A stretch of 64,000 nt of DNA from Microterricola viridarii (GTDB lineage: Bacteria; Actinomycetota; Actinomycetes; Actinomycetales; Microbacteriaceae). The notes below the pieces were generated by a model that did no database searches, was not told the origin of the DNA, and worked only from the letters and a program-made list of their open reading frames with translations. Below, piece by piece: positions 1-64,000 of this stretch. The first letter of the stretch is position 1; each line of letters starts with the position of its first letter. The stretch is taken from the NCBI RefSeq assembly GCF_001542775.1, contig NZ_CP014145.1:682001-746000 (forward strand), written 5' to 3'. The position numbers and the translations under genes were made by a program.

Positions 1-90
1 CGGCTCCATAGGATGGACCCAGCACCACCAGAGGCTCTAAGTACCCGGGTCTCGGCACATCGAAACACGCACACCGAGCATTGAGGCCCC

Positions 91-3039
91 GTGACTTCCC
101 CTGCAGCTGACGCACCCGCCCGCCCGAATAGAGCGCCGCTAGCCATCACCATCGCCGTCGTGGCGGGGCTCGTGATGGCCTTCTTCGCCTTCGCCAGCCT
201 GTACGCCGACGTTCTCTGGTACGACCAGCTCGGCTACCTGAACGTTCTGACCACCCAGTGGGTGGCCAGCGGTGTCTTGTTCGTGATCGGCTTCCTGGCC
301 ATGGCGCTGCCCGTCTGGGGCGCCATCCAGATCGCCTACCGCTCTCGCCCGGTCTACGCGAAGCTCAATGCGCAGCTGGACCGTTATCAGCAGGTGATCG
401 AGCCGCTGCGCCGCCTCGCCATGTACGGCGTGCCCGCGCTTCTCGGTCTGTTCGCCGGTGTCTCGGCGGCCTCCCGCTGGGAGACCACCCTGATGTGGCT
501 GAACCGCACCCCGAGCGGCACGAAGGACCCGCAGTTCGGTCTGGACGTCTCGTTCTACATGTTCGATCTTCCCTTCCTGCACTCGGTGCTCGGCTTCGCT
601 TCCGCCGTGCTGCTGATCGCCCTCATCCTCTCCGCCGCCACCGCGTACCTCTACGGTGCGATCCGGGTGAGCGGCCGCGAGGTCATCATCTCCAAGGCCG
701 CCCGCGTGCAGATCGCCGTGATGGCCTCGCTGTACCTGCTGTTGCAGGCCGCCAGCCTGTGGCTCGACCAGTACACGACCCTTACCGGCAGCAGCACGTA
801 CCTCATGGCCGGCGCCGGGTACACCGACGTCAACGCGACCATCCCCGGCCGAGCGATCCTCGCCGGCATCGCGGCCGTCGTCGCGATCCTGTTCCTCGTC
901 ACCGCCATCATGGGCCGCTGGCGCCTGCCGATCATCGGCACCGTGCTGCTCATCATCACCAGCCTGCTGATCGGCTCGCTCTACCCGTGGGTCGTGCAGC
1001 GCTTCCAGGTTGCACCGAGCGCGAAGACCCTCGAGGCCCCGTTCATCCAGCACAACATCGACATGACGCGAGATGCCTATGGTGTCGCCGGTGTCGAGGA
1101 GATCCCGTACAACGCGACGACCGAGGCCGAGCCCGGCGCTCTGCGCGCGGATGCCGAGACCACCGCGAACATCCGCATCCTCGACCCTGCGATCGTCAGC
1201 GACTCGTTCGAGCAGCTCGAGCAGTTCCGCCAGTACTACCAGTTCCCCGACCACCTTGACGTCGACCGCTACAACATCGACGGCAAGTCCCAGGACGCCG
1301 TGGTTGCTGTGCGCGACCTGCGCCTCAGCGGTCTGAGCGACGCCCCCGACTGGGTCAACCGCACCCTCGTCTACACCCACGGCTACGGCATGGTTGCCGC
1401 CTACGGCAACCAGCGTTCCGCCGACGGCCAGCCCGTGTTCCTCGAGTCGGGCATCCCCAGCACCGGAGCGCTCGGCGCCTTCGAGCCGCGCGTGTACTTC
1501 GGTGAGGATTCGCCCGCCTACTCAATCGTCGGCGCGCCCAAGGGCGCCAAGCCGGTCGAGCTGGACTACCCGGCCGGCGGCGATGGCGGCGAGCAGACCT
1601 ACACCAGCTTCTCCGGTGACGGCGGGCCCAAGCTCGACAACATCTTCAAGAAGCTCGTCTTCGCGCTGAAGTTCCAGAGCGAGCAGATCTTCCTCTCCGA
1701 CTCGGTCACGAACTCTTCGCAGATCCTCTACGACCGCAGCCCGCTGGAGCGCGTGCAGAAGGTTGCGCCGTATCTCACGCTCGACTCCGACCCGTACCCG
1801 TCGGTCATCGATGGCAAGATCGTCTGGATCGTCGACGGCTACACGACGAGCGCGGACTACCCGTACTCGACGAAGACCAGCTGGAGCAAGGCCATCAACG
1901 ACGCGCAGACGTCGGCGCAGAGCTTCGCGCTCGACGACGTGAACTACGTGCGCAACTCGGTGAAGGCCACTGTCGACGCCTACGACGGCAAGGTCACGCT
2001 CTACGCGTGGGACACCCAGGACCCGCTGCTGGCCACCTGGCAGAAGATCTTCCCGAGCACGGTCAAGCCGCTCAGCGACGTCTCCGGCGAGCTGATGAGC
2101 CACGTGCGGTACCCGGCTGACATGTTCAAGCTGCAGCGCGCCATCCTGGGCCAGTACCACGTGACGGATGCCGGCTCGTTCTACTCGAGCGATGACGCCT
2201 GGACCACGCCGAAGGAGCCGACGCTCCCCGCGGACAACAAGACGCTCCAGCCGCCGTACTACCTGACCATGCAGATGCCGGGTCAGAGCTCGCCGGCGTT
2301 CTCGCTGTACTCCACCTTCATCCCTGACCAGAAGGGCGACAGCACCCGCGACGTGCTGACCGGCTACCTGGCGGTCGACGCGGATGCCGGGGCGAAGAAC
2401 GGCGTCAGGGCCGACAGTTATGGCAAGCTCCGCCTGCTGACGCTGCCGAATGACCGCATCCCCGGCCCCGGCCAGGTGCAGAACTCCTTCGACTCCGACC
2501 CGGCCGTTTCGCAGGTGCTCAACCTGCTCAAACAGGGCCAGTCCAAGGTGCGCAACGGCAATCTCTTGACGTTGCCCGTCGGTGGCGGCCTGCTCTACGT
2601 GCAGCCGGTCTACGTGCAGTCGACCGGTGGCACGAGCTTCCCGCTGCTGCAGAAGGTGCTGGTCGGCTTCGGCAACCAGATCGCTTTCGAGAACACGCTC
2701 GACGAGGCGCTGAACGTGCTGTTCGGCGGCGACTCCGGCGCCCAGGCCGGCGACGGCGGAACGCCGGGCGGGGGAGTCACCGTGACCCCGACGCCGACGC
2801 CGACTCCCACCGACGGTGGCACCACGCCGCCCACGACGGAGCCGACCACGCCGCCGACCACCACCCCGCCGAACAGCGGAACGGCCGACGAGCAGGCCAA
2901 GGCGCTGCTCGAGGTCGCCAAGCAGGCGCTGCAGGACAAGCAGAAGGCGATGGCCGACGGCGACTGGGCCGCCTACGGCGCAGCCGACAAGAAGCTGGCT
3001 GACACGCTCTCCGCGCTGATGCTGGTGCTCGGCCAGTAG
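91..3039 (+). CDS. UPF0182 family integral membrane protein
   Basis: A 982-residue protein of the UPF0182 family, widespread in actinobacteria and of unknown biochemical role. The N-terminal third (about residues 15-310) carries roughly seven hydrophobic segments. A long extracytoplasmic region follows, with the family-like stretches PAIVSDSFEQLEQFRQYYQF and QIFLSDSVTNSSQILYDR. The C-terminus has a low-complexity TPTPTPT/TTPPTT linker (about 890-930) and then an alanine-rich helix that ends in MLVLGQ. The start is GTG at 91. Length and layout match full family members. A strong hairpin terminator lies directly downstream. Family assignment is secure; function is unknown. Confidence 0.93.
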   Translation: MTSPAADAPARPNRAPLAITIAVVAGLVMAFFAFASLYADVLWYDQLGYLNVLTTQWVASGVLFVIGFLAMALPVWGAIQIAYRSRPVYAKLNAQLDRYQQVIEPLRRLAMYGVPALLGLFAGVSAASRWETTLMWLNRTPSGTKDPQFGLDVSFYMFDLPFLHSVLGFASAVLLIALILSAATAYLYGAIRVSGREVIISKAARVQIAVMASLYLLLQAASLWLDQYTTLTGSSTYLMAGAGYTDVNATIPGRAILAGIAAVVAILFLVTAIMGRWRLPIIGTVLLIITSLLIGSLYPWVVQRFQVAPSAKTLEAPFIQHNIDMTRDAYGVAGVEEIPYNATTEAEPGALRADAETTANIRILDPAIVSDSFEQLEQFRQYYQFPDHLDVDRYNIDGKSQDAVVAVRDLRLSGLSDAPDWVNRTLVYTHGYGMVAAYGNQRSADGQPVFLESGIPSTGALGAFEPRVYFGEDSPAYSIVGAPKGAKPVELDYPAGGDGGEQTYTSFSGDGGPKLDNIFKKLVFALKFQSEQIFLSDSVTNSSQILYDRSPLERVQKVAPYLTLDSDPYPSVIDGKIVWIVDGYTTSADYPYSTKTSWSKAINDAQTSAQSFALDDVNYVRNSVKATVDAYDGKVTLYAWDTQDPLLATWQKIFPSTVKPLSDVSGELMSHVRYPADMFKLQRAILGQYHVTDAGSFYSSDDAWTTPKEPTLPADNKTLQPPYYLTMQMPGQSSPAFSLYSTFIPDQKGDSTRDVLTGYLAVDADAGAKNGVRADSYGKLRLLTLPNDRIPGPGQVQNSFDSDPAVSQVLNLLKQGQSKVRNGNLLTLPVGGGLLYVQPVYVQSTGGTSFPLLQKVLVGFGNQIAFENTLDEALNVLFGGDSGAQAGDGGTPGGGVTVTPTPTPTPTDGGTTPPTTEPTTPPTTTPPNSGTADEQAKALLEVAKQALQDKQKAMADGDWAAYGAADKKLADTLSALMLVLGQ

Positions 3040-3054
3040 TACCCCGCACGACAG

Positions 3055-3099
3055 GCGCATCCCTCCCGGAGTTCACGCTCCGGGAGGTATGCGCTTTTT
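3055..3099 (+). terminator. Rho-independent terminator of the UPF0182 gene
   Basis: Inverted repeat: GCGCATCCCTCCCGGAG pairs almost fully with CTCCGGGAGGTATGCGC across a short loop and is followed by TTTTTC. It starts 16 bases after the stop codon. Confidence 0.88.
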
Positions 3100-3189
3100 C
3101 GTGCCCGCTTTTCGCCGGCATCCGCCCGCCGCCCGCGCCGGGGGAGCAGCCGCGCGGCGCGCCCGAGAACGCACGAGAACGGCCCTCGA

Positions 3190-3219
3190 TTCGACGCCTA
3201 CTGAGGCGTCTGGTAATCT
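3190..3219 (+). promoter_or_regulatory. Putative promoter of first initiator tRNA
   Basis: TTCGAC (3190-3195) and TAATCT (3214-3219) are separated by 18 bases and sit 11 bases upstream of the mature tRNA 5' end. This fits a housekeeping sigma factor promoter. It is inferred from spacing and consensus only. Confidence 0.5.
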
Positions 3220-3230
3220 AATTCTTGTGA

Positions 3231-3304
3231 CGCGGGGTGGAGCAGCTCGGTAGCTCGCTGGGCTCATAACCCAGAGGTCGCAGGTTCAAATCCTGTCCCC
3301 GCAA
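3231..3304 (+). tRNA. Initiator tRNA-fMet (CAT), copy 1
   Basis: A 74-base cloverleaf without an encoded CCA. The anticodon is CAT in loop CTCATAA. Initiator marks are the unpaired C1:A72 at the top of the acceptor stem and three G:C pairs (GGG/CCC) closing the anticodon stem. The T-arm is GCAGGTTCAAATCCTGT. Copy 2 at 5386-5459 is identical over its whole length. Confidence 0.97.
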
Positions 3305-3310
3305 CAGAAG

Positions 3311-3352
3311 CAGAAGGCCCGGAACCAAAAGGTTCCGGGCCTTCTGTGTTTC
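3311..3352 (+). terminator. Terminator of tRNA-fMet copy 1
   Basis: A perfect 16-bp stem (CAGAAGGCCCGGAACC with its complement) around loop AAAA, followed by TGTTT. It lies 7 bases after the tRNA. Confidence 0.9.
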
Positions 3353-3396
3353 CGGGCCTTCTGTGTTTCCGGGCCTTCTGTGTTTCCGGGCCTTTT
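3332..3396 (+). repeat. 17-bp tandem repeat of a terminator half-arm
   Basis: The 3' arm of the preceding terminator plus its T-tail (unit TTTCCGGGCCTTCTGTG) is repeated head to tail about four times, the last copy decayed to TTTCCGGGCCTTTTGCG. Each copy could pair with the single 5' arm at 3311-3326, so alternative hairpins are possible. It looks like replication slippage on the hairpin. Confidence 0.85.
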
Positions 3397-3419
3397 GCGT
3401 CGACGAGCCCGCCCGTGCT

Positions 3420-4520
3420 TCAGAGTCCCCAGTAATACGCGGTTGCCGACCCGTTCGCGTTGCTCGCAACAAGCTTGATGGTTAGGTACTGGAGAGTTCC
3501 TGACCCTACGGGGCACGTTCGCGGGATCCCCACCGACCCCGAGGATCCCTGGCTCGACGCAGCCGTCGAGAAGCCGCCGGTCGCTTGGGCGTCGGTGTCT
3601 GTCAGCGCATAGAAGATGTCGACGGTGTTACCCTCGCGGGCTCCCCAGTGAAAGTCGAGCACGATGACCTGGCCCTCCGGGTTCTCACCGCAGTATTCGA
3701 ACGGCTCCGCTGGCCACATCGAGATGATTGCGGGGTCGTACCCACCCGAAGCACCGCCGTTGGACGGAACTTCCGGGCTGGAGCCGCCACTGGGCGAGTC
3801 TTCGCCGCCCGTCGAGCCGCTTGCGTCCTGTTCGGCGGCAGCCGCAGCCGCAGCCGCAGCCGCAGCCGCAGCCGCAGCCGCAGCCGCAGCGTCAGCCGCA
3901 GCCTGGCCGGCAGCCTGAGATGCGATGACAGCGTCCGAGGCGGCCTTCAATTGAGTGAATGCAGCCTTGACGTCGTCGGCACCCTTGAGGTTGGCGACCG
4001 CTTTGAGGAGAGCGTCCGTGGAAGCCACGTCAGCGATCGGGCTGGCCTCGATGAGCGCGTCAGCCTGCTCCTTGGCGTTGCTGACAAGCGCATCGAGGGC
4101 GTCGGCGACGGCATCCATTGCAGCGGACACCTCGTCGACCCCGCCGTTCGTGATCGCATCGGCGAGCTTGACTCGGGCGTCTTCGAACGCTGCCGCTGCA
4201 TCCGCGCTCACCGCTGTGGCGAGCGAGATCGTGAATCCGTCGAAGCCGGCATTGAACCCGGCGGCGACGTCCTTCGCGTCCTTGAGAACCTCCGCGGCTT
4301 CAGCGGCTGCTTTCTTCTCGGCGGCCGCATTCTTTTCGGCGAGTTCGTGGGCGAGCTGCCGGTTGTGCTGGTCGACGGCGGTCGCGGCAACCGGGATGGT
4401 GACAGCGCCGAACACGATGACCGCGACGGCGGCGATGGCACCGACTTTGGCCCGCTTCGGAAGTCGGTCGAACAGGCCATTCCTCACTGCAGATGATCTT
4501 GCGGATGAATCCTGACCCAT
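3420..4520 (-). CDS. Alanine-rich membrane-anchored hypothetical protein
   Basis: 366 residues starting at ATG 4520. The order is: charged N-terminus; one hydrophobic segment (about 25-50, KVGAIAAVAVIVFGAVTIPV); an Ala/Glu/Lys-rich, probably coiled-coil region (55-215); a poly-alanine run written by a GCAGCC hexamer repeat; a Ser/Gly linker; and a C-terminal domain of about 100 residues with two cysteines (EYCGENPEG and PRTCPVG) that could form a disulfide. The layout suggests a surface protein held by its N-terminal helix with the domain outside. I do not recognise the C-terminal domain. It is convergent with the tRNA-fMet. Confidence 0.75.
   Translation of the reverse strand: MGQDSSARSSAVRNGLFDRLPKRAKVGAIAAVAVIVFGAVTIPVAATAVDQHNRQLAHELAEKNAAAEKKAAAEAAEVLKDAKDVAAGFNAGFDGFTISLATAVSADAAAAFEDARVKLADAITNGGVDEVSAAMDAVADALDALVSNAKEQADALIEASPIADVASTDALLKAVANLKGADDVKAAFTQLKAASDAVIASQAAGQAAADAAAAAAAAAAAAAAAAAAAEQDASGSTGGEDSPSGGSSPEVPSNGGASGGYDPAIISMWPAEPFEYCGENPEGQVIVLDFHWGAREGNTVDIFYALTDTDAQATGGFSTAASSQGSSGSVGIPRTCPVGSGTLQYLTIKLVASNANGSATAYYWGL
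3838..3890 (+). repeat. Hexanucleotide microsatellite (GCAGCC)n
   Basis: About nine consecutive GCAGCC units inside the alanine-rich gene. Each unit adds two alanines, so slippage changes the linker length without breaking the frame. Confidence 0.9.
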
Positions 4521-4916
4521 GGGATCGATCCTGACACTCGCGGATTCAGGCGGCTAGACGTCAACCACCCCCAGAAAGGACCACGTGTCAAGCGCGGCAG
4601 GCCCGAGGATCAGATCGGGAGGGATGGGTCGGAACAACTGCGTTGAGGACGCAACGACGGCAGTCTCCGACCGATTGGACCCGAGTCGGATACGGAGACC
4701 GTCTTTCTCAAGTCGTGCGAGACTGGAGACCACACGACGAAGCACAAGCCGCCGCTCGGAGCCGTGAGACGTCGACCGCTGAAGAGAGTGGTGTTTCGAT
4801 CAGCATCACTGCATATTCAGACTCGGCACAGAGTATCCATTTGCTTGATTGCGACCAGCTTCATGACTGATGGATCCGTCGCATTCTTCGCCGATCCGCG
4901 ATATTGCTGTTGCCGT
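4521..4916. other. Gene-poor stretch, possible remnants
   Basis: No convincing gene. A 63-codon minus-strand frame at 4554-4745 (LEKDGLRIRLGSN ... PIPPDLILGPAALD) has a plausible protein composition and may be a fragment of something larger, but it has no clear ribosome site and I cannot name it. The GC level is lower than in the flanking core genes. Confidence 0.4.
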
Positions 4917-5064
4917 ATGTCCATAGTCGATCCGCTGCCCAACCGTCCCGCTCCGGACAACCTGACCGGGAAGCTGATCCTCGTGCGCCACGGCGAGACG
5001 GAGTGGTCGAAGGACGGAAAGCACACCGGGCGGACGGACGTCCCGCGCATGCCCAGGGGAGAGG
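4917..5064 (+). pseudogene. N-terminal fragment of a histidine phosphatase (phosphoglycerate mutase-like)
   Basis: From ATG 4917 the frame reads MSIVDPLPN..., then KLILVRHGETEW, the catalytic RHG motif of the histidine phosphatase superfamily. HTGRTDVP and PRGEA follow, matching the family pattern TGRTDxPLTxxGE. After that the homology stops: the remaining 80% of the enzyme, including the second catalytic histidine, is missing. The following DNA encodes unrelated fragments in other frames. It is a genuine truncated remnant, not a simple one-base frameshift. Confidence 0.75.
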
Positions 5065-5178
5065 CCCTTGCTCGCGGCGACCGGCTCCGACGTCAGTGGC
5101 ATGCTGGCGGCCGGTGCCCTGCTTGTGCTTCTCGGCGGAGTGGCCTCTGTTGTGCGCCGACGCGTCACACGCGCCTGA
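5065..5178 (+). pseudogene. C-terminal sorting-signal remnant (LPXTG-like tail)
   Basis: In the frame one base on from the phosphatase fragment, the DNA encodes PLLAATGSDVSG, then a hydrophobic stretch (MLAAGALLVLLGGVASVV) and a basic end (RRRVTRA) before TGA at 5176. Motif, membrane span and positive tail is the layout of a sortase cell-wall sorting signal, with LAATG in place of LPXTG. The rest of the surface protein is absent. The junction with the phosphatase fragment is abrupt. Confidence 0.65.
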
Positions 5179-5222
5179 GAAGGATAGCGACGGCGTCAGA
5201 GGGCACCTTGCCCTAGACGTCA

Positions 5223-5385
5223 GAGCTCAACGGCGGCTTCACTGTGTTGGAACTGCCCTCCCACGATGCGGCGCTCGAGTTGGCCGCGAGGTTCGCTGCA
5301 GGCGCCAGACAAAGCGGGCGGGCGGCGCGGATCAACAGCCAGTGGACTTGTGCGCCCAAAACGTCAGGTAGTATTGATCTTGTAG
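5223..5385 (+). pseudogene. C-terminal remnant of a YCII/DGPF-type protein
   Basis: The frame beginning at 5223 reads ELNGGFTVLELPSHDAALEL followed by AARFAAG. This resembles the end of YCII-related domains (GGFWIIEVxSxDEALxxA). There is no start codon and the N-terminal part is absent. The frame runs into the second initiator tRNA. Moderate confidence, based on a short motif only. Confidence 0.45.
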
Positions 5386-5459
5386 CGCGGGGTGGAGCAG
5401 CTCGGTAGCTCGCTGGGCTCATAACCCAGAGGTCGCAGGTTCAAATCCTGTCCCCGCAA
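5386..5459 (+). tRNA. Initiator tRNA-fMet (CAT), copy 2
   Basis: Identical to the copy at 3231-3304, including C1:A72 and the GGG/CCC anticodon stem. Upstream is a weak promoter-like TAGTAT at 5369-5374. The flanks differ from copy 1. Downstream lies a terminator whose sequence recurs at the two inner island boundaries, so this tRNA marks the left edge of the accessory region. Confidence 0.97.
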
Positions 5460-5463
5460 CGAA

Positions 5464-5726
5464 AGGCAGTTCTCGGAACTGCAGCACAGAATCGCCCTCG
5501 AGGAAACTCGAGGGCGATTCTGTGTTTCTGGGTCCTTTTCGTCGCCGGTGCCGGCCTCGGCGCAGTTCTGGGCCGCTGGGCACCGACTCTGCATCCCCGT
5601 TAGCGACTTTCGGGCTCGCCGAAGAGATCGGTGAGCCTGGGTGTGTGCCCTCGCGGGCGGTGTCGGGTGCCGACTATGCGGTTAGCTGCGCGGGGGAGGT
5701 CCGCCGGTCTCGTCCGACGGCGCGAG
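5464..5726 (+). repeat. Island direct repeat, copy A
   Basis: About 263 bp starting just after tRNA-fMet copy 2 align with 15996-16258 (copy B) with scattered substitutions and small indels. The first ~55 bases also align with 19650-19709 (copy C). Shared blocks include the GAAA-loop hairpin, GTGCCGGCCTCGGC, GTGAGCCTGGGTGTGT and CCGCCGGTCTCGTCCGACGG. The right end overlaps the last 17 or so codons of the truncated recombinase gene, so copy B carries the same coding scrap. Confidence 0.85.
5485..5527 (+). terminator. Terminator behind tRNA-fMet copy 2
   Basis: A perfect 18-bp stem (CACAGAATCGCCCTCGAG with its complement) closed by a GAAA tetraloop and followed by TTT. A smaller hairpin, GCAGTTCTCGGAACTGC, precedes it. 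The same hairpin occurs at 16017-16056 and 19664-19703. Confidence 0.92.
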
Positions 5727-6297
5727 GCCGGGACTCCCACACGATGACGACCGGCTGGTCACCCCGGATATCCAGGCTGGAGACGCGCAGTTCGAGGATC
5801 TCCCGGGTGGCGGGGCCGGCGCCGAGTCCGAGGGCGAGCAGGGTGAGCGCGTCGTAGCGGCGGCGGGATGTGTTCTGGCCGAGCGCCCAGCTGTGGAGGG
5901 CCGCGATCTCAGCGGCACTGTAGGGCTGGGTGGGTACCGACCGGGGGATCGGGCGTTGTTTCGTCAGGCTGTCGGCCGGGTTCAGTGCCCGGACCATCAG
6001 TGTGAGGGTGGCACGGTGTGTGGCTCTGCTGCCGCGCAGGTAGCGGCCCACGCCGAGGTGCACGAACTCTTCAACCACGCTGGCGCGGAAGATGCGGGTG
6101 CGCTCCAGCGGTGTGCCGCGGGCCTGCCACGCCCACAACACGAACGCGGTCGTCGCCGGGAACAAGATGTGCGGCTCCCTCCCGGTGATGGCGGAGGCGT
6201 CCGTGACGGCGTCCTCGATGAACCCGCCGATCTCATCCCAGTACGGCAAGGCAAGCGTCGGCCGGTACCGGTACGGCTCCGCGGCTGCAGCGTTCAC
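5674..6297 (-). pseudogene. Truncated tyrosine-recombinase-like protein
   Basis: 207 residues from GTG 6297, which overlaps the upstream stop as GTGA. Residues 1-140 resemble a core-binding domain (FVLWAWQARGTPLER, YLRGSRATHRATL). The segment LALGLGAGPATREILELRVS looks like tyrosine recombinase box I, with Arg in the catalytic position. The protein ends about 30 residues later, so the second catalytic block (HxxR and Tyr) is missing. The end lies inside the direct repeat. It is the third gene of a minus-strand operon with two small paralogues. It is either a remnant of the recombinase that moved the island or a shortened accessory protein. Family assignment is by pattern only. Confidence 0.6.
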
Positions 6298-6617
6298 TGC
6301 AACACCGCTCGCGGGGACAGGGCGATGATGCTGACCACCGGGGTGCTCTCCCGGGTGGTGCACCACACGTTCTCCACGTGCAGATCGACCAGCACGACCA
6401 TCGGCTGCGCAACCTCGCACCGTTCGACGTCGATCAGGTCGACCTTTTCGCCGTCGCGGAGCAGCGTCAACGTCTCGTCATCGTCGGTGCGGGCGATCCG
6501 GCACAGGCTGCGCTCGTCCAGGTCCAGCCAGTACCGGCTGCCCGACGTCGTGGTGACGAGGTAGCGGCCGGCCATGTCATCGGTCAACTCGCGCAGCGGA
6601 TCCCCGGCGGCGGGCAT
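6294..6617 (-). CDS. Small hypothetical protein, paralogue of its upstream neighbour
   Basis: 107 residues from ATG 6617. Its core, GRYLVTTTSGSRYWLDLDER, parallels GGCWIVTTSSSTYRLDLDAM in the product of 6620-6934. Both continue with a short beta-rich segment and an Arg-Ile pair (LCRIARTD versus VVTRIPGE), which points to a shared small fold. No catalytic motif, signal peptide or membrane span is visible. It starts 2 bases after the upstream stop and overlaps the recombinase-like gene by 4 bases, so the three are translationally coupled. Function unknown. Confidence 0.65.
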   Translation of the reverse strand: MPAAGDPLRELTDDMAGRYLVTTTSGSRYWLDLDERSLCRIARTDDDETLTLLRDGEKVDLIDVERCEVAQPMVVLVDLHVENVWCTTRESTPVVSIIALSPRAVLQ

Positions 6618-6619
6618 GC

Positions 6620-6934
6620 TCACACCTCGTGCTCGGGTGGGTCGCCGGCGGGTGCCCGGTCGATGCTGCGGACCACAGTCGACCGCTGCCAGAAATAGTC
6701 CAGCATGGCAGCTTCGGAGCCGGCAGGCTGCATCTGCCAATGTCCGGGTTCGCCCACCGCACAGGACAGGATCTGCAGCAGTGGTCGTGTCACATCGTTG
6801 ACCGAGCGCGACGCGAACTCACCCGGGATGCGAGTGACGACCATCGCGTCGAGGTCGAGCCGGTACGTCGAGCTGCTCGTCGTCACGATCCAGCAGCCGC
6901 CCTCATCGCCGTACAGGGCATCGGTGTCCGTCAT
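6620..6934 (-). CDS. Small hypothetical protein, first gene of a three-gene operon
   Basis: 104 residues from ATG 6934 (MTDTDALYGDEGGC). An upstream in-frame start at 6988 would add a proline/glycine-rich tail and is less likely. It shares the VTTxSxxYxLDLD core with the next gene. The C-terminal half differs and ends in an acidic PEHEV. Nothing identifies a function. Pairs like this beside a recombinase suggest mobile-element accessory genes, but that is inference. Confidence 0.6.
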   Translation of the reverse strand: MTDTDALYGDEGGCWIVTTSSSTYRLDLDAMVVTRIPGEFASRSVNDVTRPLLQILSCAVGEPGHWQMQPAGSEAAMLDYFWQRSTVVRSIDRAPAGDPPEHEV

Positions 6935-7119
6935 AGGCCTGCGCCCTCCGCCGCACCCCGGTTGCGCGTTCGGCGCAACCGGTCGCAAACAACGCTAGAG
7001 AGTCCCCGGCCGCCAAACCGCCGACGTTAAGACAAAGATCCCCTTTTCCTGCTGCCACCTCGCTTTTCCGCGCATAGATGCATGCGACGGCGCACCCGCG
7101 CCGAGAACAGGCAGAACAC

Positions 7120-7702
7120 ATGCAGCGGAAGACCCCGCACAGCTCCACGCCCACGCCGCCGCGCTCTGGCAGGTGGCAGATTCAGATGAATCGTCCCGGC
7201 ACTACGAACAGGCCGACGGCATCGTCGCCGGCGTCTATGCCGAGCCCGGCAACGACTTCCCGCGGCGCCGCTGAATTGGGCGCGCAGTCTGCACCGCTAC
7301 GAACACCACGGGCGCGAAGGCGGCAGAGCGCCGCGCGAGAACACCCGCGATCGCAGCCACCTCCCGCCAGACGAACGCCGCATGGCCGAGTGGGCCCGCT
7401 ACCAACGCCGCTTCAGTGACTCCCTCTGCCGGTACCAACAGATCCGCCTCGACCTCTCACCGGTATTCCGGTGGGACCCACATGAGGCTGCCTGGCAGAT
7501 GCGCCTCCACGAGTGCAAGCTTCACCGAGTTCGAACAGGAAAACTGCCGCGCCTCAACCAGGATGACCCGCACGAGTTCGCCCTGGCCCGCTGGTTCGGG
7601 CGCCAACTCCGGCAAATGCAGAACGGCACCCTCCATAGATCTCGGGCAATCGCGCTCACCCGGCTCCTCGGCGCAAACGTCGAGGAGGACTTTCCCCTCT
7701 AG
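7120..7702 (+). pseudogene. Helicase-associated (HA) domain protein, frameshifted
   Basis: The intact frame from 7271 to TAG 7702 encodes LNWARSLHRYEHHG..., then an HA-type domain: RWDPHEAAWQ, LHRVRTGKLPRLNQ, ALARWFGRQLRQMQNGTL, RALTRLLG-like end. This matches the helicase-associated domain pattern (G-x-P ... LxRWxxxQR ... G-L ... R-x-x-x-L). Restoring one C at 7259-7261 joins the upstream frame (RHYEQADGIVAGVYAEP). Restoring one C at 7133-7136 joins that to ATG 7120. The result would be a single product of about 195 residues. No helicase motor is present; the domain stands alone. Confidence 0.6.
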
Positions 7703-8480
7703 CCGAGACCGCGTCGACTGTTCGAGGAACCGTCGACCGTATCAACGACTATCCGGTCTAATTCCTCAGATCGGTGGCTGCTCGCGCTGAAGCGTCGCCA
7801 CATCGCTGCCCGATCGTCCACCATTTCAGCGGGAGCCGGCCCCACGAAACTTGGAGCACATTCTGGGCGAGACAACGCAGCAGTCTGCCGACGAACGCCT
7901 CATGTGCGCCCCGACCGACGGCAACTACGCCGGGGGTGAGGTCGTCGCCGTCAGCCCCGACGAGCCCGGGATCTGGATTCACTCGACGAAGTCCGGTGCC
8001 TCGTTCTCACAGCTGTAGTACTCGACCCTGCCACCGCGGCACCCATCGACACAGTCACACGATTCGTAGCTGCCGGCAACGGTTCGCACTTGAACGGTTC
8101 CCCGATGACCGTGCAAGCCAGCACGCCCACAACCATTGGGACACGGTTGACTGCAGCCATCCTGCAAACGCCTCTGCGCGACGCGGATGGTGCGACTCAA
8201 GTGTGGAAGCGGGATCAGCCGGAATGAGTCTCGACCAAGGTCAGTCGATCCGTCCGGTTGCGGCTCGCGAAGTTTCGCTGAGCGGCCACAATTTGCCTTT
8301 TGCCGAGCACCTTTGGGGGTCATGGACACACTTAGGCATGCGTGACACTCGCACGGGAAGCGGGCCTAGGTCGCTTTCGTCGCAGGTAGGAGCTAGCGAA
8401 ACCGAGAGCAACGCCGCCAATTCAATTTTGAGACGCTAGCCATGCCGGCCAAATTGCCGGCGCCCACTACGATCACGACC
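7703..8480. other. Stretch without a confident gene
   Basis: No intact gene recognised. The frame ending at TAG 8018 reads LEHILGETTQQ ... DGNYAGGEVVAVSPDEPG, with a natural-looking protein composition but no start codon. It is probably a remnant. A 221-codon plus-strand frame at 7774-8439 is arginine/serine-rich, changes character throughout and is judged spurious. Confidence 0.5.
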
Positions 8481-9038
8481 ATGTCTCCATCTGAATCCGT
8501 TGCTCTCCTGACAGCCGCAGTTGCCGCTGTCATTGCCATTGGCGTCTTCATCGCGGGCCAGGTGTTGACCTTTCTCGCTTCGCGGAGAGAACGACGGAGA
8601 CTCCTTGTCGTCCGCATGATCGACATAATCGATGATCTGGTTCGTCGACAGAGTATCCCGGCGATGATCCGGAATTGGAAGAACGCAGACATTGAACTCG
8701 CGCTAGTGCAATCGCGCTTAGCAATGGATCTCACAAAGAGGGAGCTGGTGATTGCCGATTGGGTGTGGGGCCAAACGCAGCGGGTGTTCCTCTCCACGAC
8801 AAAGTCGGAGTATGTCGAGTTGACGATGGCTGTCAGCAGCCGACTTGTGCAGTGGCATCGTGGCGCGATCGGTCTCGATTGGTTTGTTGAGGATCTCAGG
8901 CGCAACCCTGTGCAGCCTGATTTCCGGATTCCGAATTCGGTCGGCTGGAAACGAAATTTCGGTGCGATTGGAGAGACCATCACGTTGCTTGGGCTCGTGG
9001 CACTCGTTCTGAACGGGGTCACGCGGGTCATCTTCTGA
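8481..9038 (+). CDS. Small membrane protein with terminal transmembrane helices
   Basis: 185 residues from ATG 8481; the in-frame ATG at 8442 would add a poor N-terminus. A hydrophobic helix lies at about residues 5-35 (AVAAVIAIGVFIAGQVLTFL), followed directly by a basic RRERRR stop-transfer. A soluble domain of about 120 residues rich in charged and aromatic positions comes next, then a second hydrophobic helix at the end (LLGLVALVLNGV). Both ends are anchored, with the middle domain probably in the cytoplasm. The gene is clearly more AT-rich than core genes here. Not recognised. Membrane proteins of this size occur as effectors in defence loci, but nothing here proves that. Confidence 0.7.
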   Translation: MSPSESVALLTAAVAAVIAIGVFIAGQVLTFLASRRERRRLLVVRMIDIIDDLVRRQSIPAMIRNWKNADIELALVQSRLAMDLTKRELVIADWVWGQTQRVFLSTTKSEYVELTMAVSSRLVQWHRGAIGLDWFVEDLRRNPVQPDFRIPNSVGWKRNFGAIGETITLLGLVALVLNGVTRVIF

Positions 9039-9548
9039 CGCTGTGCACGTCCACGGCGCTAGCGAGAGAGCATCGGCCAGAACGCGAGGCCACCAAAGAT
9101 CGTGGCTGAGATCAGAAATGGTTCTCCTCGGCGCCGTTATCAACCAACCTCGGGACTGGTGGGACTACGCAAAACCGGACACAGCGCAACCGGAGTAGGT
9201 CGGGGCCGGCTGCCTTGTCGGGTGACCCGGACCCAGACATGCACCGCCATTCAAACGACGGACATGCTTTTTGTTCGCAAAAGCAGCGCCACCGTACGAA
9301 CGGGCCTGCTTGCTTTCGGTCGTTTCCAGCGCCGCACCACGACTAGTCATCCGAGTGTGCTCGATTCGAGCGTTTCAGTTCCCCGGTTGTCTTCAACCGT
9401 ATGAGTTAGGCAGATCAACAGCAGTCCCGGGCGTGGGTGGAGCCCCGCAAAGAAATCCAAATCCGCACACCCACTTGGGCACGCAGACTGTGGGGAAGGT
9501 CAGGGTGGGATTTGCTGTTAGATCAGCCTGAGGTGTCCGCAGAAAGGG
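9039..9548. other. Convergent intergenic region
   Basis: About 510 bases between two gene 3' ends. No gene, RNA or clear hairpin terminator was identified. Short frames on both strands have no coherent protein character. Confidence 0.5.
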
Positions 9549-11330
9549 CTAACTGAATCGCTGCACAATGGTGACAATCTCCTCTGGGGTGGCTTCGACC
9601 GTTTGATCACCTTTGCGCCAGTAGGCTTTGCCCGCGACGAACGAAGGGCCCTGCTGCGGTGGCACGGAAATCACGATAATGCCGAGGCCGAAGTAGTCAT
9701 GGTAGTCAATGGCCGAGAGCACATCCGCTTTCAACGACGCAGTCAGCTCTGAGCGTTCAATCCCATGCTTGATGCGGGCGAAATATGCTTCCGCGGATTC
9801 GCCGAGGAATACGGCTTCGCGCTGCACGCCAACCACATATCGGTAGCCGACTCTCCGTGGGGAGATTCCGTCTAACGATCCGACCTTTTCGGCGTCTTCA
9901 TCTTTATCTGTAACTCCGATTAGAAGCGACCCGCTCCACTTTCCGTTGTTCGCAATCCCACAGATGGTCCTGACTAGCTTCGGGATCATTCCTTCGTCGA
10001 TTGCGCGCCCACTGGGAGCCAGCGTGAGGATTCCCTGCTTCAGCTCATAGTGAGCTGCTTCCACTTTCGAGCGCTGGATTAGGCCATCAATGTCTGCGAT
10101 CGCCTGGCTCCCGTATATATTTGGCGCTTCACCAGGGACTACATGTGGCGTTATCAGCCCCTTGACCAGGTTGATATGGCGACGACGCTTTTCGAAGCTC
10201 GTCGCTTTCGCCGAGATGTGCACTGACAATCCCTCAAGCGCCGCCTTCATGCCTGCATAGTCGGCAATCCTGTTCTGTTCTTGTACGAGCACCTCGTGCA
10301 ATGCAAAGAACACGACGGCAAAGACGGAAGGAAATCCATTTGTGTTGGGGGACGAAAAGAGTATTTCGCGGAGCTTCTTGGGGCTGCCTGTCAGACACAA
10401 AGTACGGATTTCGTCTATGCAGAAGTTGAACTCGTCGGAGAATCGCTCGCTTCCATAAACTTTAAGGGCCGCTTCGATGCGGGCACTTTCGTCGCTCGTG
10501 GAGTCATATATTGCGTCTAACGCAGATTTGGAGCGCTCAATCACGGCACCGCCAACGATCGATGCGGCAAGGTCGGCAATGTACTGCTCATCGAGGCTGT
10601 CGCGAAGGTCTGTCGCCCGGAGAATTCCATGGCTGACCCAGAAGACGTCTTCGGCCTGCACGTGGTATCCGTGCTTACTCATTGGGAGATCAATACTGAT
10701 TGTGGGCATCTCTTCGAGCAAGAGCGTGTCGCTCGAAACGTCGCCTCTGAGCGTGGTGGCCAGCTCGCGAACCAACGCCGAGAAATCATCCTGCACGCCG
10801 GACTGTCGACGTTCTTGGTCACTCAGGCGGTGCCCGTAGGTGTTGATCCGAGCGAAGACATCATCGATCTCCGCCTCAGACGCTTCGCGCATGATGGTAA
10901 TCGCCATCACGTAGTCCAGAAACATGCTGACCTCACGCTGCGAAAACTTGTTCGGCTCGGAGGTCTGCTCGAACTTATCTTCATCGGCCCGCAGCTGCGC
11001 GGTTGAAAAATGTGAAACGTCGAAGTGTCGTCCGTCCAGGGCTGGGTAGGCGTTCTCGATAAACGAAATAATTGCGAAGAGCCTCTGCACGCCATCGATG
11101 ATTTCGAAGCCGCCGCCCTCCCGCTCCGCGAGAAGAATCGCGGGGACCGGATACTGGCTCGAGATCGATTCGATCAGCTTCTGTTTCTCATGCAGCGTCC
11201 AGACCAGTTTTCGCTGGTAGCGACGATTCACGAACAGCTTCCCCTCGCTGTGCCACGCGTAGATGGACTGAATGACCTTTGGTGAAGCGTCGAGAGCAGG
11301 CATGGTGAGCAGCTTGCCATAGCGGGCCAT
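9549..11330 (-). CDS. DUF262 (ParB/Srx-like) - AlbA_2 fusion protein, candidate defence gene
   Basis: 593 residues. The N-terminal half has DUF262 marks: NRRYQRKLVWT near residue 35 and IIDGVQRL at 77-84. This is the family's (I)xDGQQR motif with Val for the first Gln, found in GmrSD-type and Ssp/BREX-associated nucleases. The C-terminal ~190 residues look like a Schlafen-type AlbA_2 domain: EAAHYELKQGIL, ICGIANNGKWSGSLLIGVTD, then a beta-rich region with AYWRKGDQTVEATPEEI. The usual FAN-x-x-GG is here IANNGKWSG. The long middle region is unassigned. DUF262 proteins often act as DNA-modification-dependent nucleases and AlbA_2 domains bind nucleic acid, so an antiviral role is likely but inferred. 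The start is ATG 11330; ATG 11303 is possible. Confidence 0.82.
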   Translation of the reverse strand: MARYGKLLTMPALDASPKVIQSIYAWHSEGKLFVNRRYQRKLVWTLHEKQKLIESISSQYPVPAILLAEREGGGFEIIDGVQRLFAIISFIENAYPALDGRHFDVSHFSTAQLRADEDKFEQTSEPNKFSQREVSMFLDYVMAITIMREASEAEIDDVFARINTYGHRLSDQERRQSGVQDDFSALVRELATTLRGDVSSDTLLLEEMPTISIDLPMSKHGYHVQAEDVFWVSHGILRATDLRDSLDEQYIADLAASIVGGAVIERSKSALDAIYDSTSDESARIEAALKVYGSERFSDEFNFCIDEIRTLCLTGSPKKLREILFSSPNTNGFPSVFAVVFFALHEVLVQEQNRIADYAGMKAALEGLSVHISAKATSFEKRRRHINLVKGLITPHVVPGEAPNIYGSQAIADIDGLIQRSKVEAAHYELKQGILTLAPSGRAIDEGMIPKLVRTICGIANNGKWSGSLLIGVTDKDEDAEKVGSLDGISPRRVGYRYVVGVQREAVFLGESAEAYFARIKHGIERSELTASLKADVLSAIDYHDYFGLGIIVISVPPQQGPSFVAGKAYWRKGDQTVEATPEEIVTIVQRFS

Positions 11331-11833
11331 CAGAATGCGGTAGACATTGCAGCCAACTCAGGAATCACCCTCTGACGAGGGGCCCGCATTCTGCCTTAGA
11401 AAGCCGGGACCGCCAGGCTCCACATGCTCTTGCCGTTTCGCCGAACGCAAAATGTGGTCGTTCTGAATGCCGTGACGGGCCAGAACTAGGGCCGGTAGCC
11501 CCGCCTCGAATGACATTCGAGACAAACTTCTCAGCCATAGTTGACCACCTGACCTATGGTCGGCGCGACCGGACCTTGAGCATTCATGCCACGGGCCGTC
11601 CTATGGATGGCCGTCGACGACTGCACTGGCGACGCATAGGGGATCGCGAATGCACACTGTCTAACGGCCTGCGATCCAAATGCTGCGCTCCACTACGTGC
11701 ACGAATCTTGGCAGTCTCGTCCCGCCGATTAGTGCAGGCTCGGTAGCTAGGCTGTCAGGCGTCGCTACTTGCCGCACTGGAAAGCAGACGTCAGTCTCCC
11801 GGCCCGGTCCAAGTTGCGCGTGAAGGAACTGCT
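11331..11833. other. Divergent intergenic region
   Basis: About 500 bases between the DUF262-AlbA_2 gene and the plus-strand nuclease gene. It must contain promoters for both directions, but I cannot place a convincing -35/-10 pair. No RNA gene was seen. Confidence 0.45.
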
Positions 11834-12703
11834 GTGAGGCGACGCACGCCGCCTCCACTCGAACTTGGGGGAACGATTTCATCCGTGCCACAACTCAATG
11901 AGACCCTCACTCATCGGAGCGTCCCCGAGCCGATTGGCGGCGAGTACGGTGTCAACCACGCGTTATGGGATGTTTTTGATCGTGTTGACACTGAAATCGC
12001 GGACGCAGTTATCAGGGCATTGGCATCAATGCTGCCTAGTCGGACGCGCGCCCTGTTGGAGGATTTCGTCGACGACTCTACTCAACGCCATCTGTACGGT
12101 TACATGAAAGGGGGATTCCGGCCAGACTTGATGCTGTTCGACGACGATGACCAGATACGTGTCGTAATCGAGATCAAATGCGGTGCCCCAGGGAATTCGA
12201 CGAGCCTGCAACACAGCAGAATTGGCGGCCGCTTCGCAGGGGAAGCCGGAAGCCAGTTCAACGACCAAACTGCGCGTCAGATACTGGAAGCAGGGGGCAT
12301 CGATGGGGGCTCCAATATTGACCGCCATGATCCCACCAGTTGCACGCTGCCTTGCATCGGTCATTCGAAGAAAGACCGAACAGGTCGAGTACTCGCTGGG
12401 CTTGCCCAGATCGATGCATACAGGGTTTCACGTCGATGGATTCCCGACGATGTAAAGCTTGACGACGCCGATCGGGTTGCATGGGTGTTCCTCGATAGCC
12501 AGGGACGATCTGCTGCCCAAGCATTTAGCTATTCGGCGGTGTACGAGGAGACTTGGGCTTTGTCCGGGGAGGTCTGGGATTCAGTTGGTTTTAGTGGCTT
12601 GGCGGACGCGATCGATGCAGAGATGAGCCTCTTAGCGCCGGGGGTGGGTCGCGCGAAGATAGACCGTCTCGTTTACGCGCTTCGGTCTCGAGCCGTTGAT
12701 TGA
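11834..12703 (+). CDS. PD-(D/E)XK nuclease-type protein
   Basis: 289 residues if GTG 11834 is used; GTG 11885 is an alternative start that removes a basic leader. The core motif is D98 in FRPDLMLFDDD followed by E113-x-K115 in VVIEIKCGAPG, each on a predicted beta strand. This is the classic PD-(D/E)XK arrangement. After the motif come a helix with Gln (FNDQTARQILE) and GLAQIDAYRVSRRW. The C-terminal part is an unassigned alpha/beta region. No DNA-binding or NTPase domain is visible, so target recognition must lie in the same chain or in a partner. It is transcribed away from the DUF262-AlbA_2 gene and in the same direction as the next two genes. Confidence 0.7.
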   Translation: MRRRTPPPLELGGTISSVPQLNETLTHRSVPEPIGGEYGVNHALWDVFDRVDTEIADAVIRALASMLPSRTRALLEDFVDDSTQRHLYGYMKGGFRPDLMLFDDDDQIRVVIEIKCGAPGNSTSLQHSRIGGRFAGEAGSQFNDQTARQILEAGGIDGGSNIDRHDPTSCTLPCIGHSKKDRTGRVLAGLAQIDAYRVSRRWIPDDVKLDDADRVAWVFLDSQGRSAAQAFSYSAVYEETWALSGEVWDSVGFSGLADAIDAEMSLLAPGVGRAKIDRLVYALRSRAVD

Positions 12704-12998
12704 GGAGCCAGTTTGCGTCAAGCTCGGCGAGGGCTGAGACTTGCACACGTCCCACGAAATCGACCTCAGCTACGAGTCATTGGATTAGGCCGCTTCGCCG
12801 CGCGGTCGCGCTGCGGCGCAACTTGTGTCGATTTCTGAACCTAACTTGCGATCTGCGCTGACCACAATTTCCTCTGGAGACTTAGAGGACGCTCCTTGTG
12901 TCTGGCAGCGATGTGAAGCCTCCAGACGGGTCTTCGTGGCTGTGTCGGCCAGTTCAACGTGACGACAATTCTTTGCCCTATCAGGAAGCAGCCAAACT
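12704..12998. other. Intergenic region between two nuclease genes
   Basis: About 295 bases. A 60-codon plus frame at 12898-13080 overlaps the next gene in another phase and is judged spurious. No terminator hairpin is obvious. Confidence 0.4.
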
Positions 12999-13325
12999 AT
13001 GGTGCGAGCAAGAGGGACATCTCCAACCTGGGACCAATTCAAGTCTGCCATCCGAAAGGTCGACCGCGACAGCCTTCTAATCCTCTGCGCCTCAACGAGC
13101 GCCTCCATCGCGCGTGTCGATGAGATACCCGACCGTTCCAGGCTTGGGCTCAACCCTTGGAACATCGCGGACTTAGCACGTACAGCGCTTGCTTGGGGTG
13201 CTTTTCAAAGGCCTGCGGCTGATGAAGACATGCTGCTACGTCTTTGCAATATGAACGCTCGACTGGTAGACGAGGAAGTCCGAACTTCTGCCCCTTCTGA
13301 GATGCTTGGACGAGTTCTCGCCTGA
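12999..13325 (+). CDS. Upstream part of a split protein, ends at in-frame TGA
   Basis: 108 residues from ATG 12999 to TGA 13323-13325. The next frame (13326-14510) continues directly in the same phase, with no gap. The local sequence reads MLGRVLA-stop-LFFEQFPGQRS, so the two look like one chain of about 503 residues broken by a nonsense codon. This part is helical, with LNPWNIADLARTALAWGAF and DEDMLLRLCNMNARL. No function is recognisable alone. It may be a nonsense mutation, a sequencing error, or a real two-gene arrangement. Confidence 0.6.
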   Translation: MVRARGTSPTWDQFKSAIRKVDRDSLLILCASTSASIARVDEIPDRSRLGLNPWNIADLARTALAWGAFQRPAADEDMLLRLCNMNARLVDEEVRTSAPSEMLGRVLA

Positions 13326-14510
13326 TTGTTCTTCGAGCAGTTCCCCGGCCAGCGATCTGTGCGCGCCGAGGTCGCTAGAACCATCCTGCTCTTTGGCTCT
13401 GCCTGCGAACATCCGCCGACGTTCGCGCCGGAGGCTATGAAACCGGGATGGTTTGAGGCGATCAGCGACGGACTCTCGCTTGACGAGTACGTCGAGTCCA
13501 TATTTCTCATCTCGGTCGGAGCCCAGAACAGCAGCGGAGCATTCACTCCGAGCTGGCTGGATGGACCTGGATTTAAAGGACTTGATGAGGTGATCTCGTT
13601 CGAAGCTGTGCGGAGGACGTTCTCCGAGCACCTCGTGGTCTCCGCCTCGTCGTTTAAAGTGGTGAATCTCAGATTCCGGGGATCGGTTCCTTCAACGCAG
13701 AAGAAGTTCGCGTTCAATCCCCTCACCGACACGCCTTTCATCGAAGGAATTGCAGCGCTACCGATTGCGCCGTGGTGCCAGGCGGCCATCGCCAAGGCGA
13801 CCCCTCCTGCCATCTATCACCTTGGAGTCCGTGCACTCGACGCGGGTTTCACCAATGACCTTGGCCACGTATTCCAGCACTACGTCGGAAGGCAGCTTGA
13901 ACTCATCAACGGCGAACGCTCGATTCTGCCCGAGGTGCGTTACGGCCCCAAGAAGTCGTCCGTCGATTCATGCGACTGGTTTCTCGACCTTCCCGGGCTG
14001 CTTGTCATGATCGAATGCAAAGCCAGGCAGCCAATCGAATCTCTGAGGACCGGAGGGACTGACTGGCTTCGGTCAGTTGAGGACTCCATCGGAAAGGGCA
14101 TCGCCCAGCTCAACCGGTCGAATAGTGCGATTGAGCGAATTGGTAGCACCGATCCTCGAATCGACACAACAAAGCGGCGAGTCGGAATCGTTGTGACCCT
14201 GGAACCGTTCTACGTCGACCAGAACTGGTTGATACGCGACCAACTAGCTGTTTCTGAGTTTCCGGTGGGGGCGGCCTCGATTATGGAAATGGAAATGCTT
14301 GCGATGTTGAGCGCTGACGAACTCGCAAACGCCCTCTCGGACGCGGCCGCGAGCTCGGAGGGTGGCGTAATGCTGCTTTCCCTAGCTCTCGACGCTGCAG
14401 CGGGACGCGAGAACCCACTCCTCGTTTCCACGTGGGAATCTATACCTTTGTTTGCACGGGTGGAAGCCGCGGCCACCCGCCTTAGAGCGGAGGTGAGTGA
14501 TAGAGGCTGA
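13326..14510 (+). CDS. PD-(D/E)XK-like nuclease, main part of a split gene
   Basis: About 394 residues, listed from the TTG directly after the TGA; the true start depends on whether the stop is real. A nuclease-like core is visible. The helix FTNDLGHVFQHYVGRQLELI has the layout of the first PD-(D/E)XK helix. Then come D217 in DSCDWFLDLPG and E230-x-K232 in LLVMIECKARQP. A long helical region with KGIAQLNRSNSAIERIG and a strand VGIVVTLEPFYVDQ follow. This is a second nuclease-fold protein in the same island, unrelated in detail to the one at 11834. Whether it is active is unknown. Confidence 0.62.
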   Translation: MFFEQFPGQRSVRAEVARTILLFGSACEHPPTFAPEAMKPGWFEAISDGLSLDEYVESIFLISVGAQNSSGAFTPSWLDGPGFKGLDEVISFEAVRRTFSEHLVVSASSFKVVNLRFRGSVPSTQKKFAFNPLTDTPFIEGIAALPIAPWCQAAIAKATPPAIYHLGVRALDAGFTNDLGHVFQHYVGRQLELINGERSILPEVRYGPKKSSVDSCDWFLDLPGLLVMIECKARQPIESLRTGGTDWLRSVEDSIGKGIAQLNRSNSAIERIGSTDPRIDTTKRRVGIVVTLEPFYVDQNWLIRDQLAVSEFPVGAASIMEMEMLAMLSADELANALSDAAASSEGGVMLLSLALDAAAGRENPLLVSTWESIPLFARVEAAATRLRAEVSDRG

Positions 14511-14705
14511 GCCGGGCCGCGGGGCGGTTGGGTAGCCGCTACACTCAATGCGGGCCTTCACCCTTGCAGGCCCTTCCCCTCGTCCTATCGGCTCGCGCCC
14601 GTTCTGGACTTCGGCGGGCAAGGTTCGCGGAATCGCTGGGGCTGTATATTGACGACCCGTTCTCACCTAGGGTGACGGCGCGAGGGGAACCCGGGAATCA
14701 CATCG

Positions 14706-15611
14706 ATGACGAAAAACCGCAAGGCAAAGCTAGCCACCCGCGATTTGGCGGCCGCCACGGGCCAGAACTACACGGCGGCACTTCGCGCCGGCGAACCCGC
14801 TGAACTGTCAGATGTCCGCGGGTTTGACGAATGGTGCGCCATTGTCTCGCTCGATCAACCGAGGAAGCCTGAGCACGCCCTCTTCTTTGAATGGCTCACT
14901 GTCCACATGGACGATTACCGCGAGTCAGGTGACGGCTTTGACTACTTTCACAATCGCCCGGCGACACCCGCGGCGCTCTCCACTTCGCACAACTTGTGCC
15001 AAAACGACTACTTTGAGTGGATCGCGAAGGACGGAACTTTCCTCGGCTGGGCGTCCGGCAGTGACGACTTCGCGTGGAATGACGACACACAGGCGTTGAG
15101 CAACGTGATCTTCGCCGATGACTCCGAGTTCCCGCATACGGCAAACTACGATCGAGCGCTCGCGTACCTGCATTCACGGGGTGTGAAGGGGCACATCATC
15201 GACAGTCTCGAAGAGCAGTGGATGAATTGGCAGATGTTTCTCTGCATTGAAACGAACGGTTACCGCAGCGGCAAGTGTAAAAGCGACCTCGGGTGGGACA
15301 AGGCCCTTTTTGTCATCGATGTACCTCTGCCTTCGCTCATCAATGAAGCCGGCTGGCTGTGGGCGGCAGGCTTCGTGACGGCGGGAGCGATGTCAACGGA
15401 TGGGTTCACAAACGTCCGCGAGCAGAATTGGCGCTTCGCGCTTACACGTGAGGCGCTGGCAGCTGAGGGGACTCAGATGGTCTTCCCCGCCCTTCAACTG
15501 GGCAACTCGTCTCGCGAGCGCAACACGAATTGGGGTGGGTCCGGTTACGTACTCGCGACGACTTGGGCGCCATCGCAAGGCAAGCCGTGGAAACATCTCT
15601 CGGCGGGATGA
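14706..15611 (+). CDS. Hypothetical protein with N-terminal helical motif
   Basis: 301 residues from ATG 14706. The N-terminus, KLATRDLAAATGQNYTAALR, resembles a short helical motif found at the start or end of many actinobacterial proteins (LAAxxGxxYxxALR). The rest is acidic and aromatic-rich (FDYFHNRPATPAAL, NDYFEWIAKDGTFLGWASG, EEQWMNWQMFLCIETN) and ends with GWLWAAGFVTAGAMS and a basic tail. No known catalytic motif is seen. It is the last gene before direct repeat copy B. Not recognised. It could be a partner of the nucleases or separate cargo. Confidence 0.65.
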   Translation: MTKNRKAKLATRDLAAATGQNYTAALRAGEPAELSDVRGFDEWCAIVSLDQPRKPEHALFFEWLTVHMDDYRESGDGFDYFHNRPATPAALSTSHNLCQNDYFEWIAKDGTFLGWASGSDDFAWNDDTQALSNVIFADDSEFPHTANYDRALAYLHSRGVKGHIIDSLEEQWMNWQMFLCIETNGYRSGKCKSDLGWDKALFVIDVPLPSLINEAGWLWAAGFVTAGAMSTDGFTNVREQNWRFALTREALAAEGTQMVFPALQLGNSSRERNTNWGGSGYVLATTWAPSQGKPWKHLSAG

Positions 15612-15900
15612 GCGTATGGACCCGTCTCCAACGGCGGGACTGCTATAGATTTGCCTGACTCCTGAACCAATGTGCGCAAGTGCACCTTCTGTCCGCCAGC
15701 ATTGCCAGTCGAATGATTTTAGGAAGGCCGCTCTGAGTGCAGTGTGTTTGCCCGGGGGAATTGGTTCATCGTGAACTCGCAGTGAGCATATTGGATCGCG
15801 GTCGCGATATCTGGGTCCTTCGAACTTGCAGCTTGCGCGCTTCGCAGTGCTTTAGTGTCGGCGAAATGAGCGGTCCTCCACGGAACGATCCAAGCCCGGC
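15612..15900. other. Intergenic stretch before repeat copy B
   Basis: About 290 bases. No gene or RNA was identified. Confidence 0.4.
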
Positions 15901-16258
15901 AAGTGTGGAGGAAAATCACGAGGGACACGGAGGAAAATGCGTTTCGCGGCGGCCTGCGATCCGCATGCTGACGGGTTTCGCGAACAGCCCACAGGAGGTA
16001 GTTCTCGGAACGGCCACACAGAATCGCCCTCGAGGAAACTCGAGGGCGATTCTGTGTTTCCGGGGCCTTTTCGTCGCCAGTGCCGGCCTCGGCCACAGCA
16101 ATGGGCCGCTGGTCACCGAATCTGTGCGCCCGTTAACGACTTTCAGGCTCGCCGAAAAGTTCAGTGAGCCTGGGTGTGTACCCTCTCGGGCGGTATCGGG
16201 GCCGGCTGTGCTGCTAGGTGCGCAGGGGCGGACCGCCGGTCTCGTCCGACGGCGCGAG
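15901..16258 (+). repeat. Island direct repeat, copy B (hybrid of A and C types)
   Basis: Two blocks. 15901-16061 aligns with copy C (19548-19709): AAGTGTGGAGGAAAATCACG, GACGGGTTTCGCGAACAGCC and the GAAA-loop terminator. 15996-16258 aligns with copy A (5464-5726) through to the recombinase scrap GGTCTCGTCCGACGGCGCGAG. The hairpin is the segment common to all three copies. Copy B separates the two compartments of the island. Confidence 0.85.
16017..16059 (+). terminator. Terminator hairpin in repeat copy B
   Basis: Same 18-bp stem and GAAA loop as at 5485-5524, followed by TTT. No tRNA precedes it here, so it is an orphan terminator carried by the repeat. Confidence 0.85.
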
Positions 16259-16272
16259 TCTCGCCAGAGCCT

Positions 16273-19095
16273 CTACCGGTCTAGCTGGGGGAACGTTCCC
16301 CTGCCCAAATTCAGCGCCTGAAGGTCGGCCCACAGCCAGTTCGCTGCCTTCTGACTTGCTGGCCGAGAATGACTGCTGGCGTCGGCCACGGAGGTTGAGT
16401 ACGAGGAGCCGCGGGCGAAAGGATTCGAGGAAGCAAATTTGCCAGGTTGGTGTTCATGCCGCATGTGGCGCGAGACCCAGTTCTCAGTGGATTCCGTTAC
16501 GCCGGACAGAGTGACCACTGCTCTGTGATTCGACGACCAGTAGGCGGGGAGGTCTGAGTGGCGCAGCGCTGGACCTAATGCGTCAAGCGGAACGACTGCG
16601 GAGGTTATCCCGGGGCTCCGAGCCCCTAACAAGCCCGTACCTCGAAAATCAAGATGTGCAATGACGCCGAACTCACCTTGGGCTCCGGTTCCCATCGCCC
16701 AGGCGAACTTCAAGAACACGGTCGAGACGGCCTCGTCGTACGCGACACATGCGAGTCCAAATGTCTCAGCGTAGAAGCGCTGCAACTGTTCATCTGAGTA
16801 GATGTCCCATACCCAGGTGCTCTCGGCTTTCTTGGCTGGAAAATCGGGTCGAGGGACCAGCCGTCCGAACTCTTTGCGCGTGCTTGCGTTCAGTACGGCG
16901 ACAAGATTCAAGAGATCAAGGCCCGGGATCCTTCGATTGCCGGTCACGAAGAGGGTGGTCTCTGGCTCCGGGGTGTGCTGCAGCAGCGCTGATGCTCTGT
17001 CCAACAGCAACTCCCGCGACATGGGCGCATGGAGAATACTCTGCTGGCCAATTAGGCTCCGGGCAGTGCGGTAGGCGCTTTCGGTCCGCCATACGCCGTT
17101 TTCCGGCCCAAATAGAGAGGTTCGGTTCAGGAGATCCAGCGATGAGCTCGCAATTCGATCAACGGGCAGCAGCCACGGCCATTCAGCACCCTCTGGTATG
17201 GCTCCCGACCGCCAGAAACGCCAACCCTCTCTTTCCTGCCGGAAGGGACCCACATCTACCGGGAGGTCAATTACTCTGTCACCCCCAGAAGAATCACTGA
17301 GCCATCCCGAACTAACTTGGCTTCCATCCGTACGAACGCCCAAGACGATGGGATCATCTGGCGCGTTGATTGGGAACATCGTTGGGGCAAGAGGCCCAAT
17401 TGACGAGACGACAGCACGCGTCGCACGCAGAAGGCGCGCCTTGGCATTCTCAGACTCGATCGGCGCACTTGCAGAAGGGCGAAACCAACTGTGACCTTCC
17501 GCGATCTGAGTGAGCAGCCACGCACCGGCTCCCGGATTCCACAAGAAGACCTGTTCTAGCAGGGAGTCGAGCTGTTCCTCGCTGCTGGCGATGCCAGCGA
17601 TCGCAAGCACCCACCGCCATCGGTCGAATGACTCCAAAGACTCGATTGCAGACAGTGTGGTCGCGGGGTCGGCAAGAACGCCTTGAGCGGCGAACCACTG
17701 CTGGAAAATGGGCAGGGTGAATTCAAGACTTTGGTCCGCGACCCGCTCATGAACGAGCGTGCTGGCGCGAACCTGTTGCCTCTCCTGAAAGGTGAGTCCA
17801 TCCCTCACGTTTCCAGTTCGAGTCGCTTCGATGGCCATACGGATGAGTAGCGCGTAGATCTCACTCGAACGCACAGCGGCGGAGGCTGCACTCTCGGAGC
17901 TCAACGCACGCTGCACTAGTCGCGCGATGAGATCTGCCTGGCCCGTGGGGCGTTCTCCCTCGCGGATGGCGATCGCGGCTGCGAGAGCGAAGAACGGCCG
18001 GCGGACGGCGTCAGCTAAAAGCGGGTTCCACGACCACGTGACGCGGGCGCTTCCTGCGACACGCTCGATGAGAAGTGTCGCCTCCTCCTGACTGAGGCCC
18101 TCCAGATGGGAGTGGTCACGAGTCGACTCCAAAACGCCGGGCCTACAGGTGAGCAACGCTCCGCTCTTTTTGTGAGTCCCGGCGAACACCTTAGCTTCGG
18201 CGACGATACGGGCCGCAAGCGCGGCCTCAACCTCGTCTAGCCCGTCGACCACAATCGACGCACCACGAGTGGCTAGCGCGTCGACGGACATTGTCCGGGC
18301 AACATTGGTTTCCAGCGAGTCGTTACGCATCTCCCGCGCGTGGAGCCAAATAGGTCGCGTCGCTGCCGCTTCCACTGCGAACCGATCGACTGTGCTCAGG
18401 AACCAGTCTTCTGCAACCTCAGACTTCCCGGAGCCGACCGGACCGATAAGCACCCTAACTTCGCCTGGCGCAACGACCGGCACGCGTGTTCGAAGCGAAT
18501 CGAACGCTGCCGAAATCACCTCTTCGTCTATTCCGAAGGGCTCGAGCCTCACCCTCCGACGGGCGGCCGACGCCCGGCGAAGAAGCTGAGCTTCGTCGCT
18601 CGGGGTGAGCCTCATCGGCGCACCAAACTCTTGCGAGAAGGCGTGCAGCAGTTGTTCGTGCCGAGCTCGCGCCCAATGATCACGCAGAATGTCAGCATCC
18701 GCTTGATCTGCCAAGGCAATCATCGCGTCGTACGTGGCTTCCACGAGAAGTATTGCTGAGGAATGATGGCTAATACCATCACGCCACGTCGATTCGACAC
18801 TGAAGTACTGATCGAGATCGAGTGCCAGGCGTGGTCCGCCCACCTCGACGGGTTCAGTCAGAGCCTTGAGGTTGAGCTGCTTCAGCCAGCGACGATACAG
18901 CCTGCCCGGATACTGGATGTCTGAAGACGCGCGAACCTTGCGCGCGACTCTCCATCGAAGGGTGGCCGACTTGACAAGCTTTGCTGCTAACTGGCCTGCG
19001 ATCGGTGCGGCCGCCTTGCCAACGAGGGGAACGACGACCTCTATACCGCTCACTTCACCTTTCCCTTCAGGAGCGACTGTAACGTAGTTGGCCAT
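16273..19095 (-). CDS. NACHT/STAND-like NTPase, candidate single-gene defence system
   Basis: 940 residues from ATG 19095. N-terminal domain of about 195 residues: a hydrophobic/helical start (VVVPLVGKAAAPIAGQLAAK), then helices with LLVEATYDAMIALAD. The NTPase domain has Walker A GPVGSGKS at 218-225 and Walker B IVVDGLDEVE at 281-290. That is the hhhhDGLDE form typical of NACHT/STAND proteins, with a sensor-like LLTCRPG after it. A helical winged-helix-like region follows, then a C-terminal half of about 450 residues with no visible tandem repeats, probably the sensor. No effector motif (nuclease, TIR, protease) is evident at either end. It is the only gene between repeat copies B and C. Antiphage function is inferred from the family. 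Confidence 0.82.
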   Translation of the reverse strand: MANYVTVAPEGKGEVSGIEVVVPLVGKAAAPIAGQLAAKLVKSATLRWRVARKVRASSDIQYPGRLYRRWLKQLNLKALTEPVEVGGPRLALDLDQYFSVESTWRDGISHHSSAILLVEATYDAMIALADQADADILRDHWARARHEQLLHAFSQEFGAPMRLTPSDEAQLLRRASAARRRVRLEPFGIDEEVISAAFDSLRTRVPVVAPGEVRVLIGPVGSGKSEVAEDWFLSTVDRFAVEAAATRPIWLHAREMRNDSLETNVARTMSVDALATRGASIVVDGLDEVEAALAARIVAEAKVFAGTHKKSGALLTCRPGVLESTRDHSHLEGLSQEEATLLIERVAGSARVTWSWNPLLADAVRRPFFALAAAIAIREGERPTGQADLIARLVQRALSSESAASAAVRSSEIYALLIRMAIEATRTGNVRDGLTFQERQQVRASTLVHERVADQSLEFTLPIFQQWFAAQGVLADPATTLSAIESLESFDRWRWVLAIAGIASSEEQLDSLLEQVFLWNPGAGAWLLTQIAEGHSWFRPSASAPIESENAKARLLRATRAVVSSIGPLAPTMFPINAPDDPIVLGVRTDGSQVSSGWLSDSSGGDRVIDLPVDVGPFRQEREGWRFWRSGAIPEGAEWPWLLPVDRIASSSLDLLNRTSLFGPENGVWRTESAYRTARSLIGQQSILHAPMSRELLLDRASALLQHTPEPETTLFVTGNRRIPGLDLLNLVAVLNASTRKEFGRLVPRPDFPAKKAESTWVWDIYSDEQLQRFYAETFGLACVAYDEAVSTVFLKFAWAMGTGAQGEFGVIAHLDFRGTGLLGARSPGITSAVVPLDALGPALRHSDLPAYWSSNHRAVVTLSGVTESTENWVSRHMRHEHQPGKFASSNPFARGSSYSTSVADASSHSRPASQKAANWLWADLQALNLGRGTFPQLDR

Positions 19096-19547
19096 TCGCC
19101 ACTCAAGGCGGAGCTCGTCTCGTCACAATCTGACTGTGTTCTTGGTTGTAATGCCAACGATGCCCACGAGCTGCGGACGTAGTCGCAGTGGAGGCATCTT
19201 TGACAGCGCGAGAAGTAATCTGGCCTCACTGCGCGGCAGCACGGTGATCGAGCGGGGTCTAGCCGACCCTTCAATTGGCCCGGGGCTTGACACAGCGCTT
19301 CGCTTGCTTGGCCCGCGTCCGGAAGGTCCTGCGCGACGTAGTGCATCTCAACAGGAACGGCCGGCACCGCCGGCGCAAGCGGTAACGCGACGACGTTGCA
19401 GCCTGCGACGTCCAATTCGACTGAACCCCCTGCCAAGGTCCTTGAACGGGAAGCTGGACGCGCGGCAAGTTCTTGAGCCAGAAGGACGAGCTTGCAAGCT
19501 GACCGGCAGCGGCGCCGGCAGGTAGCTCTAAGGAATCACTCGCCGTC
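19096..19547. other. Intergenic region upstream of the STAND gene
   Basis: About 450 bases between the STAND gene start and repeat copy C. It should hold the STAND promoter, but none can be placed with confidence. Small frames on both strands look random. Confidence 0.4.
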
Positions 19548-19709
19548 AAGTGTGGAGGAAAATCACGCGAACCGTGGAGGAAAACGCATTTCGTGAGAGG
19601 CTGCGATCCGCGTCCTGACGGGTTTCGCGAACAGCCCACGAAATGCAGTTCTCCGAACTGCAACACAGAATCGCCCTCGAGGAAACTCGAGGGCGATTCT
19701 GTGTTTCTG
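19548..19709 (+). repeat. Island direct repeat, copy C (right edge)
   Basis: About 162 bp aligned with 15901-16061. It contains two direct copies of GTGGAGGAAAA, 22 bases apart, and ends with the GAAA-loop hairpin (19664-19703). The SulP gene stop codon is 30 bases away, so this copy marks the right end of the island, and the hairpin may also terminate sulP transcription. Confidence 0.85.
19664..19706 (-). terminator. Terminator hairpin in repeat copy C
   Basis: The same 18-bp stem with GAAA loop. It lies 34 bases past the minus-strand sulP stop codon. On that strand the hairpin is followed by GTTGCAG rather than a T-run, so its efficiency there is uncertain. Confidence 0.6.
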
Positions 19710-19739
19710 GGTGACTTCGCGGGTGGAGCGCGCCAGCTG

Positions 19740-21455
19740 TCACCTGTCCTGCTCGGGCGGCGGGTCCGTCGCCTCCAGCTGGGCCTGCACGGCCGTGGCG
19801 ATGTTGCCGTGGACGTTACCGACTCCGATGCGCTCCAGCACACCGTCCCGCTTGAGCGTCGCGCTGACGTTCGCTTTCAGGCGGGCGAGGCGCAGGGTGA
19901 TTCCCGAATCCTCGGCGAGAGTGACGACGTCGCCCATCTTGGCGCAGCCCTGGGAGTCGATGAAGTTGATGCCCGCACAGTCGAGGACGATTCCGCTCAG
20001 GCCGTCGTGTGAGTGGATGAGTTCGCGGACGCGATCCTCCAGCGCGTCCGAGGTGGCGAAGAAGAGACCGCCGTCCATCCGGATCACGACGACGCCGGGA
20101 GTCAGTTCGTCGTCCGGGTGCTCGCTCAGCTCACGGAACACGTCGGTCCGCGCCTTGCGCGCGAGCACGGGAATGTGTGGGTGGGTGGCCACGCCGATCA
20201 GCCAGAGCAGCGAGAGCCCGATGCCGATCAGGACGCCGGCCAGCACGCCGAACGCCAGGGTGCCGACGATCGCGGCGATCGCAATCCAGAAGTCGAACGG
20301 CTGCACGCGGGCGAGACGCCGCATCTCGGGGATGTTGATCATGCCCATGACCACCGCCTCGATGATCAGCGCGGCCAAAACCGGCTTCGGCAGCGCCGAG
20401 AACAACGGGGCCAGCACGAGCAGCGTCAGCAGCACCATGACACCCGACGTGAGTGAGGCCAGGCCGGTGCGGGCGCCGGAGTGGTCGTTGAGCGAACTGG
20501 CCGACAGGCTGGTCGAGACCGGCATGCCCTGGAACAGCCCAGCGCCGGTGTTCGCCAGCCCTTGGGCCACCGACTCCTGGTCGATGTCGACCTGGTAGCG
20601 GTGCTTGGCGGCGAACGCCCGGGCGTCGCCGGCGGTCTGGGAGAACCCGATCAGCACCAGCGCGATTGCCGCGATGGCGACGGTGCCGGCGTGGTCCCAC
20701 ATGATCCCGAGGTTCGGCACCGCGAAGGACGGCAGGCCGCGCGGCACGTCACCGACGAGGGCGACGCCGAGGTCTCCGAGCTGGAAGATCCAGGATGCCA
20801 GCAGCCCGCCGACCACGAGCACGAGCGCGCCGGGTACCTGTGGTGCGATCCGTCGGAGCCCGAAGACCACGATCAGCGAGATCACGCCGACGATCGCCGT
20901 GACCGTGTTCCACTCGCCGAAAGTGCCGAACCACGACCACAGCTCCTGGAACGAGTTCGTGCCGGTGGTGGAGGTGCCGGTGAGCTTCGGGAGCTCGCCT
21001 ATGACGACGTCGATGGCCGCCCCGAACAGGAATCCGGTCACCACTGCGCGCGAGAGGAACTGCGCGATCCAGCCTGCTTTGAGCACGGCAAGGAGCAGGA
21101 ACAGCACGCCCGATGCCAGGGTGATGCCGGCCACGAACGATGCGATGTCGCCCTCGTCGGTGAGGCCGACGACGAGCACCGCGCTGGCCGCCACGGCGGC
21201 CAGCCCTGAGCTCGGGCCCATCGAGATCTGCCGGCTGGTGCCGAAGATCCCATAAATGATGGCGGCGGCGGCCGCGGCGTAGAGGCCGTTCTGCAGCGGG
21301 ATTCCGGCAATCCCGGCATAGCCGAGGTTCTTCGGAACGATCAGCGCCGCGACCGTCACACCGGCGATCAGATCGCCGCGCAGCCAACTGCGATCGTACG
21401 TGCGGATCCACCCCAGCATCGGAACCAGCCGGGCAACGCGCTGCCCGGCGTTCAT
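19740..21455 (-). CDS. SulP family anion transporter with STAS domain
   Basis: 571 residues from ATG 21455. An upstream in-frame start would add 41 polar residues that are not family-like. The transporter domain opens with WLRGDLIAGVTVAALIVPKNLGYAGIAG, split here as WLRGDLIAGVTVAALIVPKN plus LGYAGIAG, the SulP signature region. About 11-12 hydrophobic segments follow. The C-terminal STAS domain (about 440-550) contains VVVIRMDGGLFFATSD and IVLDCAGINFIDSQG, where the Ser in IDSQG occupies the usual regulatory position. The substrate may be sulfate, bicarbonate or another anion; sequence alone does not decide. No carbonic anhydrase gene is adjacent. Confidence 0.92.
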   Translation of the reverse strand: MNAGQRVARLVPMLGWIRTYDRSWLRGDLIAGVTVAALIVPKNLGYAGIAGIPLQNGLYAAAAAAIIYGIFGTSRQISMGPSSGLAAVAASAVLVVGLTDEGDIASFVAGITLASGVLFLLLAVLKAGWIAQFLSRAVVTGFLFGAAIDVVIGELPKLTGTSTTGTNSFQELWSWFGTFGEWNTVTAIVGVISLIVVFGLRRIAPQVPGALVLVVGGLLASWIFQLGDLGVALVGDVPRGLPSFAVPNLGIMWDHAGTVAIAAIALVLIGFSQTAGDARAFAAKHRYQVDIDQESVAQGLANTGAGLFQGMPVSTSLSASSLNDHSGARTGLASLTSGVMVLLTLLVLAPLFSALPKPVLAALIIEAVVMGMINIPEMRRLARVQPFDFWIAIAAIVGTLAFGVLAGVLIGIGLSLLWLIGVATHPHIPVLARKARTDVFRELSEHPDDELTPGVVVIRMDGGLFFATSDALEDRVRELIHSHDGLSGIVLDCAGINFIDSQGCAKMGDVVTLAEDSGITLRLARLKANVSATLKRDGVLERIGVGNVHGNIATAVQAQLEATDPPPEQDR

Positions 21456-21645
21456 GACGTGCAGTCGAAAATCGGCATCTGGTCCCGCTTTCGGTGAAGG
21501 ACTCCGCGGATGCAACTTCCGAGACTGGGCGGTGACCGGCCCGCATGGCTGCTCCGACGGTTTCCATGGTGACACCAAACGGCGGGGCGTGCCAGAACTT
21601 TCGACGTCGGGCCGGCCTAGGGTCGGGGCCGCGCCCGGTCAGCCG

Positions 21646-24129
21646 TCAGGAGCGGCCGGCCGGCCCGGATGCCGGGGTGACGTTGTCATCGCCCGTGTCG
21701 AGGTGCGTGCCGGCATCCGCTGACCTGGCGCGGAACGGCAGCCCGCGCGACCCCGACACGTCGGGGCTGTCCTCGCCGTGTTCGCGGGTGTATGCCCGGT
21801 GGGCGATGCGTTCGTCATCCATCCGCTGGGAGAGCGCCGCGTACCGATTCTCCAGGTGCGGCACGCGGTGGATGACGTCCATGACCAGTCGGAACCGGTC
21901 CAGATCGTTCATCATCAGCATGTCGAACGGTGTGGTGGTCGTGCCGCGTTCCTTGAAGCCGCGCACGTGGATGTTCTGGTGGTTCGTGCGGCGATAGGTG
22001 AGCTGGTGCACGAGCGACGGGTAGCCGTGGAAGGCGAACACGACCGGCTTGTCGCGGGTGAACAGCGCATCGAAGGCGTCATCCGTCAGCCCGTGCGGGT
22101 GCTCGCGGCTGTCTTGCAGGCGCATCAGGTCGACCACGTTGATGAAGCGCACCCGCAGCCCGGGGACCTCGGCCTTCAGGATCTGCACAGCGGCCATGGC
22201 CTCAACGGTCGGCACGTCGCCGGCGCAGGCGACAACGACGTCCGGCTCCTCGCCGGCCACCTCCGTGCCCGCCCAGTCCCAGATGCCGGCGCCCCGCGCA
22301 CCGTGGGCGCGCGCCTCGTCGAGGCTCAGCAGGGTGGCCGTCGGTTGCTTGCCGGCAACGATCACGTTGACGTAGTTGCGCGAGCGGAGGCAGTGCTCTG
22401 CCGTCACCAGGAGCGTGTTCGCGTCCGGCGGCAAGTAGACGCGCACGACGCTCGCCTGCTTGTTGACGACGAGGTTGAGGAAGCCGGGATCCTGGTGGGA
22501 GAAGCCGTTGTGGTCCTGCCGCCACACGTGCGAGGAGAGCAGGTACGTGAAGGAGGCCACCGGGCGGCGCCACTCGACGTGCGCGCTGGACTCCAGCCAC
22601 TTCGCGTACTGGTTGAACATCGAGTCGACGACGTGGATGAATGCCTCATAGGAGGTGAAGAGCCCGTGCCGCCCGGTGAGCAGGTAGCCCTCGAGCAGGC
22701 CCTGCATCAGGTTCTCGCTGAGCGCCTCGATCACGCGGCCCTCGCGCCCGAGGTGCTCGTCGGTGGGCAGCATCTCGCCCTGCCAGGCCTTCTGCGTCAC
22801 CCGGTAGACGTCGTCGAGGCGGTTGGATGCCGTCTCGTCCGGCCCGAAGATGCGGAACGTGTGCGGGTTCGCGGCGATCAGCTCGCGCAGCCAGCCGCCA
22901 AGAACCCTGGTGGGTTCCGCGATCGCGCCGCGCCCGCCATCCAATCCGATCGCGTTCGGCTCCAGCGCGGGCACGGTGAGTGGCTCCAGGAGTTCGCCAC
23001 CGTTGGAGTGCGGGTTCGCGCTCATCCGATGGGTGAGGGTGGGGCGGATGCCGTCGATGCCCGGCGCGGGGCGGCCGGAGCCGTCGAAGAGCTCCGCGGG
23101 GCGGTAACTCTGCATCCACTCCTGGAGTTGTGCGCGGTGCTCCGGGTTATCACGCACGCCGGCTAGCGGGACCTGGTGGGCGCGCCACGTGTTCTCGACG
23201 GGCAGGCCGTCGACGACCTTCGGCCCGGTCCAGCCCTTGGGGGTGCGGAGGATCAGCATCGGCCAGGCCGGGCGGGCCGGCTCGCCGCCGCCCCGGGCGG
23301 AGGCCTGAATGGCGGCGATGTCATCGAACGCCTGCCCCATGGCATCCGCGAGGCGCTCGTGCACGAGCCGCGGATCCTCGTTGTCGAACCCGCCGGAGAC
23401 GATGCGCGGCGCGTAGCCGTAGCCGCGGAAGAGGGCGAGCAGCTCCTCCTCTGGGATGCGCGCCAGGATGGTGGGGTTCGCGATCTTGTAGCCGTTCAGG
23501 TTCAGGATCGGCAGCACGGCCCCGTCGCTCTCGGCGTTCAGGAACTTGTTGAGGTGCCAGCTGGCGGCCAGCGTGGCGGTCTCGGCCTCACCATCACCGA
23601 CGACGCAGGCCCCGATCAGGCCGGGATTGTCGAGCACTGCGCCGTAGGCGTGCACGAGGCTGTAGCCGAGCTCGCCGCCCTCGTGCAGCGAGCCGGGGGT
23701 CTCGGGAGAGGCGTGCGAGGGGATGCCGCCCGGGAAGGAGAACTGGCGGAACAGCTTTCGGATGCCGTCGCGGTCGAACGAGACGTCCGGGAACAGCTCG
23801 GAGTAGGTGCCGTCGATCCAGGCGTTGGCGACGACGCCCGGGCCGCCGTGCCCTGGCCCGGCGATGTAGAGCACGTCGAGGTCGCGCTCGACGATGAGCC
23901 GGTTGAGGTGCGCGTAGACCAGGTTGAGGGCCGGGGTCGTGCCCCAGTGGCCGAGCAGACGAGGCTTGATGTCCGCCGGGGTCAGTGCACGCTCCAGAAG
24001 CGGGTTGTCGAGCAGGTAGATCTGCCCGACCGAGAGATAGTTCGCGGTGCGCCACCACACGTCGACGGCGTCCAAGCCGCTTCGTGTGGTGTTGGCGCCG
24101 GTCCTGGTCGTGCCCTCGTCGTAAGCCAT
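21646..24129 (-). CDS. xfp: Xylulose-5-phosphate/fructose-6-phosphate phosphoketolase
   Basis: 827 residues, the usual length. It cleaves xylulose 5-phosphate (or fructose 6-phosphate) with phosphate to acetyl phosphate and a shorter sugar phosphate, using thiamine diphosphate. Family motifs: [53 protein letters not shown], and [10 protein letters not shown], the diphosphate/metal site. [12 protein letters not shown] and a C-terminal transketolase-like domain complete it. It starts at ATG 24129. No acetate kinase gene is in the window. The enzyme supplies a phosphoketolase bypass in the cytoplasm. Confidence 0.97.
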
Positions 24130-24223
24130 GCGTGCAGGCTAGCCGCGGCGGCATCCGTCTGAATAGGGGATGCGCTAGTGTGGCGCGGTGCGTCCCTGCG
24201 GTGCGGTGCGTTCCGAGTGCAGC

Positions 24224-24646
24224 TCAGGAGCGCTCCGGCTCCGGCGCTCGCTCGAAACGGATGCCGCTGATGTGGGTGGGCGTGATGCGCACGTAGACGG
24301 GTTTGAGGGTCGGGATCCACGGGTGCAGCGGGAGGTCGTCGGCCGCGTCGATCTCGGCCTGATGCTCGAGCGCCCTGGCCGTGCCCTTGATGATGACGCT
24401 CCACCCCGCCCACTCGTCGTAGCCGTCGGTCTCGAAGGCGATCTGGTCGTTGATCGTGAGCTCGACGAGTTTGCTGCCGGGCGCCGTGCGGAACAGGATC
24501 GATGCCCCGTCCGCATAGTAGTTGACCGGGAAGATGTCGATGACGTCGTGCACGTGCGTCGCGATGCGTCCGAGTGGGCTCGCGGCCAGGAGTTGCCAAC
24601 ACTCTGGCTCCGTCAGCCTCTGTACCGGCCCTTCGTCGTGTTCCAC
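24224..24646 (-). CDS. Pyridoxamine 5'-phosphate oxidase-like flavin-binding protein
   Basis: 140 residues from ATG 24646. Motifs typical of the PNPOx-like split-barrel family: LLAASPLGRIATHV, DIFPVNYYADGASILFRTAPGSK cut here as DIFPVNYYADGASILFRT, VELTINDQIAFETDGYD and GWSVIIKGTARAL. Such actinobacterial proteins bind FMN, F420 or heme and may reduce or bind small ligands. The substrate cannot be read from the sequence. The phosphoketolase gene follows on the same strand about 95 bases downstream of its start-proximal side, so common transcription is possible. Confidence 0.85.
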   Translation of the reverse strand: MEHDEGPVQRLTEPECWQLLAASPLGRIATHVHDVIDIFPVNYYADGASILFRTAPGSKLVELTINDQIAFETDGYDEWAGWSVIIKGTARALEHQAEIDAADDLPLHPWIPTLKPVYVRITPTHISGIRFERAPEPERS

Positions 24647-24670
24647 GGTGCGGCTCCTTCCGGTGGATCG

Positions 24671-25000
24671 TCAGCCGAATGCTGCGCTACCGGCAGTCAA
24701 TACTCCCAGCGGCGTGCGCACCAGTGCCGGGCGTCCATTTTCTGTGCCGGAGGCGCCGTCGACGACAGTGTTGAGCCCGCCCGACGCCAGATAGAGCGAC
24801 ACCGCCGCCGCCACGCTCGCCCAGCCGGCGATCAGCAGGGCGTCCGCCCGGCCGAAGCGGCACCGGGCCTGGCTGGAGAGGTTGGGCGCGGCGACGAGAG
24901 CGGTCAGAGTGTTCGCGGTGCGCAGTTCCAGCTCGGCCTCGATTCCTGGCGGGGTTGCCTGCGCTGAACGATTCCCTTCATTTCTTCCAGGATTCTGAGT
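24671..25000 (-). pseudogene. Possible membrane-protein remnant without a start codon
   Basis: A minus-strand frame ending at TGA 24671-24673 reads IEAELELRTANTLTAL, then FGRADALLIAGWASVAAAVS, LYLASGGL and a short tail. The composition is protein-like with one amphipathic or membrane helix. No ATG, GTG or TTG start occurs upstream before the frame closes, except inside the helix. An ATG at 24990 lies in another phase, preceded by AGGAAG-like bases, so a frameshift could join them. It is a decayed or miscalled gene. Low confidence. Confidence 0.35.
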
Positions 25001-25075
25001 CGGCGCTACGGTTGGTCCGTCGCGCGGGCAGGCTCAACAGGCCCCTACCCGTCGAAATGAAGAGGAGTGGTACCC

Positions 25076-25537
25076 ATGATCAGCACTGTCGTACCGGCCA
25101 TCGGGCTGGTGCTGGCCGGGATCCTGGCCGGTGAGGAGTTCATCGTGCGCTGGGGCGTGCAGCCCGCGCTGTCACGGCTGAGTGACCACTCACACGTCGA
25201 GGCCCGCATCGCCCTGGTGAAGCGGCTGAAGATTGTCGTGCCGGCGATCATGGTGCCGACGGCGCTGCTCGCGGTGGCCACCCTGCTGGTCGCCGGTGGC
25301 GGGGCCGGGCTGGCCTGGCGCTGGGCCGGCATGATCGCGCTCGTCGCGTTCCTGCTGTTCTCCTTCCTCGGCACCGTTCCGATCAACATCAAGGTCAACG
25401 ACTGGGATGCCGACGCACCACCGGCCGAGTGGAAGGCCGTCGTCGCCCGCTGGCAGGCCATCGACGTCTACCGCTCCACGGCGGCCGTCGTGGCCTTCGT
25501 TTGCTTCACGATCGCCTTCGCGCTGCAGCTGAGCTGA
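25076..25537 (+). CDS. DUF1772-type four-helix membrane protein
   Basis: 153 residues. ATG 25076 is chosen because GAGGAG at 25062-25067 lies 8 bases before it; the upstream GTG at 25067 overlaps that site. Four hydrophobic segments are present: VVPAIGLVLAGILAGEEF, IVVPAIMVPTALLAVATLLV, AGMIALVAFLLFSFLGTVP and STAAVVAFVCFTIAFAL. Between helices 3 and 4, VPINIKVNDWD and WKAVVARWQAIDVYR follow the DUF1772 (anthrone-oxygenase-like) pattern. The biochemical role in bacteria is unclear. It stands alone on the plus strand before the FetB-like gene. Confidence 0.8.
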   Translation: MISTVVPAIGLVLAGILAGEEFIVRWGVQPALSRLSDHSHVEARIALVKRLKIVVPAIMVPTALLAVATLLVAGGGAGLAWRWAGMIALVAFLLFSFLGTVPINIKVNDWDADAPPAEWKAVVARWQAIDVYRSTAAVVAFVCFTIAFALQLS

Positions 25538-25592
25538 AGCGGGACCTGAGCGAACCGAACGGGGCTGAGCGCCCGCGCAGTACCCTCAAGCC

Positions 25593-26357
25593 ATGAGCCT
25601 GCCGAACGAACTGGTGTGGGGGAGTGTGCTCCCGACGCTGCTCGGCGTGGCCGTGCTCGTGGCCGTCACCCTCGCCGTGCTCTGGTTCGCCCGGGTGCCG
25701 CACCGCTGGGCTCCGGCGGCCGCCGTCGCCCGCGGGGCGCTGCAACTCGCCCTCATCAGCGTGGTGCTCAGCGGCATCATCTCGAACCTGCTCTGGGTGG
25801 GCTGCGCCCTGCTCGTCATGTACGGGGTCGCTGCTGCCACGGCCACACGCAGGATCGGTTGGTCGGCCCGCCACGCCGCCGTGGTGTTCGGGGCGATGGC
25901 GGTCGGCATCCTGGTGACGCTCGCCGTCATCTTCTCGACCGGCGCCATCGAGTTCTCGGCCCGTTACCTGCTGGCCATCGGCGGCATCGTCATCGGCAAC
26001 ACGATGAGCATCGCCACCCTCACCGGGCGTCGCTTCGTTGAGGGTGTGATCGCCCGCTGGGACGAGGTGGAGGGCTGGCTGGCGCTGGGCGCTACGCCCC
26101 GCCAGGCGACCCGCGACCTCACCCGGCAGTCGGTGTACGGCGCGTTGATCCCGTCGATCGACCAGACCCGCACGACCGGTCTCGTCACCCTGCCCGGCGC
26201 CTTCGTCGGCGCCATCTTCGGCGGGGTGTCGCCCGTGCAGGCCGGCCTGTTCCAGATCGTGGTGCTCGCGGCGGTCATGGCCGCAGGGTCGATTACCGCG
26301 GTGCTGCTCTCGCAGGCGCTCGCCCCCGTCAGCACCAAGCCGGTGGCCTTGGCCTGA
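25593..26357 (+). CDS. FetB/UPF0014-type ABC transporter permease
   Basis: 254 residues with about seven membrane segments. Family features are RGALQLALISVVLSGI, the central GGIVIGNTMSIATLTGRRF, and LALGATPRQA with RALIPSIDQTRTTGLVTLPG-like text (here YGALIPSIDQTRTTGLVTLP). This is the UPF0014 signature also found in FetB iron exporters. The usual ATP-binding partner (FetA) is not next to it, so it must borrow an ATPase or be encoded apart. Proposed role: metal or ion export. The substrate is unproven. Confidence 0.87.
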   Translation: MSLPNELVWGSVLPTLLGVAVLVAVTLAVLWFARVPHRWAPAAAVARGALQLALISVVLSGIISNLLWVGCALLVMYGVAAATATRRIGWSARHAAVVFGAMAVGILVTLAVIFSTGAIEFSARYLLAIGGIVIGNTMSIATLTGRRFVEGVIARWDEVEGWLALGATPRQATRDLTRQSVYGALIPSIDQTRTTGLVTLPGAFVGAIFGGVSPVQAGLFQIVVLAAVMAAGSITAVLLSQALAPVSTKPVALA

Positions 26358-26381
26358 GAGGCCCGGCGCTAGGCTGTGCCC

Positions 26382-27188
26382 ATGACTGATCAGATCGCGG
26401 TGGCCGTCGCCCAGTTCGCGCCGGGAGCCGACACCGCGGCGAATCTGGCCGAGATCGAGCGGATGACGCGGCTTGCCGCCTCCCGCGGGGCCACGCTCGT
26501 CGTCTTCCCCGAGTACTCCAGCTACTTCACGCCGACCATGGGCCCCGACTGGCTGGCCGCGGCGGAGACGCTGGACGGGCCGTTCGTGCGCGCGCTCGCC
26601 GCACTGGCCAGCGACACCGGTTGTCACATCGTCGCCGGCCTGGTGGAGCGCGCCGAGCGCGTCGACCGGGTGCGCAACACGGTGGTCGCGCTGGCGCCGG
26701 GCACCGGCCTCGCCGCCCTGTACCGCAAGATGCACCTTTACGACGCCTTCGGCATGCGCGAATCCGACTGGGTGGAGGCGGGCGAGATAGCCGAGCCGCA
26801 GCTGTTCGAGCTGGGCGGGGTGCGCGTCGGCCTGCAGACCTGTTACGACATCCGTTTTCCCGAGGTCACCCGTCGGCTGGTCGACGCCGGTGCCGAGCTG
26901 GTGCTGGTGCCGGCCGAGTGGGTGCGCGGCCCGCTCAAGGAGGCGCACTGGCGCACCCTGTGCACGGCGCGCGCGCTCGAGAACACCGTCTACCTGGCCG
27001 CGGCCGACCACGCGCCGCCCGTCGGCGTTGGCAACAGCTTCATCATCGACCCGATGGGGGTCGAGCTGGCGACGATCGGCGAGAGCACGGATGTCGCCGT
27101 CGCCTGGATCTCGCGGGAACGCCTGGCCGCCGTGCGCCAACTGAACCCGGCGCTCGCGCTGCGCCGGTTCACGGTCAGCGCGAAGTGA
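26382..27188 (+). CDS. Carbon-nitrogen hydrolase (nitrilase superfamily)
   Basis: 268 residues from ATG 26382. The catalytic triad is complete: E44 in VVFPEYS, K116 in YRKMHLYDAFG and C154 in GLQTCYDIRFPE. The RFPE following the Cys and YRKxHLxDAF place it among amidases of the omega-amidase/deaminated-glutathione amidase type rather than true nitrilases. It is a cytoplasmic enzyme that hydrolyses an amide. The aminotransferase downstream is convergent. An omega-amidase beside an aminotransferase would fit the glutamine-transaminase route, but the pairing is only suggestive. Confidence 0.9.
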   Translation: MTDQIAVAVAQFAPGADTAANLAEIERMTRLAASRGATLVVFPEYSSYFTPTMGPDWLAAAETLDGPFVRALAALASDTGCHIVAGLVERAERVDRVRNTVVALAPGTGLAALYRKMHLYDAFGMRESDWVEAGEIAEPQLFELGGVRVGLQTCYDIRFPEVTRRLVDAGAELVLVPAEWVRGPLKEAHWRTLCTARALENTVYLAAADHAPPVGVGNSFIIDPMGVELATIGESTDVAVAWISRERLAAVRQLNPALALRRFTVSAK

Positions 27189-27197
27189 GCCGGCGGC

Positions 27198-28397
27198 TCA
27201 GCGCGCGCTGAGCCCGGCCAGCTGCGCCGCAGCGCGCTCCAGCAACTCGAACTTCTTGCAGTAGGCGAAGCGCAGCACCGAGGAGTACTGTGGGCGGCGC
27301 TCTGGGTGCACGAACGCCGTGATCGGCACGGCGACGACCCCGGCGAGCTCGGGCAGCCGTCGGGCGAGCTCGGCGCCGTCGTCGAAACCGAGCGGGGCGG
27401 CATCCGCCACCACGAAATAGCCGCCAGCCGGGCGCGAGACGGCGAACCCGGCCGCGAGCAACCCGGCAGAGAGCACGTCGCGCTTGGCGGAGAGCGTCTC
27501 TGCAATGCCGGTGAAGAAGGAGTCGGGCAGGCCGAGCCCGACCGCGACCGCCGGCTGGAACGGTGCGCCATTCACATAGGTCAGGAACTGCTTGACGGCC
27601 AGGATCGCCGTGATATGGGCAGCGCCCGCCGTGACCCAGCCAATCTTCCACCCGGTGGTGTTGAACGTCTTGCCGGCCGAGCTGATGCTGATCGTGCGCT
27701 CCCGTGCGCCGGGCAACGCCGCGATCGGCAGGTGCTGTCCCTCGAAGGTGAGGTGCTCGTAGACCTCGTCGGTCACGATTAGTACGTCGTGTTTGTGGGC
27801 CAGTTCGACGATCAGCTCAAGGGTGGCGCGCGGCAGCACGGCGCCGGTCGGGTTGTGCGGCGTGTTCACCAGGATGATCCGGGTGCGGTCGTTCACGGCG
27901 GCGCGCAGTTGGTCGAGGTCGGGTTGGAAATCAGGGGAGAGCAGCGGCACCGTGGTGTGCACACCGCCGGCCAGTGCGATCGTCGCGCCGTAGGAGTCGT
28001 AGAACGGCTCGAAGGTGAGCACCTCGTCGCCGGGCTGCACGAAGGCCAGGATGGTGGCCGCGATGGCCTCCGTGGCGCCCGCCGTGACGAGCACCTCGCG
28101 CTCCGGGTCGAGCTGGATGCCGTAGAAGCGGGCCTGGTGGGCTGCGATCGCCTCGAGCAGCACGACCTGCCCGCGCCCCGGCGGGTACTGGTTCACGCCG
28201 TCGCTGATCGCCTGCCGCGCGGCCTCGAGCACCTCGGCCGGGCCGTCCTCGTCCGGGAACCCCTGGCCCAGGTTGATCGCACCCGTGCGCTGGGCGAGAG
28301 CACTCATCTCGGCGAAGATCGTGGCGGCAACGGTGCCGTCGGCGGCCAGGAGGCCCGCACCTGCTGCGGTGCGCTGCCAGGGGGCGAGTGCTCTCAT
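27198..28397 (-). CDS. PLP-dependent class I/II aminotransferase
   Basis: 399 residues. Fold-type I aminotransferase motifs: INLGQGFPDEDGP, YPPGRGQVVLLEAIA, NTPHNPTGAVL and IVTDEVYEHLTFEG. SSAGKTFNTTGWKIGW contains the Schiff-base lysine. The closest subgroup by motif is the kynurenine/methionine aminotransferase or N-succinyldiaminopimelate aminotransferase (DapC-like) type of actinobacteria; the motifs do not separate these. It starts at ATG 28397. It is divergent from the HtrA gene and convergent with the nitrilase gene. Confidence 0.92.
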   Translation of the reverse strand: MRALAPWQRTAAGAGLLAADGTVAATIFAEMSALAQRTGAINLGQGFPDEDGPAEVLEAARQAISDGVNQYPPGRGQVVLLEAIAAHQARFYGIQLDPEREVLVTAGATEAIAATILAFVQPGDEVLTFEPFYDSYGATIALAGGVHTTVPLLSPDFQPDLDQLRAAVNDRTRIILVNTPHNPTGAVLPRATLELIVELAHKHDVLIVTDEVYEHLTFEGQHLPIAALPGARERTISISSAGKTFNTTGWKIGWVTAGAAHITAILAVKQFLTYVNGAPFQPAVAVGLGLPDSFFTGIAETLSAKRDVLSAGLLAAGFAVSRPAGGYFVVADAAPLGFDDGAELARRLPELAGVVAVPITAFVHPERRPQYSSVLRFAYCKKFELLERAAAQLAGLSAR

Positions 28398-28630
28398 CGA
28401 AATCCCGTCTGCTTGGTGCTGCTGTCTACTCGGTGCGTGCTACCCGCTGGCGCCTACTGCGCTGACTGGTATCCCATCAGAGTACGCTGGCGGGAGGCAC
28501 GATCAGGCGGGTCCAGCGATCGCAGGCCGCTCGGACAAGGCTCAACTGATCCCAAGGTAGCTCTCAGCTTTCCCATAAACATTGCACAGCCACCGGGTAG
28601 ATGCTTGAGCTTGCTTGGAAGGAGCAACCA

Positions 28631-30454
28631 ATGACCGACAACACCAACCCGGACTCTGCCCTGCCGGTGCCCGAGGAGAACACTCCCGCTGCGGCGCCTG
28701 TGGAGCCGGCCGTCCCCGCCGCAGCCGAGGCTGCCGCGGCACCCGCCACCGACCCGACCCCGGCCGTGCCCGAGGTTGCGCCGGCCGTGCCACAGGTTGC
28801 TCCCGCAGCCGCCGAGGCCGCTCCTGCAGCTCCCGCCACGCCGGTGGTCGCCCCGGCAGCCGCAGAGAGTGCCCCGCCGCCCGCCGCAGCGCCCGCAGCC
28901 CCGGCTCCCGCCGCAGCCCCGGCTCCCGCCGCAGCCCCGGCTGCTGCCGCTGCTCCCGCGTACGGCGCGGCACAGCCGAACGCCACCGTCTACGCGCCGG
29001 ACACGCCGCCGCAGCCCTACGCTGGCCAGCACACTGGCCAGCCTGCCTACGCGCAGCACCCCGGCCAGCCGGCCAGCTACCCCCAGCAGGGTGGCTACCC
29101 CCAGCAGAACGGCCAGCAGCAGAACGGCCAGCAGCAGACGCAGCCGACCGTTCCACTGCCCGGCGCCGCCTTCGGCATCGGTGGACCGGCCGGCCCCGGC
29201 GGCCCCACTGGCCCCGGTCAGCAGGGCGCAGCAGCGCCCGCCCCGAAGCGCACCGGAGTCGGCATGCTCGCCGCCGCCCTCGTGATCGGCGCCCTCGTCG
29301 GCGGTGGATCCGCCGCCGGTGTGATGGCGATCGCCAACAGCCAGGACCAGGGCCGCGCGAGCTCGACAGCCGCAGCCCCGCAGAACGTGGTCGTCAACAA
29401 CACCAAGTCGGTCACCGAGATCACCGCCGTCGCCGCCAAGGCGACACCGAGCGTTGTCACGATCTCCGTCACCGGCCAGAACGGTGCGGGAACCGGTTCG
29501 GGCGTCGTGCTCAGCGCCGACGGCTACGTGCTCACCAACACGCACGTGGTCACACTGGACGGCGAGACCTCCGACCCGAAGATCCAGGTCACCATGAGCG
29601 ACGGATCGCTCTACGAGGCGAGCATCGTCGGCACCGACCCGATCTCCGACCTCGCCGTCATCCAGCTGAAGGGCGCCAGCGGCCTCACCCCGCTGACGTT
29701 CGCCGACTCGAGCAAGCTCAACGTTGGTGACACCGCCATCGCGATCGGCGCCCCGCTCGGGCTCTCCGGCACCGTCACCAACGGCATCGTGAGCGCGCTG
29801 AACCGCAGCATCACGGTGGCATCCTCTGCTGTGCCGTCCACGCCCCAGCAGGACAACACGACCCCCACCCCGAACGACCAGTTCCCGTTCAACTTCGACA
29901 TCCCCGGCCAGGGCGGCCAGTCGCAGCAGGCGCCGTCGACCTCCACCGGAACGATCTCACTCGCTGTCGTCCAGACGGATGCCGCCATCAACCCCGGCAA
30001 CTCGGGCGGCGCACTGCTGAACGACAAGGGCGAGCTGATCGGTATCAACGTGGCGATCGCCACGGCGGGCAGCTCGAGCGGCGGATCCGGCAGCATCGGC
30101 GTCGGTTTCGCCATCCCGGCGAACCTGGCCGAGCGCATCTCCAGTGAGCTGATCAAGGACGGCCAGGCCACCCACGGCCTGCTCGGCGCGACGGTCTCAG
30201 CGGCCGCCGGCGTGCAGGGCAGCACCACGGTCGGTGCGTACGTCGCCGACGTCACCGCCGGCGGCCCGGCCGCCACGGCCGGTCTGCAGAAGGGCGATGT
30301 GATCACCCGCTTCAACGGTGTGCCGATCACCGACGCCAACGACTTGACCGCGCAGGTGCGCACCGTGGCGGGCGGCGGCGACGCCACCCTCACCTACGTG
30401 CGCGACGGAAAGAGCTACGACGTCGACGTCACGCTCGGCACGCTGGGGAGCTGA
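28631..30454 (+). CDS. HtrA/DegP-like serine protease with PDZ domain
   Basis: About 607 residues from ATG 28631, 6 bases after the strong site GGAAGGAG (28617-28624). Order: an Ala/Pro-rich cytoplasmic N-terminus of about 130 residues; a Gln/Gly/Pro-rich stretch; one membrane helix (MLAAALVIGALVGGGSAAGV); a trypsin-like domain; and a C-terminal PDZ domain (GPAATAGLQKGDVITRFNGV). The catalytic triad is His305 (TNTHVV), Asp340 (ISDLAVIQL) and Ser458 (NPGNSGGALL). It acts outside the membrane in envelope protein quality control. Its long disordered N-terminus is typical of actinobacterial members. A hairpin terminator follows. Confidence 0.95.
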   Translation: MTDNTNPDSALPVPEENTPAAAPVEPAVPAAAEAAAAPATDPTPAVPEVAPAVPQVAPAAAEAAPAAPATPVVAPAAAESAPPPAAAPAAPAPAAAPAPAAAPAAAAAPAYGAAQPNATVYAPDTPPQPYAGQHTGQPAYAQHPGQPASYPQQGGYPQQNGQQQNGQQQTQPTVPLPGAAFGIGGPAGPGGPTGPGQQGAAAPAPKRTGVGMLAAALVIGALVGGGSAAGVMAIANSQDQGRASSTAAAPQNVVVNNTKSVTEITAVAAKATPSVVTISVTGQNGAGTGSGVVLSADGYVLTNTHVVTLDGETSDPKIQVTMSDGSLYEASIVGTDPISDLAVIQLKGASGLTPLTFADSSKLNVGDTAIAIGAPLGLSGTVTNGIVSALNRSITVASSAVPSTPQQDNTTPTPNDQFPFNFDIPGQGGQSQQAPSTSTGTISLAVVQTDAAINPGNSGGALLNDKGELIGINVAIATAGSSSGGSGSIGVGFAIPANLAERISSELIKDGQATHGLLGATVSAAAGVQGSTTVGAYVADVTAGGPAATAGLQKGDVITRFNGVPITDANDLTAQVRTVAGGGDATLTYVRDGKSYDVDVTLGTLGS

Positions 30455-30509
30455 CCCGGCGGCTGACCCGGGGAGTTCACCCGGGCAGCCACCCTCGCTC
30501 CTTTCACGC

Positions 30510-30545
30510 AGCGCCGCCCGGCCACATGGCCGGGCGGCGCTGTTC
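30510..30545 (+). terminator. Terminator of the HtrA gene
   Basis: A perfect 14-bp GC-rich stem (AGCGCCGCCCGGCC and its complement) with loop ACAT, followed by GTT. The T-run is weak, but the hairpin is very stable. Confidence 0.75.
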
Positions 30546-30597
30546 GCGTTGCGGGTGCCTGATAAGCTCGCAAGTCCAGTTTCAACGAGTGGGTGAG

Positions 30598-31650
30598 ATG
30601 AACGACACGGTGTCGGGTGACGCAGTCGCAGAGCTTCCAGGTGTTTCCTATGTGATGCCGGTGCTCAATGAAGTGACCCACGTGCGGGCCGCAGTCGACA
30701 GCCTGCTGAACCAGGATTATGCCGGCCCCTTCGAGGTCGCCCTCGCCCTGGGGCCGAGTATCGACGGCACGACAGAGCTGGTCGAGGACATGGCGCGGGT
30801 CGACCCGCGCATCCGCGTTGTGCCGAACGAGGTCGGCTCGACCCCCTCGGGCCTGAACGTCGCCATCCGCGCCTCCAAGTACCCGATCATCATCCGCGTC
30901 GACGCGCACTCCGTGCTGCCGCCGGACTATGCCCGCATCGCCGTCGAGACGCTGCTGCGCACCGGGGCCGCCAACGTCGGCGGCATCATGGACGCCCAGG
31001 GCAGAGCCCGTTCCAGCGCGCCGTCGCCCGGGCCTACGGCTCCCGCGTCGGCCTCGGCGGTTCCTCCTTCCACGTCGGCGGCGAGGAGGGCCCGGCAGAG
31101 ACCGTCTACCTCGGCTGCTTCCGGCGCGAGGCGATCGAGGCCGTCGGGCTCTTCGACGAGGGCATCAAGCGCGGCCAGGACTGGGAGCTCAACCGGCGCC
31201 TGCGCAAGGCCGGCGGCGTCGTCTGGTTCACGCCGAAGCTCACCGTGACCTACCGGCCGAGGCCGAGCGTCAAGCGCCTGGTCAAGCAGATGCTCTCGAC
31301 CGGGATGTGGCGCGGCGAGCTGGCCCGCCGGTTCCCCGACAGCAACGGCATCCGCTATTTCATCCCCCGGTGATGGTGCTCGGCGTCACGATCGGGATCC
31401 TGCTCGGCGTCGGCGGCCTCATCCAGGCCCTCGCGGGCGCCTGGCCGTGGCTGTTGTTCGGCCTCGCCGCCCCGCTGTCTACGCGCTGTTCGTGCTTCTG
31501 GCGGCGATCGGCAACCTGCATGTGCTCGGATTACGCAGCACGCTCTGGTTTCTCCTAGTGTTGCCGTGCATCCACTTTTCGTGGGGCATTGGATTCGTGC
31601 TGGGCTATCTCAAGCTCACGAGCAACATCACGGCACACAACGGAAGGTGA
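30598..31650 (+). pseudogene. Glycosyltransferase family 2 with membrane C-terminus, frameshifted in this assembly
   Basis: Start at ATG 30598. The first frame encodes a GT2 domain: SYVMPVLNEVTHVRAAVDSL, then IIIRVDAHSVLPPDYARIAV (DxH in place of DxD). One missing C at 31007-31009 moves the frame; the second part reads GLGGSSFHVGG, TVYLGCFRREAIEAVGLFDE and KRGQDWELNRRLRKAGG, the acceptor part of GT2 enzymes. Further missing Cs at 31364-31368 and 31470-31473 lead to the membrane end (AVYALFVLLAAIGNLHVLGL). Repaired, the product has about 351 residues. All three breaks are in C-runs, so sequencing error is the likely cause. It is the first gene of the cell-wall glycopolymer locus. Confidence 0.85.
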
Positions 31651-31652
31651 CC

Positions 31653-32465
31653 ATGGCGCAGGCAACACCCAATCAGGGGCGCCCCTCATCGATCGCAGAG
31701 CTGCGGGCCGTGGCTCAGCCGCCCGAGGTGCGCTCGCGTCGTAACGCCGAGCACTGGACGGCATCCCTCTACCTGCGCGACCTCTCGCCGTACCTGACCT
31801 GGATGCTGCTGAAGACGCGCATCTCGGCGAACGGTGTCACCGGTCTGATGATCCTGGTCGGCTGGTCGACGGCCGCCGCGCTGCTGATCCCCGGCATCTG
31901 GGGCGCGGCCCTCGCACTGCTGCTCGGCCAGCTGCAGATGCTCGTCGACTGCTCCGACGGTGAGGTCGCCCGCTGGCGCCGCACCTCCTCGCCGGCAGGC
32001 GTGTTCCTGGACAAGGTGGGCCATTACTCGACCGAGGCGCTGATCCCGCTCGCCCTCGGCATCCGTGCCGCCGCCTACCCGTTCGAGACCCCGGAGGACT
32101 TCCTCTGGACCACTCTTGCCGGCCTGCTCGCGCTGTTCATCGTTCTGAACAAGGCGCTCAACGACATGGTGCACGTCGCCCGTGCCAACGCCGGCCTGGC
32201 CAAGCTCGCCGACACACACGGCGAATCGGCGCCCACCGGCGGTCTCGTCGCCACGCTGCGCAAGGTCGCCCGCTTCGTGCCGTTCCACCGGCTCTACCAC
32301 TCGGTGGAACTCACCATGCTGATCTTCGCGGCGGCGCTCATCGGGCTCTTCACCGGCCAGCCGATCACCGACCGGGTGCTGCTGATCGCCCTCGTGCCGC
32401 TCTCGCTGCTCGCTCTGTTCGGGCACTTCCTCGCGATCATGGCCTCCAAGCGTGTCCGTTCCTAA
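31653..32465 (+). CDS. CDP-alcohol phosphatidyl/phosphotransferase family protein
   Basis: 270 residues from ATG 31653, 2 bases after the glycosyltransferase stop. The family motif is D99-x2-D102-G-x2-A-R107-x8-G116-x3-D120-x3-H124. The last residue, normally the catalytic Asp, is His here. About five or six membrane helices surround it. The enzyme class joins a CDP-activated alcohol to an acceptor alcohol in the membrane. With a nucleotidyltransferase and TagF-like gene in the same locus, the product is probably a phosphate-linked wall polymer unit or lipid carrier. The His variant could change activity or mark a subfamily. Confidence 0.87.
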   Translation: MAQATPNQGRPSSIAELRAVAQPPEVRSRRNAEHWTASLYLRDLSPYLTWMLLKTRISANGVTGLMILVGWSTAAALLIPGIWGAALALLLGQLQMLVDCSDGEVARWRRTSSPAGVFLDKVGHYSTEALIPLALGIRAAAYPFETPEDFLWTTLAGLLALFIVLNKALNDMVHVARANAGLAKLADTHGESAPTGGLVATLRKVARFVPFHRLYHSVELTMLIFAAALIGLFTGQPITDRVLLIALVPLSLLALFGHFLAIMASKRVRS

Positions 32466-33354
32466 CCGTTCGCTGGGGGAGCCCGTCGAAACCCCGCGGG
32501 TCGGCGTGGTCGTGCTCACCCAGGGCACACGGCCGGACGACCTCGACCGGGGCCTCCGTAGCATCCTGAACCAGCAGGGCGTCGTGCTCGACGTCGTCTG
32601 CGTCGGCAACGGCTGGCAACCGGTCGGCCTGCCCGAAGGCGTCAAGACGCTCGGCCTGCCAGAGAACCTCGGCATCCCCGCCGGCCGCAACCGTGGCGTC
32701 GCGCAGGTGAGCGGCGAGTACATCTTCTTCCTCGACGACGACGCCAGCATCCCGGATGCCGGCTTCCTCCGTGCGGCGATCGGCCAGTTGCAGGCTGACC
32801 CCGGAATCGGCCTGCTGCAGCCGCAGGTCGTCGACCCGAGCGGCACCACCTCACCCCGGCGCTGGATCCCGCGCATCCGCAAAGGCGAACCAGATCACTC
32901 CAGCAACGTGTTCTCGGTCTGGGAGGGCGCGGTGCTGCTGCCGCGCGCCGTCTTCGACGCGACCGGCGGCTGGGCCGAGCCGTTCTTCTATGCGCACGAG
33001 GGCATCGAACTGGCGTGGCGGGTCTGGAACACGGGCAAGCGCGCCTGGTACGCCGGCGACCTCATCGCCAACCACCCCGTCATCCAGCCCACCCGGCATA
33101 GCTACTACTACCGGCTGAACGCGCGCAACCGGGTCTGGCTGGCCAGGCGCAACCTGCCCGCCGTGCTGGTGCCGCTCTACGTCGGAAGCTGGACGGCCAT
33201 TCAGCTGCTGCGTTGGTGGCGGCATCCGAAGGCCCTGAAGGCCTGGTTCGGCGGCTGGCGCGAGGGTTGGCGGGCCGATCCGGGGGAGCGCACACCGATG
33301 TCGTGGCGCACCGTGTGGCGCATGACACTGGCCGGGCGGCCACCGATCGTCTAA
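32452..33354 (+). CDS. Glycosyltransferase family 2
   Basis: 300 residues from GTG 32452, overlapping the previous gene by 14 bases. GT-A fold motifs: VGVVVLTQGTRPDDLDRGL, NLGIPAGRNRGVAQVSGEY, then IFFLDDDASI, where DDD is the metal/nucleotide site. Next is WEGAVLLPRAVFDATGGWAE and, in EPFFYAHEGIELAWRVW, an ED-like acceptor motif. It has no membrane span, so it probably works at the cytoplasmic membrane face. Its layout resembles rhamnosyl- and galactofuranosyl-type transferases. The sugar is not predictable. It is part of the wall-glycopolymer locus. Confidence 0.9.
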   Translation: MSVPNRSLGEPVETPRVGVVVLTQGTRPDDLDRGLRSILNQQGVVLDVVCVGNGWQPVGLPEGVKTLGLPENLGIPAGRNRGVAQVSGEYIFFLDDDASIPDAGFLRAAIGQLQADPGIGLLQPQVVDPSGTTSPRRWIPRIRKGEPDHSSNVFSVWEGAVLLPRAVFDATGGWAEPFFYAHEGIELAWRVWNTGKRAWYAGDLIANHPVIQPTRHSYYYRLNARNRVWLARRNLPAVLVPLYVGSWTAIQLLRWWRHPKALKAWFGGWREGWRADPGERTPMSWRTVWRMTLAGRPPIV

Positions 33355-33417
33355 CGATTCGGTGTATGACGCCCGTTCTGGGGTATTGAGTCCGCGGCGC
33401 TCTGTACGCTTGAGCAC

Positions 33418-34733
33418 GTGGGTATTCGGAAAGACATGCGCAACGCCATCAAGCTCGTCAGGGGCGTTATGGCGTCCCGCAAAGCACAGGGCCAGCTGCT
33501 CGAGAAGCTAGCGGCGCAGGCCCCGCTGAAGCCGGGCAAGTACAAGGTGGGTGTGTACTTCGCCGACGGCAAGGTCAACATGTACCAGATGCGGCAGTGG
33601 TACAAGCCGCTCGCGAAACTCGCCGAGACCTGGCCGGTTCTGGTGCTCAGCCGGGCGTCCGGCGCCGCCATCACCATGCTCGACGAGGCCCCGGTGCCCG
33701 TCGCCTATGTGCGCAAGGTCGTCGACCTGGAGCGGGTGATTCACGAGCAGGACCTGCGCGTGATCTTCTACGTCAACCAGAACGCCAAGAACTTCCAGAT
33801 GATGCGCTACGGGCGCCGCTGGCACGTTTTCATCAACCACGGTGAGAGCGACAAGATGTACATGACCACGAACCAGTTCAAGGCCTACGACTACTCGCTG
33901 ATCGCGGGGGATGCCGCCAGGGCCCGCCTCGGCAAGGTGCTCTGGGACTACGACTTCGACAAGCGCGCCCTGCCGATCGGCCGCCCGCAGGCCGACCATT
34001 ACGTCGACGACGCTGCGCTGCCCGCTGTGTTCGCCCAGAAGGAGGGGCCGGATGCCCGCGAGGTCGTGCTCTACGCGCCCACTTGGGAGGGGACCGGGGA
34101 GCCGCCGCCTACGGCTCCATCGCCACCCACGGCGTCGCCCTGATCGCCGGCCTGTTGGCCAGCCCCCGGCACCGCGTGATCTACCGGCCGCACCCGCGCT
34201 CTGGCGTGCTCGAGCCGTCATACGCGGCAGCGAACCGCGAGATCGTGCGCATGATCGCTGCGGCGAACGCGGCCGACCCGAGTGCGCAGCACGTCTACGA
34301 CACCGGGCCCCAGCTGGGGTGGCAGTTGGTCGTGGCCGATGTGGCCATCGTCGACATCTCGGCGATGGTCTACGACCGGCTCGCCGCGGGTAAGCCGCTG
34401 CTGATCACCCGCCCGGTGAACCCGGCCGCCGAGATCGACACGAGCGGCTACCTCTCCGACTGCGAGTGGCTGAGCGCCGCGGATGCCGGCAACATCGTCT
34501 CCATCGTCGACGAGCTCACTCACGGAGATGCAGCCCAGGCGCGGCTGCGCCGCTGGGTCAGCTACTACTTCGGCGACACCAGCCCCGGTGCCGCGACCAA
34601 GCGCTTCCACGACAGCATCGGCCACCTGATGGGGGAGTGGGACAAGCACGCGGCCCTGCACGCCAGCGATGCAGTGTTCGACGACCACGACGTGCGCGGC
34701 GAGCTCGAGGACTCCGACGAGATCGAGGCGTAA
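33418..34733 (+). pseudogene. TagF-like CDP-glycerol glycerophosphotransferase, frameshifted in this assembly
   Basis: GTG start at 33418. The first frame (to about 34090) has ADGKVNMYQMRQWYKPLAKL and WHVFINHGESDKMYMTTNQF, and ends in VLYAPTWEG. One missing G in the run 34089-34092 shifts the frame. The second part reads YRPHPRSGVLEPSYAAAN and LVVADVAIVDISAMVYDRLA, then GKPLLITRP. NHGESDK, APTWEG, RPHPR and the D-x-S-A-x-x-YD block are the signature blocks of CDP-glycerol:poly(glycerophosphate) glycerophosphotransferases. Repaired, the product has about 439 residues. It would add phospho-alditol units to a wall polymer at the membrane. The break is in a G-run and is probably a sequencing error. 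Confidence 0.85.
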
Positions 34734-34916
34734 GCCGTCGAGCGGGGGCTCTGCACGGTCGCAGGCCGTCGGACTGTGCGCGCGGCCCCGGTCGATCCGC
34801 CGCCGACGCGGTGGCTGGCAGGCCGGCGGGCCGTAGCCGGTCAGCGGATGCGGGCCCGGAATCTGCCCGATTCGGCCACTTTCTGCGGCGTGTCGCGGCT
34901 CGTCTCCGCGGACCGG

Positions 34917-35861
34917 CTACGCGCCGGGGGCCTCGGGCGCGGCATCCGCGCCGCCACGGGGCAGGGCCTTGCGGATGACGCCGCCCACCGCCCCGCTGAC
35001 CCCGCCGAACGCGCCACCGACGGCGCCGCTCACAGCGCCACCGACGCGGGCGCCGCCGCGCACGACGGACGTGCCGAGACCGGCGACCCGGTTCGCGCCC
35101 GCACGCAGCGTCACGGTGCGCTCCACCGGCTCCAGCTCGAACGGCAGCGTCGGGGGCGCCGCGCCGAAGCCGAGCCGGGCGTTGTGCAGCACGCGCTTGC
35201 CGAGCATGTTGTTGCCGATGCCGCCGATGGCGGCACCGATGCCGAAGGGCAGTGCCTTGCCCACCACGCTGGCGCCGCCGCGCACCGCGAACTGGCGGAT
35301 GAACGCCGTCTTCATGCGGTCCAGCAGCGGACCCATCAGGGTGGCGGGAATGGCGCTGGTCACCATCTCGCCCCAGTACATGTTGCGGGTGAACGTGCCG
35401 CCCGTGAACTGCCCGGCGAGGTTGCGCACCAGGTCGCTGCCCTCGCGACCGAGCATGAGCGTCATGACGAGCGCGCGGGCGCGGTCCGGGTCGTTGACGG
35501 CGATGCCGTGCACCTCGGCCACCGACTGGGCGAACAACGCGGTCGCCTCCAGGAACCCGGCCGTCTCCACGCCGGAGAGCGCCAGCGTGACGCCGGTGCC
35601 GATCGCAGGGATCACCGCCGTCGCGCCGACGGCTGCACCGCCGGTGGTGACGGCGGCCAGGTAGCGCAACTCCAGGATGCGCACGAGCTGGTCGGGGGTG
35701 GCATCCGGATACCTGCGCCGGATGGAGCGGATGTGCGCCACCACGATGGGCCGCTGCACGGCCAGCGCCCGGTCGATTCCGCGCACCAGGCCGTGCGGCA
35801 GCTCGCCACCGCGGGGCGTGCCCCCGGTGGGCGAGATGATCGGTTTCACTTTTCTGGCCAC
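34917..35861 (-). CDS. Conserved hypothetical protein, glycine/valine-rich
   Basis: 314 residues from ATG 35861. The first 70 residues are polar (HIRSIRRRYPDATPDQLVRI). A hydrophobic stretch follows (AAVTTGGAAVGATAVIPAIG), then weakly hydrophobic helices including GASVVGKALPFGIGAAIGGI. A C-terminal glycine repeat (VGGAVSGAVGGAFGGVSGAV) ends it. It looks like a membrane-inserting or membrane-associated protein of actinobacteria. I do not recognise a function. It is encoded against the direction of the wall-polymer genes, so it is probably not part of that operon. Confidence 0.75.
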   Translation of the reverse strand: MARKVKPIISPTGGTPRGGELPHGLVRGIDRALAVQRPIVVAHIRSIRRRYPDATPDQLVRILELRYLAAVTTGGAAVGATAVIPAIGTGVTLALSGVETAGFLEATALFAQSVAEVHGIAVNDPDRARALVMTLMLGREGSDLVRNLAGQFTGGTFTRNMYWGEMVTSAIPATLMGPLLDRMKTAFIRQFAVRGGASVVGKALPFGIGAAIGGIGNNMLGKRVLHNARLGFGAAPPTLPFELEPVERTVTLRAGANRVAGLGTSVVRGGARVGGAVSGAVGGAFGGVSGAVGGVIRKALPRGGADAAPEAPGA

Positions 35862-35950
35862 GAGCCGATCCTAGATGCTGCCACCCCCGCCGGCCTGAGC
35901 CAATGCCGAGAGCGCCGGGCGCAGCACCGGGTCGGCGGTAGCCTGAGGGC

Positions 35951-36574
35951 ATGGCCACTCTCATCACCGAAGACGACATCGACAACTTGGAACTCCGCGA
36001 CTTCGACGAGGTGGCGGGCAGCGTCACCGGTGGGGTGGCCGAGCACCTCGAGAAGGCCGCCATCTTCGAGGAGTGGGCGACGGATGCCGACGCCTACACG
36101 CTCGACGAGGGGCTGACCCCGGCGCAGCTGCTGGTCGTAGCCGCTGAGCACCTGCAGATGGGCCGCGACTACGAGGAGGGGTTCCGGGTTGCCCGTGCTG
36201 CTGCCGCGCACCCGTCCGCGCAGCCGTTCGAGGCGCACCCGACGTTGATCTCGCTACACCTGGAGCTGGACCAGCGCGATGAGGCGCTGGCGTTGGCCGA
36301 CGAGGTGCGCACCGGCGGGGCATCCGAGCTCGGCATCTACGAGATGATCGCCTCCAGCTTCGAGCTGGCCGACGAACTGGCGCTGGCCGAGCGCTGGTAC
36401 GCGATCGCTCTGCGTGCGCTCGACAAGGTGAACCTGGAGAGCCCGGCCGACCGGCTCTCGCTGCTCTCCGGCCGCTACCGGGTGCGCAGGGACGCAGGCA
36501 AGCCGCAGGACGTGCTGGACGCCGAGACCGAGCAGCTGCGCGCCGCGCAGGGCATGGACCCGCTCGACTCCTGA
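35951..36574 (+). CDS. Tetratricopeptide-like helical hypothetical protein
   Basis: 207 residues from ATG 35951. After an acidic N-terminus it is all helical, with degenerate TPR-like repeats (PAQLLVVAAEHLQMGRDYEE, RDEALALADEVRTGGAS, ELALAERWYAIALRALDKVN). There is no signal peptide or membrane segment. It is probably a cytoplasmic scaffold. It is convergent with the exporter genes downstream and divergent from the 34917 gene. Confidence 0.75.
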   Translation: MATLITEDDIDNLELRDFDEVAGSVTGGVAEHLEKAAIFEEWATDADAYTLDEGLTPAQLLVVAAEHLQMGRDYEEGFRVARAAAAHPSAQPFEAHPTLISLHLELDQRDEALALADEVRTGGASELGIYEMIASSFELADELALAERWYAIALRALDKVNLESPADRLSLLSGRYRVRRDAGKPQDVLDAETEQLRAAQGMDPLDS

Positions 36575-36599
36575 GCAGGCGCGGCTCACCGCGGGTAGG

Positions 36600-37349
36600 T
36601 CAGGCTGCGCCGTAGTCGGCGTTGTAGCGGGCCAGCACCTCGGCGATCGGGGCGTCGAGCACGAGAGCCCCCTTGTCGAGGTAGAGGCCGCGCGTGCAGA
36701 AGCGGCGCAGGTCGCGCTCGTTGTGCGAGACGAAGAAGAGAGTGCGGCCGCCGGCCAGCAGCTCCTCGATGCGCTTGTAGCATTTCTCGCGGAACGCCTT
36801 GTCGCCGACGGCGAGCACCTCGTCGACGAGGATGATCGGCTCCTCAAGCCGGGAGATCACGGCGAAGGCGATGCGCACCTTCATGCCGCTGGACAGGTGC
36901 TTGTATGGCGTGTCGAGGAAGTCGCCGATCTCGGCGAAGTCGATGATCTCGTCGAAGCGGGCGTCGATCATGGCCTTAGTCATGCCGTGCAGGCCGGCCG
37001 TCAGGTAGACGTTGTCGCGCACCGAGAGATCGTCGACGAAGCCGCCGGTGATCTCGATCAGCGGGGCGACGCCCTTCTTCACGTCGACGGTGCCCTCGTC
37101 CGGCAGGATCACGCCGGCGACGAGCTTCAGCAGCGTCGACTTGCCCTGGCCGTTGCGCCCGACGACGCCGATCGATTCGCCGGCGTGCACGTCGATGCTC
37201 ACATTGCGCAGCGCCCAGAACTCACCGGGCCGGCTGCGCCTCTTTGCGCCAGCGAAGAGGTCTTTGAAGTTGCGCCGTCCGCGACGATTGCGACGAAAGC
37301 GGATGCCGGCATCCTGCACCGTCATCACCACCTCGGTTGTGGTGGGCAT
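36600..37349 (-). CDS. TagH-like ABC exporter ATPase for wall polysaccharide
   Basis: 249 residues from ATG 37349, which overlaps the permease stop (TGATG). Walker A is GRNGQGKS. The signature is LSSGMKVRIAFA in place of LSGGQ, characteristic of O-antigen/teichoic-acid exporters. Walker B is IILVDEVLAVGD, and the H-loop is FVSHN. ALRNVSIDVHAGESIGVVG precedes Walker A. It energises flipping of a lipid-linked glycopolymer together with the permease upstream. It lacks the extra C-terminal binding domain of long forms such as Wzt. Confidence 0.94.
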   Translation of the reverse strand: MPTTTEVVMTVQDAGIRFRRNRRGRRNFKDLFAGAKRRSRPGEFWALRNVSIDVHAGESIGVVGRNGQGKSTLLKLVAGVILPDEGTVDVKKGVAPLIEITGGFVDDLSVRDNVYLTAGLHGMTKAMIDARFDEIIDFAEIGDFLDTPYKHLSSGMKVRIAFAVISRLEEPIILVDEVLAVGDKAFREKCYKRIEELLAGGRTLFFVSHNERDLRRFCTRGLYLDKGALVLDAPIAEVLARYNADYGAA

Positions 37350-38152
37350 CAGATCTCCTTCAGCACGGCGCGCTCGAGGCGCCGGAAGACGAGCACGCCG
37401 AGCCCGAGCAGCGCGAGCGACACAGCCGCAGACACGGCGACGGCGAACCAGTCGAGCTCGTCGGGGAAGAACCCGGACCGGTAGATCCCGAAGATTCCGG
37501 TGAGCGGGTTGAACGCGGCCCAGAAGTGCAGGTTCTCTGGCAGGTCGGAGGTGCCGTAGATGATCGGCGAGGCATAGAACAGGAAGCGCAGCACCAGCTT
37601 GGTGGCCCGCTCCAGGTCGCGGAAGAACACGACGAGCGGCGCGACGATCAGGCCGATACCGACGGTCAGAACCGTCTGGATGATGATCGCCAGCGGGAAG
37701 AGCAGGATGTTGATGTTGACGGTGGCGCCGGCGACGATGGCGAACAGCGCGAGCACCGGAATGGACGCCAGAAACTCGATGCCCTTGGAGAGCACGAGCC
37801 GGTTGACCCAGATGGTGCGCGGGATCTTCGTCGAACGGATCAGCTTCGCCTCGCGCAGGAACGCGCGGGTCGAGTCGGAGACCGTGCCGTTGAACCACAT
37901 CCACGGCAGCAATGCCGTGAGCAGGAACACGATGTACGGATCGCTGCCGACGGGGCGCTGGAACACCTGGGTGAAGACGAACCAGTAGATCCCCGACATG
38001 ATGAGCGGGTCGAGGATCGACCAGACGTAGCCGAGCGCCGACGTCGAGTAGCGCACCCGCAGATCGCGGCGCGTGAGCAGCCAGAGCGCATGACGGTACC
38101 GTGCAAACGGCGACCAGACCGGGCGCTCCTCAGCGATTGAACTCACAGGCAC
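37349..38152 (-). CDS. TagG-like ABC-2 exporter permease
   Basis: 267 residues from GTG 38152 with six hydrophobic segments. ABC-2 polysaccharide exporter features: YSTSALGYVWSILDPLIMSG, WMWFNGTVSDSTRAFLREAK, LIRSTKIPRTIWVNRLVLSK and YASPIIYGTSDLPE. It forms the membrane channel for the exporter whose ATPase gene overlaps its stop codon. Substrate inferred from the locus: a lipid-linked wall glycopolymer. Confidence 0.93.
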   Translation of the reverse strand: MPVSSIAEERPVWSPFARYRHALWLLTRRDLRVRYSTSALGYVWSILDPLIMSGIYWFVFTQVFQRPVGSDPYIVFLLTALLPWMWFNGTVSDSTRAFLREAKLIRSTKIPRTIWVNRLVLSKGIEFLASIPVLALFAIVAGATVNINILLFPLAIIIQTVLTVGIGLIVAPLVVFFRDLERATKLVLRFLFYASPIIYGTSDLPENLHFWAAFNPLTGIFGIYRSGFFPDELDWFAVAVSAAVSLALLGLGVLVFRRLERAVLKEI

Positions 38153-38221
38153 TATCGTATGGGCGCGCGACGCACTGGTCGTGCACTACGACCCCGCGAA
38201 CTGCTGACGAAGCTAATGGGA

Positions 38222-38914
38222 CTAGACGAAGAGGTTCGCCCGGGCGAGGTCTTCGGCGAAGTCCACCTCGACCGCGTACAGGTCGGAGATATCGACCGGC
38301 TCGACCAGCAGGCCGAACTTCTCGATGGCGACCTCGAGTCCACGCTCGAAGTAGTCCTGGTCGCCGACCTTGGCCAGCTCGCGCTGGAACACGGCCTTGT
38401 CGGCGGCAGAGATGTAGTTGATGCCGACGGCCTCGCCGAGACCGCCCTTGACCGTCTTGGAGAGCTCCTTGATGTAGCCCTCGGCGCTGGTCGTGTACTT
38501 GACCTCTTCGTCGGAGACCTTCGAGGTGTTGACGGTGACGAAGCTCTGGTCGCGGGCGATCATGGCCGCGGCGCGGTCGAGGATGCGCGGGTCGAAGACG
38601 ACGTCGCCGTTCATCCAGAGCACGCCGCCGGGCTGCGACGCCTGCAGGGCGCGCAGAAGGCTCTTGGAGGTGTTCGTCTGGTCGTACTCTTCGTTGTAGA
38701 CGAAGGACGCCTGCGGGAACGCCTCGATGATGTGCTCGAGCTTGTAGCCGACGACGATGGTGACCTTGGCGGTGTCGCCGAAGGCGTGCTCGATGTTGTC
38801 GAACTGCTGGCCCATGATGGTGCGGCCATCGCTCAGCTCGGTGAGCGGCTTCGGCAGCGAGCGTCCGAGACGGCTTCCCATGCCAGCGGCAAGAATTACG
38901 ACCTGGGTGGTCAC
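38222..38914 (-). CDS. Sugar/alcohol-phosphate nucleotidyltransferase
   Basis: 230 residues from GTG 38914. GAGGAG lies 7 bases upstream in the transcript, which favours this start over one further upstream. The NTP-transferase signature is VVILAAGMGSRLGRSLPKPL (GxGxRxxxxxPKP), with the metal-site Asp in GVLWMNGDVVF and ends with DLYAVEVDFAEDLARA. LicC/IPCT-type cytidylyltransferases have this size and layout. With a CDP-alcohol phosphotransferase and a TagF-like enzyme nearby, formation of a CDP-activated precursor is the likely role. The exact substrate (glycerol-, choline- or inositol-phosphate) is not determined. Confidence 0.85.
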   Translation of the reverse strand: MTTQVVILAAGMGSRLGRSLPKPLTELSDGRTIMGQQFDNIEHAFGDTAKVTIVVGYKLEHIIEAFPQASFVYNEEYDQTNTSKSLLRALQASQPGGVLWMNGDVVFDPRILDRAAAMIARDQSFVTVNTSKVSDEEVKYTTSAEGYIKELSKTVKGGLGEAVGINYISAADKAVFQRELAKVGDQDYFERGLEVAIEKFGLLVEPVDISDLYAVEVDFAEDLARANLFV

Positions 38915-39190
38915 GATGAGGCTCCTCAAGGAAAGATCGGGAGAACCGCTGCTGGTGCAGCGTCGCGAGCTTCTCTCGTGCACTGTTCACCGCGGGTTCA
39001 CCCGTACGTTTACGTTAAGACACGCCATTATGCCTCCCGGAATTCTACCGTGGCACCTACTTGGGGGCTGCCGTGAGCGGCGGAACGTATCCACTTCGTT
39101 ATGTGCTGCTCGGGACTTTCACAGATTCGGATTCCGGGTTCGGGCCGTGCACACGGCGATTGCGGGCGGGGTCTTTGGTAGCTTTGCTGA

Positions 39191-40903
39191 GTGACTTCCT
39201 TGCCGTACGACGCCACTGACACCGCTCCCCAAGAACTGACTTCGGGGGCGGCCGCACCGAAGGGGCGTACCCAGCGAACCCCGGCGAAGACCACCACGGC
39301 GCGCACGACCGCTGCCACGAAGGCCCCCGCAGCGACCGCGGATGCCGCGACGACCGCGGCACCGAAGCAGACGGCCGCCAAGACGCCCGCTGCGAAGACG
39401 GCTGCCGCGAAGACAACCGCCGCCAAGAAGGCAGCCGCGAAGACGACGGCAGCCAAGACGAGCTCCGCGAAGACGACGACAGCCAAGACGACCGCCGCCA
39501 CGAAGAAGACGGGCGCCGCAACGACGGCGACCGCGGCGAAGAAGGCAACGGCCGCCAAGTCCAGCGCCGCCAGCTCCACGGCCGCGAAGACCTCGGCCGT
39601 CAAGAGCAGCGCAGCCAAATCCGCCGCTGTGAAGTCGACCACGGCCAAGACGACGGCTGCCAAGGCCGCTGCAACGAAGGCTGCGGCTACGAAGGCAGCC
39701 GCGGCGAAGATCGCCGCGACAGCGGCCGCCGTCTCCGTGGCCGCCGAGGTCGTGGATGACGGCCACCTCACGGTCGCCGCTGCCGCCTCCAAGCCGGTCC
39801 AGCCCGCTCCCGCTCCCGCTCCCGCTCCCGAGCCGGTAGCTGAGCCTGAACCCGAGCTCGCACCTGAAATTGAGCCCGAGCCCGTAGCGGACGCCCCCGC
39901 AGTCAGCGCTGCAGCCGCCACCGCGGTGGAGGTCGTCGCCGCTGCGGAGGCCGCTGCTCCGACGCCGGACGCCGCCGAGACGCCCGCCGCCGAGACGCCC
40001 GCCGACGAGACGCCAGCCGACGAGACGTCCGCTGCCGAGGCGCCAGCCGATGAGACGCCCGCTGTCCGTCCGCCGTCCGCCGCGGCCCGCGCGAAGAAGA
40101 AGAACGCGCGTCGGGTCGCAGCGGTCGCCCCGGCATCCGACGCCCCCGTCGTGCTGCAGATCAGCACGCTCAGCAAGCAATTCGGCGAGATGCGGGCCGT
40201 CGACAACATCGACCTGGCCGTGCGCACCGGATCCTTCTACGGCATCGTCGGGCCCAACGGCGCCGGCAAGACGACGACGCTCTCCATGGTCACCGGCCTG
40301 CTGCGACCGGATTCCGGCAGCGTGCAGGTGCACGGCATCGACGTCTGGGGCGACCCCGGCGCCGCCAAGCGCGCGATCGGCGTTCTGCCAGACAGGCTAC
40401 GGCTATTCGACCGGCTCACGGGCGCCCAATTGCTGTACTACTCGGGGATCCTGCGTGGCCTCGACAACGCCTCGGTGCGCGAGCGCTCGGCCGATCTGGC
40501 CGCTGCCTTCGGTCTGGAAGACGCTCTCAACCGCCTGGTCGCCGACTACTCCGCCGGCATGACGAAGAAGATCGCCCTCGCCTGCGCGATGATCCACTCG
40601 CCGCGCCTGCTGGTGCTCGACGAGCCGTTCGAGGCCGTCGACCCCGTCTCGGCTGCGAACCTGATCGAGATCCTGCAGCGCTACGTGGCCGCCGGCGGAA
40701 CGGTGGTGCTCTCCAGCCACGGCATGGACCTGATCGAGCGCGTCTGCGACAGCGTCGCCATCATCGTGCAGGGCCAGGTCTTGGCATCCGGAACACTCGA
40801 CGAGGTACGGGGGAAGGCGTCGCTCGAAGAGCGCTTCGTCGAGCTCGCCGGTGGACGCAAGGCTGCGGAGGGGATGGAATGGTTGCACAGTTTCTCGGAC
40901 TAA
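39191..40903 (+). CDS. ABC transporter ATPase with histone-H1-like N-terminal extension
   Basis: 570 residues from GTG 39191. Residues 1 to about 190 are Lys/Ala/Thr-rich repeats (AAKTTAAK-type), like histone H1 or mycobacterial Hup tails. About 190-300 is Pro/Glu/Ala-rich (ETPADETPADE). A basic joint KKKNARR follows. The ABC domain starts near 318: LQISTLSKQFGEMRAVDNID, Walker A GPNGAGKT, signature YSAGMTKKIALA, Walker B LLVLDEPFEAVD and H-loop SSHG. The ATPase powers the ABC-2-like permease encoded by the next gene, which overlaps it. The extension is not needed for an ABC ATPase and is the odd part: it could bind nucleic acid or wall polymer, or be a disordered tether. Confidence 0.88.
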   Translation: MTSLPYDATDTAPQELTSGAAAPKGRTQRTPAKTTTARTTAATKAPAATADAATTAAPKQTAAKTPAAKTAAAKTTAAKKAAAKTTAAKTSSAKTTTAKTTAATKKTGAATTATAAKKATAAKSSAASSTAAKTSAVKSSAAKSAAVKSTTAKTTAAKAAATKAAATKAAAAKIAATAAAVSVAAEVVDDGHLTVAAAASKPVQPAPAPAPAPEPVAEPEPELAPEIEPEPVADAPAVSAAAATAVEVVAAAEAAAPTPDAAETPAAETPADETPADETSAAEAPADETPAVRPPSAAARAKKKNARRVAAVAPASDAPVVLQISTLSKQFGEMRAVDNIDLAVRTGSFYGIVGPNGAGKTTTLSMVTGLLRPDSGSVQVHGIDVWGDPGAAKRAIGVLPDRLRLFDRLTGAQLLYYSGILRGLDNASVRERSADLAAAFGLEDALNRLVADYSAGMTKKIALACAMIHSPRLLVLDEPFEAVDPVSAANLIEILQRYVAAGGTVVLSSHGMDLIERVCDSVAIIVQGQVLASGTLDEVRGKASLEERFVELAGGRKAAEGMEWLHSFSD

Positions 40904-42453
40904 AGCTCCGACTGCTGGGCAATCTGTTCCGGCGTAGTCCCTGGCAGCTCGTTGGCATGATTCTCGGGCTGGCCTACGGCCTCGGCCTGGCTGTCCTCCT
41001 GACGACTGCCCTCATCGCTCTGCGCTTCGTGCCGGAGACCGAGCCGATCCGCGACATCATCGTGATCGGTGGCTCTCTGGTGGTGCTCGGATTCCTGATC
41101 ATCCCGCTGATCTTCGGCCTGGACGACACCATGGATCCGCGCGCCTTCGCGCTGTTCGGGATGCCCAACCGGTCCCTCTCGTTCGGCCTCGCGCTCAGCG
41201 CCCTCATCGGGGTCCCGGCCGTCGCGCTCTCCATCGTGCTCGTCGGCTACATCTTCACCTGGACTCGCGGCATCGGCGAGACGCTATTGGCGATCATGGC
41301 GGCAGCGCTCGCACTGGCCACCTGCCTCCTGTTGGCGCGGGTCACCACCTCTGTTGCCTCCTTCCTGCTCTCCACCCGGCGCTCCCGCGAGTTCTCCGGC
41401 GTCATCGGCCTGTTCGCGATCGTCATGATCTCGCCGGTCGTGATCCTGCTCAGCAACGTGGATTGGGCCGAGAACGGCGCCACCGTGTTCTCTGCACTCG
41501 CGGACGCACTCAGCTGGACGCCGTTCGGCGCCGTCTGGGCGATCCCCGGCGACGCCTCCAACGGCGAGTGGGGCCAGGCACTGCTGAAGCTGCTCATCGC
41601 CGGCGCCTCCCTCTGGCTGCTCTGGCTGGCCTGGCAGGCGCTCGTGGCGCGGATGCTGGTGACGCCCAGCCGGGAGGCACCGAGCAAGGCGTACCACGGC
41701 ATCGGCTGGTTCGACCGGCTGCCGCACAACCCGAGCGGGGCCATCGCCGCCCGCAGCATCACCTACTGGACGCGGGATGCCCGCTACTGGGTGTCGCTGA
41801 TCATGATCCCCGTGCTCCCCGTCATCCTGATCCTCTCGCTCAGCGTCGGCGGTGTCGGCAGCGGCTACCTGGCCTTGCTGCCGGTGCCCGTGATGAGCCT
41901 GTTCCTCGGCTGGACCATCCACAACGACGTGGCCTACGACAGCACCGCGATCTGGCTGCACGTGACCTCAGGCACGCGCGGTCTCGCCGACCGGATAGGC
42001 CGGCTGGTTCCGGCGCTCGTCCTGGGCGTGATCGTGATCGGCCTCGGCACCGGCGTGAGCATGCTGCTGCACCAGGACTGGTCGGCGATGCCGTCGCTGC
42101 TCGGCGTGAGCACGTGCCTGTTCCTCGGCGGCCTCGGCTTCGGCAGCTACACCTCCGCCCGCTTCCCCTACCCGGTCACGAAGCCGGGGGACAGCCCGTT
42201 CGCACAGCCGCAGTCCTCGGGAACGGCTGCAGCACTCGTGCAGTCGCTCACCCTGTTCGGCACGGTCCTGCTCGCCGCCCCGGCCGTCGGCTTCGCCGTG
42301 CTCGGCTTCACGCAGAACCCGGAGTGGCACCTGGCGTCGCTGCTCGCCGGCTGCGGTGTGGGCGTCGTGGCGCTGATCATCGGCGTCGCGGCGGGCGCGC
42401 GCACCTTCGAGCGGCGCGGGCCGGAACTGCTCGCAGCCGCCTTGCGGGCGTAG
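40879..42453 (+). CDS. ABC transporter membrane protein
   Basis: 524 residues from ATG 40879, overlapping the ATPase gene by 25 bases. About 10-12 hydrophobic segments are visible, in pairs (LVGMILGLAYGLGLAVLLTT, VVALIIGVAAGARTFERRG). A cytoplasmic loop near residues 260-300 reads RSITYWTRDARYWVSL, a pattern seen in ABC-2-type permeases of actinobacteria. The substrate is unknown. It forms an exporter with the histone-like ATPase. Confidence 0.85.
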   Translation: MVAQFLGLKLRLLGNLFRRSPWQLVGMILGLAYGLGLAVLLTTALIALRFVPETEPIRDIIVIGGSLVVLGFLIIPLIFGLDDTMDPRAFALFGMPNRSLSFGLALSALIGVPAVALSIVLVGYIFTWTRGIGETLLAIMAAALALATCLLLARVTTSVASFLLSTRRSREFSGVIGLFAIVMISPVVILLSNVDWAENGATVFSALADALSWTPFGAVWAIPGDASNGEWGQALLKLLIAGASLWLLWLAWQALVARMLVTPSREAPSKAYHGIGWFDRLPHNPSGAIAARSITYWTRDARYWVSLIMIPVLPVILILSLSVGGVGSGYLALLPVPVMSLFLGWTIHNDVAYDSTAIWLHVTSGTRGLADRIGRLVPALVLGVIVIGLGTGVSMLLHQDWSAMPSLLGVSTCLFLGGLGFGSYTSARFPYPVTKPGDSPFAQPQSSGTAAALVQSLTLFGTVLLAAPAVGFAVLGFTQNPEWHLASLLAGCGVGVVALIIGVAAGARTFERRGPELLAAALRA

Positions 42454-42471
42454 GCGCGGTATTCTTGAGGC

Positions 42472-42759
42472 ATGTCTGAACTCTTCCGCGCGAGCATCGC
42501 CGACCCGGGTATGCCCGGCGGCGGAACGTCCACCCTCGACCGTGAGCTCGAAGAACTGCTCAACCAGGAGTCGATCGAGCCCGGCGACCACGAGCGCTTC
42601 TCGCACTATGTGAAGAAGGAGAAGATCCTGCAGTCGGCCCTGACCGGCAAGCCCGTGCGGGCACTCTGCGGCAAGAAGTGGACCCCGGGCCGCGACCCGG
42701 AGAAGTTCCCCGTCTGCCCGAGCTGCAAAGAGATCTACGAAAAGATGAAGAGCGAGTAA
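42472..42759 (+). CDS. DUF3039 family protein
   Basis: 95 residues. The actinobacterial DUF3039 pattern is complete: LDRELEELLNQE, GDHERFSHYVKKEKI, then ALTGKPVRALCGKKWTPGRD and FPVCPSCKEIYE. The Cys of ALCGKKW and CPSC (three cysteines, with His/Asp candidates) suggests a small metal-binding module. It starts at ATG 42472, 16 bases after the transporter stop. Role unknown. A strong terminator follows. Confidence 0.92.
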   Translation: MSELFRASIADPGMPGGGTSTLDRELEELLNQESIEPGDHERFSHYVKKEKILQSALTGKPVRALCGKKWTPGRDPEKFPVCPSCKEIYEKMKSE

Positions 42760-42781
42760 CTCGCCTCACGCATCGACAAGC

Positions 42782-42826
42782 AAGAAAAGGCTCCAAAACT
42801 CAGGTTTTGGAGCCTTTTCTTGCTTC
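42782..42826 (+). terminator. Bidirectional terminator between DUF3039 gene and pncB
   Basis: A perfect 18-bp stem (AAGAAAAGGCTCCAAAAC and its complement) with loop TCAG. A-rich and T-rich flanks on the two sides allow termination from both directions, which suits the convergent genes. Confidence 0.9.
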
Positions 42827-42866
42827 TCGATTGCGGATGCCCGTGGCCGGCGGTGCGGTCCTCGGG

Positions 42867-44186
42867 CTATCGGTACGTGGTCGGGATGACGGGATCGCCC
42901 AGCCCGAGACGGAACGCCTGCACCGGCAGTTCCTGCATCGCCTTAGCGCGGTGCTCGCGGGCCAACAGAGTGCCGGCGTGGCCGAGGTAGCGTTCGTCGG
43001 GCACGCCCTTGTGCGCGAGATGCACCAACAGCTCGCGCTCCGACTCGTTCGAGGTGCCGGCGGGGGTATCGGCCCCGACGCCCTGCACGTCCACGATCTC
43101 TTCCCGCGCCGTGCGCGTGGCATCCAGGCGACGGAAGGCGCTCTTGCGGCCGCCGACGCTGATCTTCTGGGCGCTGGCCTTGGCCACGGGGATCCAGTCC
43201 TCGCCGCGGTCGCCCTTGTGCGCGACCAGCTTGTAGACCATGCCGGCTGCCGGGGCGCCGGAGCCGGTGACGACGGAGGTGCCCACTCCGTAGCCGTCGA
43301 CGGGGGAGCCGGAGAGGCCGGCGATGGTGTGCTCGTCCAGGTCGCTCGTGACGGTGATGCGCGTGTTGACGGCGCCGAGACTGTCCAGCTGCTCGCGCAC
43401 CGCGGCCACGACCGTCGGGAGGTCGCCGGAGTCGATGCGCACGGCGCCGAGGCCGGTGCCGGCGACGGCGACGGCCAGCTCGACGCCCGCGCGGATGTCG
43501 TAGGTGTCGACCAGCAGGGTGGTGCCGGGGCCGAAGGCCGTCACCTGGGCGCGGAAGGCGTCCTCCTCGCTGTCGTGCAGCAGCGTGAATGCGTGGGCGG
43601 CGGTGCCCATCGTGGGCAGCCCCCAGCGGCGCCCGGCCTCCAGGTTGCTGGTGGCGTCGAATCCGGCGATGTAGGCGGCGCGCGCGGCGGCGACGGCGGA
43701 CTGCTCGCCGGTGCGGCGGGAGCCCATCTCGGCGATCGGGCGGCCGAGCGCGACGGACACCATGCGGGCCGCTGCGCTGGCCACGGAGGTGTCGTAGTTC
43801 AGCACGCTGAGGATCAGGGTCTCCAGGATGACGCCCTCGGCGAAGCTCGACTCGACCGTCAGCAGGGGGGAGCCGGGGAAGTAGGCCTCGCCCTCGCGGT
43901 AGCCCCAGATCTCGCCGCCGAAGCGGTAGTCGGCGAGCCAGTCCAGGGTGCCCTGGCGCACAACGTTGTTCTCGCGCAGCCAGTCGAGCTCGGCATCCTC
44001 GAAGCGGAAGGCCTGGATCAGTTCGAGCAGGCGGCCGGTTCCGGCGACGATCCCGTAGCGGCGGCCGTTCGGCAGGCGCCGGGCGAAGGCCTCGAACAGG
44101 CAGGCCCTGTCGGCGGTTCCGCTCTGCATCGCTGCGTCAACCATGGTGAGTTCGTAACGGTCGGTGAGGAGGGCAGAGCTGTTCAC
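42867..44186 (-). CDS. pncB: Nicotinate phosphoribosyltransferase
   Basis: 439 residues from GTG 44186. It converts nicotinate and PRPP (with ATP) to nicotinate mononucleotide in NAD salvage. Family motifs: [52 protein letters not shown], and [20 protein letters not shown], which contains the phosphorylated-His region variant. [31 protein letters not shown] and VRIDSGDLP complete it. The start lies only 28 bases from the divergent murI start. Confidence 0.95.
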
Positions 44187-44214
44187 GCAGGCCAGCCTAG
44201 TAGGGTTGATCGAC

Positions 44215-45075
44215 GTGACGGATGCACCGATTGGGATCTTCGACTCCGGCGTTGGCGGTTTGACCGTGGCCAGGGCCGTGAAGGATCAACTGCCGAATGA
44301 GTCGATCCTCTACATCGGTGACCTCGCCCATTCTCCCTACGGGCCGAAGAAGATCGCCGCCGTGCGCGGTTACGCGCTCGAGGTGCTCGACGACCTGGTC
44401 GACCAGGGCGTGAAGATGCTCGTGATCGCATGTAACACGGCCTCCGCCGCCATGCTCCGGGATGCCAGGGAGCGCTACAGCGTGCCCGTGATCGAGGTCA
44501 TCCAGCCGGCCGTGCGCCGCGCCGTCGTCAGCACCCGCAACAACCGGGTCGGCGTGATCGGAACGGCGGGCACCATCGCCTCCCGCGCCTACAACGACGC
44601 CTTCGCCGCCGCGCCAACCCTCGAGCTGTTCAGCCAGGCCTGCCCGCGTTTCGTCGAGTTCGTCGAGGCAGGTGTGACGACCGGCGCCGAGGTGCTCGCG
44701 ACCGCCGAGGAGTACCTGGCCCCGCTGAAGGCGGCGGATGTCGACACCCTCGTGCTCGGCTGCACCCACTACCCGTTCCTCAAGGGCGCCATCAGCTACG
44801 TGATGGGCGAAGACGTCACGCTCGTCTCGAGCGACACGGAGACCGCGAAGGACGTCTACCGCACGCTCGTCAGCCAGGGCCTCGAGCGCACGGCGCCCGG
44901 TGCCCCCAGCTACCGCTACGAGGCTACCGGCGGCAGCACCGGCGACTTCCTCAACCTGGCCCACCGCCTCATCGGGCCCGACATCTCGACCGTCGAGCTC
45001 GTCGAGACCGGCGTCGTCAACATCGCCGGCCTCGCCGGAACCGCACCCGCACACTTCACCAAGCCCTCACTTTAG
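44215..45075 (+). CDS. murI: Glutamate racemase
   Basis: 286 residues from GTG 44215; an in-frame TTG at 44206 is an alternative. It makes D-glutamate for peptidoglycan. [17 protein letters not shown], then [17 protein letters not shown], the first catalytic Cys in [11 protein letters not shown] and the second in [11 protein letters not shown] are all present. It heads a plus-strand run murI-rph-rdgB with short spacings, a common actinobacterial order. Confidence 0.96.
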
Positions 45076-45083
45076 GAGACCCC

Positions 45084-45854
45084 GTGACCACCTTGAACAG
45101 CTCCGACCTTGTACGCGTCGATGGGCGATCCGTCAGCGACCTGCGCACCGTCACGATCGAGCGCGGCTGGAGTGACCAGGCCGAGGGCAGCGCGCTGATC
45201 TCCTTCGGCCGCACCAAGGTGCTCTGCACGGCCTCCTTCACCAACGGCGTGCCGCGCTGGATGGCCGGCAAGGGCAAGGGCTGGGTCACCGCCGAGTACT
45301 CGATGCTGCCGCGCAGCACGAACTCGCGCATGGACCGTGAGTCGGTCAAGGGCAAGATCGGCGGCCGCACCCACGAGATCAGCCGGCTCATCGGCCGCAG
45401 CCTGCGCGCAGTCGTCGACATGAAGGCGCTCGGCGAGAACACCATCGTCATTGACTGCGACGTGCTGCAGGCCGACGGCGGCACCCGCACCGCTGCCATC
45501 ACCGGAGCCTACGTGGCCCTGGCCGACGCGCTCGAGTGGGGCAAGAACAAGAAGTTCCTCGCGCAGAAGGCGCAGCCGCTGATCGACAGCGTCGCCGCCG
45601 TCTCCGTCGGAATCATCGACGGCGAGCCCATGCTCGATCTGGCATACACCGAGGACGTGCGCGCCGAGACCGACATGAACGTCGTCGTCACGGGCCGCGG
45701 GCTCTTCGTCGAGGTGCAGGGAACGGCCGAGGCCGCCCCGTTCGACCGCCGCGAGCTGGACTCGCTGTTGGACCTCGCCGTCGGTGGCGCCGCGACCCTC
45801 ACCGAGCTGCAGCTGGCCGCCCTGGCGACCCCGCTCGATGGCGCCGGCGCATGA
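45084..45854 (+). CDS. rph: Ribonuclease PH
   Basis: 256 residues from GTG 45084. A phosphate-dependent 3'-to-5' exonuclease that trims tRNA 3' ends. Characteristic motifs: [75 protein letters not shown], and [20 protein letters not shown] with [20 protein letters not shown]. Length is standard. Its stop overlaps the rdgB start (ATGA). Confidence 0.97.
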
Positions 45855-46477
45855 GCATCGAGTTCGTGCTCGCCACCCACAACCAGCACAAGGTGGAGGA
45901 GTTCCAGCGGATCCTCGCCGAGGTGCTCCCGGATGCCGTCGTGCACGCCTACGACGGCCCTGAGCCGGTCGAGGACGGCACCACGTTCGCCGCGAATGCG
46001 TTGATCAAGGCCAGGACGGCCGCCGCGCACACCGGTCGGATCGCCCTCGCCGACGACTCAGGGATCAGCGTCGACGTGATGGGTGGAGCGCCGGGGATCT
46101 TCTCGGCACGCTGGGCCGGTGGGCACGGTGACAGCCTCGCCAACACGCAGCTGCTGCTCGATCAGCTGGCCGACATCCGTGCGCCGCACCGTTCCGCTGC
46201 CTTCCACTGCGCAATCGCACTCGTGATGCCCGCGGCGGTCGAGGGGGAGGCGGCGTTCGAGCACGTGGCTGACGGCGTCTGGCCGGGCAGCCTGGCCACA
46301 GCCGTCTCCGGCGCCCACGGCTTCGGCTACGACCCGATCTTCATCCCGGAGGGCTCGACGGTCACGGCCGCCGAGCTGGAACCCGAGGTCAAGAACGCCA
46401 CCAGCCACCGCGCCCGCGCGGTCGCCGCGCTGATTCCGGTGCTGCTCGAGGCTATTGAGAATGGCACTCATTCCTAA
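45851..46477 (+). CDS. rdgB: dITP/XTP pyrophosphatase (RdgB/HAM1)
   Basis: 208 residues from ATG 45851. It removes non-canonical purine triphosphates from the nucleotide pool. [18 protein letters not shown] (the T/S-x-N-x-x-K nucleotide site), [48 protein letters not shown] and [14 protein letters not shown] are all family blocks. It is translationally coupled to rph. Confidence 0.96.
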
Positions 46478-46528
46478 CTAGGCATATGGGCTGGCGTGGT
46501 GTGCGGAACACCGCCTAGCGTTGAGCCC

Positions 46529-47443
46529 ATGGGACACGACCACAGCCACGCCGATCGCACGACCAACCGCACGCGGTTGCTCGTCGCGATTGGCATCATC
46601 GGCGTGTTCCTGCTGGTCGAGGTCGTCGGCGCCCTCCTCAGCGGTTCGCTGTCGCTGCTGGCTGACGCCGGCCACATGTTCTCCGACCTCACCGGTCTGA
46701 TCATCGCGCTGGTCGCGACGGTCATCGCCGCCAGGCCGGCCAACGAACGGCAGACCTACGGCTACCAGCGCGCCGAGGTTTTCGCAGCGCTGTTCAACGG
46801 GGTCGTGCTCACCGTCGTCGCCGTCAGCGTGAGCATCGAGGGCATCCGTCGGCTCACCGAGTCCGGCGGCCCCGAGGTGCAGGGCGGCACCATGCTGCTG
46901 GTGGCGGTGCTCGGCTTGGCCGCGAACGTGGCCGCCATGTTCGTGCTGCGCGGGGGAGCGAAAGACTCCATCAACATGCGCGGCGCCTACCTCGAGGTGT
47001 TCGGCGACATGCTCGGATCGGTGGCGGTCATCATCGCAGCCGTCGTGATCATGACGACCGGCTTCGAGAAGGCCGACGCCATCGCCTCGCTTGCGATCGC
47101 CGTGATGATCGCGCCGCGCGCCTACTCGCTGCTGCGGGACGTGCTGCGGGTGCTCAGCCAGGCGGTGCCGGCCGACACCAATGTCGCCGACATCCGTGCG
47201 CACCTGCTGCGCACCCCCGGCGTCGTCGATGTGCACGATGTGCACGTCTGGGCGATCACGACCGGCAGCCACGTCTTCAGCGCGCACGTCGTGGTGGAGC
47301 CTGAGGTGCTGAGCGGGGATTCCGGTGGTTGCCTGCTCGACGAGCTCAGCGCGTGCCTCGAGGATCACTTCGATGTGGCCCACTCCACGTTCCAGCTGGA
47401 GCCGGCCACCCACGCGGCCCACGAGGACCATTCACACGCTTAG
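46529..47443 (+). CDS. Cation diffusion facilitator (zinc/cobalt/cadmium efflux)
   Basis: 304 residues from ATG 46529. CDF architecture: His-rich N-terminus (MGHDHSHADR), six membrane helices, and the metal sites H-x3-D in LLADAGHMFSDLTGLIIALV plus the matching HxxxD-like position in MRGAYLEVFGDMLGSVAVII (here EVFGD). A cytoplasmic C-terminal domain follows, ending with HAAHEDHSHA. It exports divalent metal using proton antiport. Metal specificity is not determined. Confidence 0.94.
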   Translation: MGHDHSHADRTTNRTRLLVAIGIIGVFLLVEVVGALLSGSLSLLADAGHMFSDLTGLIIALVATVIAARPANERQTYGYQRAEVFAALFNGVVLTVVAVSVSIEGIRRLTESGGPEVQGGTMLLVAVLGLAANVAAMFVLRGGAKDSINMRGAYLEVFGDMLGSVAVIIAAVVIMTTGFEKADAIASLAIAVMIAPRAYSLLRDVLRVLSQAVPADTNVADIRAHLLRTPGVVDVHDVHVWAITTGSHVFSAHVVVEPEVLSGDSGGCLLDELSACLEDHFDVAHSTFQLEPATHAAHEDHSHA

Positions 47444-47460
47444 CGGCGCGCCTGTTGGGG

Positions 47461-48204
47461 CTACTCGTGGTCCTTGGTGCCGTTGAGCACCTCGGGGTCC
47501 AGCGCCAGTGCGGCGGCCTCTGCGGCATCCGTCACACCGTCGGGGCCGGCAGCACTCGACCGCTTGGCCTTGACCATCGAGCTGATGTAGTGCCAGATCG
47601 TCGGGATCAGCGTGATCGTGACCGCGCCGAGCAGGATCAGGTCGATGTACGACTGCACGAAGTGCGCCACCGGCGGGATGTATCCGAGCAGGAAGCCGAA
47701 GTAGGTGAGGCCGGCGCCCCAGAGCAGCGCGCCGATCGCGTTGTACAGCGAGTACTTCTTGTAGTTCATGTGCCCGACGCCGGCGGCGACGGGGGCGAAG
47801 GTGCGCACGATGGGCACGAAGCGGGCCAGCACGATCGCCAGCGCGCCGAAACGCTCGAAGAAGGCGTTGGTGCGGCGCACGTTCGAGACGCTGAACAGCC
47901 CGGATTCCTTGCGTTCGAAGACCGTCGGGCCGAGCTTGTGGCCGATCAGGTAGCCGACCTCGCCGCCGAGGAAGGCGGCGACGCTGATCGCGAGGCAGAC
48001 CCACCAGATGTCGACGCCGAACACCAGAGAGGTGTGTGTTAGCAGGCCGGAGATGACCAGAAGCGTGTCGCCGGGCAGCAGGAAGCCGACCAGGAGTCCC
48101 GTCTCAGAGAAGACGATGGCGCACACCACCACAAGCGCCCAGGGGCCGGCCGAAGCAATGATGACTTCCGGGTCGAGCCAGGGGATGAGAGCGGTATGGA
48201 TCAC
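47461..48204 (-). CDS. DedA family membrane protein 1
   Basis: 247 residues from ATG 48204. Typical DedA/SNARE-associated features: FSETGLLVGFLLPGDTLLVI (E and the GxxxPGD motif), LGGEVGYLIGHKLGP, and RFGALAIVLARFVPIVRTFA followed by PVAAGVGHM. DedA proteins act in membrane homeostasis; several are polyprenyl- or phosphatidyl-lipid flippases. The gene follows a second DedA gene on the same strand after 52 bases. Confidence 0.94.
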   Translation of the reverse strand: MIHTALIPWLDPEVIIASAGPWALVVVCAIVFSETGLLVGFLLPGDTLLVISGLLTHTSLVFGVDIWWVCLAISVAAFLGGEVGYLIGHKLGPTVFERKESGLFSVSNVRRTNAFFERFGALAIVLARFVPIVRTFAPVAAGVGHMNYKKYSLYNAIGALLWGAGLTYFGFLLGYIPPVAHFVQSYIDLILLGAVTITLIPTIWHYISSMVKAKRSSAAGPDGVTDAAEAAALALDPEVLNGTKDHE

Positions 48205-48256
48205 GTCTGGAAGTCTAGCTTTCCAGCGGGCGCCTGAGCCGGGGGCTGGCCCAAGA

Positions 48257-48937
48257 TCATCCCTCGGATGTAGGCGCGCCTGGCGTCACTGGGTGCGCCG
48301 CGAGCTCGGCGCGCTCGGCCTTGTCAGAGCGCCATGCGCGGATGCCCGCGATGATCGATGCCGTGATCACGATTCCGGCGATGACATAGGAGCCGGCCTT
48401 CACCGCGGGAATGGATGCGGCAAAGTAGCCGATCAGCGTGATGCCGACGCCCCACGCCAGCGCTCCGACGAGATTGGCGGTGACGAAACGCAGGTATGCC
48501 ATCCGGCCGACACCGGCGATCACGGGGATGAACACGCGTCCCCATGGAACGAAGCGGGCGATCACGACAGACCACCAGCCGAAGGTGGTGTAGAACCACT
48601 CGGTCTTCGCAATGGCCTTCTGTGTGCGCGGTCCGCCGCGTTTGTCGAGGTACGGCCTGCCGAATCGGCGCCCGAGCAGGAAGCCCACCTGGTCGCCGAG
48701 GAACGCCGCGATACCGACGCCGATGGTGAGCACCCAGATGTCGACGCCGGATGCGCTGGCCGCGATGAGACCGGCGGCAAAGAGAAGCGAGTCGCCGGTG
48801 ACGAAGGGAACGAAAATGCCGAAGAACAGGGCGGTGCCTGCGAAGACCAAACCCCAGACGATGAGGTAGAAGATGATCGTGCCGACGTCACCCAGCAGGC
48901 CGACGAGGTCGTCGCTGACGCTGGCGGTGATGCGCAC
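48257..48937 (-). CDS. DedA family membrane protein 2
   Basis: 226 residues from GTG 48937. Same family as the neighbour but divergent: FGIFVPFVTGDSLLFAAGLI (TGD instead of PGD), IAAFLGDQVGFLLGRRFGRP, and WSVVIARFVPWGRVFIPVIA followed by GVGRM. The conserved Arg of the R-F-V-P block is kept. The start lies 2 bases after the heme oxygenase stop, so the two are probably cotranscribed. The altered PGD motif may matter for function. Confidence 0.92.
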   Translation of the reverse strand: MRITASVSDDLVGLLGDVGTIIFYLIVWGLVFAGTALFFGIFVPFVTGDSLLFAAGLIAASASGVDIWVLTIGVGIAAFLGDQVGFLLGRRFGRPYLDKRGGPRTQKAIAKTEWFYTTFGWWSVVIARFVPWGRVFIPVIAGVGRMAYLRFVTANLVGALAWGVGITLIGYFAASIPAVKAGSYVIAGIVITASIIAGIRAWRSDKAERAELAAHPVTPGAPTSEG

Positions 48938-48939
48938 GA

Positions 48940-49622
48940 CTACGCTGCGACTGCTGGGGTGTGCAGCTCGTCGAACAGCGCGCCGTTGAACTCGAAGGCG
49001 GCCAGCGCCTCGTCGACAACAGCTGCGGACTCCTCGTCGCTGAGAGGGAGGGCGTCAAGCTGCTCGCGGTACTCGCGCTTGAAGTGCACGTGGTTCTCGA
49101 TGCCGTCGAAACGGTAGAAGGCGAGCTGCTCATCGGTGGCGGCGTAGTGGCGAGCCACCAGGCGCGAGATGGCCTGGCCACCGGAGAGGTCGCCGAGGTA
49201 GCGGGTGTAGTGGTGCGCCACGTAGCGGGGGAGTCGGTCGCGACAAGCTCGCGCAGGCGCTCGGCGTAGCGCTGGGTGGAGGGCAGCGCGGGGTGGCTGC
49301 TGCGCCAGTCTGCTGCACCGAGGGCGACGAGGTCGCTCTCAATCTCGGGGAGGCGGTTCAGGCGCACGTCGTAGATTGCGAAGTCGTCGGCGCGGGGGGT
49401 GCGTGACTCGAGCGCCTCGTAGACCCACGCCAGCTGCGCGAGGTAACGGGTGTAGTCGGCCAGCGTCAGCTCGCCCTTCATCAGCTCGACGATGAATGTG
49501 CGCGTCTCGGTGGAGCGGTGCTGATCATGCGTCTCGGTGCGCAGGCGCGCGCCGAGCGCGAGCGCGTCCTCGGAAGAGACGGTTTCGGCAGCGTGCGACT
49601 CAGGCGAGATTAGCTTAGGCAT
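48940..49622 (-). pseudogene. hmuO: Biliverdin-producing heme oxygenase, frameshifted in this assembly
   Basis: Start at ATG 49622. Part 1: LGARLRTETHDQHRSTETRT contains the proximal-His region (ETHDQH), then FIVELMKGELTLADYTRYLA. One missing base in the G-run 49227-49231 (C-run in the coding strand) breaks the frame after LRELVATDSP. Part 2: HHYTRYLGDLSGGQAISRLV (distal helix GDLSGGQ) and FYRFDGIENHVHFKREYRE. Repaired, the product has about 228 residues. It opens heme and releases iron. A DtxR/IdeR-like box spans the start codon. The break is most likely a sequencing error. Confidence 0.87.
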
Positions 49623-49628
49623 ACCTAC
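49610..49628 (-). promoter_or_regulatory. DtxR/IdeR-like iron box at the heme oxygenase start
   Basis: TTAGCTTAGGCATACCTAC matches 15 of 19 positions of the IdeR/DtxR consensus TTAGGTTAGGCTAACCTAA. It covers the start codon. On the coding strand TATCAT lies about 8 bases upstream of ATG, so transcription may start at or near the ATG (leaderless). Iron-bound repressor would block it. Established for hmuO in corynebacteria; inferred here. Confidence 0.7.
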
Positions 49629-49861
49629 ATGATAGCGAAACGGATTGGAGAGTGCTGACACCAATTCAGGGCCGGAATCGGGCACCCGAGTGACACTGTG
49701 ACGGGCGGATCTCGTGGAATGCGGCATGCGCTGTGCACCAACTCAATGGAGTGCGCGCAGGCCGCACGGTGCAACGCCCGGAGCACCTCGCCTTCTGAAG
49801 CGCAGCGCGGTCGGCAGCACCTTCGGCGACCACCGTTGCGCTGCGTTCGCGGCGGCGTAAC

Positions 49862-51016
49862 GTGACGACTGTGACGTTCACGCTGCTCGCACTGGTTGTG
49901 CTCGTCGGACTGCTCGGGCCGTTGCTCGCTGCGCGGGCACGCTGGCGCATCCCGGCGGTCGTCGGGGAGCTGGCCGGCGGGCTGCTGATCGGGTCGTCGG
50001 GGCTCGGCCTGCTCGATTCCACGGACGGCACGGTCACCCTGTTGGCGAACATCGGATTCGGTCTCACGATGGTCGTGGTCGGCTCGCATGTTCCCGTGCG
50101 CGACCCCGCCGTGCGAGCCGCCATCGGGCCGGGCGCGCTCGGCGCGGCGCTCGTCGGGCTCGGGGCCGTCGTGCTCGCGATTCTGATGGCGGGCGTGTTC
50201 GGAACCGGCCACGCGGCGCTGTACGGGGTGCTGATCGCGTCGTCATCCGCCGCGCTGGTGCTGCCCATGTTGCAATCGTCGGGCCTGGGCGGGCGCTCAA
50301 CCGCCCAACTGGTCGCCCAGATCGCGATCGCGGACGTCGCGTGCATCGTCGCGCTGCCGATGGTGCTTGCTCCAGCTCGCGTGCTGCAGGTGGCGCTCAC
50401 CGGTCTGGGTATCGCCGTGGCGGCGGCACTGCTGGCGCTGCTGCTGATCCGGTTCGGACGCACCGACCTGCGTGAGCGGCTTCACCACTTCTCCGAGGAG
50501 CGCGGCTTCGCGCTGGAGCTGCGGTTCAGTCTGCTCGTCTTGTTCGCCTTTGCATCGGTGGCGCAGCTCGGCTCCGTCTCGATCATGGTGGCCGGGTTCG
50601 CGCTGGGGCTGGTGCTGGCCGCCGCGGGGGAGCCCCGGCGGTTGGCCAGGCAGCTGTTCGGCATCACGGAGGGCTTCTTCGGCCCGTTCTTCTTCGTCTG
50701 GCTGGGCGCATCGATCAACCTGCACGGGCTCATCAGCCACCCTCAGATGCTCCTGCTCGGGGTCAGCCTGGGCGCCGCGGCGGTGCTGGCACACCTCGCC
50801 GCACGGCTGGCCCGGCTGCCGCTGCTGCAGGCCGCGGCATCCGCGGGGCAGCTCGGCGTTCCCGTGGCCGCGGTCACCCTCGGCCTCCAGAGCGGAGTGC
50901 TGGTCAGCGGGGAGGATGCCGGGATCCTGCTCGGCGCCCTCGTCACCGTGGTCGCCTCGGCCGTGGCCACCGGCATGCTCGCGCGGGCCAATCACGGTGC
51001 GGGAGAAGGGACTTGA
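49862..51016 (+). CDS. CPA2-type cation:proton antiporter
   Basis: 384 residues from GTG 49862 with about 11-12 membrane helices. KefB/NapA-like features: IPAVVGELAGGLLIGSSGLG, LLANIGFGLTMVVVGSHV and ASSSAALVLPMLQSSGLGGR. QIAIADVACIVALP has the A-D in the ion-binding position. VSIMVAGFALGLVLAAAGEP and FFGPFFFVWLGASINLHGLI follow. There is no TrkA-N domain. The last 19 bases of the gene overlap the 3' end of the opposite-strand tRNA-Leu. Confidence 0.88.
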   Translation: MTTVTFTLLALVVLVGLLGPLLAARARWRIPAVVGELAGGLLIGSSGLGLLDSTDGTVTLLANIGFGLTMVVVGSHVPVRDPAVRAAIGPGALGAALVGLGAVVLAILMAGVFGTGHAALYGVLIASSSAALVLPMLQSSGLGGRSTAQLVAQIAIADVACIVALPMVLAPARVLQVALTGLGIAVAAALLALLLIRFGRTDLRERLHHFSEERGFALELRFSLLVLFAFASVAQLGSVSIMVAGFALGLVLAAAGEPRRLARQLFGITEGFFGPFFFVWLGASINLHGLISHPQMLLLGVSLGAAAVLAHLAARLARLPLLQAAASAGQLGVPVAAVTLGLQSGVLVSGEDAGILLGALVTVVASAVATGMLARANHGAGEGT

Positions 51017-51079
51017 ACCCTCACGCTCGAAAGCACAGGAACCTAAATCCTGCGTGTCTGCCAATTTCACCACTCCCGC
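50998..51079 (-). tRNA. tRNA-Leu (TAG)
   Basis: An 82-base tRNA with acceptor GCGGGAG/CTCCCGC, discriminator A, anticodon arm CAGGA-TTTAGGT-TCCTG (anticodon TAG, reads CUA and other CUN codons) and the long variable arm of a type II tRNA. The T-arm is GAGGGTTCAAGTCCCTT. CCA is not encoded. It overlaps the antiporter stop region. Confidence 0.96.
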
Positions 51080-51151
51080 GAGTGCCTCCCCAGTTTAGGT
51101 GGAAGCGGAGCCTGTGGATAACTTCTGCGCCGTTCCGGCAAAAGGAGCATC

Positions 51152-52393
51152 ATGGTCGGCATGAGCGAGGCCGTGCGCATGATCACCGAGCAGGTGCGTG
51201 CGCGGGTGCGTCGGGAGAGCGTCGATCTGGCCGCCGATTCCGCCCTCGCCGAGAGCTTTGTGCGCGACGAGGTGCGGCGCTACAGCGAGCGGGCGCTGGG
51301 CACGGCGCTGCCGCTGATCCACGACGAGGAGCAGGCCGCGCGCGAGGCCGTCGCCTCGCTCACCGGCTTCGGCCGGCTGCAGCCGTACCTCGATGATCCC
51401 GAGATCGAAGAGATCTGGGTGAATTCGCCCACTCGGGTGTTCGTGGCCCGGTCCGGCGTGGCGCAGCTCACCACTACGGTGCTGGGTGAACGCGAGGTGC
51501 GCGAACTCGTCGAGCGGATGCTCCAGAGCTCCGGCCGGCGGGTGGATCTCAGCTCGCCGTTCGTGGACGCCTCGCTGCCGGACGGCAGCCGTCTGCACGT
51601 CGTCATCCCCGACGTGACGGCGCGCTACTGGTCGGTGAACATCCGCAAGTTCAGCCGCCGCATCCGCACCCTCAACCAACTCGTCGCGGCCGGCTCGCTC
51701 AACCGACAGGCAGCCGAGTTCTTGCGCATGTGCGTGCTGGCCGGGCAGAACATCCTCGTCTCCGGCGCCACGCAAGCGGGCAAGACGACCATGCTGAACG
51801 CGCTGCTCGGGGCCGCGCGCGACCGCGAGCGCATCGTGACGGTCGAGGAGACCTTCGAGCTCGACCTGCGGGCGCGCGACGTCGTGGCGATGCAGTGCAG
51901 GCAGCCGAGCCTGGAGGGCACCGGCGAGATCACCCTGCGCCGGCTGATCAAGGAGTCGCTGCGGATGCGGCCGGACCGGCTCGTGGTCGGTGAGGTGCGC
52001 GAGGCGGAGAGCCTCGACCTGCTCCTCGCTCTGAACAGCGGGATTCCGGGCGCCTGCTCGATCCACGCCAACTCGGGGCGCGACGCACTCGTGAAGCTGA
52101 GCACGCTGCCGCTACTGGCCGGGCGCAACATCGACTCCGCTTTCGTACTGCCGACGGTGGCCGGCTGCGTCGACATCGTGGTGCACTGCGAGATGGACAG
52201 GCACGGCACCCGCCGACTGGCCGAGATCCTCGCCGTGACCGGCCGCGTGGTCGACGACCAGGTCGAGGCCGAGCCACTGTTCGAGCGCCGCGACGGCGAA
52301 CTGCACGCGCTCGGCACGCAGCCGCCCAAGCTGGAGAAGTTCCGCTCGGCGGGGTTCGATCCGGCGGTGGTGCTCGGACAGGGACCGGAATGA
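51152..52393 (+). CDS. tadA: TadA/CpaF-type pilus assembly ATPase
   Basis: 413 residues. Secretion ATPase of the Tad/Flp system: FGRLQPYLDDPEIEEIWVNS, FVDASLPDGSRLHVVIPDV, Walker A VSGATQAGKTTMLNALL, then IVTVEETFEL, an Asp-box-like MQCRQPSLEGTG and VVGEVREAE, with GIPGACSIHANS (His box). It hydrolyses ATP at the cytoplasmic membrane to drive pilus assembly. GGAG lies only 4 bases before ATG 51152 and 13 before ATG 51161, so the start is uncertain by three codons. First gene of the operon. Confidence 0.95.
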   Translation: MVGMSEAVRMITEQVRARVRRESVDLAADSALAESFVRDEVRRYSERALGTALPLIHDEEQAAREAVASLTGFGRLQPYLDDPEIEEIWVNSPTRVFVARSGVAQLTTTVLGEREVRELVERMLQSSGRRVDLSSPFVDASLPDGSRLHVVIPDVTARYWSVNIRKFSRRIRTLNQLVAAGSLNRQAAEFLRMCVLAGQNILVSGATQAGKTTMLNALLGAARDRERIVTVEETFELDLRARDVVAMQCRQPSLEGTGEITLRRLIKESLRMRPDRLVVGEVREAESLDLLLALNSGIPGACSIHANSGRDALVKLSTLPLLAGRNIDSAFVLPTVAGCVDIVVHCEMDRHGTRRLAEILAVTGRVVDDQVEAEPLFERRDGELHALGTQPPKLEKFRSAGFDPAVVLGQGPE

Positions 52394-53274
52394 GCGGCCT
52401 TGTGGCTGTGCTGCTCGGGGCGCTACTCGGGGCAGGGCTGCTGCTGGCGCTCTCGCCGGTGTTCTGGCCGGCCGGGCGGGCACGGCCGGTTGCTGGCGCC
52501 GCGGCATCCGGTGTCCGCGCCAGCGCGACCCGACTGCTCGCCCAAGCTGGCTTGCGCGGGGTGCCGCCGCTCGCCTTCGCGGCCCTCTCGATTGTTCTCG
52601 GGGTCCTGGCCGCTGGTCTCGCCCAGGCCCTGCTCGGCATCACCGCGCTCGCCGTGCTGACCGGCGCCGCGGCGCTCCTGCTTCCGCTGCTGCTCGTGCG
52701 CTGGCGGGCCGCGGCAGGACGCACCGCGCACCGGGAGGTGTGGCCGGATGTCGTCGACCACCTCGTCTCGGCCGTGCGCTCCGGACTCTCGCTGCCGGAT
52801 GCCGTGAGCAGTGTCGCACGGGCCGGACCGCCCAGCACCCGCGCACCCTTCGCCGACTTCGAGCGCGACTACCGGGCGAGCGCCAACTTCGACCGGAGCG
52901 TCGACCGGTTGAAGGACACGCTCGCCGACCCTGTCGCCGACCGGATCTTGGAAGCGCTGCGGATGGCGCGTGAGGTCGGCGGCACGGAGCTGACCGCCGT
53001 GCTGCGGAGCCTCGCCGGTTCCCTGCGCGAGGATGCCGCGGTGCGCGCGGAGCTGAAGGCCCGCCAGGGCTGGGTGGTCAATGCGGCCCGGCTGGGCGTC
53101 GCCGCACCGTGGATTGTCTTGCTGCTGCTCGCCTCCCGGCCGGAGGCGGCACTGGCCTACGACACCCCGGCAGGGTCGCTGCTGATCCTGGGCGGTCTGC
53201 TCGTCTCCGTCGTGGCCTACCGGGTGATGCTGAGGCTCGGCCGATTGCCGGAGGAACCGCGGTGGTTCCGGTGA
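52390..53274 (+). CDS. tadB: TadB-like type II secretion F-domain protein
   Basis: 294 residues from ATG 52390, overlapping tadA by 4 bases. Two hydrophobic segments near the N-terminus, then a cytoplasmic helical domain with VWPDVVDHLVSAVRSGLSLP and DAVSSVARAGP. RMAREVGGTELTAVLRSLAG is the F-domain pattern. Two C-terminal helices follow (APWIVLLLLASRPEAA, LLILGGLLVSVVAYRVML). It is one of two inner membrane platform subunits. Confidence 0.92.
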   Translation: MSGLVAVLLGALLGAGLLLALSPVFWPAGRARPVAGAAASGVRASATRLLAQAGLRGVPPLAFAALSIVLGVLAAGLAQALLGITALAVLTGAAALLLPLLLVRWRAAAGRTAHREVWPDVVDHLVSAVRSGLSLPDAVSSVARAGPPSTRAPFADFERDYRASANFDRSVDRLKDTLADPVADRILEALRMAREVGGTELTAVLRSLAGSLREDAAVRAELKARQGWVVNAARLGVAAPWIVLLLLASRPEAALAYDTPAGSLLILGGLLVSVVAYRVMLRLGRLPEEPRWFR

Positions 53275-54209
53275 GCGCCCTCTCCGGCTGGGCGCTCGCG
53301 CTGGGTAGCACGCTGGGCCTCGGCCTCTGGTCGCTCGTCGCGCTCACCCCGCGGCTGCGCCGGGCCCGGCTGATCGACCGGATCGCGCCGTACCTCGGAG
53401 ACATCTCGGAGGCCGCGAGGGAGCGTGCCGAGCGGCACACCGTCGACCCGCTGCCGGTGCTCGGCACCCTGTTCGGCCCCGCCGTGGCTCGCGCGGCTGC
53501 CGGGCTGGGCGATGTGCTCGGCGGCTCCGAGCTGCTGGCCCGGCGCCTCCGCCAGTCCGGATCCACCCGCAGCGTCGTGCAGTTCCGCACCGAACAACTG
53601 CTCGCCGCGGTGCTCGGGCTCGCCCTCGGCCTGGCGGTCGCCGTCACCGGCTCCAGCCTCAGCACGCTGCCGCCGCTCGCCCAGATCGCGCTGCCCCCGA
53701 CCGCCTTCCTGGTGGGCGGCGCCGTGCCGGAGCTGCTGTTGCGCCGGCGCGCGCGAGCCAGGCTGCGGCGAATCGAGGGCGAGTTACCGCTGGTCCTCGA
53801 GTTCCTGACGTTGAGCCTCTCGGCGGGGGAAGGGCTGCAGGACGCCCTGGCCCGGGTCGCCCGGGCCAGCTCCGGCGAGCTGGCGGCCGAATTCGGTGCC
53901 GTCGTCGGCCGGGTGCATGCCGGCATCCCGCTCGCCGTGGCCCTGCACGAGCTGGCCACCGAACTCCGCATCCCAGCGCTCGCCCGCTGCATCGACCAGA
54001 TGGTCGCGGTGCTGGAGCGCGGCACGCCGCTGGCCGAGGTGCTGCGGGCGCAGGCGAGCGACGCGCGCGGCGTCGCGAAGCGGGAGTTGATGGAGAGCGG
54101 CGGCAAGAAGGAAGTGCTCATGTTGGTGCCACTGATCTTCCTGATCCTGCCGCTCACCGTCATCTTTGCGATCTTCCCTGGGGTGTTCGTGCTCCAGGCC
54201 GGGTTTTGA
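53271..54209 (+). CDS. tadC: TadC-like type II secretion F-domain protein
   Basis: 312 residues from GTG 53271 (overlap GTGA with tadB). Hydrophobic N-terminus, two central helices, and an F-domain with ELPLVLEFLTLSLSAGEGLQ and LARCIDQMVAVLERGTPLAE. The C-terminal helix is VLMLVPLIFLILPLTVIFAI. It pairs with TadB to form the pilus assembly platform. Confidence 0.92.
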   Translation: MSALSGWALALGSTLGLGLWSLVALTPRLRRARLIDRIAPYLGDISEAARERAERHTVDPLPVLGTLFGPAVARAAAGLGDVLGGSELLARRLRQSGSTRSVVQFRTEQLLAAVLGLALGLAVAVTGSSLSTLPPLAQIALPPTAFLVGGAVPELLLRRRARARLRRIEGELPLVLEFLTLSLSAGEGLQDALARVARASSGELAAEFGAVVGRVHAGIPLAVALHELATELRIPALARCIDQMVAVLERGTPLAEVLRAQASDARGVAKRELMESGGKKEVLMLVPLIFLILPLTVIFAIFPGVFVLQAGF

Positions 54210-54227
54210 ACAGGAAGGAAGGGAACC

Positions 54228-54401
54228 ATGTCCCGATTCACTGGAATGACACGACTGAGCTCAGAGGAGCGCGGCGACGTGCCCGGCTGGGTGCTCATCT
54301 CGCTCATGACGGCGGGCCTCGTGGTGTTGATCTGGGGGCTGGCCGGCACGGCGCTCGCGCAGGTGTTCGATCAGGCGATCCAGCGCGTCCTCACGTTCTG
54401 A
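54228..54401 (+). CDS. Small Tad-locus membrane peptide (pilin-like)
   Basis: 57 residues from ATG 54228, with AGGAAGG 10 or so bases upstream. Charged start with SSEERGDVPGWV, one hydrophobic helix (VLISLMTAGLVVLIWGLAGT) and a short amphipathic end (VFDQAIQRVLTF). Size, position between tadC and the TadE-like genes, and an E-R-G-x-V-P-x-W lead fit the short Flp-like peptides of actinobacterial Tad loci. It may be the major pilin or a pseudopilin. There is no adjacent TadV prepilin peptidase in the window. Confidence 0.75.
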   Translation: MSRFTGMTRLSSEERGDVPGWVLISLMTAGLVVLIWGLAGTALAQVFDQAIQRVLTF

Positions 54402-54408
54402 GCCGGAG

Positions 54409-54801
54409 ATGGCCGGCGGCTTGAGGCACGACGAACGCGGCAGTGCGCTGGCCGAGTTCACGATGGTTGCTGCGCTGCTCACCCTTCTCTGCCTAGCCGT
54501 CATCCAGCTGGCTCTGGCCCTGCACATCCGCAACACGGTGCAGGATGCCGCGGCAGAGGGAGCACGGCTGGCAGCACTTGCCGGGGCGACGCTGGACGAC
54601 GGTGCCCAGCGCACCCGCGAGCTGATCAGCATCGGCATCGGGCCGGCGTACGCCACCCACGTGACGGCCGGCTACACCGAGGTGGCCGATCTGCGCAGCA
54701 CGGAGGTGCGCGTCGTCACGCCGCTGCCCGTGATCGGGCTGTTCGGAATCGAGTCGGCTCTGGAGGTGACCGGGCATGCGGCGCTGGAGCTTCCGGACTG
54801 A
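54409..54801 (+). CDS. TadE-like pseudopilin 1
   Basis: 130 residues from ATG 54409. N-terminal DERGSALAEFTMVAALLTLL is the TadE signature: G-S/A followed by Glu (E at +5 of the helix) and a hydrophobic helix. A soluble C-terminal part follows with VQDAAAEGARLAALAG. Probably processed and exported as a minor pilin. It overlaps the next gene. Confidence 0.88.
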   Translation: MAGGLRHDERGSALAEFTMVAALLTLLCLAVIQLALALHIRNTVQDAAAEGARLAALAGATLDDGAQRTRELISIGIGPAYATHVTAGYTEVADLRSTEVRVVTPLPVIGLFGIESALEVTGHAALELPD

Positions 54802-55228
54802 GCGGGGCTCCGCCTCGCTCGAGTTCCTCACCGTGGGCCTGATCTTGATGGTGCCGCTGGTTTACCTCGTGCTCGCCGTCTCTGCGCTGCAGGCGGGCGC
54901 GCTCGCCGCGGAGGGCGCGGCGCGGCAAGCCGCCAGGGCCTTCGTGCTCGCCGATGACGAGGAGGCCGGGCAGGCCGCCGCGGCGCGAGCGCTCGCCGTG
55001 ACGCTCGCGGACTACGGGTTGGGCGCCGAGGCCGGAGCGCTCGCATTCGACTGCACGAATGGGCAACCCGGCTGCCTGGTGCGCGGGGAGACCGTCACGG
55101 TCAGCGTGCGCCTCACGGTGGCGCTGCCGTTCGTGCCGGAGGTGCTCGGCCTGCGGCAGAGTACGAGCGTGCCGCTGGCGGCATCCGCTACCCAACGCGT
55201 CTCGAAGTTCTGGGGAGCGCAACCGTGA
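54776..55228 (+). CDS. TadE-like pseudopilin 2
   Basis: 150 residues from ATG 54776. TERGSASLEFLTVGLILMVP gives the TadE-type helix with conserved Glu. An exported domain follows, with two cysteines (FDCTNGQPGCL) that may form a disulfide. It ends near VSKFWGAQP and overlaps the next start by 4 bases. Confidence 0.87.
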   Translation: MRRWSFRTERGSASLEFLTVGLILMVPLVYLVLAVSALQAGALAAEGAARQAARAFVLADDEEAGQAAAARALAVTLADYGLGAEAGALAFDCTNGQPGCLVRGETVTVSVRLTVALPFVPEVLGLRQSTSVPLAASATQRVSKFWGAQP

Positions 55229-55662
55229 CCGGGCGGCTGCGCGGGGAGGACGGCTCGAGCCTGATCCTGACCATCTTCTACGGCGCCTTCGCCCTGGTTC
55301 TGATCCTGCTCGTCGTCGCCGCCACTTCGCTGTCATTGGAGCGCAAACGATTGCTCAGTGTCGCGGACGGTGCAGCGCTCGCCGGCGCGGAGGCGTTCGA
55401 GCTCAGTGCGGTGCACCTGACGCCTGGCGGCCTCACCGTCGCGGTCAGCGACGTCGATGTGCGCGCCGCGGCGCTCGAACACCTAGCTGCCGTGCCGCAC
55501 GGATCCTTGGAGGATCTGCGGGTCGAGCACGCGGGCAGCCCGGACGGTGCCTCGGCGCTGGTGACACTGAGCGCCTGGTGGCGACCGCCCGTGCTCACCG
55601 TGTTCGTACCGGAGGGCATCCGCCTCGAGGTCAGCTCGACGGCCCGCTCAATGTTCCGGTAG
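55225..55662 (+). CDS. TadG/Rv3655-like pilus locus protein
   Basis: 145 residues from GTG 55225. EDGSSLILTIFYGAFALVLI begins the helix, without the usual Glu. KRLLSVADGAALAGAEAFEL is the TadG-type block found downstream of many type-IV-pilin-like helices. Last gene of the tad operon. Confidence 0.85.
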   Translation: MTGRLRGEDGSSLILTIFYGAFALVLILLVVAATSLSLERKRLLSVADGAALAGAEAFELSAVHLTPGGLTVAVSDVDVRAAALEHLAAVPHGSLEDLRVEHAGSPDGASALVTLSAWWRPPVLTVFVPEGIRLEVSSTARSMFR

Positions 55663-55678
55663 TGGGCCCGCGCCGAGA

Positions 55679-55725
55679 TGACAGTCAAGCGTGTTCCCGG
55701 GGCTCGGGAACACGCTCAACTGTCA
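55679..55725 (+). terminator. Terminator between tad operon and MFS gene
   Basis: A 12-bp stem AGCGTGTTCCCG with its complement and a 5-base loop, extended by outer pairing TGACAGT/ACTGTCA. The outer arm includes the stop codon of the convergent MFS gene. Serves both strands. Confidence 0.85.
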
Positions 55726-56958
55726 TTTCGATGCAGGGTGAGTGGCTGCGCGCGGCAGGTAGCGGGGGATGTAGCGCAGCAGCATGCCGGCGCCGAGGAG
55801 TCCGGCCACACCGGCGACACCGCTGGCCAGGGCGAGCGACGCGATGGCGGTGATGCCGGCGACGGCGAGCGGCGCCGCGGCGGAGCCGAAGTCGCCGGCG
55901 AAGCGCCACGCGCCGAGGAACGGCGCGGGATTCCCGCGCGGGGCGAGATCGGCGCCCAAAGTCATCATGATGCCGCTGCCGATGCCATTCGCGACGGAGA
56001 GGAACATCGCCACCACGATGAACCACTGCACGGCGGCGGGGAGGTCGTGGGTGAAAGCGAGCACGAGGAAGCCGGAGCCGAGCCCGAGCATCGAGGGGAG
56101 CGCGCTCCAGAGCCGCCCGTAGCGGTCCATGATGTGGCCACTGACGTAGAACAGGGCGAAATCAACGGCGCCGGCGATGCCGATGATGAGCGCCGTGTCG
56201 GTCTGCCCGATGCCGATGCTGACGGCCCAGAGGGGCAGGATCACGAGGCGGGTGGCGCGCATGGCGCCGATCAGTCCGACCGCGGTGCCGAGCCGCAGCA
56301 GCACGGCGCGGTTCTGCCAGATTGTGCGAAACAGGCCGTCGCCTGCCGGCCCATCCGCGCGGCGTTGCGCGGGCCCGAATGTGCTGGCCGGGTCGGGGAG
56401 CAGGATCAGCACGGCGGTGGCCGCGAGGCAGCAGACGATGAACACCCAGAACACGGCCTGCGTGCCGCCGCTGAAGTGGATCACGGCGGCGGAGAGGAAC
56501 GGTCCGACGAAGTAGCCGGCGCGGAACACGCCGCCGAGAGTGGAGAGCGCCCTGGCCCGGTATTGAAGGGGCACGTAGGTGGTCAGGAAGGCATGGCGGG
56601 CCAGGCCGAACACGGCGGTTGCAAGCCCGACGATGAACACACCGATGCCGAGCACGAGCACGTTGGGTGCCGCGAGGCAGATCAGCACGGCGATGACGGC
56701 CAACAGCGCCGCCCAGATCATGGCGGTGCGCTCGCCGATGTGGCTGACGATCACGCCGCTCGGGATGTCGCCGACGACCGTGCCGACCATGACGAGCCCG
56801 CCAAGCAGCCCGGCGACGGCGAGTGATGCGCCGAGGTCGTGCGCGACCAAGGGGATGAGCGGGATGATCGCGCCCTCGCCGATCGAGAACAGCAGCGTCG
56901 GCAGGAAGGCGGCGAGTGCGACCGAGCGCATGGAGAAGGGGCGCGCGGGTGCAGACAT
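55723..56958 (-). CDS. Major facilitator superfamily transporter
   Basis: 411 residues from ATG 56958, with GGAGG upstream. Twelve hydrophobic segments. MFS loop motifs are GDIPSGVIVSHIGERTAMIW (loop 2-3 motif G-x-x-x-D-x-x-G-R-R-like) and its repeat VSGHIMDRYGRLWSALPSML between helices 8 and 9. RARALSTLGGVFRAGYFVGP matches drug-efflux-type carriers. The substrate is unknown. Confidence 0.9.
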   Translation of the reverse strand: MSAPARPFSMRSVALAAFLPTLLFSIGEGAIIPLIPLVAHDLGASLAVAGLLGGLVMVGTVVGDIPSGVIVSHIGERTAMIWAALLAVIAVLICLAAPNVLVLGIGVFIVGLATAVFGLARHAFLTTYVPLQYRARALSTLGGVFRAGYFVGPFLSAAVIHFSGGTQAVFWVFIVCCLAATAVLILLPDPASTFGPAQRRADGPAGDGLFRTIWQNRAVLLRLGTAVGLIGAMRATRLVILPLWAVSIGIGQTDTALIIGIAGAVDFALFYVSGHIMDRYGRLWSALPSMLGLGSGFLVLAFTHDLPAAVQWFIVVAMFLSVANGIGSGIMMTLGADLAPRGNPAPFLGAWRFAGDFGSAAAPLAVAGITAIASLALASGVAGVAGLLGAGMLLRYIPRYLPRAATHPASK

Positions 56959-57128
56959 GGTCCTCCGATGCTATGCCCAGCCACGGCGTCGCGGATGACG
57001 CGGGCTGCGGAATGCGGGGGAGCGAGGAGCGGCTTGCTTTCCTGTCGGTCACTGATTTGGAGGTTTCCTTGGAAATGGGCTGCCGCCTTTCGCGACGCCG
57101 CGCGTCGCGCCGGTAGGCTGGTGCCGAC

Positions 57129-58232
57129 ATGATTGAGCTCGATATTTCGGAACAGATTGCCGCCCTGCGGTCCACCTTCGGCGACATTCGCGCCGTACTC
57201 GACGTGGATTCCATCGCCGCCGACATCGCCCGCCTGAGCGAGGCCGCCGGTGCCCCCGACCTGTGGGATGACACCGACAACGCCCAGAAGGTGACCAGCG
57301 CGCTGAGCCACCGCCAGGCGGAGCTTGCCAAGATCACCAGCATCGGCAGTCGGCTGGACGACCTCGAGGTGCTCGTCGAGCTGGCCAATGAGGCCGGCGA
57401 TGAGGACAGCGCCCAGGAGGCACGCTCCGAGCTGGCCAGCCTGCAGAAGCTCATGGGCGAGCTCGAGGTGCAGACGCTGCTCGACGGCGAGTTCGACCCG
57501 AGCCCGGCCGTCGTCACGATCCGCGCAGGCGCGGGTGGCGTCGACGCAGCCGACTTCGCCGAGATGCTGATGCGCATGTACCTGCGCTGGGCCGAGAAGC
57601 ACAAGTACCCGGTGCGCGTGCTCGACACCAGCTACGCCGAGGAGGCGGGCATCAAGTCGACCACCTTCGAGGTCGACGCCCCCTACGCCTTCGGAACCCT
57701 GAGTGTCGAGGCCGGCACCCACCGCCTGGTGCGGATGTCGCCGTTCGGCGCGGCGGGCAAGCGCCAGACCAGCTTCGCCGCAGTCGAGGTCGTGCCCCTG
57801 ATCGAGCAGGCCCAGTCGGTCGACGTGCCTGAGGCCGACATTCGCATCGACGTGTTCCGCTCCAGCGGCCCCGGCGGCCAGTCGGTGAACACGACGGACT
57901 CCGCCGTGCGCATCACCCACCTGCCGACCGGAATCGTCGTCAGCTGCCAGAACGAGAAGAGCCAGATCCAGAACCGCGCCGCCGCGCTGCGCGTTCTGCA
58001 GTCCCGCCTGCTGCTGCTGCAGCGCGAGCAGGAGGCCGCCACGAAGAAGGAATTCGCGGGCAACATCACGGCCAGTTGGGGCGACCAGATGCGCAGCTAC
58101 GTGCTCGCGCCGTACCAAATGGTCAAGGACCTGCGCACCGATTTCGAGGTCAACAACCCGAGCAATGTGTTCGACGGCGACCTCGACGGCTTCATCTCTG
58201 CCGGCATCCGCTGGCGCAAGGGCGCCCACTAA
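57129..58232 (+). CDS. prfB: Peptide chain release factor 2
   Basis: 367 residues from ATG 57129. It recognises UGA and UAA. The stop-codon motif SPF is in [18 protein letters not shown] and the catalytic GGQ in [38 protein letters not shown] lies before them. The frame is continuous from the start, so the autoregulatory +1 frameshift found in many bacteria (TGA near codon 26) is absent. It is followed by ftsE, the usual actinobacterial order. Confidence 0.97.
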
Positions 58233-58304
58233 GCTCACCGCCACGCTGAGACGTGGCGCGTCGCTGCGCCGTTTCTTCGCACCCCTGCCTAAGCTCGGAG
58301 TGTC

Positions 58305-59399
58305 ATGATTCGCTTTGACCACGTCACCAAGAAATACCCGGGAACCACACGGCCGGCGCTGAACGCGATCGACCTTGAAATTCTCCGGGGAGAATTCGTC
58401 TTCCTCGTAGGCGCCTCAGGCTCGGGCAAATCGAGCTGCCTGCGACTCGTGCTGAAAGAGGAGAAACCGAGCAGCGGCAGCATTCACGTGCTCGGCCAGG
58501 ACCTCGGCAGCATCTCGAACCGCAAGATCCCGTACTTCCGGCGCAATCTTGGCGTCGTCTTCCAGGACTTCCGCCTGCTGCCGAACAAGACCGTCTACGA
58601 CAACGTCGCCTTCACCCTGCAGGTGATCGGCAAGTCGCGCGGCTACATCCAGGAAGCCGTTCCGGACACGCTCAAGATGGTCGGCCTCGACGGCAAGGCC
58701 CAGCGCTACCCGCACGAACTCTCCGGCGGTGAGCAGCAGCGTGTGGCGATCGCCCGCGCCATCGTGAACAAGCCGCAGGTGCTGTTGGCCGATGAGCCGA
58801 CCGGAAACCTCGACCCGACCACGAGCGCTGGCATCATGACCCTGCTCGAACGCATCAACGCCGGCGGCACGACCGTCATGATGGCCACCCACGAGGCCGC
58901 CATCGTCGACCAGATGCAGCGCCGCGTGCTCGAGCTGAGCGCCGGAACCATCGTGCGTGATGAGCGCCACGGCGGATACGCCACGAGCGCCGTGCCGATC
59001 CTGGCCGTTGCATCCGACACGTCATCAACGCCGCAGGCCGCACCGACGACCGGCGCCGTGCACACCGGCGCCGTGCACACCGACGCTGTTCGCACCAGTG
59101 CGGTGCCCACCAACGCTGTGCCCACCAGCACCATGTCGCAGCCCCTCTACGTCGAGCCCGAGTTCAGCGATGAGGTGACGGATGCCGCGGCCGCCGTCAC
59201 GGCAGCGGCCCTGGCCACCCCGCCGGCGCCCCCTGCGCCGCCGCCCGCCCCGGTGACGGGCAGCATGATCCGCCCGCTGCTGCCGGTTTCCCGGCACGAG
59301 GCCCCCGAGCAGCTGGGGCTGGCCGAGCGGCTCGGCCTCCGCGCCCCTGGCGAGAAAACCGATCCGAGCAGTGCACAAGAAGTGGGACCGACGAAATGA
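58305..59399 (+). CDS. ftsE: Cell division ATP-binding protein FtsE with long C-terminal tail
   Basis: 364 residues; usual FtsE is about 225. ATPase part: [20 protein letters not shown], Walker [29 protein letters not shown], signature [15 protein letters not shown], Walker [12 protein letters not shown] and H-loop MATHEA. The extra ~135 residues are disordered, with a pentapeptide-like repeat ([19 protein letters not shown]) and Pro/Ala runs, ending in [11 protein letters not shown]. It acts with FtsX to control septal peptidoglycan hydrolases. Overlaps ftsX by 4 bases. Confidence 0.95.
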
Positions 59400-60310
59400 G
59401 AATCGGTCTAGTCCTCGGTGAGGCTGCGAACGGCCTGCGCCGCAACGCGTCGATGGTGGTATCCGTCGTGCTCGTCACCTTCATCTCGCTGACCTTCGTG
59501 GGCGTGGCTGTGCTCATGCAGATGCAGATCTCGCAGATGAAGAACGTCTGGTACGACAAGGCGCAGGTCGCCGTTTACCTCTGCACCGACATCTCGCCGG
59601 GGGAGTCCTGCGCCGGCGGTGAGGCGACCGACGACCAGATCGCGGCCGTGAAGGCTCAGCTCGAGTCCCCGGTGCTGGCGCCCTTCATCGACAAGTTCTA
59701 CTTCGAGAGCCACGACGAGGCCTACGCGAACTTCCAGAAGCAGTTCGAGGGCAACCCGGTCACCGAGTATGTGACGGCCGACCAGCTCAACCAGACGTTC
59801 TGGGTGAACTTGATCGATCCGTCCAACGCCGCCGTGCTCTCCGAGAGCCTCGGCACCATGCCGGGCGTCGAGACGGTCACCGACCAACGGCGCTATCTCG
59901 ACCAGATCTTCTCGGTGCTGAACGCCGCCAGTTACACGGCTATCGGCATTGCCGCGCTCATGCTGATCGCCGCCGTGCTGCTGATCGCGACCACCATCCG
60001 GCTGTCGGCGTTCTCGCGCCGCAGGGAGATCGGCATCATGCGCCTGGTGGGCGCGTCCAACCGGTTCATCCAGACGCCGTTCGTCTTGGAGGGTGTCTTC
60101 GCCGCGTTGCTCGGCTCACTCCTGGCCGGAGGCGCGGTCGTGGGTATCGTGCACTTCTTCGTGCAGGGCTATCTGGGCGGCGCCATGCAGTTCACCAGCT
60201 TCGTCGACGTGAAAGACGCCCTCATCGTCGTGCCGATCCTGCTCGTGGTCGGCGCCGTGCTCGCCGCGTTCTCGGCGAACTTCGCCATATCCAGGTATCT
60301 GAAGGTCTAG
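59396..60310 (+). CDS. ftsX: Cell division membrane protein FtsX
   Basis: 304 residues. N-terminal [20 protein letters not shown], first helix, an extracytoplasmic domain of about 130 residues with two cysteines ([14 protein letters not shown]), then three helices and the FtsX block [20 protein letters not shown]. It connects cytoplasmic FtsE to cell-wall hydrolases outside. It ends in TAG, overlapping the next GTG start by 1 base. Confidence 0.95.
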
Positions 60311-63300
60311 TGCCCGGCCCGGTCCGACGGTTCATGCGCGCGCCGCTGCGCGCCGTGACCGTCGGGCTCGTGGCCGTGTTGCTGTTGGGTTCAGCGCTGC
60401 TGCAGAATGCGGCATCAGCTGCTCTCGGCGCCAGCGTCGACCCCGCCTCACGCGGGATCTACGACATTCTGGTGACGGCGGATGACGGTGGCGAAGCGCC
60501 GACACTGCTGGCGCCGAACTCGCTGTACGCCGGGGAGAAACTGCTCACCCTGGATGACGTGCAGGCGATACGCCAGCTGCCCGGCGTCGACGTGGCCGCG
60601 CCGATCGCGCAGATTGCGCTGCCCGATCGAGGGTATCGGCAGGCCGAGATCCGCATCCCCGTCATGCAGGATCAGCCTGTCTCGGCACCCGAGAGCTTCC
60701 GGGCCACGGTGCGGCTGATCGGTGACGACGGGCTGGGGGAGCGCTTGCTCTCGGAGATGGCCTATGCGCTGACGATCGATCGTGCCAATCTGCCCGCCGT
60801 GGAGGGACCAGCCACTGCCGCCGAGTGCGGCTTCGCCGACGTGATGATCCCGTGCGCGCTCTTTCCCGGGAACACCCCCGGGTGGAGGAGGTCGCGGTGT
60901 GGCTGGAGGCCATTAATGGCAGCTCTTCCTCCTACTCCGGCTGGGGTGATGGCCAGAACATCCAGGTTCCGGTGGGCGGCTCCCTGAGTGTCGACCAGCG
61001 GATGACGCTCGTTGACCCGATCGCCGAGAGGCAACTGCTCGGCGCGGCCGGAGAGTTTCTCGAGCCGCTGATTGCGCTCAGTGGCGAACGCCCGACCGAT
61101 TTCGACACCATCGAGCGGTGGGCAAGCGACCGGGACACGGCTGAGGCGCGGCAGATCACCGCCATGCTGCAGGATCAACGCGATTCAGAGGCGGCGTTCC
61201 GTGCCGGGCCCGCGTACGCGGAATACCTGCGTATTAAGGCGGAGCGCAATGAGGAACCGGACGCCAATCTACTCGGCGGGAGGATCGGCCCCATGGTGCC
61301 CATCCTGCTTTCAGAGGCGGCGGATCTACGGCCCCTGCGTGCCGAGCTCAGCGTGGAGTCCTTCGGCCCGAGCCCGAACTTCCCTCGGCAGGAGCCGGGC
61401 GACACGAGCTACGTCCCGCCGCCGCCCGTGCCCGATGCCATCCGGAACGGTGAGCCGGGCGTCGCGCTCCCTCCTGTTCGTGTGGACGCCTCTGCGCTGC
61501 TGGACTCGCGTTTCAACGGCGCAGTGGCACTTCCGTGGCCCGGCAGCACCGTGGATGCGCCGACCACTCCAAGCTTGTACCCCTACTCACTAGACCTGTC
61601 CAGCTCGGCCAGCGTGCATGACGCGGCGCCCACCGACATCGTTGTCACGGCCGACGGCCGACACCAGGTCCGACTCGACGGGATCGGCTTCGGTCGGCTG
61701 GTCGCGGACGAAACATCGAGTTTCGGGTTCTCCTCGACCCCGGACACAACCGTCCGCCAGGGGGCCACGGATTCCGAGGCCCTCTTCGGAGCCGTTCGGA
61801 AACTGGGACGCGGTAACACCGGGCAGGGAGAGTACGCCGGTGCCATTTCGGTCGGCGGCTTCGGCGTGGCCGACGAGGAGGCGATCACCGAGCTGGCTGC
61901 CGGGACCCCTCTCGGGGCGTACGAACCGAACCAGGCCACATTGCTCGCCGACGGCGACGGCCAGACTGCCGCTCCCGGAACCATGGTTGGCGGCTTCGGC
62001 ACACTCGGGCTCGCCGGCAACCGGACCGGCGCGATCGCCGACATCCGCTCCGCTGCCTTCGCCTGGGAGAACAAGGTCGACGCGGTGCGCGTGCGCGTCG
62101 CCGGGGTCGACAGCTACGATGCAGCGGGCATCACGGCGGTCGTGCGAACCGCCCGCGACATCGAGCGCCTCGGCTACCGGGCAGTCATCGTGGCCGGCAG
62201 CCAGAGCGAGGCCGTCAGCGTCAGCGTGGGCAACTTCGCCTTCGGCACGATGGATGCCGCGGAGCCGCAGCAGGTCGGCGAGCTCGGCGTCATCGAACAA
62301 CGATGGAGCGTCCTCGGGCCAGCAGCCGGGGCGGGGCTGAGCCTCTCTGCGGGCACTCAACTGCTCCTGGGCACCGCGATCGCGGCCGTGCTCGGCGCCT
62401 TCGCCGTCAGCGAGTTGACCGGCGTCGCTGCCCGTCGTCGCGAGGCGGAAGTGCTCAGGAGCCTCGGCTGGCGGCGCGGCCGCATCGTGCGCTGGTTCGC
62501 CGCAGACTACGCGATGGCCCTGCCATTGCTGGCCCTGGCCGGGCTCGCCGCGGTGCTGCTGGCCGCAGAGCAGGCGCTGAGCGCGGCCGTCATCGCCGTC
62601 GCGCTGCTGGTCGTCGCCACTGTCGTGATCTCCTCGCTGTCCCGCTCGACCCGGGCGCCGATCACGCGCACGGCAAGCGAGGCGGAACTTCTCACCGTGC
62701 TCGAGTTCGAGTACCGCCCCGAGGCGCGCGTCCTCGGTGAAGATCCGTCAGCGGGCCCGCTCGATCAGCCGGTGGCGCCCGCGCGACCGAGCAAGCCCCT
62801 GCGGATGCCGCGCTCGGCAGTGCTCTGGGGCGTGCAGCGCGCCTGGCGCACGCCCGCGGAGTCGCTGCCGCGCGCCTGTGCCGTGCTCGCCGTGATGGCC
62901 CCTCTCGCGGCGCTCAGCGCCGCCGCCGCCGAACCCGGCGGGGGAGGGTTGGCGCAACTGATGCTCGCCGCCTGCGGGGTAGGCGCCGGGTTGGTGTTGC
63001 TGGCTTCTGTGCGGCGTGGCTCGCCCGTGGCTGCCCCCGCGAGTGAGACGGTGCTGCTCGCCAGCGGCTGGCCGTCGCGAGACGTGCGACTGGCCGGGAT
63101 GGCGGCAACGCTCGCCGGGCCGCTGGCCGCGGTGTTCCTCGGCAGTTACGCGCTCTGGTTTGTGCTCAGTTCGGTGGGTGTCGACGGCGTGAACACGGCG
63201 GTCAGTGCCGCGCTCGTCGCCGGGCTCGGAGCCACCGCGCTCTTCCTGCTGCCGCGGCGCCCCTCCGCATCCCGGGCGCCCTCTCCTCAACCCATCCCAG

Positions 63301-63338
63301 CCCGAAAGGCGGCCCTGTCCCGTGGCATCGCTTCTTGA
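60310..63338 (+). pseudogene. Large FtsX-like/MacB-type ABC permease, frameshifted in this assembly
   Basis: GTG 60310. Part 1 has an N-terminal helix (AVTVGLVAVLLLGSALLQNA) and an outside domain with LLTLDDVQAIRQLPGVDVAA. One missing C in the run 60875-60879 shifts the frame. Part 2 continues to 63338 and reads VEEVAVWLEAINGSS, AIVAGSQSEAVSVSVG-like text (RAVIVAGSQSEAVSVSVG), then a helix block with RREAEVLRSLGWRRGRIVRW, the FtsX-fold signature. Four C-terminal helices follow. Repaired, about 1009 residues. It pairs with the ATPase gene that overlaps it. Probably a lipoprotein/peptide exporter or a mechanotransmission system; the substrate is unknown. Confidence 0.85.
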
Positions 63339-64000
63339 ACTCCGCGCCGTGAGTGTGGCTTTCGCCGATCGCGCGGGCGCGGTCACCGTGCTGGCAGACT
63401 CCGTTGACGTGGCGCTGCGCCCCTCTCGCCTGCACTGCGTGACCGGGCTGGGCGGCTCGGGTAAGACGAGCGTGCTGAGCGTGGCCGCCGGGCTGCTGCA
63501 GCCGACATCCGGAACCGTTGCATGGAACGGCGAGGAACTGGACGGCCTGAGCCAGGATGCGGTCGCCACCCGGCGCTCCGCGCACCTCGGCTATGTCGAC
63601 CAGGAATCCACGTTGCTCGGCCACCTCAGCGTGGTCGAGAACGTGTTGTTGCCGGCCGTGCCGCGGCGGCGGGCGGGGGAGCTCGCGGGGCGGGCGGCCG
63701 CGCTGCTCGCCGAGTACGGCGTCGGCGAGCTTGCCGACGCCCGGCCGGCCGAGCTCACGATTGGTGAGCGCCGACGCGTCGCGCTGGCACGTGCCCTGCT
63801 GCTGGAACCGCCGCTGCTGATTCTCGACGAGCCGACGGCCGGCCTCGACCGGCCGGCCGCCGCGCGCATGATTGCCGCGCTCGAGGCGCTGCGGGAGGCC
63901 GGAAGCGCGCTGTTCGTCGCCTCCAGTGACCAGGCGCTGATCGATGCCGCCGATGTGCGCACGACGTTGGGCACGCCGCCGGGCGCAACGCTGGAGACGA
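63322..64000 (+). CDS. ABC transporter ATPase, cut by the window end
   Basis: 226 residues visible from GTG 63322, overlapping the permease end by 17 bases; the frame stays open at 64000. ELRAVSVAFADRAGAVTV opens the fold. Walker A is GLGGSGKT, the Q-loop LGYVDQEST, the signature LTIGERRRVALARALLL (weak LSGGQ), Walker B LLILDEPTAGLD, and the H-loop is degenerate: VASSDQ instead of a His. LolD/MacB-type ATPase partner of the preceding permease. Confidence 0.87.
   Translation, partial: MASLLELRAVSVAFADRAGAVTVLADSVDVALRPSRLHCVTGLGGSGKTSVLSVAAGLLQPTSGTVAWNGEELDGLSQDAVATRRSAHLGYVDQESTLLGHLSVVENVLLPAVPRRRAGELAGRAAALLAEYGVGELADARPAELTIGERRRVALARALLLEPPLLILDEPTAGLDRPAAARMIAALEALREAGSALFVASSDQALIDAADVRTTLGTPPGATLET

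Follow-up and report, generated by a model that had tools for sequence, protein, structure and literature searches.

What kind of protein is encoded by the long reading frame that lies alone between two repeats in the window (the whole stretch of 64,000 nucleotides analysed here), and how is the gene carried there? The initial annotation had described a frame at 16273–19095 as the sole gene between repeat copies B and C. The frame, on the minus strand, is present and uninterrupted, with 940 codons from an ATG at 19095, and we judge it to be the only credible gene in this interval; the other open reading frames of at least 100 residues there are either antisense to it or start from TTG without support. 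Its GC content is 0.602, compared with 0.669 for the window. A GTG at 19053 forms codon 15 of the frame. In three relatives from the same clade (L026, L027 and L029) the first start codon is found only at M(S/T)G(L/F)E, the point equivalent to GTG 19053; a fourth (L028) has a GTG at this point together with an ATG 15 codons upstream, and the annotated start of a fifth (L016, MIDVV) is close to it. Given the starts of these five relatives and the low confidence of residues 1–30 in the predicted model (pLDDT below 50), the true start is probably the GTG at 19053, which would give a protein of 926 residues.

Position of the gene on a tandem integrative element

The features that define the location of the gene are as follows.

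5386–5460 (+): tRNA-Met, the site of the tandem elements
5459–5726 (+): core A and the left end of the first tandem element (repeat copy A: 5464–5726)
15896–15990 (+): right end of the neighbouring element, the first part of repeat B (15896–16258 as a whole: right end, core and left end)
15991–16065 (+): core with a hairpin, common to A, B and C; junction of the two tandem elements
16066–16258 (+): left end of the receptor-carrying element, comprising a non-coding part and the last ~50 bp of a gene for a 643-residue element protein
16273–19095 (−): probable NLR-like receptor gene
19543–19637 (+): right end of the receptor-carrying element, the first part of repeat C (19543–19711 as a whole)
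19638–19712 (+): core copy C, at the boundary with a chromosomal SulP gene

The three repeats noted previously all exist, but they are not simple copies of one another: A is a core followed by a left end, C is a right end followed by a core, and B combines right end, core and left end. We aligned 12 stretches from the window, from three other genomes of the genus (G001, G002 and G004) and from a tRNA-Pro site in the window's own genome. Eleven of them fit a left end, a right end or a junction, and the G001 stretch consists of a tRNA and core with no recognisable end. In this plan the tRNA and the 75-bp core are followed by a left end, a right end is followed by the core, and the full order of right end, core and left end occurs in copy B, at one G002 site and at the tRNA-Pro site. 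This locus therefore shows the arrangement of a tandem integrative element at a tRNA, in which the left and right ends differ and every boundary carries the common core. Judged from this alignment, copy B is the junction of two tandem elements, and from the same plan of ends and junction the receptor gene is the sole cargo of the second element, which has kept its ends and lacks a recombinase gene.

The distance from the tRNA-Met pair to the SulP gene is about 14 kb in the window, about 21 kb in G002 and about 4 kb in G004, the three genomes of the genus in which both flanks were found; for G001 and G003 the analysis located the tRNA side, with no SulP flank found beside it. Tandem elements with the 75-bp hairpin core thus occupy tRNA-Met, with a related arrangement at tRNA-Pro in the same genome (window; L010, 8013–13416; L072, L073 and L074), and their cargo varies across the genus. 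In G002 the gene for the 643-residue element protein is open and follows the left end (L073, 1100–3031, minus strand). A by-eye reading of its product as a transposase was dropped, since it has no Pfam match. It is followed by a protein with a phage-integrase match just below the cut-off (4.9e-6) and a gene that looks recombinase-like by eye and then by apparent type I modification and specificity genes, also assigned by eye. Farther along at the G002 hotspot (L074, 2375–4155) a Cap15 receptor-domain protein (4.7e-10) is encoded beside a nucleotidyltransferase that resembles a CD-NTase by eye, with no Pfam match, and by eye the two look like a CBASS-like pair. At this hotspot in G004 the cargo of the element looks metabolic or regulatory by eye, so these elements do not appear to carry defence genes only.

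Three further observations concern the window. The neighbouring element encodes a 593-residue defence candidate (9549–11330, minus strand) with matches to GmrSD_N (1.8e-21) and PADLOC NsnA (1.8e-25) and a sub-threshold match to Schlafen AlbA_2. A 394-residue protein (13326–14510, plus strand) has a weak match to the antiphage protein GapS1 (2.4e-8, far under the curated cut-off). Immediately behind the first tRNA-Met, at 3333–3400, there is a repeated 17-bp unit.

Domain organization of the proposed receptor

The protein can be divided into three parts.

18604–19095 (−): residues 1–164, helical N-terminal domain in the effector position, common to the five relatives found and with no library match
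17479–18603 (−): residues 165–539, NACHT-type NTPase module with helical and winged-helix parts, assigned from sequence, model and NLR structure matches
16276–17478 (−): residues 540–940, family-wide putative sensor; confident model with no PDB match

STAND NTPases of the NACHT type carry a Walker A motif and a Walker B motif of the D-G-h-D-E kind. Both motifs reported by the initial annotation are confirmed, GPVGSGKS at residues 218–225 and IVVDGLDE at residues 281–288, and both lie inside conserved blocks of the family, so that the query protein carries the STAND/NACHT signature. Glu288 is invariant and Asp284 nearly invariant in a 12-row family alignment, and DGLDE is invariant in the six-member clade of the query. 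In the predicted model the nucleotide-binding domain is followed by helical and winged-helix parts, in the order seen in NLRs, and animal NLRs are better matches to the model than 6mfv, the solved prokaryotic STAND protein, is. The proposed STAND/NACHT-like class is thus supported at the level of fold, but the Pfam NACHT model (PF05729) gives no match to the query at an E value of 1, and among the matches listed for the relatives it stays below the cut-off (best 22.9 compared with 26.7 bits, for the N-terminal piece of L032).

As had been noted from the sequence, the long N-terminal and C-terminal regions lack recognisable motifs: no library scan of the query produced a match above its cut-off. 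Pfam returned one sub-threshold AAA match (0.013), NCBIfam one sub-threshold match (0.092), PHROGs no match, and PADLOC only a sub-threshold match of the P-loop region to mad3 (E value 0.04–0.05; 0.048); a PDB sequence search yielded chance-level matches only. PADLOC names many of the N-termini in the family (25 of 32 families being listed for the 35 full rows), yet the same library gave no convincing match for ten cores, with mad3, mad8 and RtcR at E values of 0.005–0.04 (PADLOC 2.0.0). Membership in Avs was set aside, as none of its Avs models is among the matches listed for the query or the ten cores.

The C-terminal region is family-wide and can be aligned across seven phyla while the N-termini change. 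Searched alone it matched no PDB structure, animal NLRs included; no Pfam domain was found at the C-terminus of the query or its relatives, neither a DNA-binding domain nor another of regulator type turned up there, and no leucine-rich repeats were seen in the query. We regard the region as a putative sensor, and on the model its fold is possibly new.

Residues 30–157 of the N-terminal domain are mostly helical in the predicted model. Among the six clade sequences Val50, Val54, Arg68, Trp70, Leu71, Leu79, Pro82, Leu90, Ala91, Leu94, Trp104, Ala114, Ala124, Leu137, Trp141 and Arg145 are invariant; all are hydrophobic, small, proline or arginine residues and none is typical of catalysis. From the nature of these residues the N-terminus is more likely to be non-enzymatic than an unrecognised enzyme, and an enzymatic reading was set aside, with the caution that six sequences are few. 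The maximum 19-residue hydropathy is 1.5–1.6, high near the start, in three of the six and 1.0–1.2 in the other three, and an action at the membrane is therefore only a guess. When this type of domain was searched for elsewhere, it was found only in the query and five relatives.

Relatives and exchange of N-terminal domains

The gene occurs in one of five genomes of the genus, namely the window's own, and in five of 396 genomes of the phylum, own included; in the taxonomic family six of 398 genomes gave matches, of which only the gene itself and G055 are convincing, the latter being the same protein as L048 of Leucobacter chinensis. Plasmid records gave 11 matches, the best from Microbacterium hominis (40.5% over 98%). 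Scanning genome contigs with the 12-row alignment gave 26 loci from 108 pattern stretches (E values relative to these candidates). By organism name the relatives come from Actinomycetota, Cyanobacteriota, Chloroflexota, Bacillota, Verrucomicrobiota, Deinococcota and Planctomycetota. Phage records and IMG/VR yielded no relative, so nothing ties the receptor directly to phage.

In the material inspected, relatives are not found mainly in conserved core contexts, the distribution that the initial annotation had set against its own reading: besides the single genome in the genus and the 11 plasmid records, two of four chromosomal clade relatives lie beside restriction–modification genes. Neighbours were inspected descriptively, at few loci and partly by eye. 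L027 follows hsdM (1.5e-94) and hsdR genes and L029 adjoins a ResIII protein and a DNA methylase. No restriction–modification neighbour was recognised for the other two, L026 and L028; nothing near L026 was recognised as defence, and near L028 there are an integrase fragment that stays below cut-off and a gene resembling an ATPase, the latter with no Pfam match. The Microbacterium relative lies on a plasmid that carries relaxase and transfer genes, though PLSDB types this plasmid as non-mobilizable. DUF3800 genes occur close to two plasmid relatives from different phyla (L016, 6391–7077; L018, 8376–9560).

The family alignment contains 35 rows from plasmid records (six of the 11 used) and genome scans. 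L048 (the same gene as L011), L051 (fragments) and the short weak matches L012–L015 from the taxonomic-family search were left out, L023 was replaced by its duplicate L042, and a weak C-terminal match in G634 (1.8e-7) lies outside the set. L050 (7126–10199), a Bacillus relative in which the gene is split into separate frames with the hydrolase part separated from the core, was kept as a partial row of 512 residues and excluded from the tree. To part N-terminus from core, each row was divided where query residue 165 aligns. In 34 of the 35 the core has 713–790 residues, while the N-terminus ranges from 16 to 388. N-termini could be named in 14 rows and are of eight kinds.

EAD10: L017 and L033, match; L036 by similarity to L033
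DUF4062: L031, match; L044 below cut-off, with z 39.9 to L031
SMEK: L038
Metallophosphatase: L049
HNH: L020, PADLOC, with Pfam HNH_2 slightly below cut-off; L035 and L047 by similarity
SEFIR: L019
Alpha/beta hydrolase: L018, from the name of the record and an LmuA match
LmuA/DUF4297 or PDC-M54A: L045 (LmuA/DUF4297 matches) and L043 (PDC-M54A match), with no resemblance between the two N-termini (z −1.1)

The remaining 21 rows comprise six with the N-terminus of the query type (query included), three with another common one (L022, L042 and L024), seven that could not be named, four that are short and the partial row. The clearest exchange is between L032 and L040, in which the cores are 83% identical (646 of 783) and no similarity could be detected between the N-termini (z 0.6). 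The reverse is seen in L047 and L020, which have a common HNH N-terminus (z 27.4) on cores that are just 25% identical. When 34 cores are placed on a tree, the clade of the query forms one group (100/100), and the HNH, EAD10 and DUF4062 N-termini each require at least two changes. The counts use these three kinds only; the labels DUF4297-like (L011, L039 and partly L043), transmembrane (L021) and REase-like (L046) were placed on the tree by eye. The same core is thus found on unrelated N-termini, the pattern of a family with swappable effectors. From this pattern among relatives, the view that the N-terminus occupies an effector position, as the initial annotation had it, is strongly supported by the alignments, but its hidden effector is less likely to be an enzyme.

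In three relatives a separate small gene or frame adjoins the core. In L030 a small gene (7378–7908) overlaps a receptor gene with a short N-terminus (7905–10247), and the C-terminus of the small gene and the start of the receptor have a common motif (z 6.5, 0 of 500 shuffles; cross pairs 2.0 or less). In L037 the core likewise has a short N-terminus, and a small gene overlaps or abuts it; in L041 a 149-codon frame (7347–7796) precedes the core (7797–10112) in the same frame with one stop codon between them. No shared motif was found in L037 or L041 (z −0.1 and 0.5).

Interpretation and comparison with known systems

Taken together, the alignments and the predicted model demonstrate a tripartite build, interchangeable N-termini and an accessory position on a tandem integrative element. 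In our view, the protein is probably an NLR-like (STAND, NACHT-type) intracellular receptor and its gene an accessory defence gene. By analogy with NLRs and with bNACHT proteins, as the latter are described in PMC12169576, sensing would be C-terminal, oligomerization NTP-driven and output N-terminal. The C-terminal domain would hold the protein inactive until it met a product of an invader or a change that the invader causes in the host, ATP binding would then drive oligomerization, and the clustered N-terminal helical domains would act, most likely on the membrane or through a recruited partner, so that the cell is stopped in an abortive response. Phage as the trigger, proposed initially, is not supported as stated: no Avs model matched and nothing in the analysis shows phage to be what is sensed.

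A variant that overlaps this reading makes the N-terminal helical domain an adaptor which recruits a separate effector, in a role like that of EADs or death folds. EAD10, an adaptor-type domain according to PMC8195603, fills the same position in L017 and L033, with L036 alike, and the separate frames of L030, L037 and L041 and the motif common to the L030 pair would suit such a role; however, the other two pairs lack the motif and the interval between repeats B and C contains no effector gene next to the query, and we consider the variant rather unlikely. That the protein is a STAND protein regulating some ordinary process of the cell, such as transcription or plasmid or element maintenance, seems improbable to us, given the lack of any regulator-type domain found at the C-terminus and the mostly defence-type and toxin-type modules among the nameable N-termini. 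In favour of an inactive remnant of element decay, only the last ~50 bp of an element gene are left beside the receptor gene, and L050 is a broken relative. Such a remnant would nevertheless be very hard to reconcile with 940 open codons that keep the P-loop, DGLDE and the residues invariant or nearly so across the family, and it was set aside.

Returning to the receptor reading, a broader proposal can be offered tentatively, and we would sooner doubt than assert it as a whole. The family may be a class of NLR-like receptors that crosses phyla, with a C-terminal sensor (within the last ~400 residues) of a fold absent from the PDB; as this sensor can be aligned over seven phyla despite the exchange of effectors, it may respond to a single conserved signal of an invader or of host stress rather than to fast-changing phage proteins. 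The helical N-terminus of the query would be a new domain that kills or recruits by non-enzymatic means and has spread as a cassette of one gene lying between the ends of tandem elements. If correct, this would describe a family of defence receptors absent from the libraries searched here, and would add a bacterial receptor with a model closer to animal NLRs than to 6mfv, along with a sensor domain whose fold may be new. Several of the eight nameable N-terminal kinds on the one core are enzymes with simple assays (nuclease, NADase, hydrolase), so a relative with a readable effector could report what the C-terminal domain detects.

The types of Avs differ in their N-terminal effectors. Avs/AVAST proteins are antiviral STAND proteins (PMC12931631) and have the STAND switch in common with the query, which no PADLOC Avs model recognises. 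Swarozyc is described in PMC13174449 as a DUF4062 NADase with an HTH or winged-helical auxiliary domain; its effector class forms the N-terminus of L031 and L044, whereas the present family has a NACHT-type core and a C-terminal region of its own. In the Bell/BASS amyloid-signalling NLR pairs a short motif is common to the C-terminus of the effector and the N-terminus of the receptor (PMC7889193 and PMC8086366). The overlapping genes and common motif of L030 resemble such pairs in layout and motif; the query lacks a partner gene in the interval from repeat B to repeat C and does not form a pair of this kind. The best-matching animal NLRs (NLRC4, NLRP9, NOD2 and NLRP3) are 12–16% identical to the query over the aligned residues, and the C-terminal region of the query, searched alone, does not match them. 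In bNACHT proteins such as bNACHT25, C-terminal sensing is combined with a central NACHT module and an N-terminal effector that is not recognisable in some of them (PMC12169576). The query has this tripartite order but no Pfam NACHT match, and its C-terminal region is set apart by library and PDB searches rather than by side-by-side comparison with NCH1 and SNaCT. Our literature searches, whose scope excluded the original bNACHT and BASS papers, where an earlier description is possible, found no published account of the family core. On these comparisons this is probably a new family within a known kind of receptor, with a sensor fold that may also be new.
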